Positions 1 through 64,000 of a stretch of 64,000 nt of DNA are shown one piece after another. The stretch's first letter is position 1. Each line of letters opens with the position of its first letter. The stretch spans positions 29,598,983-29,662,982 of the forward strand of contig NC_058337.1 in NCBI RefSeq assembly GCF_905475395.1. The letters run 5' to 3'. Source of the stretch: Chrysoperla carnea. Its lineage: Eukaryota; Arthropoda; Insecta; Neuroptera; Chrysopidae. The translations under genes and the position numbers were made by a program. A model generated the notes under the pieces. It was not told the origin of the DNA. It did no database searches and was given only the letters and a program-made list of their open reading frames with translations.

Positions 1-599
1 GGTACAAAGTTCGCCGGGTCAGCCAGTATAATAAAAAAAAAAAAACAGAAAAGACTATTATGAAAGCATATAGAATTAAATAACCAAAAATTGAAATGTG
101 AATCTAATAGTATACAATTAAATTATTATAATCCTTATCCTACTGAACCGATTTAAGTGAAATTTGGAACAGAGATAGTCTAGACTCTGAGGAAGGACAG
201 TGCGTAAGGGCTGTATAGGAATGAAATAAGGGCTGAAAGGAGATGAGCTTCAAAAACATAAAAAGTTCTGAATCGATTAAGCTCAAAATTTGACACGATA
301 TAAATCAAGGATTGTTTTTATCTATGTTTAACCTTCAGTGGGGGGGGGGGTGTAAAGGTAGTGCGTGAAAGTAGGGATGAACAATCGAATATTTTCAAGT
401 AAACCCAAGTCTGATATCAAATAAAAGGGCGTGTACATTCAAAAACTGTAAGTTAAATGAAAGTCGTTCAGCCGTTTAAAAGTAGTGAACTCTTTTATCG
501 GGAGTTTATCAAATTGTATAAAATTTACTAAATACTTCTCATCTATTACTACCCAAAATTGGAGTTTAGTTTCGTACCAATATAATAAAATCGACGAAA
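1..599. other. Non-coding AT-rich flank
   Basis: No coding exon is supported here. There is a run of ten G at about 341-350 and AT-rich unique-looking DNA. The right part may belong to the Helitron-like element that ends at 648, but only its 3' terminus can be recognised. Confidence 0.4.
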
Positions 600-648
600 T
601 TATGAACAAAAGGATACGTGCCCAGCGAAGCGGGTAGTTCACAGCTAG
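600..648 (+). mobile_element. Helitron-like 3' terminus
   Basis: A short hairpin (CCCAGCGAAGCGGG, 621-634) is followed by CTAG at 645-648 and then T. Hairpin plus CTRR with insertion before T is the known 3' end of Helitrons. The same hairpin class recurs at 35907, 31276 and, inverted, 44535, so this is a family. The 5' boundary is not visible. Confidence 0.45.
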
Positions 649-1806
649 TTATATATAAGCAATTATTAGTGTTAAATAAGTAGTTAAAAATAGTGAGCTA
701 AGCTATTGTTTTATTTTTCGACAAGTCACCAAAATATTCGAATACAGTATACATTTTGTGATAGGTCACGATATTTCATCGGAACGTATTTTATGTAAAA
801 TCCAAAATGGATTTTCCAATTGTTAGTTTTACCAAAAATTAAGTGGTGACAGTAGCTAGTATTATACAACCATAAAGTGTATCTATATGCACACAACAAA
901 AAATACATCACTAACTGCCGTATGAAGTTTAAAAATGATTGTAAAAAGAAAAAATGCCGCTTAGAATTTTAATTGTTTTTTTTTTTTTTTTAATTACTAT
1001 TTTTGAAAATTAATTAACATGTAAAATACACATATGCCAAGCATATTATTATGCAATGTAACAAAAAGGCGGGAATATTGTAGTGTTTTGAATTTCATTT
1101 ATATTGATTCATGTAAATTTGTAAATCAATCTTGTGTAATATAAAGTACAGGCTGTATCAAAAATGTAGGTATGTACATATATATTTATTATCCAACCAA
1201 ATTATTCTCAATACTAATGATTGTATCATGATCTTTTGTGTCTCTTTGGAAAAGCTCTGGAATCTTTTTTTTTACAATAAAGTGAGACAATTTCAAAATG
1301 TCTTTGTATTTGAATGCAGGTTTAGAAGGAATGGTTTTAGACTATGTTCGAATAAAGCTTTAAAAACATGTAGTCCCAGTCTTTGGTTAGACCTAAAACT
1401 TTCAGCAAGAATACGTTTAAAAGATAATGCGAAATCTTTGCTTTTTAAATAGATTGGACGATTAATTTTAACTTCCCTACAATTTTGTGGTTTTATTAAG
1501 TCAAAAAATATAATAATTATTATTATTATTCAAATTGTCAAATAATCAAGTAACTAAGAACTTAAGATAGCAGTCTATGAATATTAATATAACAACACAA
1601 AAAGCACTCTTTCTATTTTCATCTTCTATAAATTCTCGACAACAAAATGACAATGAACTAGACAACAAGACGCCGCACACTCGATAATTCTCAAAAGTTA
1701 ATTCATATAGTGTAGGCGTTGCGTGGGAATTTTTAACTTGATTATCGCTCAGAGTGGGGGGGGAGGTATTTAAAACTTGGGTAAACAATTGTACTATTTT
1801 ATTGTA

Positions 1807-2120
1807 CTTAAAAAAAATTTAATAAAAAATACTTTTTAAAGGACAAGCTTTTATTGTACTAAAAAATAGAAAATAATTTTATCTATGAGTCACTCATAGC
1901 CGACTATTCGTAAAAGCTTGAGGCGCTCAATTTAAATGAATCGGAACGCCTCATCTATTCCACATGCCTAATTATTTTTCGATACATGTTTGATATTAAG
2001 CGCCACAAGCTTTCATAGATACTCGAATGAGTGACTCATAGATACAATTATTTCCTACTCTTTAGTACAATAAAAGCTTGTCCCTTAAAAAGTATTTTTT
2101 ATTAAAATTTTTAATTTAAG
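1807..2120. mobile_element. Fold-back element (MITE-like), about 120-bp arms
   Basis: The sequence 1807-1933 reads again as the reverse complement in about 1995-2120, with few mismatches. Shared blocks include ACAAGCTTTTATTGTACT and TATCTATGAGTCACTCA. The central 60 bp is unpaired. No ORF lies inside, so this is a non-autonomous element with long terminal inverted repeats. Confidence 0.8.
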
Positions 2121-2718
2121 ACTAAAAAAGTGTATTTATATAAAGTATGGTGGAAGCGATGGGAAAATCAGGACAGCGCAACCTTATCTTGCATTGTCAC
2201 CCAAACTAAATGTGCATGCAAAATTTCAGCTCAATCGGTTGAAGATATCTACTTCAAAATTGAGTTCAAAGAATCCACCGTAACATATACATTGCAAGTT
2301 AAATAAAAGCTTTTAAAAAACAAATATCGTCTTTTTTTATTCGTCTTGATATGACCAATAGAACCGGAAATATGGTTAAAATTATAAAAAAAAAATGATC
2401 TTGCACAAAGAGTCCATATTTTAATATTATGCACATAAAAATACGTTTTATACAATAGCAACGAAACTAGTACGGTCGTAATTATTAAGTTTTAGCACTT
2501 TTCCGGCCCGCTATTTGTTTATAAGTCAAAACCGGTCCCTTAGCGAAAGAAAACCTCACATAATTATATATAAGACAATTGAAAATAGTTTTAGTTTTAG
2601 GAATCTTTTTTTTTTCAATATCTCTATTAAAACTTGAGAAATTGCAACCGAACGCGAATGTATAAATCAATTCTGATTCAATCAAATTAAACATGAAAAG
2701 GAATGAATTATATCTTTA

Positions 2719-3228
2719 CTAGCGACTCGCCCCGGCTTCGCACGGGTGCAATGCTGATACTAAATACACTACAGAAAAACTGTGAACGTTGTATATAAAA
2801 ACATAGCGGCCCGCTCTGGCTTCGCACGGGTATAAAATATATAGCCTATGTGATTAAAATCGATCCAGTAGTTTTGATTTATTCATTACTGCCCGTGGCC
2901 CGCACGTGTTAAATTTGGAGTAAAACAATCCCCCTTTCCCTATACCATGAAGATTTCCTGCTATCTTTGGAATATCTAAATTCATACACTACATTTTTAC
3001 TTATTTACTTTTTACATTTTTAACTATTTATCTCAAAAATAGCAGTACTTCTCCACTATTTAATGGATGTTATTATACATATAAACCTTCCTCTTGAATC
3101 ACTCTATCTATTAAAAAAAACCGCATCAAAATCCGTTACGTAGTTTCAAAGATTTAAGCATACAAAGGGACATAGGGACATAGGGACAGAGAAAGCGACT
3201 TTGTTTTATACTATGTAGTGATGATGAT
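2719..3228 (-). mobile_element. Helitron-like non-autonomous element
   Basis: Read on the minus strand, the element ends with a GC-rich hairpin (CCCG..CGGG, 2731-2746) followed by CTAG (2719-2722) and T, a Helitron 3' end. The other end starts with TC in a short GAT repeat near 3225, next to a stretch (about 3120-3210) with a repeated GGGACATA motif and TTTTATACTATGTAG, which is widespread in insect repeats. A second GC-rich terminus-like block at 2806-2830 suggests nested or recombined copies. Superfamily assignment is inferred from the ends only. Confidence 0.5.
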
Positions 3229-5090
3229 ATGTCGTTTTTTGCCGACTTTGCCCTTGAAGGACTTGGTTTTTATCAAAAACTGTAGAATTTCTAAAGAAGG
3301 TTAAATTTTCAATAATTTGAGATCAAGCCGGTTTTAATAGGATCGGTAGTTTCGAAAGTCTATTTTTTTTCCAGTTACACGAATTTTCACGCGTATTTTG
3401 TCAATTTTCAGTAAATGAAAAAAGGAAGAAAAAAGTTTACTTTGCTTCTTGCTCAAAAAGCTTACCGTTTTCGTAAATTAAGTAAAACCAAAAAATGCTT
3501 GTATACGTACGCTTTTATGCATACCTGCAGGTGTTCAATAGTATTTAATGATTATGTGGGTATTAATACAGCAATTACGCTTAACTTTTGAAATACAACA
3601 TCTGTTGTTCGAGACATTTTGAATAGAGCAGTAGCTTGTAGCTCCGTGACACATATACACAAAGGGAAACTGTTTTTATTGTGTATAATGTTAAAATGTA
3701 GATTTCCATTTAATTACTATACTTTACAGACACGTAAAAGTTACGTATCTACAGAAAGTCCAATAATTTAAAACTATTGGGTTTTCCAGAGATATTCTAC
3801 CTATCGTTTTAAATAAGAACCCACATCGTCGCTAAACCACTGTTGTTCTCAACATCAGTAGGTTTACGACACCCAAATAAACACATTCGATTTAATAAAA
3901 ATTATCAATGTATGTTATTTTTGTTTCCAAGAATTCAAAATTGCATTGTTTTTAAATTTCTAAATATTTTTGTTATTTTGTTTCTATGGAGATAAAAATA
4001 TATATTGACAAAAATTGTAAAAGTCTTTTACAATTTAAAAAATTTTTAAACAAAAAAAAGCTGTTTTATCTACGATGATGTTTTCATTGATTTTTTTAAT
4101 TATGCTTTCTCTTACAGCTTCGAATGAGTCAGGCAAGAGATCATACATTTTTTTTTTTGAAATCTCTTTCAAAAAGAGATAGACAAAAATCTTTGAATGT
4201 TTATGACTTCTTAATTTTTGACCAATTTTAATTACCTTTCAAATTTTGCTATGGTATCGTAAGTCAACTTTTACAATTTTTTGGGTAATGTGGCAAATTC
4301 GACATCAAGAAACTACCCTATTCCTGAACATTTAGCATCATGGCGTTGGGGGCTGTAATTTTAACATTTGCATTCCAGTGATTTCTTCATTGAACTGCTT
4401 AAGAATTGCCATGAGCGTAGCGTAGGAAAGGCAGGTTAGGACATCTTCCATTTCTCTCTATCTGGATTTACCATTGATTTAGTTGAAATTTAGCATTGAA
4501 GTAAGCAAAAATGCGGTTGAATGTATGAAATTATTCATCCAAACATTTCTGATTTTAACGCACTTTATACCAAAGCTCCTGTCCCCTTTGGCCAAAAGCT
4601 GAGTACGACTATGAGAACTATTCAACAAGAATAGATTAAGAAAATACATTTATATGCTTATATAGTCAATTTCTGTTAGAATTAACTTTATTTCCTTCTG
4701 TAGCATGCAATATTTGAGTGAACCAATAATCTAAAACTCAATAAAGGTATACAAATTAATGTTTGTGTACATAAACTCATGAATACAATGTGTTAACCAA
4801 AAATGTTGACAGTTTGTTGAACACACATTTATACACTACTACTATAAGCAAGAATTTTAACACTACAAGCAAGAATTATCGTTTGGTCAAACGTTTGGAT
4901 TCTAAATTTTTATAAATGATTTTCGATGATTCGCTTCTTTGAGGTTTCTTGCAATGGGGTCGATCGTACAAATGTCTTTAGTAATCTACCACAAGAAAAA
5001 AAAAACAAACAAAAACAAAAAACATAAACAAAAAAATCTCAATGAAGAAAAAAAAATCAATCAATTTCTCATTTTGTCTCAAACATGTCT
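3229..5090. other. Intergenic, nothing recognised
   Basis: AT-rich DNA without coding exons, clear inverted repeats or known element ends. Splice-like and poly-T tracts occur, but no in-phase exon could be built around them. Confidence 0.4.
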
Positions 5091-5091
5091 A

Positions 5092-5215
5092 TGTACCACA
5101 ATTCTGATTTGCAAATTTCGTCTGTGGAAGATCCTTCAAATTAAATACAAGCTTTTCATAGGATGCATCTTTCTTGTACCGGTCGCGGTACTCCTTGCTT
5201 TTACAAGCTTTTTAC
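5092..5215 (-). pseudogene. Coding-like fragment, minus strand
   Basis: On the minus strand about 40 codons end in a stop near 5096. The stretch has protein-like composition (ACKSKEYRDRYKKD at its start) and more G/C at third positions than the surroundings. An in-frame stop lies two codons upstream, beside a small direct duplication (GCTTGTAAAA). No start, splice site or family could be identified. It may be a relic of a retrocopy or transposon gene, or chance. Confidence 0.2.
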
Positions 5216-5461
5216 AAGCCACAAATATGGTTCCGAACTATAAATTTCTATTAATTATTCAATTACTTGGGTCCTTTTTCGGTTTGTCACGATGATTATT
5301 CCACTAAACATCAATTAAAATAGAAAAATAAATACAAAATCGGCGTTACTTCTGCTTGTGGCTTGTTATTTGGCAACTAGCCACAGCTAATCTTATGCTT
5401 GTGTAGGTTTTCCGGACCACTCACACACACGGTCAAGTACATTCACCTGTGCCCTCGCAGG

Positions 5462-5711
5462 TAGCAAGAATCTAATTTCCTTCACAGGAATGCTTTCAGT
5501 GACTGGTATACACGCTACGGTTTATCTGTATATGTCACTCACACAGGTAAACCTCTCCGGTGTACTCTTCTTCTCCGGTCGCCTGCAGAGCCCGCACAGG
5601 TATGTCTGCAGTGGCTGGCACATACGCTCCGGTTTATCTTTCCAGGTAAACTGTTCAAGCAAACCTGTCCGGTATACCGTTACATGTATGCCCAGCCTTA
5701 CAATGCTCTAA
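5462..5711 (+). pseudogene. Decayed C2H2 zinc-finger array fragment
   Basis: The plus frame starting at 5465 stays open for about 80 codons. It contains the linker-like HTGKPLRC at 5540, then a segment with exact C2H2 spacing but lost ligands: C-x2-L-x3-P-x5-V-x2-Q-x3-H, ending HT at 5621-5626. A second segment follows with spacing F-x2-P-x3-F-x5-V-x2-Y-x3-Q. The two HT motifs are 81 bp apart, one codon short of the 84-bp finger period, which fits the missing Glu in the HTGEKP linker. The stretch is clearly richer in GC than its surroundings. Most Cys and His ligands are gone, so this should be a dead relic of a KRAB/ZAD-type or transposon-carried zinc-finger gene. A TAG at 5462 closes the frame upstream. 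Confidence 0.5.
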
Positions 5712-7124
5712 ACAAGCCTTTATAATTAACATTTTAAAAAACCATGAGATACCGCAATATTGGAAAGATTATAATGTCAATATGACAGAAATAACATAAT
5801 TTAAAAATGTCACAAGTAAACAATGATTAAAAATTAAAAAATACAATATGTTTACAATGGAATAATGAGTACTGAGCAAAATCCAAATAAAAAAGGTATT
5901 TTCCTAAATTAAATCAATAAGAATTTTATTAATATTATTAATAAACAAATGCAAATTGTGCCATGAGGTAATGAGAGTACTGGCATTCAAATTTTTCGCA
6001 ACGGGAAGTTTTTGAAAATAAAGTCACTTTATAAATTTTAATCTATTATTACTTACTGACTTTTTGCCGTTTTATTAGGCCCCAAGGTTAAGTTTAAGAT
6101 TCTCGTGATCAATAAGAAAGTTAATGTTTCCATAACAAAGCTAGTAGGTAAAAGATTTAATGTTTCACATTCTCTTAGAAACATTCGGTATTTAGTTTAG
6201 ATAATAGAATTTTATCTGAAATTAGTTTATTACAAGTCAAAAATTTGAACACAGGTAGTCTACATATTCGAGTTGAAAAAATTTCATTGATATTAGTACT
6301 CTGTGATTAAGGGAACTTTCCGCCTTGTAATTTTTTTGATATTGATTTATTTTTTACACAAGAAGGTTACCTTAAACCTTTGGAATATTACCCTGAAATT
6401 AAAAAAAAAAAAAAATGATTTCCAGTTATTCGTATCATCGGGTTTCTTTTTCTTTAAATGCGTTTTTCTCAACTTCACTTTGCCCTAATAACTGGTTGCA
6501 TAGTCTATCGATTTTATTCTAGCTGTTCTTATTTTGTTCGTCTTGAATTTTTTTCAAGTATTGACTAGTCAAAATTTACCCTTATTTGTTTTTTGGTTTT
6601 GTTTTATAGTATTTTGAAGTCAAATTTTCGAAAAAAAAATGTAAAAAGTCCGCTACCTTTTTTCTTTTAATTTTTTTAAAATTTTGAGCCGTCATTACCT
6701 GTCATTGTCTTTACCTGTTAGGGCAACGGTTGAAGAATTCTTTTTTTGGCGTAATCTAATCTTAAAACTATTATGTGAATAACCCTGTATTATTATACAG
6801 TTTTATTATTATTAAGTTGGCGGAAAATTGTGCGTATACACTCTAACTGCAATTTTCGTCTGAAAACTTCTCCAAAACTTAAAAATGACAAAAATTTTGC
6901 TCTTAAAAATGGCCATACCTATTTTTTTCCCACCTTGAAAAATTAATCCCTTAGAAAAGTATTTTCAGCCATTCGCAAAAATAATCAACAAAATCTACCA
7001 GGCGACTGAGCTATTTTATTTTCGTCATAACTGATTTGACTGAATCTTTGTATTTGATAGGCAAGGTTAATTTTTCTGGTTCACCAACTTCACTTTAATG
7101 CAAAACTAAACTGATTTTCTGTAG

Positions 7125-9711
7125 GATTTTTAAATGATTTAATACAGTCACCGAATACTACTCCCAGAAGTGATGATGATCAACCCAAATCAATTCTGCA
7201 ATCTTTGCAAAAACATGTTGACAAGAAGCACAGCAGACACAGCAATACAAGCAAACACAGCAAATCAAGCACAACAAGTAAAAGGTAAACTTTAGTTTTG
7301 TAAGTATTATTTTGCTATACTTAGTCGTTGGAAATAGTTATTCATTGTCTCCAAACGACACACAAACTGGAGGTAGTGGAAACACAATGTGATTTTCTGC
7401 GCACACTAATTTTCCGCATCATCTTTTTTGTTAAATAATCAATATATACTTGAAACTTCGTGAGTTTCTTCTTTTTGACTAGTCTACCAAACTTTCTCTC
7501 TTAATATTTAAGCTATCGACCTGATAAAAAGCAGCATGAAATTTGTCGAGCACTATGACCCCTTAATGAAATTTACTATTATAAAACAATTTAGCAAAAA
7601 TGAACCATGTATGTGTTGAAAAGCAAAAATACTCAAGTATAGCATGTTCTAGGTAATAAGCCCACCGATGTAGTATTTTTGTTGGACAAAATGTTTTACT
7701 GTTTAATATTTAATACTGTAATCATATGGCCATTGATAACTGGGAGCTGCAACTCGCCAAATGGCGATAATAATTCGTCTTAATTAAAATCCGAAGAAGA
7801 CCCGAATCTATAGTTGCAATTTCGACTACCAGGTGGCATTACTTGTACTTACCATTTTTTAAGGCCAATAAAAATATTCAAATTTATATTAGATAAATCC
7901 CGCCAATTGGCGATAAAAATTTGTACTGTTAAACAGGAAGTGGGCCGCCTTTTCAGTAGTTACAAATTAGACCACTTGATTATTTCGAATTTATTTATAG
8001 TGTCTGACAGATTTTTTGTTGAGTTTTTCCGTATCGATACCTCAAATATGCCGTTATTATGCCTAGTACTGAGCCTGTTAAAATCGCAACACAATCGAGA
8101 AAAAAAAATCGTAGAGCGAAAGTTTGGTAGACTAGCCAAAGGAAGCCACTCACGAATCGGCATCCAATTCAATCTAAATTTTCAAGTTCAATTAAAACCT
8201 CACTCTGATTCATAACTGACAAACATTACATGAAACATTTTGTAAGCCGAATAGTTTAGACAGTAATTTATAGCAAAAATTAATCTTTTTGTGAGTTTGG
8301 TCATTTAATTTTAAAAAAAATTTTCTTTATACAAAAATAAACTACTTTTATAAGAAAATTTTTTTCGAAGATTGCTTAGATTTCGCAAAGACAATTATAC
8401 GAAATAAATATTTTGATACGAAAAAATAATTTTTCAGTCCGTTTAACCAAAGAACTTTATAATTTAAAGTGTTCATCTATCGATTGCCAGTTATGGAGCA
8501 GAGTGAGCTTTTTATTGAGCTTGGAAACCAATAAAAGTGATTTTTCAAGTTTCTAGCATATGTCAATTCAAAAAAGACTGTATTGTTAGGAAATTGATAT
8601 TTTCTAGCCATTAATTTGTTTAATATTATTTTGTAATAATATTTTATGGAATAAATATATAAAAATATCATTACAATTTAAATTAAGTTACCGCTAGTCT
8701 TAGTTACCTTCCTCACCTGGTATCTACAAAGCAGCCATATTTAACCATTTTAGCAAGTATGCTAGCATTCAGTGTTCTTATGATGACTATTCAAGGATCC
8801 ACAGTTTGTTTTTTTAAATAAAGTATATCTAGGAGACCACCCACATCATTTTTTTAATCCTTATTTATTTAAACTACATCCGATTACAATTAAATTTTTA
8901 TGATATGAGTGGAGTCGATTACTTTGTTCTTACCCAAGTGACGACAGTGTGATCAATTTACCGCCCCATTAATTATAATTGATCAGAAGCCGCTGCCTGG
9001 TTTCGAACCCGCAACCTAATTCTAAGTAATCAAGCTCGGCCACTCAGTCTCTAAAATCTTTTATAACGACATATGCTATAACGAATAATCGGTTATAGCA
9101 ACGGAAATGAAAAGTTACGGTCTATTTGTTTATATATATTATAAACAGATATATCGGCTCTAACGACATTTTTAAACCCACATATCGGTTATAGCGACCA
9201 ATATTCATTGGCATTATAAGCAAATTTATTACCTATAACAACCAACCCATGTAAAAACACACTTTTATTTACGTATATGTACTTTTTCAAATAAACAAAA
9301 CTCCATCGTAATACTATTTTGAAACTTATAAATTTTATTTTGAGTCTTATTAACTTTATTTTGGATTTTATTTGGAAAATCCCTTTCTGGTACTTGCTTG
9401 GAATATCTTTTTGGAAATCATGTATAAAGATACACATATTTTCACTTTCATATACAAATTTACATGTCGTTTATAACGACTATCGCTTATAACAACGAAA
9501 TTTGTTAATTTCTTTAATAGCGTTACAATCTATTTTGACTGTATTTTTTATTTAATTTATTTTATTTTTTTTTAGTAACGAAACGTTAACCGATAGTTCG
9601 GTTAAGTTCCAAAGTAAAGGTACGATAGCAGAGTATAGTAGTGAAAGCTTAATCGTGTCTGCCGTGGATATAAAAAGTCTGTCAGACCAACCTGGAATTT
9701 ATGCCATATGA
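7125..9711 (+). CDS. 3' end of unrecognised protein-coding gene (2 exons)
   Basis: I do not recognise this gene. Two coding exons can be joined in phase: 7125-7284 (after a TTTTCTGTAG acceptor, donor AAAAG|GTAAAC) and 9576-9711 (acceptor TTTTTTTTTAG, stop TGA at 9709-9711). They encode about 98 residues of a C-terminal region. Exon 1 starts mid-codon and codes FLNDLIQSPNTTPRSDDD, then a Lys/His/Ser-rich stretch (HSRHSNTSKHSKSSTTSK). The last exon is Ser-rich and ends QPGIYAI-stop. The composition is that of a hydrophilic, probably disordered tail, with no membrane segment or known domain. Candidate polyadenylation signals lie at 9877-9882 and 9932-9937. Upstream exons were not found and may lie before the window. 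The 2.3-kb intron is made mainly of mobile elements. The call rests on phase agreement, splice consensus and codon-like sequence. Confidence 0.6.
7446..8190. mobile_element. R3 element with inverted ends, in an intron
   Basis: About 48 bp near 7452-7502 (including CTAGTCTACCAAACTTTC) recurs inverted at 8115-8160. A related single copy lies at 44003-44230 in gene B. The open frame 7814-8215 inside it has no protein-like features and is taken as chance. Confidence 0.55.
8838..9050 (-). mobile_element. SINE-B copy (tRNA-derived)
   Basis: On the minus strand the head carries an A-box-like TGGCCGAGCTTG and a B-box GGGTTCGAAACC (8999-9010), as in class II tRNAs. It is followed by a body shared with 16400-16618 (TTAATGGGGCGGTAAATTGATC, GTCGTCACTTG, AATGATGTGGGTGG). 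The two copies in opposite orientation support a dispersed SINE family. Confidence 0.7.
9051..9541. mobile_element. Pogo/Tigger-like MITE (tentative)
   Basis: Both ends carry several copies of a TTATAACGAC / GGTTATAGC motif, in opposite orientation on the two sides (9060-9200 and 9465-9500). The right end reads inward as CAGTCAAAATAG beside TA. This layout resembles Tc1-mariner/pogo-type MITEs of insects; no transposase is present. Confidence 0.4.
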
Positions 9712-9939
9712 TATCAAGTAGGATCAACGCATTATGTTTCCCGCAAGAGATGTTGTCCTTGTTGTCAAATATTATAAAAACTTGTAAACTATTGGAAATA
9801 TTTTTTAGTTTTTAATATTATTTATGTTCGTGTGATAATATTTGAGTCTATTGCCTTGTTTTCTTTCAAAGTATTTAATAAAAAATTCATTTCAGGTTTT
9901 GGAAGTATTTATTATAAGCAAAGCTATTGTAAATAAAGT

Positions 9940-11130
9940 TTTACCCAAATTCTTTTGATCTATATCTTTGCTAAATCCACAAAATTTTTAAAATCTTGCA
10001 CTCACAACATGATATGTAGATGAATTCACACAACTTGCATTTTTGGAATAACTTGTCACATAGATAATCTTGTCGTTACAAACATATCACGAGAGTAAAA
10101 TACATCTCGATGATCCGATCCTAAGCTAATCCGAACGGCTCTATATCTATATGATCTCTAATCCAGCAAACCATAGTTTCACAGTAGTGCACAGTGCTAT
10201 GCGGTATCATGTCACACATTTAACGTACTACTTGCATTGATATTATCGATAGTTAGACCACGATGTACTATTCCGAACCTTCTATCATTATTTGTACATT
10301 TTATATCTTTGACTAGTAAAATTCGAACGATTTATACATCCGAAGAAGGGAAAAAAATTTGGGTATTCAGGTTATCGAAGCCCAGATATACATATTTTGT
10401 ATTTCAAACAAATTTCTCGTGAGCAGTACTGTTCCGTTACTTGGGTCAAATTTCCACCTCATTCATATTACTTTCTATTATATTTTTTAATATTTTCTAT
10501 TGAAATTAAATGGGTTTTTTGTACATTCATGTTTTTGAGATGCCGGAAAATCGACACTACAAAAAAGTATTTCATTAACAAGAAATTAATTATCGGATAA
10601 ACTTTACCTTCTAGCTCAATTTTCAAGAGTTTTGGACATGTTTGAAACCTTAAATAATTAACTGCAATAATTTTTTTACAACAGCGGGGATAGTGTGTCT
10701 TAACATACAGATTTTCAACTCTTTAGTTCAATTTTAAGAGGCAGTAGAGATGACTAAAATTTTAAAATCCACAAAAAAGCGATTTTCCCATTTGCTTAAA
10801 CCATTTGCCATCTTTTATAACATCGTTTTGTCTAGTAAAAAATTCTACTTACCAAAATTCAACTCATTTGAACAAAAATAGTGGTCAAATATTTCCAAAA
10901 TCCTTTATATAGCGTACTGGAAGCAACAAAAAGGGTTTATAACACACCTCCACCCTCCCCGTTCACCTTCAATAAAGAAGTTCAATAAGCCTATGACCGT
11001 GGAAAATATGAGTAAAAATTTATTTTTTTGTTTTATTCAAAATAAGTTTAGGAGACTGCGTAAGCATAAATTCGCCATACTGTCAAAATATATTTATATA
11101 TTTCTTGCTCTTAGCAAAAAGTTCGCTAAA
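9940..11130. other. Intergenic, nothing recognised
   Basis: AT-rich DNA after the presumed 3' end of the upstream gene. The short open frames here lack homology-like features, and no repeat ends were recognised. Confidence 0.4.
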
Positions 11131-12514
11131 AAATGTATTTTATATATGCATTATCAGAGAGTTTTACGAATTCCCCCATTTATTAATACAGCTTCGTAGT
11201 ACATTTAATTAAACAGGGAGGAGCTACACGGTAAGAAATGCACGGCGTTTCTTACAATGCTGGAATGGTTTAGAGACAAATGCTATAGTAACTATGTCAG
11301 CATAAGTAATATTATAGACTAACTTGGGCTAACCACCATATATATTGTGGATAACGCCAACCAGTATTGGCTTGACGCTAATACTGCATTGACTTGTACG
11401 CCAAATCTATTGCTCGGTGCTGAACTTATGAACTTCGGGCCAATAGGCAAAACGTGGTGGAGGCCTATGTAAGGCCAGCGTTCTTACCACTTCTTACTGT
11501 GCCCAGGGTCCCCACAAACTTTGATTGTAATGAAATTATTCGTGAAGTATCTTAAGAATCGTAACTGAATCAACCCAAACCCTTCTAAGTAACCAAAGTG
11601 ATCGAGCTAGTGTAGTTTTCTTTATCTTTCAATTTGAACTTTCCCGTCTTTCAATTTGGAAAAGTTCTCAATAATATCTTTTAGGTATATTTAAATTATC
11701 TAAAATATCACATGATGAGTTTAAGATGGTTCTACGATTTAAATTTTCTTTAATCATAGATGTACGTAGACGATCTTTAAGTCGCTTCATCTTCGAAAAT
11801 GCTAGTCCGCTAATAGAATTAGTTGTTAAAAATGTATGTTAAATTCTTAATAATATTTCTACAATCTTATAATTAGCTTAATTTTTTTCAATTAGTAATT
11901 TTATCATAGAGGATCCTATTAAAATAATGAAATTTAATTAAATATATTCTTTAAAACTTTTAGAGTCAATACAAAAAAATTAATAAATTTTACAGCATTT
12001 GAGTTTTAAGAGAAATTTGCATTTGCACGAGACGTTTCTGAAGAAACAGGTTTTTTTCAATATTTTTTTCAACTTTTGTGCAAATGTTGGATGTCTTCTC
12101 TTGGCGGAGGCCTATAGGCACCTGCCTCCTCTGCCTATACGTAAGTTTGGCACTGCTACTGCAAATGTTACTATTCCTTTAATACAATACACCGTATGGC
12201 GTTCATACCGATAGAGCATGGCGTTCAAACCAATATTGACACAGTGATATCCACAAAAAAATTTCCTACCGTGTACTTTAAATTAATCATTATTGGAAAG
12301 ACTAAATTGAACAGAGATTAAAAAAAATCATTTTGATAAAAAAAAATTATTTTGATAAAAAAAAATCAACTCCAAAATATTGGTATAAAATAAAGCTTCC
12401 ATTGACTAAATACTATTTTGTGTCAATGTTTACGTGAATAATGTGCTTTTAAGGTAATTAATAAAATCAGTTTCTATTATTCAATAATATTTTTAAATTA
12501 ATAGTGAATAGAAT
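11131..12514. repeat. R4 dispersed repeat, interrupted by a TIR element
   Basis: The flanks 11131-11226 and 12274-12514 together match one uninterrupted stretch at about 34045-34340 (shared AATTCCCCCATTTAT, TTAAACAGGG, then TAAATTAAT, TATTGGTATAAAATAAA). The two halves are separated here by the element at 11227-12273, so this copy was split by an insertion. Confidence 0.75.
11227..12273. mobile_element. TIR element with TA target duplication (CACGGTAAGAAAT ends)
   Basis: The left end CACGGTAAGAAATG and right end AATTTCCTACCGTG are inverted copies, flanked by TA on both sides (11225-11226, 12274-12275). The matching empty site near 34143 has a single TA. A short relative of 214 bp sits at 40927-41140 and shares the terminal regions on both sides, so this 1,047-bp copy has about 0.8 kb of extra internal DNA. 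TA duplication with short TIRs points to the Tc1/mariner group. No transposase ORF is visible. Confidence 0.8.
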
Positions 12515-13149
12515 ATATTTAAAGATCATAGTGCAAAATTGAAAGGGCAAATAGTACCTAGTGTTTCATATCTAACCGTAAATCTGAATGCGTTTATATA
12601 GACCGGGTTCAATTACTTAAGAGCTAAAATAAAATATTTGATGAAATTTGGTTATGCCATTTAGTATACTAATATACTAATTTATATGAAAGTGCACCGA
12701 AATATACTAATTTATTTGAAAGTGCATTTTGCCAGTCGGAAACATAATCGCTACAACACGATGGTAACAACGGATCATAAAAACAAACACGTTTTTATTT
12801 ACACCTAAAACAACGAAGCCTAATGTTATGGCAAGCCGTTTTACTATTTAATCGCAAGTTAAATTAATTAATAATTCATTTGTTACCTTTTTCAAGTCAA
12901 ATTTTTTATGTTATTTTATTTATTTATTTATTTATTTTTTTTTTTTGTTTCATTATAATAGAAATGCTATTATGCCCCGACATAAAATTATTGCTTATTC
13001 TTAGGAAGATATACGGAAAAAGGTGAAATTATTACTATAATTTTTTTTTTTCCAAAGGAAATTATAATTAAAATTATTATTATAATTACGCCACGACATA
13101 GCAATAACCGAATATAAATTTAGGACATAAATTTTATTTAAATTAATTA

Positions 13150-13378
13150 TAATGGCGGTTTTTCACTTAACGAACAAACAAAAACAAAACTCAAACTGAA
13201 ATCATAACTTAACTTTTCGCAAACTTTTTGAAGACTGATGTGTTTTGTGTCAATTGAATAATTATAATAAAAAGCAAATATGGGGTTTTAACTGTCGCAA
13301 AACACGCCAGCCTTCAAAAAGTATGTGAAAAGTTAAGTTATTATTTGAGTTTCTCCGTTAAGTGGATAACCGGTATTA
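13150..13378. mobile_element. Fold-back element, about 100-bp arms
   Basis: CGGTTTTTCACTTAACG (from 13155) and the following approximately 80 bp recur inverted up to 13372 (AGTGGATAACCGG). Shared inner blocks include AACTTAACTTTTCGCA and CTTTTTGAAG. It lies 50 bp from another fold-back element. Confidence 0.75.
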
Positions 13379-13427
13379 TGTAGTAATATAATAAATAATA
13401 TTCAATTAAAATTATGAGTTTAGCGAC

Positions 13428-14038
13428 GGTTCTTCACACATTTTTCAACGGCGTGAAATCATTATTTGATTGGCGTGAAACTTTATAATTTTTTTAGGAC
13501 TCCTCTTAAACATTCAAAAATATAAAAATGTATATAAAAAAAAGCGGTTTTCCAGATAATAATGGTAAAAGTTTCAATTAAATTTCAAGCACTGCCATTA
13601 TAGCTTTTACTCTATCGATTTGAAATTTGGATATGTTATAAGTACTCATATTCTATCTGCCCTGGTTACTTTTATTTTTCGGAAATCATGGTAATTTTCA
13701 CAATTTCCATTGTTCACATTCAGATACAGTGGAATTGGAAAAAGTACCTAAGTATAAAATTGAGAAAATTAACAGGATTTTCGAAAAATAAAAGTAACCA
13801 GGGCAGATAGAACATGAGTACCTATAAAATAACCAAATTTCAAATCGATAGAGTAAAGGGTATAATCGTAGTGCTTGAAATTCAATTGAAACTTTAACCA
13901 TTCTTATCTGGAAAATCGCTTTTCTTTATAAATATTTTTTTCCACCAACGAATGTTTAAGAGGAGTCTTAAAAAAATTATAAAATTTCACGCCAATCAAA
14001 TAATGATTTCACGCCGTTGAAAAATGTGTGAAGTAACC
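13428..14038. mobile_element. Fold-back element, about 290-bp arms
   Basis: The left arm starting GGTTCTTCACACATTTTTC and the right arm ending GAAAAATGTGTGAAGTAACC are inverted copies over almost the whole element. Shared inner blocks include AACCAGGGCAGATAGAA and ATCGATAGAGTAAA. The centre is near 13730. The right flank carries TAACCTAAATTAACC repeats. Confidence 0.85.
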
Positions 14039-16399
14039 TAAATTAACCTAAATTAACCTACTATGTCGTGACATAATAATAATATTCTTGCGAAACCTTG
14101 ATCGATGCTTCGTCAGAATCTCATTTATTTGAAATGAGATAAAACTAGTTATCTAGAAAAATTCTCAAATTTTGTAACAATTTTCTTTACCCTAAAATAA
14201 ATATCTTTATAATTGGCGCAAAATAATGTTTGATATGGCAACGATTATTTTTTTTGATTCTCATCATTCCATTACTATTTGACCAAAATAGTGAATCATA
14301 TTTCGTTATTTTATACTGCCAAATAAAATAAAATGCTTCTAAAAATAACGATTATTTCTGTTTACATGCGTTGCTACATTTGATACCTGTTACTTTCGAT
14401 CTGGCTCTTCTCTATATGTATATTTTCCCAATGTCCAGTACGACTTCAATAATGCTCTAAAATATAAAATTTGGTATCTAAATCTGAATTAGTTTTTATT
14501 AGTAAAATGAAAACAACTGTTTATCTTATCCTAGAAAATCTTATCAACTTTTTATCAGCTCTTAGACATAAGTGACCAAAAAAGTTAAATCGCTCAAATA
14601 TCAAATATTTAGGAAATTTGTAACTATAAAAAATAAATTATTTGCCTTTTTTCTTTATTTCTACATCTCTACATAGTGACTAATTGCCAAGTGTTTTCAA
14701 AAAAGTTTATAACAGTTCTAGATCCATGTGCTAAATATAAGTTTGCCTTTAAATCTGGGTTTACTAGTTCATGCATCATGCAAAAATCGATTTGAGTATG
14801 CGAATTTGTGCAAATGAACTGAACTTGTATAGAGCGTTTACATGTTTTTAGTTGCAAGGTAGGTTGCGATTTATAAATACAGTTTGATGAATTCCCGATA
14901 TAACCACAATATATTTTAAATAAATTGCTCTTATCGGAGATTTACTATAAAAAAGAGATACCTACTAAGTCACATTTTGGGCATGTAAGTTGCTGATCTA
15001 CCAACTGTTGAACTTGTTGCCCGAAAACTTCTAAAAAAGACCCATGTCAGCTACAAATATATCGTAAGTGGTCAACATTTCATGGCTATGGACAAAAAAC
15101 TAAAGTCTGTGTACCTGGTCAAATAATGCAAATAGTCTTCAGTATAAACCAAATTGTTTTTCGAGTAAATCGGAACTTTGAATTCTTCCTTCTTAGGCGT
15201 TAGGCGTAAATTTCAATTCATTTAGTTTTTCAATAAAAAAAGAGTGCAATATAAAAAAAAAAAAAAAACTAGCGTAAAATGCGGTACTAATAAATGTAGC
15301 AAAGTTTTAATTTTCGACTATTTTGTATTATTTTAAGACAACGGCGAAAAAATCGACACTCTGAATACCTATCTCGCGTGAGACATTAAATTTTAGTCCA
15401 AAAATTGGAACATCAGACTAAAAGATTTTAAAAAATTTTATTTATGTGCATGCCAATTATATTTGTAAAAGGTTAGAAGACCGTTTATAATAAATAAATA
15501 AATAAATAAAAAAGCCAAATGTCTGACAAATCTGATCTGAATCAAAGTCGTTGTTATACGACCTTTCGTTTACATATCTACCTATCCAAAAAAGTGATTT
15601 TTCTTAAAATATTTTCTAGTTAAATTGTTCATTTCTCATCAATATCTAGCCATGAAACTACATATCATTATCTTCATTATTTTTTATTAAATTAATCGAC
15701 GAAATATTTTTAAAAAAATGCAATGGTAGTTCGGTGCTAATCAATATAAGTGTTTCTGTATTATCAACTATTAATTTATGATAATCAAAACTGTCTACAT
15801 TAAACTCCTATTGAATTTGATTGTAAACCATAAAAATAATTATACTCTCCTAGAAATTTTTTCCTAGTGGCTAGATGCATTCATAATTTGATTCTGACCT
15901 TTGAATGTTTTGTTCAATTTGTCAGAAATGGTCAGAAAGAGACAAAAGGGTCAGAGAAAGTGGATCAAATAATTTTTTTTTTCAATAAAAAACGTTAAGA
16001 ATAGATCTTTTAGTGATTCAAAATAATTTTTTTTTATTACGCCTTTTTGTTGTAATTACAAAGAGATTGTTAAAAAAGGTATAATATTTCTCAACATTTA
16101 AATGGTCTACTGCAATCCATTTTTATCGCCAATAAAATAATTGAATCCAGTATCTTATTTTTTTGAACAAGGCAATTAAGATATAAAAATAAATAAGAGG
16201 AACTGGGTATTATATTAAAAGCCATTTGATTTTGAATGTTGTTTGAGTTTGAACTTAAAATCGTTCAACATTTTTTAAATAAGTTAAATATTGGATATCC
16301 GAGAGAGTGCATCTAAATAAAAGTTGCAGAAACAAAATGACGGATCCTCTTTCGATCGAAAAACATCATCGCGCAAATCAAAAAAACCATTGAAAAACA
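14039..16399. other. Intergenic, nothing recognised
   Basis: AT-rich DNA with a short TAAA microsatellite (about 15488-15512) and homopolymer runs. No coding exon or paired repeat was found. Confidence 0.4.
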
Positions 16400-16618
16400 A
16401 CATTTTTGACTATTGGCTAGGATGTTTAAGGTTCGAATCCAGGCAACGCCAGTGTGAAAAAAAAAGTTAATGGGACGATAAATTGATCACATTATCGTCA
16501 CTTGCATAAGAACGAAGAAACCGGCTCCACCCACATCATAAAATTAATGGTTTATTCGAATGTTGTTAAACAAATAAATAAAGATTAAAAATAATGATGT
16601 GGGTGGCCTCTGTAAGAA
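16400..16618 (+). mobile_element. SINE-B copy (tRNA-derived)
   Basis: B-box GGTTCGAATCC at 16430-16440, then the body shared with the inverted copy at 8838-9050 (TTAATGGGACGATAAATTGATC, TATCGTCACTTGC). CACCCACATCAT near 16528 and ATGATGTGGGTGG near 16598 form a terminal hairpin. Confidence 0.7.
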
Positions 16619-17064
16619 GTGGTCTGAGAAACGGAGGTTAAACCTCATTATTATTTAAAAAAATTCTCAATAGAAAACCAATAGTTGGATGCTATTTTTT
16701 CGCTTAACATAACCTATAATAATAATAATTTTAATAGAGTACCGACTCAAATCAATAATTTTTTTGTGAGCAATTACGTTTTGAAGTCAATGCTAACCAT
16801 ATCTTTAGCTAAAAATTAATTCATTCGCGTCGACTTCAAAACGTAATTGTTCATAAGGAAATTATTGATTTCAGTCGAAACTTTATAAAACTTATTTTTA
16901 CATTTTTCGTCGGTTCTATTTTTTGCAAAAAATTTTTGTTTCATACTTTTTAGTGAGTTTTTGTAATAAACAACTGTGAGTGAACAGTAAGTCACCCCTT
17001 TTTTGTAACCCCTTTAGGCCAGGAATTTGTTTCCCAAATTTATATGGGACCAACTTTGAGGTAT

Positions 17065-17331
17065 ACCCTATCCCATAGAATTATCAAAATCGGACTACCC
17101 TGTAAAAATCTCCCCTATTTTCCTATCTTTAGGCTAGGAATTTTTTTCTAACTTCGAGTGCGTAAAAAGTTATGTGTAGTCATACATAAATTACCCTATC
17201 CCATAAAAAAAAAGAATTATCAAAATCGGAATACCCGGTAAAAATCTCCCCTATTTTCCTATCTTTAGGCTAGGAATTTTTTTCCAACTTCGAGTGTGTG
17301 AAAAGTTATGTGTAGTCATACATAAATTTAA
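17065..17331 (+). repeat. Tandem duplication, about 130-bp unit, two copies
   Basis: 17065-17192 and 17193-17331 are near-identical. Each unit begins ACCCTATCCCATA, continues with TATCAAAATCGGA and CTATCTTTAGGCTAGGAATT, and ends TAGTCATACATAAATT. A degenerate partial unit may precede at about 17010. Confidence 0.85.
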
Positions 17332-19265
17332 AAAAATCACGGGTCTCATTGACAACCTTCCTCATTTTGTTTTTTCGCCAGTTAATGATTAAATTTGTGT
17401 ATTTCATTTTTTCAAAATTTTCTATCCTAAAGATAAAAGGGGGTGGAACGTTAGAAACTGACCTGATTTTAACCTAGCAACTTTTCTAACGATAAATTTT
17501 AACCAATTCCTACTATTAAAGTAGTAGTATCCGGGATTTTAATATTATTGATTAATCTATTAGGTGTGGCTATTTTTTTATCAAAATTTTCATTTTAATG
17601 ATAACATTTTTAATATAGTAACTAAAATGTGGAAAGTTTTAAAAATACCTATATTTAAGATAAGATAAATATAAAATATTTGAATTTTTAGAAACAATTT
17701 AATTAAATACAAATACAATAACTTTATACATTCTGCATCAAATCCGGTAGTTCTGATTTTTAGCAGACTTGTTTAAGATGTTGACCCAATGAATAATCCA
17801 AGTTTGTGACCCCGAGCGACGAACGAAACTTTGCAAAAATCGAAAAAACCACTGAAAATTTCTGCTTTTTTTTCGTTTATAACCCTAAAGTCGTAGTTTT
17901 TAAAGCACCTTTTTAAGATGCTTTTAAAGTAAACTAAATTTGCTATAATATGAGACTAGAATCATCACTGAAGACTCATTAGTTTGCGAGAAAAAGCTGT
18001 TCAAAATTCGTCATTTTTTCTAACTTATATTTTTGTATAATTTGATCTATGAACCTGCCTGAACATTTTAAAAAAATTGGGAAAATTCGGTCATAGGGAC
18101 TGCCGATAGAAGTGAAAACTTAGAACTTTTAGTATAAAAATTTGAAATTTCATTATATTAAAATTATTAAAATTATCAACATTATTCTGGTTTTCATATC
18201 TATTGATACTCCGAGCAACAATTATGTGCATGTTTATATGGTTTTTTATTATTTAAATATATTACGGGCTGTACAAGATTATGACAAAATATAAATACAA
18301 TTCAATTGAAATAACAATTAATATACAATCATATGATTTGTGGATAGTATTTGTATTTACATAAATTTCAATGCACTTGAAATTACTCATATACGCAGCA
18401 CTAATGTTACACAATACGTCAGCTGTATAGCTACAGATATACTGCTATAAGCATGTCAGTAACGCGAACCCATAACATTTTCCCCTACCAAAAGTACCCA
18501 CCGTCGCTAACGAAGTTTTCATTAAAAAAAAATTAGTTCGATAGGTTGAGATAAAAAAAAATCCATTTGAATTGTTAAAATGACACGACTATAAATGGAT
18601 TTTAAATGAATTACAAATAGTAACTTTACCTAAATTAATAAAATTAATGAAAAATTAGTCGTATCTTACTACAATTTGCATTGAAACTTGCTATTTTTCT
18701 TGAGTCTACCTGAAATGAAGAGTATCAGTAAGGAGAAAACTTATACCAGGATGACCGACCACCTACAAAGTTCTACATTTGAAGAACTACAAATTCTGTA
18801 GAATGTTATGAATATGTTGGTCGTTCGGAAGAATGTTTACGCTTAAATGGATGATCATCTTATTGGATTTATTTTTTAAACTCAGTTACATTTAGTCTAT
18901 TTTTTGTATGCTTTTTTAATGAAATTTAACAATTTAAGCACAAAAGCTGTATTTTAAACAGTGATTTTAGAAATTAACATTTATCAATTTACCCAAGCAA
19001 GGATCGAACGGATGATGAATGACTTGACTTTAAATGTACGCTGAAGTTAAAGTAAAATTTCAAGATAATCGATTAATGCTCCTCTCAAAGCCAGCAATTC
19101 TAAGTTTAAACCTATTTCTTTTAAATTAAGAATTGAGTTGTTCTCGAGGAGGGGGTTAAAAGATGCCGTTTTTGAGATAAAAATTTATGTTTCATTTAAT
19201 AATTACGAAACAAAATTGAAAAATTCTGAATCTGATAAATAAAAACATATTTATTAAAATTTATT
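17332..19265. other. Upstream region of gene A
   Basis: No coding sequence is visible. The untranslated first exon and promoter of gene A should lie here, because gene A has a 3' splice site right before its ATG, but no donor or TATA element could be chosen with confidence. Confidence 0.35.
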
Positions 19266-19277
19266 TTTTCATTTTAG

Positions 19278-22200
19278 GAATGGCTACCATACAACATTTA
19301 TTAATTACTGCATTAACTGCAGTTATTTGCATCAATGCAGTAATTTCTTCCCCATTGTTGGGTAAAGCAGAAGAGTCTTACCGTTTAAATAATCCAGTTA
19401 CACCGGTAAACTATAAAATTCATCTAAAAACGGATTTTAAAGAAGCAAAAACCGAAGGAGAAGTAAATATTATATTAAACACTCTTGAAGAAACCAAAAC
19501 CCTTCGAATTCATGCAGTTGATTTGGAGTTTAAAAAAGAAGATGTAACTTTGGTATTGCAGACTGATCCAAACCAGAGCATTGAAATTACAGATATAAAA
19601 CCTTATGAAGCTGGACAATTTCATGAACTAAACTTAAAAACAAAATTGGCAAAGAAATCCAATTATTTATTAACAATAAAATTCAAGGGGACTTTAAAAG
19701 AAGGCAGTAAAGGTTATTATTTACTAAAGTTTAAATCTGGTAAAGCTAACAAGTGAGTAATTTTAACATAAGTCACAGCTAACAAAATGAATTTTTATAT
19801 TAAATTTTAACATTAAACAATCAAACCAAACTACAAGATCAAAGTTTTGAGTATATGAGGTGAATGAAGCTCAAAGGTCCACCCTTTTATTTTTTGCTTT
19901 TCGATGGACGACTTTATTTCCATCTATTTGCCGAGGTTTTTTTTTTCCTTTTAATATCCTGGAAAATAATTTTTCTGGTAGAAATTGATCCGAATATCAA
20001 TTATTATACATACAGCGAGTGTGTCTCTAAAATATTTGTACAACGCTATGCCAGATTAATACTGCTAAAAATAATTCAATTTAGGTAAACTTAACTTTGT
20101 GCTTAGTTGCTTCGTTTGGGAGCTACATGGACCTCAATTTTTAATTTTGAAACCGTTTTTTGTATCTTGCATTTCAACAAGAAATGCTAAGATTATCGTC
20201 AAAACAAAGGAACATGATGAATTCTTGGCGTTTTAGATTTGAATTCCCTGATATTCATACGTCCATGAAAGTAAATTATTGATAATGCTGAATTTAGATT
20301 CAGTAGATTACGTTTTACAAAAAATTATTTTTAGTAAGAAGCGTTTATTCATATGGCTTTTTAAAAAAATTGCAATTTTTATTATTGGTATCAGCTGCAG
20401 TCAAAAAAACAATACAAACAAATATTTGTGCAGTGATTTTCCAGACTTAATTTGACTTAAAATACACTAAGGTGAAATTAAATAAATACAGAAAATTTAT
20501 GTTTTAAGTTTTCCCGTTGCTATAACTTTTGAGCTTTCAAAATGCTGAATATAATTATAATTATGTTTTATCACTTTAGCTATTAAAAATTAAGTTTAAC
20601 ACAAAATAAATTTTTCTTGTAGAGTAATGGCAGTAACTTTTCTTAGCCCAATTTACGCACGTACAGTTTTTCCATGCTTTGATGAACCCGAACTTAAGGC
20701 AACATTTGACATCAAACTAACGCATGATGAAGACTATGATGCATACTCCAATTCAAAATCAATAAAATCTTCAAAATCATTGAAAGCTACCAAAATGGTT
20801 ACCACTGAATTTGCACAAACACCTATCATGTCCACGTATATATTGGCTTTTGCGTTATTACCAAAAGGCACTTTCATCGACCATGAAGTCAAAAAGGATA
20901 AGAAATCCAGTGTGTCAACCAATGTGTTAATTCGCAAAGATATCAAGGATCAAGTTGAATATCTTTTACCTAAAACAACAAGCTATCTACAAGAATTAGA
21001 AAAACTTACCGGAGTTGAATACGATACAAATTTAGGAAAAATTACACACTTAACTATTCCAAAATCTGAAACCGGTGCTATGGAAAATTGGGGATTGATT
21101 ATTTATGGGTTTGTAATTATTCTTTATTTTATAGTCTTCAATTAATATTAAAGTATTTTCTTACAATTTTGTATAGTGAGTCAGGCGTGGTTTATGATGA
21201 GGCAAATGACCCGTTTTCCAAGACATTAGCAGGTCAAAGAGTAATTGCCCATGAATTATCACATCAGTGGTTTGGTAATTTGGTAACACCAAAATGGTGG
21301 ACAGATTTATGGTTAAAGGAGGGTTTTGCATCATACATGGAAAGCGTTGTCATGGATGCTGTAAGTTAAGAACTTTAAAAAGTATTAAATTGTGTCAAGA
21401 CTTTTAATAATCAATATTTTGAGAACCGTGCTTCAAAACTGTAATTTGGTTACTTATTAAAAAATAAGTGGAAGTACATGCTAAGTGAGAGGTAAAAAAG
21501 CTTAAAATTTGACCTACTATCTAGAAGACTAGGTTCTAATCCGCAAAGATCTGATAGGCCTGGTATTCTGGAATTCGATTCATTGGCTGGCACCTACTAA
21601 CGTGTAGTTCTACAAGTGAGATTTACAAAGTAATTGCAATATATTTAAGAACACTCTCCATTAAATCACGCTCTTCCTTACAGCTTTCTCTAAACTGAAC
21701 CAGAATTTTGAAGATCATCGAATATTTTTTAGTTGTTCCGGATACGGAATTATTAAACTCTCACTTGAAACATAGCTAAGAACACTCTCCATTAAATTAC
21801 CTTTCAAACGAAACAAAAAAAAATCACAATTGGTTCATCCGTTTAGACGCTATAATGCTACAGACAGACATGCAGGCACACACACATAGCGATCAAACTT
21901 ATACCACCACTTTTTTTTGGTCCGGGGGTTAAAAATTGAAATCTACTTTCATGTTAGATATTAGGTGCACAGTTGTGAGTGTGTATGTATTATTATGTTA
22001 AGACAATACACTAACAAATAGTTTTCTCAAAGAGCCCAAAACCTAAAATGGATAGAAGTTGTTTATCGGACTTTATCAATTATTATCTAACCCAATTTGA
22101 TACAAATTTTGATATAATTTGGTACAAAACGCTCCAAACTGTTTATTTGAGAGATAAAATCATTATTTTAAATTTTCTAGGTCGCACCAGGTGAATTTGG

Positions 22201-25200
22201 TACATTAAAAGAATATTTTGCTCAAATTCATCATAGATACTTTAAGGAGGATTCCTCTTCAAATAATCGTGCTATGAACACACCAGTGGAAAAACCTGAA
22301 GATATTGAGAAAAATTTTGATGTGGTTCAATATGAAAAAGGTTCGTATTTACTTTTCAATTTCCAATGCAGCGGTGACGAAGAAGTGACGACTTCAAAGA
22401 AAGTATCTATTATTTATACGAAAGACAAATTCGAAATTTGGATAATGATTGATGTTATAAGGTGTTTAATTTTTCGGAGAGTGTCCTCATTTTAAAAGTA
22501 TCTAAAGGTGCTAAATAAAAATTATTATTTAATCAATATTTTTATCTAATCTCGCAAATAGCAAATCCAATTTCGATGGAGCTTTATCAGAAATGTTCAG
22601 TACTTCTTTAGCTCATTTTAGTATACTTTTTGTAATTTCTTTTTTTTTTTTGGTCTTAGTTTGGTAGTTATAAGCAAATATATTTATAATAAACTGTAAA
22701 ACAAATTATTATAAACTTACTCATGTACGTTATTATCTACGTTATTTACATCGCAAAAGGGAAACGCTGTTACGAAGTCTCAAGGGAAATAACGAAAAAG
22801 TAAATATCGAAAAACTAATTTTCCTAAATGCTAACTGGAACAATTGCCAATCGAGTGATATATACAAGTGAAACTTACAAAATTTAAAAAACCCCCGACA
22901 AGGTTTTCGGGGGTGGAACCCTAAACTCAACCTTGAAATATATTTATGAACACTCGACAACTACCTTTTTCCCTAGAGCCTTCTCCAAACTGAACCGATT
23001 TTAAAGATCATCATTGCCTATATTGCCTATTTTTTAGTTGTTCCGGGTACGGAACCCTAAACTCATTCTTGACATAGATAAGAACACTCTCCAAAAAATT
23101 ACCTTTCAAACGAAACAAAAAAATCAAAATCGGTTCATCCGGTTAGGCGCTTCGCTGCAGACAGACAGACGCACATAGCGGTCAAACTTATAACACCTCT
23201 TTTTTTTTGAATCGGGAGTTAAAAATAAATTATCATTGAATAATAAATACATAACGAGAGAAAAACCTGACAGTTGAACTGAGTGTTGAACATTACAAAC
23301 AGCATAAGCAAGCTTTTTTAAATTTTCTAGACTGTAACTTAATTATAAAAAATTTCAAAATCTTTATTTTTATCGTTTTTGTCTCTTTTGTTCTTAAACT
23401 TAATGTATTGCCGCATTTAAATGAATCATAATGTCAAAAAGTTTTTAAAGTTTCGGTTTTTTTACTTCTAAATTTTAAAAACACACAAATGAATTTGATA
23501 AACTATGTTTTTTTCTAATTTTTTCCGGTTTAAAAATCGTAATTTCGTTTGTAGCCTTTCGCTTTCGTAGAATTTTAAATATTTGAATAAAAGCACTAAA
23601 TATACATTAACGATACTTAAGGTAAAATATTTATATTTTATAGGTGCACAGTTATTATACATGTTGGAACATATTATTGGCAGTGAACTTTTTAAAAAGG
23701 GAGTTCAAAATTATGTTAAACGGAAGTAAGGGAGTATTTTTAATGAACGTTAAATTTAATTTATTTACAACTTAAATAATGTTTGTTTCATAGTCAACGA
23801 GCATCAGTAACACCAGACGATTTATGGGAAGCATTACAACAAATTATTGACAAAAATAAAGAATATCCAATTTTAGGAGGTAAAAAAGTAGCTGATATTG
23901 GAAATTCTTGGATAAGCAAAGCCGGTTACCCAGTTGTTCATGTTACTTTTGACGCAGATAAGAAAAAATTAAAATTCAGACAGGTGAGTAACGATTAGAA
24001 TTAGTAAAGATAAAGTAAAACAAGATTTTGTTGCAAGTAAATATGTTTTTAACATGGTAGCAAAATAATATTTCCTTGGATTAACAAAAATATTTTCTTG
24101 CCATGCTTCAGTTTTTAAGCAGACATATGATTAATTCAAGAGATGTTCCGACTAGTCGGTAAAGTTGACTATCCTGTCCCTTTCGTAGTCGGCGAACAGT
24201 CGGCAAAAACCGCCGACTACCAGGCTTCTTACTTTTTATGTATTTGTCAATAAAATATCCCTAACAGGAATTACATTTAAAGAAACATGAATTGTTAATT
24301 AACATTTTTATTGTAGAACAGGCTTACAAATTGGGTTGAATGTCGGTATTTTATATGGTTTGTTCATACTAGTATTTCCCTGAATTTTCCTGTCCACTAT
24401 GAGAAATAATCATTTGGCACTGATTATAGGTACTTGACTTTTCGGGAATCATTGCCCAATTGGCTAAAAAGAAATCCATACACGATATTTTCGAATGTTG
24501 TTGACATGATTAAATACAGATTGTAATTGAGCTCTATCATTTAAATGCATGAAGGAGGTGCACTCAGCCTCTGAAATTGAGTAGCTCATAAATGGAATTA
24601 TCAGCGGAAAGGTGGTAAAACACATACATGGAATCACAATGAGCTCTATACCCTAAGTGTGTACTTTGTGGACAGCCAATATAACCTTTCCTAACCTAAA
24701 CTAACCTAACCTAATCTAAAGCTGTTTCCTTCTCACAACTGCATATAACTTAAATGATTGTATGACAAGTCGTGATGCCAATCAAGACGCCATTATACTC
24801 TACACTTTTTTAGAAGTAAAGTTGAATTGGTTAATGAAAATGCACAAAATACATAATGTAAATAGTGTTTGTTTTTTAAATAATTTTCTTGGTGTAAATC
24901 AGATACTAATGTAATGTATAAACCAATTTTTCAAATTTAGGACAAAAGCCAATAGTAAGCTTGATGAACAGCTCTAGTGCAGTTTTTTATAGATGTAAAT
25001 GATGGCATACATATTCACAATGTACAATTACATTCTCTTGACTATACATTATATAATACAGAAACCACCATGCGTAAACCTGCGTTACCCATAGTCCAAC
25101 TTTCTCTCCCTCTCTAAATAACAAAAATTTATACAAAAAATTTTTTTAATGCACTCCTTAGAAGAAGAAAAATGATTTGATGAAAGTGTATCAAGTTTGA

Positions 25201-28200
25201 ATGCTTGTTTCTCAATGATAAACCGCAATAATAGAAATGTCGAAGGAGGTCATTTATAAAATTCTACCACAAATCCAAATTATTATAATTTTCATTATTT
25301 TTTTAAATATTAGGAACGATTCTTAACAACCAATGCGAAGAAAGCTATACCAAGTCCATTTCCAAAAAGTAAATGGATGGTTCCAATTAATTTTATAACA
25401 GACAAAACGAAAACCAAAAATATTGATACAGCTCCCACACATTGGCTCGAAACGCAAAAGCTAGAAGTAGATTATGAAGACATCAAATTTGTGATAGCAA
25501 ATAATGAACAGACAGGTATGGATATACTGTCACCGTATGTCAGTTTAATTGTTTCAGACTACTCACCTCATTCCCTCTACTTAAACAGAACTGTATAATT
25601 CAAAAAGATCTGTTTTAGGATACTATCGGGTAAATTATGATGACTCTAATTGGAAAGCAATTAGTGATCACTTAAATACAGAAGAAGAACCAGTTGTATC
25701 TACAGTAACTCAAGCTCAATTATTGGATGATGCGTTTACATTTGCTGAAAATGGTGATCTGAAATATGATGTTGCAATTGATTTAACACGATTTTTAGAG
25801 AATGTTGATGAATTTTTACCATGGAAACCAACCAGTGTCTACTTGATGAACATATACGACAAAATTTCCATGACATCAACATTAGAGAAATACCAAGTAC
25901 GTATACATTTCATTTTAAATAAGCCTCGCCATAAAAAAAAAATACAAAAAAATTTTGAAAAAAGTATATTAATATATTGTTTTTCCATTTTTCCTACCTC
26001 TTACAACTTTACACATATAAAAAAAATAAATGAACCGATTTTGGTCGTCAAACACAAAGTTTCATTTTAGCTATTAGATTACATTTCGCTTTAAATTTTC
26101 CTCCGTTTTAGATTTACTAGTTAATCTGGTAGATTAAGATATGGACACGCCGGACTGATTAAACCCTTTAATGCAAATAAATAATTAATTTGTAACCTTT
26201 AAAAACTTGAAGCTAAACAAATACATTTTTTATAGTCTTAAACTTTTAATTAGATACTTTATAAAAATGTTGTGTAGAAAAATTGTGTCATTTGACGATA
26301 CCAAAGAAAAATCCATATTTTCAAATTTTAGTCAATCTAATTTTCTACCAATATCAATACTGAATAAACAAAGATCTATACCGACTCGCAACTTTTAAAA
26401 AAATAACTAAAAACGCCTGAGACTACACGAATATGCTTTTGTATTGAAACTGAATAACCCTCATCTTATACAGGTTGTTTAATCTATAATGACTAATAGC
26501 TCGTTTTTTTTTAACATCTAATGACCTAGATGTTAAAAGCGACCCTAAATAAAATAAATAAATATAAAAAAATCTGACATCAAATTAGACCTAGTTCTTT
26601 GGGTTGCTTGAATAAATAATGTAGATTCTAAACGGTAAGAAATTCAAAACATTTTAAATTAGACAGTTAATCCTCATAAAAAAAAATAAGAATTTTTGTT
26701 TAAAATATTTTTTCGAAAAACGCTAGCTTTCGAAGAGAATGCGACTTAAAAATACACCATTATTGCATTTAATCCAAAGAAAATACGCTTAAAATGTATC
26801 GATAGTTGTATGTTAAAGTCACAGGCGTCTTATATTCGATTAAATGCAATAATCACTCATTTTTAAGTCGATTTTCGAAAAAATGGTTTGGATGAAAAAT
26901 GTTAATTTTTTTATGAGGATCAGCTTTCTATTTTAAAGTGTTATTCTATCTGTTACTGCGTAGGATCTAAATTGTCTATTAAAGACATCCGAAGAACTAG
27001 GTCCAATCTGATTTCAAAACATGATGTCTTCCATAAAACGGTAATTTTTTGATTGGTTAAAATGACCCACCCTGTATACAAGTTTTTTGTTTCATGATTT
27101 ATTCTGGTAAAAAAAACCTCTCTCTTCTAGAATGTTTTATTTTATTGGGTTATTCGCTGAGTATGAGACAAATCAATTTCCGCAGTTGTGCAGTCGCAGA
27201 CTTATGTAGTAATTTCTATTGAATATTTAGTTTAGAGTCTGCCGATGGAGTACCCAAGTCCTCAATAGCATGGTAGTCAATTCAAATTTTGCGAATAAAA
27301 ATGGCCATATCTCTTTTTCCTCACTTCGGGCAGCAAAATTACCTAGAAGTTCGTGATGAGCGCACAAAATAAAAGGATTTACTGCCATTCGCAAACAAGC
27401 ATACACAAAACCTACCAGGCGATTTCGCTAACTGTGAAGCGATAACTTATAAGATGTGAATAAACCCAATAAATAAGTATAATCAAGAATGGTAGCAAAG
27501 TTAAAATTTAAAGTTATGTATGAACATCATATCGCAGCATCGGTGTGCACTTGACCCACAAACAAAATGTACAACAATCCAAGTTCAGAGCAATGCAATG
27601 ATAACTTTGATCCAAAAAAAATCAGTTAACAGATCCAAAATTATCATTTTTCTAGAATAACAAAAATGTTCGTTTATTTAATTTCAATAAAATCTTTCAG
27701 AAATATCTAAGTAAAATCGCCAAGAAAGCTTTTGATAAAGTATTATTTAACGAAAAATATGAAAAGAATACTGATGGAATTTTACAAGAAAAATTATTGC
27801 CACTTATGGTTCGTGCCAGAAGTTCTGAATTTGTTGAAAAATCTGAAGAAATACTGAATGAACTTAAACAGAAAAGTTCGAAAGTCTTAAAGAAATTCCA
27901 ACGTTACGTCTTCTGTGGTGCTGCTACTACAGAGTTTGAATATTTAATGGAGCAATTAAAAGCAAAAAAGAGTGAACATGATAAAGATGATATATTATTT
28001 GGTTTATCATGTTTATCAGACATTGAAAATATTAACAAGTTAGTAATAAAATTTATTTTCGAAATATTTTGATGGAATTTCTTTTATCTAAACACAAATT
28101 AATTTAAGTGGTTTTTGATGAGGCTGATAGTTCAGTTCATGAAATCTGTAACTTCGATTTAATAACTTTATTTTGACATAATTAAGCAAATCGAATAATC

Positions 28201-31200
28201 AGCGGGAAATAGATCACAATGGGCTAAATAGTCTAAGTGTCATCTATTCAGATTGACGCTGCAATCTAATTTAACCTTTCTTTCACCATAATAGAAATCT
28301 AGGGAAAAATGCTTTAAGTCTTTTCCTCTAACGTATATGATTAAAAAATTGCAATTCACATAAGCATTTGAAAATCTATCTATGATTTTTATACCATGCA
28401 TATATGAAATATATCATGGTATATTAAGTTTAGTCCCAAGTTTGTAACGCTTAAAAATATTGATACTACGAACAAGATTTTAGTATAGGTTTTCATAAAA
28501 TCACCTAATTAGAGCATCTGTCTGTCTGTTCGTCTGTCCGTCTGTTAAAACTCAAAAGTTCAAGCGTATTCAAGACTTAGGTCAGTCGGATTTTGGATCC
28601 GTAGGACCCCTTGCGTTAGAAATAGAACAAAAGTTTAAAAGTAAAAAATACTTCATATAAAAAAAAAAATTTTGTTTGAAACATGTTTTGTAAATCTCAC
28701 TGTTTACCCACGAGGGCGCAAATTAGGTACAAATTTTATAGTATGTATTATATAGAAATAACAGTTTTGAATGTGTGACTATCTAAGCTCGGATATTTTT
28801 TCTTTACTTAAGTGGCGTCAAAAAAAATACGATTGGGTCATCAACTCTGTCTATATATGGTATTTCAACAATTAAATCAATCAATTGTTTGTTTTCACTT
28901 GTTTTATTTTTATTTTAGAGCTTTGGAAGAGATAGAAGATAAAGAAGATAAATTTAAGTTTGTTAAACACATTTCAGAATTAAGTCCATTAATAGTCTAC
29001 GATAATATCGAAAACTTTAAAAAGTAAGTATTTATCTATTTAACTTGAAAGAGAGTCTTTTTCTTTTTAGAAATTATATGAGACAAATATGATTTAACAG
29101 TTGAAAAACAAACTTTTTTATTTTCAAATCTAATCATCGGTGTGCTGTAGTGAAAAAACACACTTTAGGCTAAGGGAACCATACGTCGGAAGTAAGAATA
29201 AATTTCAGCAAGTGGTCTTGGTGGTTTTGGCTGCAGGAATGATTCACTCATTTATTATTTATTTAATAATAATAAGATCCAAGCACTCAGCAATTCTAAA
29301 CTTTTGACTTGACTTTTGACCACCTAAATCGGTCATATTTACCACTGTGCGTCGCCGTAATTTTCTAATGTCCGTTTAAACTAAGCGTAAAAATAGTTAC
29401 ATCTGTTTGTGCTTTAATATCCATCTGATTATATGAAAATACATTTATTGAAAAAAAATTAAGAAACGTAGTTTTCCAATTTTATCAAGGATGATCAGTG
29501 AGAACTATAGGATTTTGAAATAAAATTTCCAAATTCACCACAATGTTTGGATCAATTTTTCATATGGTTACTTCGTCTTCAATGTGGTCATCATCAGTTA
29601 TCAAATTAGCTAATCGCAATTCATCTCCTGCAAGATATGTTACTCGTGGCTAATTTGGTGATTGTAACCGAAATTTGAACTAATAATGCAAAAAACTGAT
29701 TTCGTCCTAGTACCCAATTTGATAATTTTAAGCAACTTTGAGTTCATAAACAAAAATAAACAAGTTAAAAATTTGCCAACAGATTTTTCTTTCTCTAAAA
29801 AATATTAATTTATTCCAGGGCCATTACCGATGAAAAACAAGTTGTGGAGATTATGAAGATTCTTGCAGCTCGTGTTGGTACAGAAGAACAATTAGAGAAG
29901 TTAGAGAAGGTAATTAAACACAATTTTTCTTATAATTTTTCTTTATGAGAATTGTAAATTTATTAAAATGCGAATTATAAATTGTGAAAACTTCATATTC
30001 AGGCCAAGTTTAAAATCCTAAAATTTCTGGACAAATATTAATTAGGGAGGGACTATAAATAAAACTGTGTTAAGAGCAATGCTAGCTATTCGCCCGGACG
30101 GATTTCCATGTAACTTATAGCTCCGTTTAACATCAGATAAATTCATCAATCGTACGTTTAAGTCAACAATCATTGAAAAAAAGAGATAAAATGGACGTTT
30201 GGTTTAAATTTCGAATTCACCTCAATGGATAAATTATTTCGTTCATTGTAAAAGAAAATTATCTCCTTATAACTAAATTTTGAAATAAAGAGCTTTTTGC
30301 AAATTAATGCGTAGGGGACAAATGCAACTTATTTTCATTCTGTGTTTAATATTTTTTATGATTTTATTAAATATAAAAATAATGAGAATGTGCAGTAGTT
30401 TAAATAAAAGCAAAATACATAATTGGACATCTCAGTTTCTGCTCAGAGTTAAGCAATTTCAGTTTCTCTTGGTAAATGTAGCAGCTTCATTTCTGGGGTA
30501 ATAGTGCATTTATTGAAGCTGTTTGAAGTATGACCTAATATTTTATATTAGGCATGAGCGAGTTATTTTAAGCCAAAGTCACCATTGTTATAACTTTATT
30601 GAGTGTTATAAACTTTATTGTGTGTCTCTTTATTCAAGCTCGTATTGCTCATAGAGGAGGAAGCGAGACGGGTATACGACTTTTATACCATTCTCAGTTT
30701 CTCTAATAGTAATGAGATAGGTAGGAGAAAAAAATGTTGTCCCTCTGTCTTACTCGTATTTTAGGTTATCACTGGTTAGGTTATCACTGTCTTACTCGTA
30801 TTTTAAGTTAGGAGTCCGAGGGACTTCTCTGAGTCACATTTTCCCATGCCTGTTTTGTATTCTTGATATTCTTAAGCAAAAATTCCTATCCCTTTTATAT
30901 TATAAATGTGAAAGTAAGGTTGTTTGTAAGTTTGCTTGTTACGCTTTCACGCAACTACTGAACGGAATCTAGTGAAACTTTACAATAATATAGCTCAGTT
31001 TATAAATATATATTTAAAAAAAAAAATTAAATTTGCTTTGATTTTTCACTGCACCATCATTTTTAAAGCTAAATTAAAGATTTATTCACAAATGGTGACC
31101 GAGTAACAATTTATGGCCATTTGTTCTTATATACTTAATGAATTTATGACTATGTTACTTTTAAAAAAGATATAGAAAGCTGTACATAAATTTATATGTA

Positions 31201-31813
31201 TAAAACAATCCCTATCCCTATTTCCAATGTTATGGAAGCGGGATAATTGAGAACAGGGGTTATCTTTTTTTCTAAACCCAGCGAAACGGGTGGGTATCAA
31301 GGTAGTATTTAATAATTTCTTATATTATAAATACGAATTTCACTACAAAGCCAACACATGGCTAATTTGAGGACTGTTTCATGACTTCAAGGGTTTCACT
31401 TTCATGCACATTGCCCTTAGTCGAAGGATTTTAGAGCGAATGACTGCTGATCCATTAATAACTGGTAATCCAACAAACAAACCAACAAATAAATCAAAAA
31501 TTATTGCTGTATATTTTGAATTTTTATATAATATTTAAATACATTTCAGTTAAACGAGGAGGGCAAATACGACGATTTATTGGAACTAGCAAAAGAAAAT
31601 CACAAATGGAACAATGATAACAAAGATTTTCACGAATGGATTGAAGATAATGTAGATGAAGATCCTACTAAACCAACACCAAAACCAACCACAACACCAA
31701 ATCCAGAACCAACTCCACCGGAGACTCCAGAGCCTCCACCAGATGGTGCATTAAGTGTTGCAGTATGTTTAAGTATGTTGGTATCTACTGTAATTATTGC
31801 ATTTTTAATGTAA
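19278..31813 (+). CDS. Gene A: membrane aminopeptidase N-like (M1), complete
   Basis: Zinc exopeptidase of family M1, expected to remove N-terminal residues from peptides at the outer cell surface. Coding exons: 19280-19752, 20623-21108, 21177-21360, 22181-22340, 23644-23725, 23794-23983, 25314-25515, 25619-25896, 27701-28038, 28919-29023, 29819-29909, 31550-31813. All junctions are GT..AG and in phase, giving 950 residues, a usual length for insect APNs. Seen: signal peptide (residues 1 to about 22), FPCFDEPE in the N-terminal domain, GAMEN at 309-313, HELSH at 345-349 with the third zinc ligand Glu368, catalytic Tyr432 in VVQYEKGA, a large helical C-terminal domain, a Pro/Thr-rich stalk and a 20-residue hydrophobic end after PDGA, typical of a GPI signal. 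An AG splice site ends at 19277, 2 nt before the ATG, so an untranslated exon lies upstream. AATAAA at 31878-31883. The paralogue B lies 6.5 kb downstream. Known in the family: midgut brush-border location and, in some insects, binding of Bt Cry proteins; that role is not shown here. Confidence 0.95.
19753..20622 (+). other. Gene A intron 1, nothing recognised
   Basis: 870-bp AT-rich intron with donor AA|GTGAGTAA and acceptor TTTTTCTTGTAG. The 74-codon open frame at 19864-20088 has no paralogous counterpart in gene B and is taken as chance. Confidence 0.6.
21612..21938 (+). repeat. R2 repeat copy in gene A intron 3
   Basis: R2 is recognised by internal units containing AAGAACACTCTCCATTAAAT, GATCATCG..TTTTTTAGTTGTTCCGG and CAAACTTATA near the end. 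It starts ACAAGTGAGATTTACAAA and ends in a T-run followed by GGGGGTTAAAAATT. Two internal units are present. Confidence 0.75.
22864..23227 (+). repeat. R2 repeat copy in gene A intron 4
   Basis: Begins ACAAGTGAAACTTACAAAAT, then a CCCCCGA..TCGGGGG hairpin (22890-22912), two internal units, a CAGACAGACAGACG tract and the GGGAGTTAAAAAT end. It is homologous to 21612-21938 and inverted relative to 33536-33995. Confidence 0.8.
24541..24720 (+). mobile_element. SINE-A copy, 5'-truncated, in gene A intron 6
   Basis: Matches the body of the complete SINE-A at 49801-50095 (ATGCATGAA..GAGGTGCACTCAGCC, TCAGCGGAAAGGTGGTAAAA, GTGGACAGCCAATATAACC). It lacks the tRNA-like head and ends in CCTAA-type repeats with a few substitutions (24688-24718). 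Confidence 0.85.
26455..27085. mobile_element. Fold-back element in gene A intron 8, arms about 300 bp
   Basis: CTTATACAGGTTGTTTAAT on the left pairs with CCTGTATACAAG on the right. Inner arms share GACCTAGTTCTT, TTAATCCTCATAAAAAAA and TTAAATGCAATAAT in inverted order. The centre is near 26790. Arms diverge moderately, so the insertion is not very recent. Confidence 0.75.
28176..28283 (+). mobile_element. Degenerate SINE-A fragment in gene A intron 9
   Basis: A short match to the SINE-A body: ATCAGCGGGAAA, ATCACAATGGGCT, TAGTCTAAGTGT and AATTTAACC in the same order as in 49801-50095, with gaps and substitutions. Confidence 0.5.
28390..28903 (+). repeat. R1 repeat copy next to gene A exon 10
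   Basis: R1 has one end TTATACCATG and the other, read inward, ACAAGTGAAAACAAACA. Inner landmarks are CTAATTAGGTGATTTTATGAACACC (inverted here), a GTCTGT tract, and a GTAGGACCC block. This copy ends at about 28903, only 15 bp before exon 10 (28919). Confidence 0.85.
29024..29818 (+). other. Gene A intron 10, nothing recognised
   Basis: 795-bp AT-rich intron with donor AA|GTAAGTAT and acceptor TTATTCCAG. No repeat family member was identified. Confidence 0.55.
30760..30830 (+). repeat. Short tandem duplication in gene A intron 11
   Basis: CTTACTCGTATTTTAGGTTA and a second copy of the same words occur about 40 bp apart, with an intervening repeated GGTTATCACT. Confidence 0.6.
30889..31305 (+). 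mobile_element. Helitron-like element in gene A intron 11
   Basis: Starts TCCCTTTTATATTATAAATG, followed by a GTGAAAGTAAG..GTTACGCTTTCACGC hairpin region that is common in insect Helitron-like repeats. It ends with a hairpin ACCCAGCGAAACGGGT and GTAG-T, a variant of CTAG-T. The 3' hairpin matches those at 621, 35907 and 44535 (inverted). Confidence 0.55.
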
Positions 31814-31877
31814 TTTTTAAAAACAATAACGAAGTTTATGTTTTAGTAAAAATAATTTTAATATTTAAATGAATTCA

Positions 31878-31883
31878 AATAAA
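31878..31883 (+). terminator. Polyadenylation signal, gene A
   Basis: AATAAA 65 bp after the stop codon, inside a 50-bp stretch of 3' UTR that is identical in gene B. Cleavage is expected some 15-30 bp downstream. Confidence 0.75.
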
Positions 31884-32113
31884 TTTATTTTTTATGTTTA
31901 ATTATTATTGTTTTTTTTTTATTCCATTCATCTTTCCAATTACCTAAGTGAAAAAAAATTCTCATTAATCAGATAAATATTGTTGACACAAGTCGGCACG
32001 AAACAATATGTAGGATTGGCCGGAGCAAGTTGTTCCACTGAAATATTGCCAAAGCTACGCATCGCACGACAATACATCAAATGGCCGAAAGAGATGTTCT
32101 AGTGGGCTTCGTT

Positions 32114-32651
32114 TAGGGTTGCCACTTTTTTTTGTACAAATAAAGTACATTGGTTATTAAAGGTAGAAAAAAAAGTACATTGTGTCAAAATAAAGTACGA
32201 TTTATTGCACTCTATCATTTCTCTTAAAAACATATTTTTCATTACTTTTAGCAATTTTTAACATAATTATCACTGCTAAACAGCCTCACAGCATCTTTAC
32301 AGTCTATATTTAAGTTAAAGAAAATAAGTAATTCATTTTTTATCAGATTCAGAGACGCTTTGTTTCTTTCGTCTCGCTATTTGCTATTCATCACAGAAAA
32401 TTCGTCAATTATCGAACCTATTCGGTAACAATCGATAACGTCATCGACCCCAGTAACTCTGTCGATCTGTTTTACGCAAAAATTCTTACAACCAACCAAT
32501 TTTTGTATATTATATCTGAAATGAATCTCAGAGAAATCGAATCATGCGAAATAAAGTATTTTCGCGTACTTTATTGTTCTCATAAAGTATACAGTACAAT
32601 TATCCGAAATATCGTACGATACTTTATAATAAAGTACGGGTGGCAACTCTA
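32114..32651. mobile_element. hAT MITE with perfect 8-bp target duplication
   Basis: Ends TAGGGTTGCCAC and GTGGCAACTCTA are inverted copies. The element is flanked on both sides by GCTTCGTT (32106-32113 and 32652-32659), a perfect 8-bp duplication as made by hAT transposases. Subterminal AAAGTAC motifs are repeated on both sides. It is 538 bp long with no transposase, so it moved in trans. The intact duplication suggests a fairly recent insertion. Confidence 0.92.
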
Positions 32652-32819
32652 GCTTCGTTCATCACACCAACATCGAATGACCGTGAACCACTAAAAAAAA
32701 GAGCTCTTTGTTAATTTTTTACGGACAAAAAAAAAAATATTTTTAGAATTTTGGAAATGAAACAACGTAACAAATAATCGTCTGACAAGCAGGTCAATTG
32801 TGATGATAAGTGCATTTAA

Positions 32820-33350
32820 TTATACCATGTACATGAAATATACCAAGGTTTACTAAGTTTAGTCCAAAGTTTGTAACGCTTAAAAATATTGATACTATGA
32901 ACAAAATTTTGGTATAGGTGTTCATAAAATCACCTAATTAGTCCATTTCCTGTCTGTCAGTCTGTCTGTCGTCTGTCCATCTGTCATCACGATAAATCAA
33001 AAACAAAAAGAGATATGAAGCTGAAATTTTTACAGCGTTCTTAGAACGTGAACAGTGAGGTCGAGTTCGTAAATGGGCAGCATAAGTTAATTGGATAAAG
33101 ATAGAACAAAAGGATGAATGTGAAAAATATTCCTTATAAAAAAATAAACAACTTTTATTTGAAACTTTTTTTCGTAAACATCACTGTTTAACCGTGAGAG
33201 CGCAAATTATGCGCAAATTGTATAGTATGTATTATATGAGAATATCAGTTATATATGTATGACATGTATATATGCGTAATGTGATAGAGTAATACTGTCT
33301 ATACATGTATTTCAACAATTAACTCAGTCAACTGTTTATTTTCACTTGTT
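32820..33350 (+). repeat. R1 repeat copy, intergenic
   Basis: Full-length R1 from TATACCATGTACATG to TTCACTTGTT, in the same orientation as the copy at 28390-28903, with a GTCTGTCTGTC tract near 32952-32985. Confidence 0.85.
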
Positions 33351-33535
33351 GGTTAATTAATTTTAATACTTACGTCCCTCTAAAAATAATGCTTTTTATT
33401 ATTAAATCTATATTTAAAAAAAAAAAAAAAAATCATAACGGTGCTAGTTGAGCAATTGTTCAACTTGCCCCAGTAGCTTTATTACCCTAGTACCTAGTAA
33501 CTAATAATTTTAATTATTTTACCATGTTAGGCATT

Positions 33536-33995
33536 TCAACCCCCGAACTATAAAAAGGGGTGTCTGTTTGTCTGTGGCTTCGTAGCACCTAAACGGATTG
33601 ACCGATTTTAATTTTTTTGGTTTTGTTTGAAAGGTAATTTAATAGAGAGTGTTCTTAGCTATGTTTCATCTGGTTTTTTCAAGCGAATTTAGGATTCCGT
33701 ATCCGAAAAAATTCACGATGATCTTCCAAATCGACTCAGTTAGGAAAAGGCTTTGAAAAAAAAGGCAATTTAATGGATAATGTTCTTAGCTTTGTTTCAA
33801 GTGCGAGTTTAGGGTTCCGTATCCAAAAAAACTAAAATATTGGCGATGATCTTCAAAATCGTTTCAGATTGGAAAAGACTTTAAGAAAAAAGGTACTTTA
33901 ATGGAAAGTGTTCTTAATATGTTTCAAGTGTGAGTTAGGTTTCCCTACTAGAAAAAATTGTCGGAGGTTTTTAAATTTTTGTAAATTTCACTTGT
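33536..33995 (-). repeat. R2 repeat copy, intergenic
   Basis: Minus-strand R2 with three internal units, each containing GTTCTTA, GTTTCA and a GGTT/TTCCGTATCC-like block. The unit length is about 120 bp. It ends TTGTAAATTTCACTTGT. Confidence 0.8.
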
Positions 33996-34044
33996 CGTCG
34001 TTTTTGGCATGCCACCTATATATTTGCACTGATAAGTTTCAAAT

Positions 34045-34340
34045 ACTATAATATATGCACTATCATAGAAATTTTTACAAATTCCCCCATTTATCTGTAA
34101 CTTTAAAGAACCACTTTACATTAAACAGGGCGGAGTTATTTCTAAATTAATGACTATAAAGACTATATTGAAGAGAGATAATTTTCATGATAAAAAAGTC
34201 TACTGAAAAATATTGGTTATAAAATAAAACTTTCACTTATTAAATAATATTTTGTGCTAGTGCTTAAGTGAATAATAATGTTCTTTTAAGGTAATCAATC
34301 AAATTAATTTATTATTCAAAAAGTTTAGTGGTGAATAGTC
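34045..34340. repeat. R4 repeat, uninterrupted copy (empty site)
   Basis: Homologous to 11131-11226 joined to 12274-12514 (AATTCCCCCATTTAT, TTAAACAGGG, TATTGGTTATAAAATAAA). It has a single TA near 34139-34145 where the other copy carries the 1,047-bp TIR element. Confidence 0.75.
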
Positions 34341-35739
34341 CTATCTTCGATCTTCTATGATTAGTTTTCTTGTAAACACTTTTTAAATTTAGAAATTGAT
34401 GCTGATTGTATTTTCATAATTAGTTACACATTGCAATGCTTTATTGTTAACTTCAAAAGATAAGAAGGCACAAGAAAGTAATTGAGCCGATTTTATTAAG
34501 ATATAATTAATTTTGTATTTAGTGCAATTTTTTGGTTAAATTTATTTAATGAACTCTATGACATTAAGAGCGGTAAATTTGTCCATAAAAAATGTATTTC
34601 GTTTTGTTCCAAACTATACATAAAGATATTTCTAAGAATTTTTCCTGTGCTTCGTTGCTTAGGCTTGCCTCATACGGTCAATTTTGGCATTGAAGCTAAA
34701 TAGGGAATATTCATGTATTTTTTTTTATATTTTTAACTCATTGTTTACACCGTTATAACATATTAAAAAATATAAATACTGTTTAAAAATGCTGTAATTA
34801 AGTGTAAAAAAATATTTAAAATACAGAATCATTTTGAGATGTTTAAACACAGTCCTTTTGGCGCTCTCTCTTGATGAGGCATTAATATGTGAGTTATCAC
34901 TTGGTGACAGTTCAATGTATAATTTACACTTTAAAAAAATTAATTTACAACACAGAATTTACACTCGTTATTATTAACTTTTCTAATAAAAAGCCTTAAA
35001 AATTATTCTACAATTTAACTCAATGTAATATCATACAAAATATAAGTAAATAATACCATACAGTATGTCAACAAATTGGACAAGCCACATACTAAGACGT
35101 CACGTTCATTTTAAAATTTAAATTCATGTTTTAGAAATTTGAATTTCTCTCACTGAATTTATACTTTTATTATTAAATTAAAAAGATATTAATTACTTAA
35201 ATATTGGCTTAATTGAAATGTCCAGAAAATAAAGTTACGGAAAAAAATATTTGAAACAAATTGAAATTTCATGAATATTCTCTATTTCAGTATTGAAGAA
35301 TATATTTATCGTCTGAGGGGTATCTATATTGAAACAATAATATAGAGAGAAACATAAATCGAAAAAAATTAAAACGATTTCATTTTCATGTAGGTACTTA
35401 CTTCTTTGTATAAATAAATATAAATGCAATGATAGTAATATGTAAACTATATACTAGACACAATTAAAACTTGTTAGTCCATTAAAAAAAAAAAACAGTT
35501 AATTTAATTGATTAACACGAAATTTTGAGTAAATAATCATAAAACCAGTTAAAATAATCAATTGATTGAATTAATTGTGGAAATATCCTGCGAGGACAGC
35601 GTTTCATATCATTGCGCTAGCATTATTTGTTGTAAATTAGATATTGTCGGTCTTCCAGGAGGCTTTTTTTTGTTTCCGAAACTTTTTGAAGTATTTTTAG
35701 AAGTTTTTTATGAGTACTTTTAGGGGTTTTTTATGAGTA
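34341..35739. other. Intergenic, nothing recognised
   Basis: AT-rich DNA between genes A and B without coding exons or recognised element ends. Confidence 0.4.
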
Positions 35740-35935
35740 TGCTTTGTCCTGAATGACTGACTGACGGATCAACGGACAGCAGCTAAACCGTTGATCGTAG
35801 AGACCTGAAACTTGTGGGGTGTGTTCTCCGTATAACGTAGACGAAACGGAGGCAAAGTGAGAGCAAGGGAGGTGAAGTTTAAGACGTGGTGGTCTTTACT
35901 TTTAAGCCCAGAGAAGCGGGTAGGTATCAAACTAC
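35740..35935 (+). mobile_element. Helitron-like 3' part, intergenic
   Basis: GGTGGTCTTTACTTTTAAGCC followed by the hairpin CCCAGAGAAGCGGG (35907-35920) and GTAGGTATCAAACTACT. The same layout occurs inverted at 44528-44600 and at 31270-31305. The two open frames across it (one per strand) are not gene-like. Confidence 0.5.
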
Positions 35936-36264
35936 TGGAATATAAAAATAACATGAGTAGGAAGGTAAAAAAATTCCACACATTTGACTTCTTAGATGAG
36001 GAAATAACTTTCTTTTACTGCCTAAAACACTCCAATCTTAATTATTATATTGCAATTCGAGTTATCGGACCGATAACTTATATACGGATGGATATATGAT
36101 TATGAGCTACTTAACTTACCAATCAAAATTCAATTAGAAAAAGACGTACATTAACACCTTGTTAGGTTTTAATATTAAATATTGATCGCCGTAAGATCAA
36201 TAATTCGATAAAAATAAAAACATATCTTAATTATAAAATAGATTCTTCTTTAGAATATTAGGAG

Positions 36265-36360
36265 TAGGCAAGCTTACTCAAGTTTTCAAGTATTAAAACT
36301 GACCAAACCAGCCGGTATATAAGAGTAAGTAAGTTTACTCCCAAAACCATTTCATACTTG
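36265..36360 (+). promoter_or_regulatory. Candidate promoter of gene B (weak)
   Basis: TATATAAG at 36316-36323 is the best TATA-like motif upstream of gene B, 1.9 kb before the ATG. Near it lie two similar imperfect palindromes, GAGTAGGCAAGCTTACTC (about 36264) and GAGTAAGTAAGTTTACTC (about 36323). An initiator-like TTCATAC follows at 36351. Gene B needs an upstream untranslated exon, which makes a distant promoter plausible, but no donor site was confirmed. Confidence 0.25.
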
Positions 36361-38252
36361 TTTCAGAATTTCGATAATTACATTGATGATCTATTGATAA
36401 ACAAAGTAATCAAAAAGTATAAACAGTCGTCAAATGATTCTAGGAAAACTAACTATTTTTAACACAGAATATGTGAATCGATAATATAAAATTAGGGTTC
36501 TATTTAAAATTATTAAGTTTACTTAAAATTTTAAAGAGGATAAATGCTGGGGTTCGATTTTCATTTCATTTGATAGATTTGTAAAAAATAATGAAGAATG
36601 TGTTTTCGTTTTTCAAAATAGTTTTCCTGCTTTCTACGACTCTTTACTTTTTAAAAACCCTGTATTGAGTAAATATATTAGAAAGATTGAACGTTATAAA
36701 TATAATTCTTTTTTAATAATTATTATAACAGTTTCCTTTATAATAAAATAATATTAATATGTATTTGTCTAGCTTTATTAGTAGCAAAAACTTATTAGTA
36801 TTAAAGTAGCAAAAACCAAGATTATTGATTAGCATATAGTAAAGTGTGATTTTATTATCATCGGAATATTTATAATATTGATGATAGTGTATTTAATTTA
36901 TAGTTTGTAAAATATGAAAAGTGTTAAAAATATATTTCAGATAAGATAAATGCATACAATATAAATTTTTATAAACAATCAAATTATATGAATATTATAT
37001 TTAATATTTTCCACTGTAGAAAACAATTGTAAATAATAAAGTGATTTGTCTGCCGATTAAAAGACTGCAGTTTACGAGGTGACATGTATCCTAGTGTAAA
37101 AGTCCTAACCGTCTGACACTGACGGTTGGTTATGGAGATATTCAGTTTTCTGTTATTGGATTAAAAATTTTGCCTGGCCAACTAACTAAATGTTATCAAG
37201 CACCAAATAAACCTCAAGAAGGAGGTAAAAATAGTACCTCTTTAACATGATTAATGCAATTCAAACTTATCAGTTACACATAGGAATTTGTAAACAAAAT
37301 TAAATTCGATCGAGTATTTTTTTTAAATAGTGCAACTTTGATAGATTCCAACACGTGATTTGTTTATCAAGACTAACGCTATACTGTTGATTACTTTGGT
37401 ACTTTTCCTACATAATCGAACCAGTTATTAATAATATTCTTAAAACAAACTATGAACCGTAAAAAGATGAAAATTTTCACCAATTACGAAAAGTTTAGGT
37501 AATACATAATTACAAGAAAAGTATAATTTCAAAGCCTTCAAAATTAATATAAATTTTCACCTCGAATATAACAAGTTCTCAACATTTACGGAACGTAAAC
37601 AGGCGGTTTAAATTTCGTAAAACAAATAAATAGTTAAAAAAAAATTGTATAAATGGCATTTTTAATTACCATAAAGAAAACTAAAGGGTCCATAATCTGC
37701 CAATCAAAAGCCTTCTATCGCGGAAAATTAACAACACGTTATGAGCTAGTAAAAAGATCCAAGCATAAAATTTATCCTTTCCATAAATTTCGTTCTATAA
37801 ATTTTACAACATCCAAAGCTAACAGAGAAACAAAGAAGTTTTCATGCATTCAAATTGATTACTCATTGATATCTTATACATTTTCAAGTCACAAAACTAT
37901 CAGCTCTAATGTATTATGAAAAAATTTATATTCTGTTAAGTTTACAATGACGAAAATTAGAAAAAAATCAATTAACTTCCATTTGTCTACAGGAATTTCA
38001 AATGTTATGACATCCTACGTTAATCGTTTCTCAAAGAAGGAAAAATTTTCAATTAATACTTGACTTTTTTTTCCGAAACTTGAACTTTATGTATATAATG
38101 CTTAAAAAATAATATATAAGCATTAATTTTCAATTTTGAAAATAACCTTTCTGTAGTTTATTCAAACATTAAACTGTTAATAACTCAAAAAAGGAACAAA
38201 ATTGAAATAATAAGTATAAAGTAAAGTTATTAAACATTTCACAAAAACTTTT
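36361..38252. other. Upstream region of gene B
   Basis: AT-rich DNA that should contain the untranslated first exon of gene B or its first intron. The 88-codon open frame at 37653-37919 has a basic composition but no splice context or paralogue upstream of gene A, and is not called. Confidence 0.35.
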
Positions 38253-38263
38253 TACTATTTCAG

Positions 38264-41200
38264 AAATGGTTACTATGAAATATTTATTTATTACTGCATT
38301 AATCGCAGTAATTTTTATCAATGCAGCAAATCCATCTCCGGTGCTTGAAAAAGCGCAATCATACCGTTTAAATAACAAAGTGAATCCAATCAATTATAAA
38401 ATTGACTTGACTACAAATTTAAAAGAATTAAAATTCAATGGAGAAGTTAATATTAAATTCGAAGCTCTAGAAGCAACTAACACAATTCGATTTCATGCAG
38501 TAGATTTAAAATTCACATCGTTGGTATTGGAGTCCGAAAGTCCATCTACACCGTTAGCATTAAATACAAATGATCCGCAGTACCAAGAAGCGGGACAATT
38601 TTGGGAGCTTATATTAGAAAACGATTTAATTGCAAACAGCAAATATTCATTAATAATAAAATTTGAAGGAGTTATGAAAGAAGGAGACAAAGAGGGTAAA
38701 GGCTATTATTTCCTCAAGTATAAATCTGAAGACAAAGACAAGTAAGTAATTTTAACGCAAATTAATTTATTTCTAAAATCCCCGATAAAATCTTATAAAA
38801 GACATCCAGTTGATCGTCCCGATTAAACATCTTCCTAAGTCTGCTATGGTTATTTTTTCAAGTACCAACAAAATTGATTTATTTTTTTCGTGGAGAAATA
38901 ATTTGTTTGACCATGGATTTCATTACACAAAATTTTTTTTTGTTTAATAAATTTTCAATGTTTAAAAATCTTTGAAGTTATAAGCAAGTCTTAATTAGGT
39001 AATTGATAAAAAATACACATATACCGGGAATTGAATCAGGATCATTTGGATTCATTTCATGCGTTTTTCCAATTCAGCCTTAAATACTGTAAGTGAATGG
39101 ACAAATTTTTCAACTCAATAAAGAAATAAATTTTATTGCCATCATTTTACAATGTTTTATATAGTAATAGTCGCACCAATGAATGTTTTAAGTCAGGAGT
39201 CCTCAATGACAGCTCCGATTTTGATGATTTTTTTTTCAAAATGATTCTTTTTGTTTATTATATAAAATCAGAAACATTTCAGATGGGGTAAATAATCTGG
39301 TGGGGTGAATAGGCAATGTCGCAACTGATATATCGACGCCCAGCCTGAATCGCTAATGATAAAAGTTTGGAATTTCGAGAATATATTTATTTTATACTTT
39401 ATGTGTCACATATTAGAGGATTTTTTGAAATTCACCCCCTAAAAGGGTGAAATAGGGGATGAAAGTTTGTATGAAAATATATATAATCCGCCATTTTTGA
39501 GTTCACTACGTAATCGATTTTAAAAATTCTTTCAATTATAAAATGCTACATTATCAGGAAATGGCATGGCCGTATTTTCTTTTCAAAATTATTAGGGCAT
39601 TCGCACCAAGTTACAATTCATTAAATAGTGAACAAAAGGGAAGTTAAAATAATTGATGGCTATAAAGTGGAAAACTGCTAGTTATTTATATTGCTTAAAC
39701 AATATTTGTGCACCTTATATAAAAAATTCATTCTTGCGTGATTTTTTTCAACCAGAAAATATATTTTCACTTAATGGCAATAAAAATTGATTTTAACTTT
39801 TGGTGCAGAATCCTAACTTTTTTGAAAATAAAATTCAACCCATAATTATTAGTGATAATGTAGCATTCCATAGGTCAAAGAATGTTTAAAATCGGTAAAG
39901 TAGCGAACTCAAAAATGACGGTTTCAATTTTTAATGGATTTTTATTTTTTGAAAATTAAATATAGCCAACGTTACTTGCTGATAATGTAGCATTCTATAG
40001 GTGAAAGAACTTTTAAAATCGGTTAAGTAGTGAACTCAATTATATATATTTTCATACAGACTGTCATCCCCTATTTCACCCTTTTTAGGGGACGAATTTC
40101 GACAAACTCGTTCTTATGTGACACTTACAGAATAAAATCAATATCTATTCCCCCTCCAGATTATTTCCCCCATCTGAAATGTTTCTGATTTTAAATAATA
40201 TAAAAAAAGAATCATTATAAAGCCATCAAATTCCAAATAAAACATTGTTTATTTGGTATACTTGGTAATTTAAGATTAACAATTACTTCATATTCACATT
40301 TTATTCTTTGTTTTAGAATAATAGCCATAACTCAATTTGAACCGATATATGCCCGAAAAGTTTTTCCATGTTTCGATGAACCTGAGCTAAAAGCAACATT
40401 TGATATTACACTCCAACATGATAAAGACTACATTGCGTATTTCAATTCAAAAGTAGCTTCAAAAACAGAGACACAGACGAGAGATGATGGAGCAGTTACC
40501 ACTTTTAAACAAACTCCTGTTATGTCCACATATTTAGTAGCATTTGCATTAGTGCCATCAAGTGATTTTGATTTAATTGTCGCTGATGAAAAGGATAGCA
40601 GAACCCAAATATTAATACGCAAAAATATTGATAAGGAACAACTTAAATATCTATTACCCAAAACTTCAAGTTACTTACAAGAATTTGAAAAACTTACAGG
40701 AGTTAAGTATGACGAAACTTTAGGGAAAATTACACATTTGAGTATTCCAAATCATGCAACCGGTGGTATGGAAAACTGGGGCTTAATTGTTTATGGGTTA
40801 GTATAATTTATTTTTTTCGAATTTGACTGTTTTCATGTAGATTCAAATCATAATAAGGGCATTGCATTCTATATTTATCGAATAAATGAGTACAGAATCT
40901 TTTAGATGGCTTCTGTAAGGTTACTGCACGACAAGAAATTTTCTGTGGATGTCACTATGTCATTATGGATGTGAACGCCATACTGTATGAGCGTCAAGCC
41001 GATACTGATTGATGATATCACAATACTTCTGGTGTATAGCCCTATTCAATACTATAATATTACTTATGCTAACTTAGATGCTATTATCTGTCTCTATACC
41101 ACACCAGCATTGAAGCAAACGCCATTCATTTTTTACCGTGTGGTTTCGTTTTATGGGATTTACCGAGTAATTTGTTTTTTCTCAATTTCATCTTATGGTG

Positions 41201-44200
41201 AACTTGAATTTTAATTTTAAATACAGTACAGTTTGTCAAAAGTGGTTAAAAACAAATTTGAAAATTAAAATTATATAATTTTTTTCATATATTTAGGGAA
41301 GATGGCGTGGTATATAATCATTCAATTGACCCATTTTCAAAAAAATTTGGTAGTCAAAGAGTTATTGCTCATGAATTATCACATCAGTGGTTTGGTAATT
41401 TGGTAACACCAGCATGGTGGACAGATTTATGGTTAAAGGAAGGTTTTGCATCATACTTCGAATACATTATCATGGACGCTGTAAGTTAGAAAAGAAAATG
41501 CAGACAGATATGCATTATTTTGTTAATTTCAAGAATATCGCCTATTGTAAACTTTTGCCAACTTCAGTTACAGGAAATTTAGTAAAATATGAACAAACAT
41601 TTGCGAAGCTCATATTGTATTATTATTATTTGTTTCAATCTCTCTATCAGTTTACTAGAGGCCTTGCAAACAAAATGTGAAAATTTAAAAAATTTTAAAG
41701 TTCTGAGTTAATAAATTAACTTTAAAAAAATCTCAAATTTAATAAGAAAAAGAAGAGTGAATAGTGAAAAGATCCAATTTCCTGCACAACCAGAAACATA
41801 TTTTCTTAGTGTACAAGTTTTATATAAAGGCAATTACCCAAAAAATTAAATTTTCATTTAACTTAAATTTTTAACTGATATTTTGTACAAAAAGTCCTTA
41901 GCCAAGCACCATGTAGCCATGCAAAGTTTGCAGACATGCAAAGTACCCTACTATCATTATAAAGTAGTGTTTTAAATCATTATATGTTACAGGAAAAGTC
42001 TCAAAAAATATTTGTAACAGTATTAAAAATAAGTAAACACAATTTTCCTCGGCAGTGTTTTATGCCTGCTGTGATTCAGTAAAAGTTGATTAAAGTAATT
42101 TAGTTCAAGTGTAATAATTATATCATATTCCTTGTTTTATAGCAAACGATAATCTACATTTCTATTAGTTTTTTTTTTTACGGTAAGGATTTACCGACAC
42201 TATCGTGTGTTTAGCGTGATTCTCATATTAAGATAATTTGGAGTAGATAATTAACGTAAACAGAATATTATCTAATTTTTTTGAGCAAAAATAAATAAAC
42301 TTTCCGTGTGATTGCTTTAATTCACTGATTCACGAGTTGGCCATACCTTTATTGGATCGCGTTAACTCTAGTCTGCAGATTTTTTGGCTTATAAGTTAAC
42401 CCTGTGCTTAAGTTCAATCACTAATTCTCAGGAAATCTGAGAAAAGCTCAAAAAACTAACATATAATTATATTAACTCCAAATTATATTAACGTGAGACT
42501 GAAGTCAAACACAAGATAGTGTCCGCAGAACCTTACCCTTTCTATGTTTAACTTTTCTATGTTTAAGTACTAGAATTATTTACGTACAGTAATTTTTAAT
42601 AGTTGTTTTAAACTTTTAATACACTTATTAATAATGGTTTTGCCTATCTTATTTGTTTTTATATTAGCTGGCAGATCGTTTCTTTGTAAAAAGTTCACTT
42701 TTACTATCTCAAGACAGAGAGAGTATACTTTACCCAGCTATAGTTAACTTTGACTAGTAAATGTTGATCAAATTTTAACAATTTTCTTAGGAAAAGTCAA
42801 CTCTTAGTGGAAAATTAACTTTTCCTGTAAGATATACATAAAAAAATTTAGAACATAAAATTCCAAATTCGCCCCAAATGACATAGTTTAAAATACCTAG
42901 AGTTCTCAAAATTATTTTTGATAAATTTACTTTTAATTAAAAACGTTTATTTAAGTTTGTATGTTAATCTTAGGCTGAACCAGGCGAATATGGCACATTA
43001 AATGAATATTTAGGTCAAGTTCACCACAAATTCTTTAAAAATGATTCTTCTAAAAATGGTCGTGCTATGGATAAATCTGTAGTAAAACCAGAAGATATTG
43101 AGAATAACTTTGATGTTGTTCAATATGAAAAAGGTTCGTACATACACTTTTTATTCCTAATACAGTCTTAGAAAAAAAGTTATTTAAAAAAAAACCCGAT
43201 TTAGAGTTAAATACAAACTGAAAAGAAAAAAGTCCAGCAGTTTACATAGCGACTTTAGCAGTTGGGACGGTGTAAATTTTAATGATTCCTGACTGTTAAA
43301 GTCGCTGTGTAAACTGGTGACTTGTTTTTTTTCTCAAGAGATTCAATCTCTAAAATTGAATCTCCTGAGAATGAATCCAAGTTTGAAATATTTTGAGATC
43401 AAATAAAAAAAAACTTTTATAATAATTATTTATTATAATTTAATATGTACTACCAAAAACCTAATATAAATTCAATTAATAATTTGTAACATTGATTGAA
43501 TAATACGCTTCATTTAATACTTAAATATCATTAATTTATAGGTGGGCAGTTGTTGCAAATGTTGGAAAATATTATTGGAACTGAACTATTTAGAAAAGGA
43601 ATTCAAAATTATGTTGAACTAAAGTAAGCACATTAAACGTTAAAATATTGTTTTTTATAAACTTAAAATACCTTTATCTGTTTTGCAGTAAATATAAATC
43701 AGTAACACCAGACAATTTATGGGTAGCATTACAAGAAACTATTGATAACTCTACATCCCCAAAAAAAATTTTGGCAGATAAAAAAATATCAGATATTGGA
43801 AAATCATGGAGTAAAGCTGGTTACCCAGTAATTCATGTTGCTATAGACAACGATAATAAAAAACTTAAATTTACCCAGGTGAATACATAAAACTTTCAAC
43901 TGAAGAATTTAACAATTTCAATTGTTTGAAGTAATCTCATAGTCACTCTTTTCAGTACTCTAATATCATAGACCGTGGACTAGAAAGGGTACTTTATAAA
44001 ATGATAAATACATACTTGAAACTTTGTGGGTGGCTTCCTTTTGACGAGTCATCCAAACTTCTCTCTACGACTTTTTTTGAAAACGTTGCGTTCTGAAATG
44101 CGTACAATTACAGCAGAGAATTTTTCGCGTTTTTTCAGAACGATAGCTTAAATATGACGTTATCGTGTTCATTAGAGCACGCAGCGCTTTCGAATAAAGT

Positions 44201-47200
44201 CGTAAAGATAACGTTGAGTTTGCAATAGTTTGGATATTTTATAACATACGTTTAATATTAGATTCTTGATTTGACAAAATGAATTAAGGGAAGCGTAGTA
44301 CAAATCGATATTATATTCAGTGTAGTTCAAAAGTAATAAATTTTTGAGGCATACCTTACCACTAAAAATACTAGTTTGGTAGAAGAACTTTTCTGTTGAA
44401 TTATTGTAATTTTTCAAGGTTGTTCAATTAGAGGTTCCTTACCAATTAAATGGATTCTGATAATTTTAAGAACATAACGTTATTATATTACCTATACATA
44501 AATAAAAGTAAAATATATATTACATAACTAGCTTGATACCCACCTGTTGCACTGGGTTCAAAAGAAAAGACCACCGCGTTATAGGCTTCACCTTCTTTGC
44601 TTTCACTTATCCCCCTTCCATAACACAGGAATAGGGACAGACATTGTTTTAGACAAGTAAAAGTATATGTACGATTTTCAGTTAAAAAAAAAAGTGAAAT
44701 AGTAGTAATTCGACTTGAGTATATCAGAAAAGATGGCCATAAATTGTATTTCGATCACAATTTTTACAGAAATCTTTAATTTATGCCTTAAAATGCTGTT
44801 CTAAGACCGTGCAGTGAAATTTCAAAGAATAAATTTAATTTTTTTTCAAATATATCTATATATTATATAATTCAAAGTTTTCAGTAGTTTTTGCGTGAAA
44901 GCGAACAATCTATGATATATTTGGATAAAATATTACTCTTATATCCTGTTATAAAAAAATACATGTCTCCCCTCATTTAAGTGGTAACATCTTTTTGACT
45001 GAATTGCAAAATTCGTGTCGAAATAATTCGATAAGTCATATTTGATTGTTGCTTTTTTTAGAAACTGTAGATTGCAGGATAAATTTCCAAAGAATCTACA
45101 CTAGCTTATCATGTAAAATCTCTAACATTTGAACCCTAATTGCGGGAACGTTTAATATGTCGGAATAATAGTGCTCGACACGCTAGACCAAAATTATGGA
45201 ACGAGTTGAGCATCTAATCATGTAGAACACTTCCATACCACTAATTTAATATTTTTAAATATTAGAAACGGTTCTTAACTGATTCGAAGAAAACATCTAG
45301 AAGTCGTTGGATAGTTCCAATTAATTTTATAACAGACAAAACTGAAACCAAAGACATCGGGAATACAGCCCCCACACATTGGCTTGAAGGGAAAACGCTA
45401 GAAGTTGACTCCGGAGACATCAAATTTGTGATTGCAAATAATGAACAGACAGGTAAGATATACTCTATTGTGGATATTCTCACTGCTTTCAAACGTCAAC
45501 TAAATTTCTTCATTCTGCACATTTCATTCATTCCACTTAAACAAAACTATATTTAAATAAATAAATAAAAAACTGTTTTAGGGTATTATCGAGTAAATTA
45601 TGATGATTCTAATTGGAAAGCAATTAGTGATCACTTAAACACAGAAGAAGAACCAGTTGTATCTACAGTAACTCAAGCTCAATTATTGGATGATGCGTTT
45701 ACATTTGCTGAAAATGGTGATCTGAAATATGAGGTTGCAATTGATTTAACACGATTTTTAGAAAATGTTGATGAATTTTTCCCTTGGAAATCAACTGCAG
45801 CTTATTTGATTAACTTATATGATAAAATTTCCATGACACCAACTTTAGAAAAATATCAAGTTAGTATCCTTTTGACTAAAAAACAAGTAAGAATAATTAA
45901 TTTTAAGAACAGTTTTTGTCTTTCAACTTTTTTGCTGTTGCTTGTAGTATTGATTTTTATGAGAAAACGTTTTTCTTATTTTTCTTCGTACTGTTGTAAT
46001 AACAAAACAAGTGAAAACAAACAATTGACTGAGTTAATAGTTGAAATACCATGCATAGACAATGTCGATTACTCTATCACATTACACATACATACATGTC
46101 ACACATACATAACTCATATTCCCTATCAATTAACATAACTGATATTCCCTATCCGTAAATTAGGCGTAAATTGTATAGTATGTATTATACAATTTACGCC
46201 TAATTTACGCCCTCGCGGGTAAACAGTGACGTTCACAAACAAATGTTTCAAACAAAAGTTGGTTATTTTTTTATAAGGAATATTTTTTACCTTTAAACTT
46301 TTGTTCTATCTTTAACGGTTTACACAAGATGGGTCCTACGGACCCACGACCCAATTTACCTATGTTACTCATTTACGAACTCGACCTCACTTTCTATGCC
46401 CTGAGTATGCTGTAAAAATTTAAGCTTGATATCCTTTTTCGTTTTTGAGTTATTGAGTTCACAGACGGACGGGCAACCGAAAATCGACTAATTAGGTGAT
46501 TTTATGAACACCTTAATTAATATTATTATGAATTAAAGTAAAAACGGATAACTTTCAATGTGAAGGGTGGGGGTGCAGTCAAAAATTTCCCGAGAAGAGA
46601 AAGAACTGTTTGTTATCAAGAATTTTTAATGGGACACCTGCAAAATTCCATAAAATTTTTTGAAGAAACAACTGTCTAATGTTTAAAAATTAACTTGAAA
46701 ATAAATTTTCCAAAGATAATAAATTATTTAGAGTTTTCCCATAATTTTTCCAAATTTTTAAATTAATATTTAATACCCTAAACAAATTATTTCATCTGAG
46801 AAACTCATTTTGACAAAATTACTACAATTTAAAAATGTCGCAGAAAGACCTATTTTCAGCGCTAAATTAAAATTATAAGTAATAGAGATAGACTCCCGGG
46901 AGTTTTTTATTGAAAAAGTCCTCTTCTTTAAGAATCTTTTTTTAAAAATCTTAAATATTAATATTTTATGAAATATTGGCGAATTTTTGTTTTCATCTTT
47001 AATCGTTGATAATTTTTGCAAATTTTTATGTGATGAAAAACGCTGGCACATTTTTCTAGACATCATTCCGAATCCAACGAGTTGACTAGACAATAAATTA
47101 TTTTCAAAAAAGCGTTGATTTATTCACTGTATTAAATTTTCTTTGAATAAAAAATAGTATTATTTTTAAGAGACATCGATAAGTTTTAGTTAATAACTAG

Positions 47201-50200
47201 TAACTAAAAATAAAAACTCTTATATCACATTAAATAAGTATTGATGATAAATATTGGAAATTTTCAGAAATATTTAGGTAAAATTACCAAGAAAGCTTTT
47301 GAAAAAGTATCATTTCAAAGTGAATATCAAAAAAATGCAGATGGCTTATTACAAGAAAAATTATTACCACTTGTCGTTCGTGCCTATAGTTCTGAATTCA
47401 TTGCAAAATCCGAAGAAATAATGAATGAACTTAAAGATGAGACTTCGAAGGTCTTAAAGAAATTTCAACGTTACGTCTTCTGTGGTGCTGCTACTAAAGA
47501 GTTTGAATATTTAATGGAGCAATTAAAAGCAAAAGAGACTAAACATGATGCAGATGATATTTTATTTGGATTGTCGTGCTTATCAAACATTGACAATATT
47601 GAAAAGTAATTTCATTTGTTTATTAGCAAACAGCAATGAATTTTCTATTTTAGCCGGCGTTTTTATAATGATTCAATTTTAATAGCACTTATACGTTCAT
47701 TATTCGGGCTCGATTCTCGACAAAGCCACGTTCAAAAAACATTTCTTATTATCTATTTTAATTTAGGTTTTTCGGTCATTTTACAGCAAAACGACTCCAT
47801 ATGATGTTTTCGAAAAGTTCGCCGTTTCCAGGTTGTAACTAGATTAGTTGTAAGACGTTTTGTTAACATTTTTGTGTTTTAAAAAAATCAAAAAATGGCT
47901 CAAGAAACCGTAAATAATTTTGGTTGAAAAATGTCATTTTACAGTTATTAAATGGAAAAACCATTTAAAGAAAATGGGACCAAGTTTTCTCTTGTAAAAA
48001 TCTCGATTCTTATTAAGAAGGTTTTTGAACGTGACTGTGCAAATAAACCGAATTTTTTCCCGCCGGATACGTTCGCATGTACTCCACTATTTAAATTCAT
48101 GATTCAATATGCATTGTACAATATTTTTTTACTTTTAAGTTTAGACATTATAGTACCGGCAAAATCCATCATTGAGCATTCTTAATTTTGACATGGAAAA
48201 TTTTTGCAGGATTACATTTCAAACATTCTACTGAACGTAAAAGTGCAGGTTTCCGTTGGATAACCCGGTAGGATTGTGTTTAAAATAATTTTTATAACAA
48301 AAAAGTAATATTGACCGAAACCTTTCGGAAAAAATTTTATCATATAATTGGGGTCAAAATTAACAAAAAATGTTCTTAGACAATTTTCTTTAAACTCTCC
48401 AGTTTTCGAATGAGAAATTCATAAAACTTGAAAAAACGCGATTTTTACGATTTTTATCCCTCAAAAACTCTATGAAAGAATCAAATTTTTAATATATATA
48501 TAAAATTTTATTTGTAGTGTAAAGCTTGCTCAACAACATTCCACAAAAATTTTTGTACCTGATTGCATTACTCAACAATAACGATTTTCTGTTTTATACA
48601 TGCAAGAATGATGTGGTTTTCACAGATGGACTCGAGATAAAGTCAAATTAACGGAAAAGTTCGAAAAATTCCTTTTCCCACAACGCAAACCACCGATTTT
48701 CCGGAGGTTCCGTTGTGAAAAAATAAATTTTTCTAACTTTCCTGGTTACTATATTTCGAGTCGATTGGTGAAAATCCCATGTTTCTAGCATGTATAGAAC
48801 CGAAAGTCTTTATTGTTGAGTCGTTGGTGGGTCTCTAAACAATTAACAATCAAGGACATAATAGGCCAACAATTTTTGCAGGATGTTGTTGAGTAAGCTT
48901 TACACCACAATAATTTATACATAATCAAAATCTGATTTTTTCATTTTGAGGAACGTAAATCGTGAAAATTGCGTTTTTTCAAATTTTACGAATTTTTTAA
49001 TCGAAAACTGGAGGGCTTAGATAAAAATGTCTAAAATTCGCCAATATTTATATTGATTCGGTCAATATTAATTATTTGTTTAAAAAAAATTAGTTTAAAC
49101 AATATTTTACCGGGTTATCCACTGGAAACCATCACTTTTACGCTCAGGAGCATGTTTAAAACGGGATACTACAAAAATATTTCATGCGAAAATTAAGTCA
49201 TCAAGTTTGAAAGATCCTGTTACCGTTTCAATTGCATAATTTTAATTCATTACAGATATATTATTTATAGAATGATCTCTAAAACAAGTTTGAATCTCCA
49301 AGACTTATTGAAAGAAGTAACTTTTCTTGTCATATTCTTTACTCAAGGCATTATACAGCTTGAAAATTTATATATCATTATTATCACTTTATTTTAGAGT
49401 TTTGCAAGCGACAGACGATAAATTTGGATTTGTAAAATTTGTTGCTGAAATAAATCCATTAATCATTTACGAACATAACGAAATATTTAAAGCGTAAGTA
49501 AAAAACTGCAAAATAAAAAAGGGAAATCTTGATAAATTCGACTACAAAAATTTGTGTGTGTCATAACGACAAAAAAAATCACTGACTGTTACTAAATACA
49601 TTATCTCCAATTTAATATGATTCCGAAAATCTGCTGCACGACCACCTTTGCCTCAAAATTTAATAAGAGAAAGGTGGCTTATAATGATTCCCCTAAGAAA
49701 AAATGTAATTTATAGCAAAACTATTCGACGTATATAGGTACAACGTCGAAATATACTTGTTTTTTTTTTTTTTTTTTATTCAAGTGTTACAATATTGGCA
49801 GTCGCCCTATTAGCTCAGTTGGTTAACGCGTAATAAATTCCGTCCGCGGTATGCTTAGGGTAGCGGGTTCGATTCCCGCCGTCGCAACAAAATTAATTTA
49901 ATTAATAGTTGTGATGGGCTGGTGTAGTGCATGGTATATGCATGAAAGAGGTGCACTCAGCCACTCAGAGGTGAAATTGAGGAGCTGATAAATGAAATGA
50001 TCAGCGGAAAGGTGGTAAAATACATACATGGTATCACAATGGGCTCTATAGCCTAAGTGTGTTCTGCGTGGACAGCCAATATAACCTAACCTACGATATT
50101 GGCATGTAATTTCTTTTGACCTGTTCAAAGTTTTAGAACTATTCAAAATTTCCCAAAAGGGATCGTTTTGACCGACCTTGTAAGAATAATGGGTAAAATG

Positions 50201-53096
50201 ATCCCATTGGATTTTTTACCAAACAGTTCACATAAAATATTAACCGTTTTTTTACATTGCATCAATTATTAGTATGCAAACAAAAATCACTGGTAAAATC
50301 ATTTAAATTATCACATTCAAGGCCCGCCACATAATGGGAGATCACTTTATCTGTTATAAATTTACACACAAAATAGGGATTATTTTAACGTTTACAAATG
50401 GGATCATTTTACCCGTAATGACATATTTGAATGTCGTCATAAAAACCGACCTTAAAATTAATTAAACGCCTATCAAAATGTGTTATAATATTATTAAGTC
50501 AAAAGAATAATCTTACTACCAATAACTTATGCTCGAAGACAATGATTCTATAGATGCAAAGGTGCTCTATAATTGATTGCAGAACTCTCGACTTCCTAAA
50601 TAAGCTTATAAAGACGACCGGAAAAGTTATTTACCAAATTTCTATTTGAGATCTAGTTTCCTAGATAATTAAAACCAAATCGTTCAATATATTTATCCAA
50701 TGACAGAGCACTTAGAATTAGAAGCATGTCTTTAACGTTGCATTCAATAATGATAACTATTTCATTTTCTTAAATTTTTAATAGATCCAACCCAGTAACC
50801 TATGTCTATTATTATATTTCATGGAAATTACTGGGTGCGATTTAATAAAAATTTGAAAGTGAGTTAGCAGTAATTATTGTCTTATTGTTGTTGTCTTTAT
50901 CGTTATATTTAATTATCTAATTATCTATCTCACTTTTTCCAATTTTTATTAAACTCCACGCGGTCACGATAAAGACATCCTTCTATTTCTAAGTGTTCTA
51001 TCATTGGATAAATATATCAATTGATTTGGTTCATAGTCTCGGTAATTAGGCTTCAGCTCGAAATTTGGAAAAGTGCTTTTTCGTTCGTCTTTATAAGCTT
51101 ATTTAGGAAATTACGGTTTCTGTAGTCAATTATAACCAAAACATATTTCTTTATTGCAGCGCTGTTACCGATGAAGACGAAATTCACAAGATTATGGAAA
51201 TCCTCGCAGTTCGTATTGGTACAGAAGATCAACTACAAAAATTAACAGAGGTAACTTAACACATTTTTTTTTTAATCGTAAATCATACTTACAAAAGAAT
51301 CTAACAGTCTTTATAGGCCGCTCCAAATAGCTGAAAAAGCGATTTCATGAACTTATTCAAAGGCAAAAAAAAACTTGAAAAAAAGGAAGCTTTTGCCATC
51401 TAGTTTACGACCTTACTAACGCGCAGTCCAAGTTCGCTGGGGGTGCGATAATTAACGCTATATGTATACATAAAAAAAAATATTTTTGGCCAATATCTCG
51501 TAAGCCATCAACTTTATAAAAAAAAATTTCAAACAAAAATCTGTTATAAAATCAATTAGCTTCTAAAAACAAATTTTTTCAAATAATAGTTGTCGGAATT
51601 TTTTTTCCCTAAAAAAATGAAGAGTGAAACTTTTCTTCATCAAATTGATGGTTTCCGAGATATTGGCCAAAAATCGTTTTTTTATGTATATATAGCGTTA
51701 ATTATCGCAACCCCAGCTTTTCCGAGACTTTGCGTTAGAAGGGTCTTAAACTAGATGCCGAAACCTTCCTCTTTTTTTAGTTTTTTTTTTTCATGAAACA
51801 AGAAAATATTTATCACTATGATTTTTAAGAATGTATGAGTACGGAAGTGGGGGCACAAATTTAAAAAATATATATTTTCAATTTTGATGATAAATAATAT
51901 TATAACTTGACGATATAAGACGAAAAGTAAGAATAAAATTTTTTGATATCTGGCGTAATTTTCAAAATATCTAAAATACCTGACTTTTTACGCCCTTAAC
52001 ACGCTCTAAAAAAAAAATTTCGGTTTGATTGCTCTTTTCGTTTTTGAGAAATCGTGATGACAGACGGACAGGCGGCAGACAGACAGACAGACAACCGGAA
52101 ATGGACTAATTAGATGATTTTATGAACACCTATACCAAAATTTTGTTCACAGCATCAATATTTTTAAGCGTTACCAACTTGAGACTAAACTTAGTATACA
52201 TAGTAAGGTAATTTCATAAACATGTTATAAAAATTTCAACCCGGAATCTACCCTGCTCTTACATCCTTTATATGGATGGAGACACACGGATTTTTTCTTT
52301 TCTATGCCATTGCTTATATGTATACTTTCTATTAAAAAGTTTTTTCTTTAAAATTGTTTTCATCGTTTCCAAGTCAAAATTATCAAAAACTTTCAAAATA
52401 TGTCTTTTTTTGAGATTCCTCCATAAGAGTCAATGTATTTATCGACTTTCAATGACTTTTTTCTTAAAAATTTGTATGGATGCCTATGCTGAAATTATAC
52501 CTATACCTATACTTTAACCACATATTCTTTGAGTATAAGTCTGCCTATAACAAAATTTTGAGCCTTTAAATCAAGCATTGTTGTCATGCTCATACATCCT
52601 TAAGCAGTCAAATGTTTACTTCTTATAAGAACATCCACAGCCTTATTGTCATAGTATAGAGTGTTTATTAGTAAAAGATTGCAACTAAAGGCTACAATAA
52701 AAAAAAAAAACATTTTTTTAAAATATCATCTACGCCTTGTACTGTACACAAACTTTGCCAAAAAGAATCAACGTATAATTATATTATTTATTTCAGTTAA
52801 ACCAGGAAGAATATAAAGACTTATTGAAATTAGCAGGAGAAAATCAGAAATGGAACAAAGATAACGAAGATTTTCATAATTGGGTTAAAGAGAATGTAGA
52901 TCCTTCAGATCCGTCAGAATCAACTCCAGGGGTGACTCCAGAGCCTCCACCAGAATCAACTCCAGGGGTGACTCCACAGCCTCCACCAGAATCAACTCCA
53001 GGGGAGACTCCAGAGCCTCCACCAGCTGGTGCATTAAGTGTTACAATATGTTTAAGTATGTTGGTATCTACAGTAATTATTGCATTTTTAATGTAG
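38264..53096 (+). CDS. Gene B: membrane aminopeptidase N-like (M1), complete
   Basis: Close paralogue of gene A, with the same expected activity and location. Coding exons: 38266-38741, 40317-40796, 41297-41480, 42974-43133, 43542-43623, 43689-43878, 45266-45452, 45582-45859, 47268-47605, 49398-49493, 51160-51250, 52797-53096; all in phase, 953 residues. Exons 3, 4, 5, 6, 8, 9 and 11 have exactly the lengths of those in A. Seen: signal peptide, [13 protein letters not shown] at 344-348 with Glu367, catalytic Tyr431 in VVQYEKGG, and a C-terminal hydrophobic GPI-type tail almost identical to A. Odd points: the exopeptidase motif is GGMEN (308-312) instead of GAMEN, and the stalk holds three 12-residue repeats (ESTPG-TP-PPP type). 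An AG splice site lies 2 nt before the ATG. Patches of exons 3, 8, 9 and 12 match A even at silent positions. AATAAA at 53152-53157. An active enzyme is likely since all zinc ligands and Tyr are kept. Confidence 0.95.
39230..40220. mobile_element. Large fold-back element in gene B intron 1, arms about 330 bp
   Basis: AAAATCAGAAACATTTCAG, AGGGTGAAATAGGGGATG, GTATGAAAATATATATAAT and GAGTTCACTAC occur on the left and, in inverted order, on the right. A third partial copy of the right-arm inner part lies at about 39845-39935. The element fills most of the 1,575-bp intron. No ORF inside. Confidence 0.9.
40927..41140. mobile_element. Short TIR element in gene B intron 2
   Basis: A 214-bp relative of the element at 11227-12273, in opposite orientation. 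Shared terminal regions include TGTGGATGTCACT, AACGCCATAC and GCATAAGTAATATTATAG (inverted). The right end is TTTTACCGTG; the left end CACGACAAG is worn. Confidence 0.75.
42180..42538. mobile_element. Fold-back element in gene B intron 3
   Basis: ACGGTAAGGATTTACCGACACTATC..GTGTTT at the left pairs with AAACACAAGATAGTGTCCGCAG..CCTTACCC at the right. Further pairing involves TTAATATAATTTGGAGT-type blocks. Arms are about 75 bp. Confidence 0.75.
43194..43336. mobile_element. Small fold-back element in gene B intron 4
   Basis: GTTTACATAGCGACTTTA and TAAAGTCGCTGTGTAAAC form the arms, outside them AAAAGAAAAAAGTCC and a T-rich complement. A sister copy lies at 53278-53462, just after gene B. Confidence 0.75.
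44003..44230 (+). repeat. R3 copy in gene B intron 6
   Basis: Begins ACTTGAAACTTTGTGGGTGG, then CCAAACTTCTCTCTACGAC, matching the inverted ends of the element at 7446-8190, and continues into its inner part (TAGCTTAAATATGACGTTAT). Confidence 0.55.
44528..44900 (-). mobile_element. Helitron-like element in gene B intron 6
   Basis: On the minus strand the 3' end has the hairpin ACCCAGTGCAACAGGTGGGT, then ATCAAGCTAG at 44528 and T. A GTAGTTTTTGCGTGAAAGCG block near 44885 corresponds to the 5' part of the copy at 30889-31305. The exact 5' end is unclear. Confidence 0.5.
46007..46514 (-). repeat. R1 repeat copy in gene B intron 8
   Basis: Starts ACAAGTGAAAACAAACAATT and runs to CTAATTAGGTGATTTTATGAACACC, where the copy stops short of the TACCATG end. 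It contains a near-perfect palindrome (46162-46201) around TATACAATTTACGCC. Confidence 0.85.
48230..49148. mobile_element. Largest fold-back element, gene B intron 9, arms about 450 bp
   Basis: The left arm starts CTGAACGTAAAAGTG and GGATAACCCGGTA; the right arm ends TACCGGGTTATCC and CACTTTTACGCTCAGG. Inner pairs include GCTTGCTCAACAACAT / ATGTTGTTGAGTAAGC and AACGCGATTTTTACG-type blocks. The turn is near 48700 (CACAACG..CGTTGTG). Arms are clearly diverged, so the element is not brand new. Confidence 0.9.
49801..50095 (+). mobile_element. SINE-A, full-length, with 9-bp target duplication
   Basis: The tRNA-like head has an A-box TAGCTCAGTTGG and B-box GGTTCGATTCC (49867-49877), followed by a body shared with 24541-24720 and the tail AACCTAACCTA. 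ATATTGGCA flanks both sides (49792-49800 and 50096-50104), a perfect target duplication. The head cannot form a tRNA acceptor stem, so it is a SINE promoter, not a tRNA gene. It lies in gene B intron 10, in sense orientation. Confidence 0.93.
50567..51136. mobile_element. Fold-back element in gene B intron 10, arms about 230 bp
   Basis: TCCTAAATAAGCTTATAAAGACGA on the left recurs inverted near 51090-51113. ATATATTTATCCAATGA and AGAGCACTTAGAA-type blocks are likewise inverted. The turn is near 50850. The right end lies 23 bp from exon 11. Confidence 0.85.
51311..51797. mobile_element. Fold-back element in gene B intron 11
   Basis: Arms share AAAAAAGGAAG, CATCTAGTTTA, CGATAATTAACGCTATATGTA and AATATTTTTGGCCAATATCTCG in inverted order. 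Its arm sequence is also found at about 55475-55620, so the family is dispersed. Confidence 0.85.
51950..52232 (-). repeat. R1 repeat, partial copy in gene B intron 11
   Basis: Retains the CAGACAGACAGACAACCGG tract, CTAATTAGATGATTTTATGA, CCTATACCAAAATTTTGTTC and the terminal CATGTTATAA. The ACAAGTG end is missing. Confidence 0.75.
52917..53024 (+). repeat. Coding 36-bp repeat x3 (stalk of gene B)
   Basis: Three in-frame 36-bp units (52917, 52953, 52989) encode [24 protein letters not shown] and [12 protein letters not shown]. They form the extended Pro/Thr stalk between the peptidase body and the GPI signal; Thr/Ser residues are likely O-glycosylation sites. Gene A has a stalk in the same place but of a different repeat type. 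Confidence 0.95.
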
Positions 53097-53151
53097 TTTA
53101 AAACGTTGTTTATATTTTAGTAAAAATAATTTTAATATTTAAATGAATTCA

Positions 53152-53157
53152 AATAAA
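53152..53157 (+). terminator. Polyadenylation signal, gene B
   Basis: AATAAA 56 bp after the stop codon, in the same conserved 3' UTR context as gene A. Confidence 0.75.
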
Positions 53158-53277
53158 TTTATTTTTGATGTGTAACTATTATTCTTTTTGTGTCATTAAA
53201 ATATTTTGCAATCGCAATAGATGATCTGTGTGTGTTCCCATGGGAAGTTAATAAAGTAAATGTTTAAAATCAATATA

Positions 53278-53462
53278 AACCCGACTGCTTTAAATAGAAA
53301 CTCAAAAGAAAAAAAATAAGTCAGGTAGTTTTCTCTACCGGTTGAGGCCCAGTATTTAAAGATTTAAGTCGGTCTAGATTTTAATGAATTCCGACTTATG
53401 AAGTCGCTATGTAAACTACTGGACTTGTCTTTTTCTTTTCGTTTTTTTTCCGCAGGTGGGTT
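53278..53462. mobile_element. Small fold-back element after gene B
   Basis: Sister of 43194-43336: CTCAAAAGAAAAAAAATAAG and the complement CTTGTCTTTTTCTTTTCG flank inverted AAGTCG..-type arms (TTTAAGTCGG / CCGACTTATGAAGTCG). Confidence 0.7.
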
Positions 53463-54795
53463 TTTTATTTTTAAACTTTATTTTTGTTATTACCTTTGAT
53501 TTGATAATTCAAAAGAAATTTTTTTTTAAATATGTGCTTCGTTTTCTTTTTTAAATTTAATTCAAGGTCTGTCTCGAACTCGTTTCTCATTTATAAGATT
53601 TTTCACCTCTATATACGCATGTTATGTTGAGGTAGTGTTTTCTAACCAAAAATTAATTTTTGATTTTTCCATTGAACTGATTTGATTTTTGTGATATAAA
53701 AAATGTAAGCAATTGGTCGGGATCATTTACACAGATCCCGGTCGGGATCTGTATAAATGTTTTTTAACGCCAGAAAGGAATTTTTACCACAATTATAACT
53801 CGTATTACTAAATGGACATTAAAGTAAAAATTTTAGGAAATTTGTAGATTTAAAATTTAAGTTATTATCTTTTTTTTGTTTAAACAAATATTAGAAGAGA
53901 TATCGGTAAAATAGTCAATAAGTAAATCGTCATAGTCGTATAAGTCATAAGCGGTGAGTGATACAAAAAAAATTGTTTCACAAAAAAGGTAGGTAATTTA
54001 ATTTTCTGCAATAAAGGTACCATTTTTGTTCTGAAATGCTCGGTTATGGAGATATAGCCTAAAACCATTTTCTTTCAAATGAAGGCACCTTCCCCGCCGA
54101 TACAGAACCTATTTAAGTAACTCCTGTTATTTAGTACATTATGGACAAGAGTAACTAGCTTCTATATAAACTGTATTATACGTGCTTCATTCCTACCAAA
54201 TTTCTATAAGAAAATAAATATCCAAAATCCAGCATTCTTGAAATAAATTTTTTCGTGACGTTGCTACTAGTAGCTCTATAGAATACCCATTATATCGTTT
54301 TTGAAATATTCATAAATGTAATTTTATCTATATAGATGAAATGTTTGTAAGCTTCGTTTGGACTGGAACTTTATAACAGATAATGGTGTCAGTCTCTCTT
54401 GTATATAGAGGTTATCTAGCATTCACAATGTATTTTTATTTATTTTGTAATTGTTTGAATGCTGTAGGTAATAATAAGAAACTTAATGTAATTATCTCAG
54501 TTCTGATAAATTTTATAATATTTGCATAAACTATTTTAAATTTTTCATAAAAAAAAAAACAAACACCATTTTTTTTTAATCAAACTACAATAGTATCACA
54601 TTCCAAAATACAAACTCTTTGTGAACGACGAAATAAGTAAGTACTTTTAATATTTTCTTATAGCATTTTTTAAATTTATAATAAATTGAATAATAAAATA
54701 ATACGTCCGCTTAAAATAATGTTTTTACGTAAATTAATTCAAAGGTAAAAAAAAAAATCACTATAAAAAGGTTCACCTACCTTCAGGTACGCTCT
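53463..54795. other. Intergenic, little recognised
   Basis: AT-rich DNA with one short palindrome around GATCCCGGTCGGGATC (about 53735-53750). No coding exon. Confidence 0.45.
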
Positions 54796-55163
54796 GGACC
54801 CTTTTTATCGCCATATTCGCAATCAGGAACCTAAAATAGCCCACTGTAACAAAATTCAGGACTTTTTACACATAATTCGAGGATAATGATTGAATAATTA
54901 ACGAGAAATATATATAAAATTGATCGATTTGAAAACGGCTAAAGATATCGAAATTGAGATATCAAAAGATATTGTTAATTAGCATATAAATATATATATA
55001 TATATATTTATATGCTAATTAAGCCGTTTTCAAATCGATCAATTTTATATATATTTCTCGTTAATTATTCAATCATTATCCTCGAATTATGTGTAAGAAG
55101 TCCTGAATTTTGTTACAGTGGGCTATTTTAGGGTCCTGATTGCGAATATGGCGATAATAAGGG

Positions 55164-55166
<3 letters not shown>
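54796..55166. mobile_element. Near-perfect palindrome, 145-bp arms
   Basis: 54796-54940 and 55022-55166 are inverted copies of equal length with very few mismatches (outer GGACCCTTTTTATCGCC against GGCGATAATAAGGGTCC). Between them a second palindrome (54975-55022, TTAATTAGCATATAAATATA and its complement) follows a 34-bp unpaired insert on the left. The low divergence indicates a young or homogenised structure. Confidence 0.93.

Positions 55167-55211
<45 letters not shown>
55167..55211. repeat. (AT)n microsatellite
   Basis: About 22 uninterrupted AT units directly abut the right arm of the palindrome. Confidence 0.95.
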
Positions 55212-55215
<4 letters not shown>

Positions 55216-55625
55216 CCATTTTTGCCAATTTTCGGAAAAATGGCTGAAGAAATCAAAATTTTTGATTCAACATTTTTTTAAGTAAAAAAATTTCCGACAA
55301 CTTTCGTTTGAAATTTTTTTTTATAAAATCAATTAGTTTCAAGATATTGTTAATAAGTATCCAAATATACATATTTGGCCGTTTTACATAATTTTCGGAA
55401 AAATGGCTGAAGGTATCAAAATTTTTGATTCTACAATTTTTTTTCAGGAAAAAAATTTCCGACAATGTTTATTACAAAGCGTTATTTAACGCAACCCTAG
55501 CACTTCTGAGATTGCACGTTAGAAGGGTTTAAAACTAGATGCCAGTACCTTCCTTTTTTTAGGTTTTATTTGCTTTTGAATAAATTCATAAAATCGCTTA
55601 TTTTCAGTTACTTTGCACGGCCTAA
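55212..55625. repeat. Relative of the 51311-51797 element
   Basis: Two copies of an ATTTTCGGAAAAATGGCTGAAG block (about 55231 and 55388), and at 55490-55620 the same arm sequence as 51311-51450 (inverted; AAGGAAGGTA, CATCTAGTTTTAAACCC). Confidence 0.65.
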
Positions 55626-56868
55626 ATAATGCAGTGCTTCCACCTATTCGGATCGATTCTGTAATTGATACAAAAATTATGCATCGGGACGCTCTAATCT
55701 AGACTTTTTTATCTTATATTTCTAGACAAATTGTGCAGTCGTGGAGACGCGAAGCGCTCACAAATTTATTTATGACCTTAATATATGAATTTATTTAAAC
55801 CTATTTAAACTGTGTACCAGTATTATAAAATTATCCGATGTAATAATAATAATAATAAAATCCCACTTTTAAAATTTTCTGTGTAAAACTGGACAATTTG
55901 TGCAGTTTTAAAAACTGCTTAGATAAAAAACAACTGCTGTAAGCCAACTAAACTTTTCCGTTCTGGGCGCGAACAAAATTTGTTTAATTTTAAACGTAAT
56001 AAGTCAAATTTCTTCGGTTACATTTTACCAAATCTAAAATATTAGTAGTGGCGTCTTGTGGGGCGATTCCAGTATAACAATAGGCCAAAATGTGTCTTAC
56101 ACTGACAAATTCTACATCCGTGATCATGCTACATGTAGAGTTGGTGTATTTTATGTTGGCTCTTACAAACAAAGGCAATAAATAGTATGACATATGTATA
56201 CAGGTAAACTAGCTAAGTTGGGTAAATATGGAAAGCTTTTTTATTTATTATAAGGTTTACGAAAAAAATGTATTCACTCCCACATATCTAGGGAGTGATT
56301 TCTTGAACCGTTTCCCTTATTATCTGTTCTGAATATTCTACTTTTCTAAACGACCATTAACACTCCTATTGAAAATTCTTAATTTGTGGACACACTGTAT
56401 ATTCGACGTCAAAAGTGAAGAGCTGAATGTTAATATTTTTGAAAGCAAAGCTTTTTATAAAGAATGCATTTTTTTCTTAAACCCTTTAATAAAAAAGTTT
56501 TCCATATTTAGCTAACTTAGCTGGACACCCTGTATATGTGTTATTATTTACTTTCTTTGTTTGTAAGGTCCAACATAAAATAAACCAGTTCTATAAATTC
56601 ATAACATTTCTATAAATTTAACAGATTTCTTTATTAATGATAGCGATTGAATAACTTCAATTAACATTTGATATTGATGTTCGATTCATAAAATTGTCTT
56701 ATTGATCTTTGACTCTTTTTGAATTCTTATTAATATTAATGTTTATAATTTCTATTTATTGATTTCCCACGTTTATTTATATCGCACACCTTGCACCTTA
56801 GTGTATTTTGAATAATGTCTAAAATTTCACAATTTTTAACACTAGTATTGTTTTATTCTCATCCTTAG
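55626..56868. other. Upstream region of gene C
   Basis: AT-rich DNA; the untranslated first exon of gene C is expected here or further upstream. No promoter motif could be chosen with confidence. Confidence 0.35.
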
Positions 56869-59800
56869 AATGAATAGTGTAAACTGGAATTGGAATAACT
56901 TTCTTGTGTTACTTATTTTCTGCATTATTTTACCATTATCCAGTGCAAATGATATCAATAAATTATCAACAAATGATGTAACACTTAATTATCAATTATC
57001 GGACAGTACGATTCCTAAACATTATGTAATTCATATACAACCTTTCCTCGATCCAACCCATGGCGAAAAATATTTAACGTTCGATGGTAATGTTGAGATC
57101 ACATTAGTGGCACAATATCCGACAAATATGATTGAATTAAATGTTAAAAATTTAAAAATTGATAAATGTAAAACAAATTTAACACAACTGAATGAAGAAA
57201 TACCAATAAAAATACAAAAAGAAGAATTACAGAAAGATGTTGAAAAATATGTGATTACAACGGAGGATTATTTACAAAAAGGCATTAATTATGTTCTAAA
57301 ATTATCATATGTGGGCACATTAAATAACACTGATTTTAAAGGATTTTACATCACATCATATACAATTAATAGCACCAAAATGTAAGTTTCAAAATTTTAA
57401 ATTATTTACTCTATGCAGAATAAACATAGGCGTACCGAGGGACCTCCTTCCCTGGAGCTCGACTTACAATTGATTTAATTAACCGCTTAGCACTCGCGGT
57501 GATGACAGATTAACTCACACGTTCTATAAATGCATCAAATATTTCGCTTATTAAATATTGTTTAACTTTGTAAATCATAACCTCTACATAATTTTATGTA
57601 AATTTATTTTTTATTGAATTAGCTAATTAAAAAGAGTTTGATTACGTGATTATTGAATGATGTTTGAGAGTGAAAATATCAGAGCAGAGTAATAATCTTA
57701 ATAGTTAAATTCATGTTAACTAATTTCAACAAATTTATATCACAATTTTTTTAATTTACTAAAACTAATATTATATTAAACTAACAAAAGTACACGAACA
57801 AGCCCGAAAAGATAATATTTTTTTGTCTATACCTTTACTCTTGTGATGAGAGAAATTCTCACAAATTTCGTTATCATTTGTTTTTTCACGTCGTATAAGT
57901 AAATAAAGATACAAACCAAACATGCATGCATACACACATAACTGATATTCCCATATAATACATACTATATAACTTGGGCCTTATTTGCGCTCTCACAAAT
58001 AAACAGTGATGTTTACGAAAAAAGTTGTTCATTTTTTTATAAGAAACATTTTTTACAATTAAACTTTTATTCTATCTCTAACGGTTTACAAAATGGGTCC
58101 TACGGATCCAAGACCCAATTGACCTATGAAGCTCATTTACGAACTCAACCTCAGGCGGACAGACGGGCAGACAACCGAAAATTGGCCAATTGGGTGATTT
58201 TATGAACATCTATACCAAAATTTTGTTCGTATCGTCAATATTTTTAAGCGCTGCAAACTTGGGACTAAACTTAGTATACCTTGATATATTTCATATACAT
58301 GGTATAAAAACTGTAGATAGGTTGAAAAAATCTGAAAAATTTATGATTAATTTCGAAAATAGATAAAATTAATGAAGAGAGGAAAAGTTTTAACCATATA
58401 ATACCATTTGAAAAATAAAAGTTATTTGTGTTTTAACTGGAGCGTGAGCAAAATGCGAGTGCTAACGGGTTAATTGAAAATGTTTTTTTTATCAAAATAC
58501 CTTGTAATTTGTGATATTCTGATGGCAAAAGTCTCTATTTTGAATTATTTGCTTGGGCCAGAAGGTGGTTAGGTACCTCCTGGAGAACATTACAAATATT
58601 ATTTTACTTTTGATAATTTATAACCCTCGTATTTTAGAGAATTTGCTACAACAATGTTTTTTGATGGAGCAAGAAGGGTGATTCCAAGCTACGATGAAAG
58701 TGGAATACGAGCCACCTACGAAATTTCAATAAGAGCTCATAAAAGCTTTCAAACAATTATTTCAAACACAAATATTAAAGATGTTAAAACGTAAGATTTT
58801 CTTTAAATCGTATAGTACAAATATTGTTTTATCCAGGCCAAATTTCTTTTAGTGAAGGAAATTGGACTGTAACAAGTTTTGAGAAGACAAAAGTCTCTTT
58901 TCCAATATATTTGTTAGCATTTGTGGTGTCAAATTTAGAAAAAGTATCGAACAATAAAAGTTCAATGAGTGTGTATACTCAACCAAAATATGTTTCATGC
59001 GCAAATCGAAGTTTAGTCTTTGGCGAAAAAGTGATCCAAGAGATTAATACTTTCCTACTGGGTGATTTAGATTACTTTATTTATATGGATAAATTGGATC
59101 AAGTTGGGATTCCACAATTTTCGTATGGTGCTATGGAAAATTGGGGTCTAGTTATTTCGAAGTAAGTGTACACAAAATACACATTTCAATCCTGTACAGT
59201 CTATATGTTTCATCAGAGAAGTCCCCAAACAAAAATATTTATATTAAATCTATTTTAAAATCGATCGCTCTAATTGATAATTTAGGGAAAGTTCACTCTT
59301 TGTTAAAAATTAAAAATGATTATGCTCGTATATTTTATTTTTTGTTTTGTTTGAAAGGTAATTTAATGGATAGGGTTCTTAGCTATATTTCAAGTGCGTG
59401 TTTAGGATTCCGTACCCGGAACAATTAAAATATTGGCGATGATCATCAAAATCGGTTCAGTTTGAAGAAGTTTTTAAGGAAAAAGGTAATTTAATGGAAA
59501 GTGTTCTTAGATACGTTTCAAGTTTAAGTTTAGGGTTCCTTTACATGAACGCTCCTTTACAACTTTGCGTCGCTTCGAAACATATCATTGATCGACAATA
59601 TCTAAAGATGGGCTAAACAGCCCCGCTCTCTGTACATCGTGACATAGAGATCGATGCCCACAGAGTTTTGGAAAGGTTTTCCGGTACCTCGCAGAATTAC
59701 CTTATTAAAAATTATTAAAATTATAATTGCGGGTATTATAATACATTTGCCATAAAAATTTGAATTCGATTGACCGTCTCTGATTCGAGATAAATTTAAT

Positions 59801-62800
59801 AAAAGTTCGAAAAATTAACATGGAGAGCACAGGTGTGGTTTTGCTTTTAACACGTTGTTTTAATTTTAGAAAAAATTAAAAATTATTATGCACAAAAAAG
59901 TAAAAAAATAACGATAATGTAATGTAGTTACAATTATTGTTATTTTTGGAGTCGGTGTCAGGCAAGCAACAATTATGACAGGACAGTTTGCTGCATTCTG
60001 CATTAACTTGGCTGACCCCGATTCCAAAAATAACAATAATTGTAACTACGGTCGGTTTTTATTTGTTAAAAGTTTCTTTGTTTTGAGATTTTTAGTGAAA
60101 CACTAACACTAATGAAGTACACTAATTTGTCACTAAAAAAGAATCATCGAAATCGATTGGCGAGATATTGAGTTGTTCGTCCATATGTTACTCAAAGTTA
60201 ATCAATTTTATTGTTGAACAGAAATGACTTTAGTTAGAGTATTTGTGGTTGAAGGGAGATGTCTGTTATAATGCAGGACTTGGTATACAATATTTATTAA
60301 GAAAAATCTTTGCGCGGTGCATTAGAGCTAAAAGTAACAAATTATTTGACTATAAAAGTGTCATTTTTTATCGTGCATGTAGCCCAAAACATTTTTATGA
60401 AGACTACAGCCTTAATATAGAACAGTAAGTCTCAAGCATTAGATACAATTTCAAGAAAATCCGAGCAACTTATCACCAAATAATTTTTTTTAAAGAAAAT
60501 AGCCTGTAGGTAGTTACATGTAGTGAACATTTTTCTTATGAAATATTTGTACAGAGAGCAAAAATTATTATGGGATGAGAAAACATCAACGACTTTGGAG
60601 AAAGAATCTGTCTATTTAACAATAACTCATGAATTTTCACATCAGTGGTTTGGAAATTTAGTGTCACCTTCATGGTGGAAATATGCTTGGTTGAGTGAAA
60701 GTTTTGCTACGTACCTTCAATATGTAGTAGCGGACGAAGTAAGTTTTTTTTCTTGGACATTAATCGATGGGCTCTGTACGCCTATCGTATAAATAGACCA
60801 AGATAATTTCAATTTGCGATTCTTTGTTCTCTTTGCAAATAGAGAAACACAGAGATTTCACTCTGTGCTCGTCACTTTTGATAATTAATTCTTTATTTCT
60901 GTTCTACAGATATCAGTTCAATAACGACGTTTCTATACATTTTCTACTCTTTGAGTTCTAGAAGAAATCCGTTAAAAAAATTCTTACAAAAAAAAAATAT
61001 CAGTTAACTAACCGATCAGTTTGAGATCTTTTGGATATAATTATATGAAGCTAATTACATGATTTAATAATCCATTTAAAAAGTACTCGATTAAATGTTC
61101 TACTTTTCGGAAAAATAACGTGCTATCTTCTAAAATATTGACATAGACAACCAATAGAGAATTTGCATTAATTTTTTTTAACCACAAATTCATACATAAA
61201 TGAAAGAATATTCATTTTGTTATAATAATAATAAAATGAATAATAAGAGCGTAAAATATCCCAACTACAGGGCAAAGGCCTCCCCTAAAGATTTCCATTG
61301 GGATCTGTCGGCTTCAAATTTCCTCCACTGATGTCCCGCAAACTGTCCAATTTCATCCCTACATCTTTTATTTGAATTACTTCTCCCTCGCTTGTTGCCA
61401 TTTGGTGTCCATACAGTCCAGCGTTCGTCTGTCATCTTGGCTATGTGGCGAGCCCATAAAACCTCTTTAGTTTTTTAAATTGTAACATTTTTTTTCTCTG
61501 ATCCATTTTGTTATTAATTATTAATAAAAAAGAGTTATATTTTTGAATTTGAAAAAAACGGTAGTGTCGTATTTACTCCCGTGGAGGCTATGAGCCAATC
61601 GAAATCACAATATCTTTACATTTTTCAGTTTGTTTTCATGGAAAGTTACATTTAATTAGACATATCATTATGCATTTTATTTTAACATTTCTCCCTGTAA
61701 TGGCATTGTTAAAACGATGTGTTGACGTCACTGGCGTTTGAATTTATTGTTTAAAAAAATCATTTCCAATTGTAAAAAATTTCATGAAAAATCTTTTTCT
61801 TAGTAATTTAAAAAAATAAAAAATAAAATTAAAAAACATGCAACTTCTCTATTTGTACTTTAGTTTAAGCAGTAGCTAAGCGAACCGCCTCCAAGTTCAC
61901 ACTTGTACACAAAGTTATTACGCTTTTAGTGGCAAAAATTTGTTTTAACTCAAATCAATATACGAATCTATTCGAATTAAAAATATATATTTGTTCACTT
62001 TTTAGGCAATAAAAAAGTTAGATGAACCTTTCTACGAAAATGATTGGCGATTAAATGAACATTTTGCAATTCATGTGCGTCAAGTTGTATTTAATTTTGA
62101 TAGCTTAACATCCAGTCATCCAATGACTCATTTTGTTGAAACACCAAAAGAATTTGTTAGTTTGTTCGATATGATAATTTACCAAAAAGGTAAAATGAAA
62201 TAAATATATCTATTTTTACTTTGCAAATTCATTAATAAAAACATTTTATTGCTTGCAGGAGCATCCGTTCTTTGGATGATGGAACATATTCTATCAAGGG
62301 TAGTTTTACAACGTGGTTTAAATTTGTATTTAAAAACAAAGTAAATATTAATATTATCATTGTACTACTAGGGGAGACCGGGTATAAAAGTTGTATATTT
62401 TGTATGAATCACAAAGACTTAAAAAAAATTCCAAGTTGTGACTTTCGACCACGTTAGCGGATCGAAAGTAACACGAAAACAAGCGAAAACAAACAATGGA
62501 CTGAGTTAATTGTTGAAATACCATGCATAAATAGTGTTGATAATACTCTATCACATTGCACAAACATATACAATTTATATAATACATACTATACAATTTA
62601 CGCCTAATTTGCGCCCTCACGGGTGTTTGATGTTTACAAAAAAATGTTTCAAACAAAAGTTGTTTATATTTTGATAAGGAACATTTTTTACATTTAAACT
62701 TTTGTTCTATCTCTAACGGTTTACAAGATGGGTCCTTTGGACCCATAGGTCAAGACCCAATTGACCAATGTTGCTCATTTACGAACTCGACCTCACTTTT

Positions 62801-64000
62801 TACGTACTGAGTACGCTGTAAAAATTTCAGCTTGATATCTTTTATCGTTTTTTAGTTATCGTGTCCACAGACGGACGGACGGACGGACGGACAACCGGAA
62901 ATGGACTAATTAGATGATTCTAAGAACACCTATACCAAAATTTTTTCGTAGCATCAATATTTTTAAGTGTTACAAACTTTGGACTTAACTTAATATACTA
63001 TGTATATTTCATATATACATGGTATAATAACAGGATAAAGGGGTTTGAAACAAATATGCTATGATATAATAAATTCACAAATGACTTATTAGAAAGTTTA
63101 TACCAACAAGAAAAATAAACATTTGCATTCAAAAATTATATATTTTATGAAAACAAATCAATATTATTAACTCCTCGAAAAAAATTTTCTTAGTTTAAGT
63201 AATGACTATTATTATATGATAATCATATATTCTAATCAGAGTATTCAATATCAGTCTTTTACTTGTGTATTTGCGAACTTGCCACTTGTGTAAGTAACAT
63301 GTTACTTGTATACCCACAAAACTATGTTACTTTTGTATCCTACCACATTTTTGGTAAAACAATAAAGATAACCTTAAAACGGATGGTGGTAGGCAAAACG
63401 ATTAAAACACTGGACAATCAATCTAATCAAGAAATAATATGCAAACATTCAGGTTAATATAAGGATAATAATACGACGTAAATATCAAAAAAAGAACTTC
63501 TTAAATCTTCCTTTTAATTTGTAAAATCCGTATTGTCCTCTAGCAAAACCTGACAGCGCGGGGTGCGCCCTTCGACGGATTGAAAGTAAGAAGAGTACCA
63601 ACGGCTATCACTTGACGGCAGTGAAGCGGTTTTTTGACTATTAGATAAACCTACAGAGCATTTGTTACTTTCGACCCGCCGTTACTTTTAAACCCGGTCT
63701 CCCTAATAATAAATTCAATTTTACAGTCAACTATCTTCAGGAACACCAAATAAATTATGGGATGCGTTGCAAGAAGCACATGAACAATATTCTCTAGAAA
63801 ACCCAGAAGCTGCATCGAAGCTAGGACGATTGAGTGTTCATGATATTGGTAATTCATGGTCCTTACAACCTGGTTACCCAATGGTGACTGTTACAAAGGT
63901 CAAGAAGATTGTTAAATTGGAGCAGAAACGATTCTTAACCGATTCAAGAAATGAATCGGACACAGTTTACTTAATTCCAATTAATTACTTATTAGGAAGC
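56869..64000 (+). CDS. Gene C: divergent aminopeptidase N-like (M1), 3' end beyond window
   Basis: Third paralogue, clearly more distant. Visible coding exons: 56870-57381, 58638-58790, 58853-59161, 60555-60738, 62006-62189, 62259-62340, 63727-64000 (continues); 566 codons, all junctions in phase. Seen: signal peptide (hydrophobic residues about 11-25), GAMEN at 314-318, HEFSH at 350-354 with Glu373, catalytic Tyr445 in MIIYQKGA, and the DIGNSW-like and RFLTDSR segments found in A and B. The exons of 184 and 82 bp match A/B in length. It differs from A/B by an extra intron (58791-58852) splitting their exon 2, and by lacking their intron 6, since LEQKRFL is coded without a break. The N-terminal FPCFDEP motif is replaced by [13 protein letters not shown] splice site lies 1 nt before the ATG. 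The catalytic set is complete, so an active enzyme with altered specificity is likely. Stalk and anchor cannot be seen. Confidence 0.9.
57915..58311 (-). repeat. R1 repeat copy in gene C intron 1
   Basis: Contains TTTGCGCTCTCAC, GGGTCCTACGGATCC, the AGACGGGCAGACAACCG tract, CCTATACC-like TCTATACCAAAATTTTG and the end ATACATGGTATAA. The ACAAGTG end is truncated. Confidence 0.8.
59335..59540 (-). repeat. R2 repeat, partial, in gene C intron 3
   Basis: Two internal R2 units (GAAAGGTAATTTAATGGA, GTTCTTAGCTATATTTCAAG, AATATTGGCGATGATC), without the terminal regions. Confidence 0.75.
59922..60045. mobile_element. Short inverted-repeat element in gene C intron 3
   Basis: GTAGTTACAATTATTGTTAT..GGAGTCGG at the left and CCGATTCC..ATAACAATAATTGTAACTAC at the right are nearly perfect inverted copies of about 33 bp around an 60-bp core (GACAGGACAGTTTGCTGC). 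Confidence 0.8.
61265..61475 (-). mobile_element. RTE-type non-LTR retrotransposon, C-terminal ORF fragment
   Basis: On the minus strand about 65 codons end in TAG (61265-61267). They read [14 protein letters not shown], then a basic Lys/Arg-rich stretch, [12 protein letters not shown], and [20 protein letters not shown] at the very end. This order (GH-ARM-DxRW, GRP-like basic stretch, RW-DDI, DR--W--LGEAF) is the known C-terminal signature of reverse transcriptases of RTE-like elements. It is a 5'-truncated relic in gene C intron 4, antisense to the gene. Confidence 0.8.
62371..63704. mobile_element. TIR transposon filling gene C intron 6
   Basis: GGGGAGACCGGGTATAAAAGT at 62371 and ACTTTTAAACCCGGTCTCCC ending 63703 are inverted copies, both next to TA (ACTA left, TAAT right). 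Subterminal ACTTTCGA / TCGAAAGTAAC motifs repeat on both sides. It begins 30 bp after exon 6 and ends 22 bp before exon 7. An R1 copy is nested inside. No transposase is recognisable. Confidence 0.8.
62479..63029 (-). repeat. R1 repeat copy nested in the intron-6 transposon
   Basis: Full-length R1 (551 bp) from ACAAGCGAAAACAAACAATG to ATACATGGTATAAT, with five consecutive GGAC units near 62875-62892. Since it interrupts the TIR element, it is the younger insertion. Confidence 0.85.

Follow-up and report, generated by a model that had tools for sequence, protein, structure and literature searches.

A TIR transposon with a nested R1 repeat occupies nearly all of intron 6 in an M1 aminopeptidase gene, with its 3' edge in a candidate branch motif

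The window (the whole stretch of 64,000 nucleotides analysed here) holds three tandem aminopeptidase genes of family M1, referred to as A, B and C. Their sixth introns share the same exon position and phase and are all of the GT–AG type, as was found on re-reading the coordinates, and the lengths given in the first-pass annotation hold: 68 bp in A (23726–23793), 65 bp in B (43624–43688) and 1,386 bp in C (62341–63726). The two gene C features from which the analysis departs are as follows.

60555..60738, + strand: gene C exon with the HEFSHQW...E zinc-protease motif; PF01433 (Peptidase_M1), E 2.7e-21; ends placed by eye
62341..63726, + strand: gene C intron 6, 1,386 bp, GT...AG; both flanking exons homologous to those of A and B, with equal phase

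Gene C keeps the M1 motifs before intron 6 and, after it, open exons homologous to those of A and B that continue beyond the window, an arrangement that fits continued splicing of this intron. Among aminopeptidase structures, the best solved relative of the zinc-protease exon is 4wz9 (AGAP004809-PA), which we take to be a mosquito protein; the exon piece at 63728–63997, searched alone, matched no Pfam family. The donor GTAA supplies an in-frame TAA in all three genes, so that retention of intron 6 would lead to an immediate stop in each of them, and the transposon therefore adds no such cost. The segment upstream of the element (61995–62371) is single-copy in the assembly, which thus holds no second allele of this intron. 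Another gene C intron carries a separate short inverted-repeat stretch at 59923–60050, with about TAGTTACAATTATTGTTATTTTTGGA at its ends.

What lengthens intron 6 in gene C is a DNA element with terminal inverted repeats (TIRs), itself interrupted by a second repeat, R1. Its parts, and those of the original intron, are listed below.

62341..62370, + strand: 30-nt remnant of the original intron on the donor side; its terminal TA (62369–62370) is one copy of the duplication
62371..63703, no strand assigned: copy of the TIR DNA transposon with nested R1; longest overlapping stop-to-stop frame 130 codons
62371..62391, + strand: 5' TIR, GGGGAGACCGGGTATAAAAGT, from the arm match and the genome pattern search
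62476..63027 (approximate ends), + strand: nested R1 copy; relatives of the TIR element are uninterrupted there
63684..63703, − strand: 3' TIR, with a CCC terminus here and a fourth C in 14/25 both-ended copies
63703..63707, + strand: CTAAT, candidate branch motif over the transposon/host junction, from sequence only; putative branch A 63706, 20 nt upstream of the acceptor
63704..63726, + strand: 23-nt remnant of the original intron on the acceptor side; its initial TA is the second copy of the duplication

The two TIR arms (62372–62391 and 63684–63703) agree at 19 of 20 positions. This match exceeds chance, since in 400 first-order Markov resamplings of the intron, searched within 60 nt of both intron ends, the best arm match was 17 and the mean 12.1. 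Of the 25 copies with both ends recognised, 20 have a fourth G and 14 have a fourth C; the window copy has four G and three C. The 130-codon frame, the longest stop-to-stop frame overlapping the element, extends past its 5' end, and with no longer frame the element is probably non-autonomous. Inside it, direct repeats of a TIR-like motif starting GTTACTT occur at 63299–63340 and 63679–63695 and are possibly subterminal transposase-binding repeats. The 20-base TIR pattern had no match in viral or prokaryote contigs, a literature search with an 11-base TIR string returned no transposon paper by title, and Rfam gave nothing at gathering score on 62000–64000.

Relatives of the element are dispersed through the 559-Mb assembly. 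With the right arm as query, 112 first-look candidates were obtained and 40 were scored, comprising the window copy and 39 others that were 77–88% identical over their main pieces. Moreover, the TIR pattern with at most three mismatches occurred at 92 assembly sites, including the two ends of the window copy, vs none for the reversed control. A lack of matching TIR elements elsewhere had been named in the first-pass annotation as grounds for abandoning its reading; the 39 scored copies and 92 TIR sites dispose of that concern. When R1 was left out of the query, 22 of the 29 other fetched copies gave a single alignment that started no later than position 46 and reached at least position 731 of the 779 bases. 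The window copy differs from the family majority by a K2P distance of 0.077, inside the range of 22 others (0.044–0.084), and is therefore not conspicuously recent.

The ends of these relatives also served to settle the target-site duplication, since the low-complexity flank was not decisive alone. Thirty loci were fetched, of which 25 had both ends recognised and five were dropped for a missing recognised end. With one odd base tolerated at the 5' end and as many as two additional C at the 3' end, we found TA adjoining the 5' end in 22/25, the 3' end in 19/25 and both in 16/25, with the window copy among the 16; TA was missing on at least one side in the other nine. On these counts, the flanking TA in 16 of 25 copies identifies the target duplication of the family as TA. 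Longer duplications at the gene C site matched imperfectly (3 bp, 2/3; 5 bp, 4/5; 8 bp, 6/8) and were set aside in favour of the TA given by the family ends.

The view of the first-pass annotation that a transposon makes up almost the whole of the intron is borne out by relatives sharing the ends and the TA duplication of the element and by the nested R1, with small corrections at the 3' edge. Its start for the element (62371) and its 30-nt donor-side remnant stand; the end moves from 63704 to 63703 because 63704–63705 belongs to the duplication as its second TA, the acceptor-side remnant is 23 nt (63704–63726) rather than 22, and the empty intron, put at about 52 bp, comes to 51 bp once TA is collapsed.

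Further observations concern TIR elements elsewhere. Another copy, at locus L047, has a target reading AACTAATAA that resembles the gene C target TACTAATAA. The TIR pattern search also turned up a related family starting TAGGGGAGACTGGGTTTGAAAGTCAC; three of its sites share 26 identical bases. Two loci of this family, L061 and L062 (G000:C6:1928084-1933084 and 6594465-6599465), hold copies that are 96% identical across about their first 670 bases; in the 5 kb of each, a second end was not recognised and no stop-to-stop frame exceeded 137 codons.

R1 is a separate and abundant repeat: the whole-element query returned 7,463 first-look candidates, and among the 40 scored, the places besides the window copy matched only about positions 106–660, the R1 part. 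None of the 29 relatives fetched for the TIR element is interrupted at the R1 insertion point (shown in the alignment for 22, after exclusion of two long copies and of those lacking either end), so that R1 is a later insertion nested in the TIR element, as had been proposed from the window sequence. Its left end, AACAAGTG, was exact in 21 of 29 fetched copies and its right end, GGTATAA, in 26. Comparison of R1 here with uninterrupted family sequence made no clear target duplication evident, and a palindrome lies at the R1 end directly before GGTATAA; these two features recall, we presume, Helitron-like elements. A 32-base R1 string had no match in viral or prokaryote contigs, and a literature search with a 19-base string yielded neither a report nor a name. 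Further R1 copies in the window lie at 28386–28919, 32819–33350, 45996–46513, 51978–52233 and 57953–58334, and another at L063 (3580–4001). At L051 (about 2105–2709), R1 sits inside a TIR-element copy at an insertion point that differs from that in gene C.

The position of the element within the intron bears on the 3' splicing signals. The acceptor side keeps only 23 non-element bases, so a branch point at the usual distance would sit at or inside the element edge, in agreement with the first-pass annotation. The TA-collapsed 51-bp intron has 11 TA dinucleotides and, 20 nt from the acceptor, a TACTAAT; the ancestral empty intron is expected to show TACTAATAATAAATTC, or a close variant, at the insertion place. 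It was the TA within TACTAAT that the insertion used, splitting the motif. At the present junction CTAAT is found, its C being the last base of the element and its TAAT lying on the host side, and this C|TAAT is the sole match to yUnAy in the last 70 nt of the filled intron. The consensus yUnAy is that of human branch sites (Gao et al. 2008, cited in PMC7969005), and its use here is an assumption that may not hold for this species. Of 18 acceptors in the three genes, picked by eye on exon homology and counting that of gene C intron 6, 16 had a yUnAy match 14–40 nt upstream, vs 54% of 20,000 random window positions (binomial P 0.002; 0.003 for 15/17 when gene C intron 6 is left out). CTAAY was found at 2/18 acceptors, one of them that of gene C intron 6, vs 4.9% of random positions. 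Evidence against reading the junction as a branch site came from a hand-made matrix of seven bases, which showed no enrichment (71 of 300 shuffles scored as high), lent no support to a clear species consensus and, in the filled intron, placed TTTTAAA, which lies in the element at 35 nt from the acceptor, above the junction motif, its top hit being unaffected by the last base of the element. The same matrix gave the reconstructed empty intron 12.5, above all 18 present introns (highest 11.8). We infer from the junction sequence that CTAAT serves as the branch point.

The inverted repeats may also matter for the distance between donor and acceptor. In partition-function folding of the 1,386-nt RNA, a thermodynamic prediction to be weighed lightly, the 20 TIR pairs had a mean probability of 0.909, with one pair, the mismatch, at 0, vs 0 to 0.128 in six controls in which the letters of the 5' TIR were permuted. 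The arms are thus predicted to pair in the pre-mRNA, and the stem would, as a prediction only, place the 30-nt and 23-nt remnants next to each other. Just outside the stem lies the presumed branch A, with a predicted unpaired probability of only 0.36.

On the whole, we consider it likely that a TIR element invaded an intron of ~51 bp, that R1 nested in it later, that CTAAT was remade, that the arms loop and that splicing was kept. A transposon, probably non-autonomous and duplicating TA, would have entered the ~51-bp ancestral intron of a functional-looking M1 aminopeptidase gene, and R1 would then have entered the transposon, both insertions having the support of other genomic copies. The first would have struck the TA of TACTAAT, 20 nt upstream of the acceptor. 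Since the last base of the element is C and the TA was duplicated, the downstream junction would have come to read CTAAT again, and the 3' signals would thereby have remained together with their spacing unchanged; the donor lies 30 nt ahead of the element. The paired arms would loop out 1.3 kb and leave donor and acceptor near their old distance, again by prediction only. Given preserved 3' signals and the predicted loop, gene C intron 6 is probably still spliced, and the element would appear to be a tolerated passenger without new function.

An alternative with the same insertion history is that the current branch point lies inside the transposon, for instance at the A of TTTTAAA (about 63691), so that the element would have supplied a wholly new branch site. 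The top rank of TTTTAAA by the hand-made matrix in the filled intron speaks for it, as does the predicted fold, where this A coincides with the sole mismatched position of the TIR stem and so would be a bulged A; but TTTTAAA is not a match to yUnAy and the neighbours of its A are predicted to be paired in that stem, and we regard this alternative as unlikely. That the insertion instead harms splicing, with gene C transcripts reduced or aberrant, would accord with the depletion of transposons near exons in mammalian introns (PMC3088655). Nevertheless, open exons persist on both sides of intron 6, the copy is not conspicuously recent by its K2P distance, and the stop that retention would bring is already present in A, B and C and hence is not new, so that we give harm to splicing a low probability.

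Transposons within introns are commonplace. Introners create a new intron and carry their own splice sites. Transposons reportedly drive intron gain in this form (PMC9860276). The gene C element resembles introners in that a transposon is nearly the whole intron, and intron gain of this kind could in principle have produced a long, transposon-made intron in place of an invaded short one. We consider such an origin extremely improbable, since A and B have the intron at the equal position without the element, and the gene C intron, which predates the element, uses its own donor and acceptor, both outside it; these same two facts exclude the element from the introners. It has instead the features of a class II TIR transposon, with inverted repeats matching at 19/20 positions, dispersed copies with shared ends and a TA duplication. 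Non-autonomous TIR elements with TA target duplication are among the features of the Tc1/mariner superfamily, although TA duplication is not exclusive to it. The gene C element resembles such elements in its TIRs, TA duplication, lack of a long frame and dozens of genomic relatives, but differs in its ends, GGGGAGACCGGG, and no transposase has been linked to it.

The preferred account, invasion of a short intron with CTAAT remade, describes an event that is in itself ordinary, in which the fit is unusually tight: the exons are 30 and 23 nt away from the element edges, and the insertion itself appears to have remade the branch-like motif that it split. Mammalian introns are depleted of transposons near exons, the zone given for near full-length DNA elements >1,000 bp being 2,000 bp (PMC3088655, Table 1). 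The gene C element lies inside that zone, but it lies close to both exons together, at 30 and 23 nt, has its 3' edge in a branch-like motif and comes from a non-mammal. Among the papers found on insertions and branch points, PMC7969005 and PMC3596301 included, no title describes such a case. The gene C intron thus offers a natural test of the capacity of a minimal intron, which has taken up 1.3 kb at 30 nt from its donor and 23 nt from its acceptor. A possible, if somewhat doubtful, extension is that the insertion was safe for splicing by construction and took the last tolerated position of a minimal intron, the terminal C and the TA having rebuilt the motif and the stem keeping the distance. 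If this were general, survival within branch motifs would be commoner for TA-duplicating elements with a terminal C or T than for those with a terminal A or G, a prediction about which transposon ends branch motifs tolerate that can be counted genome-wide.
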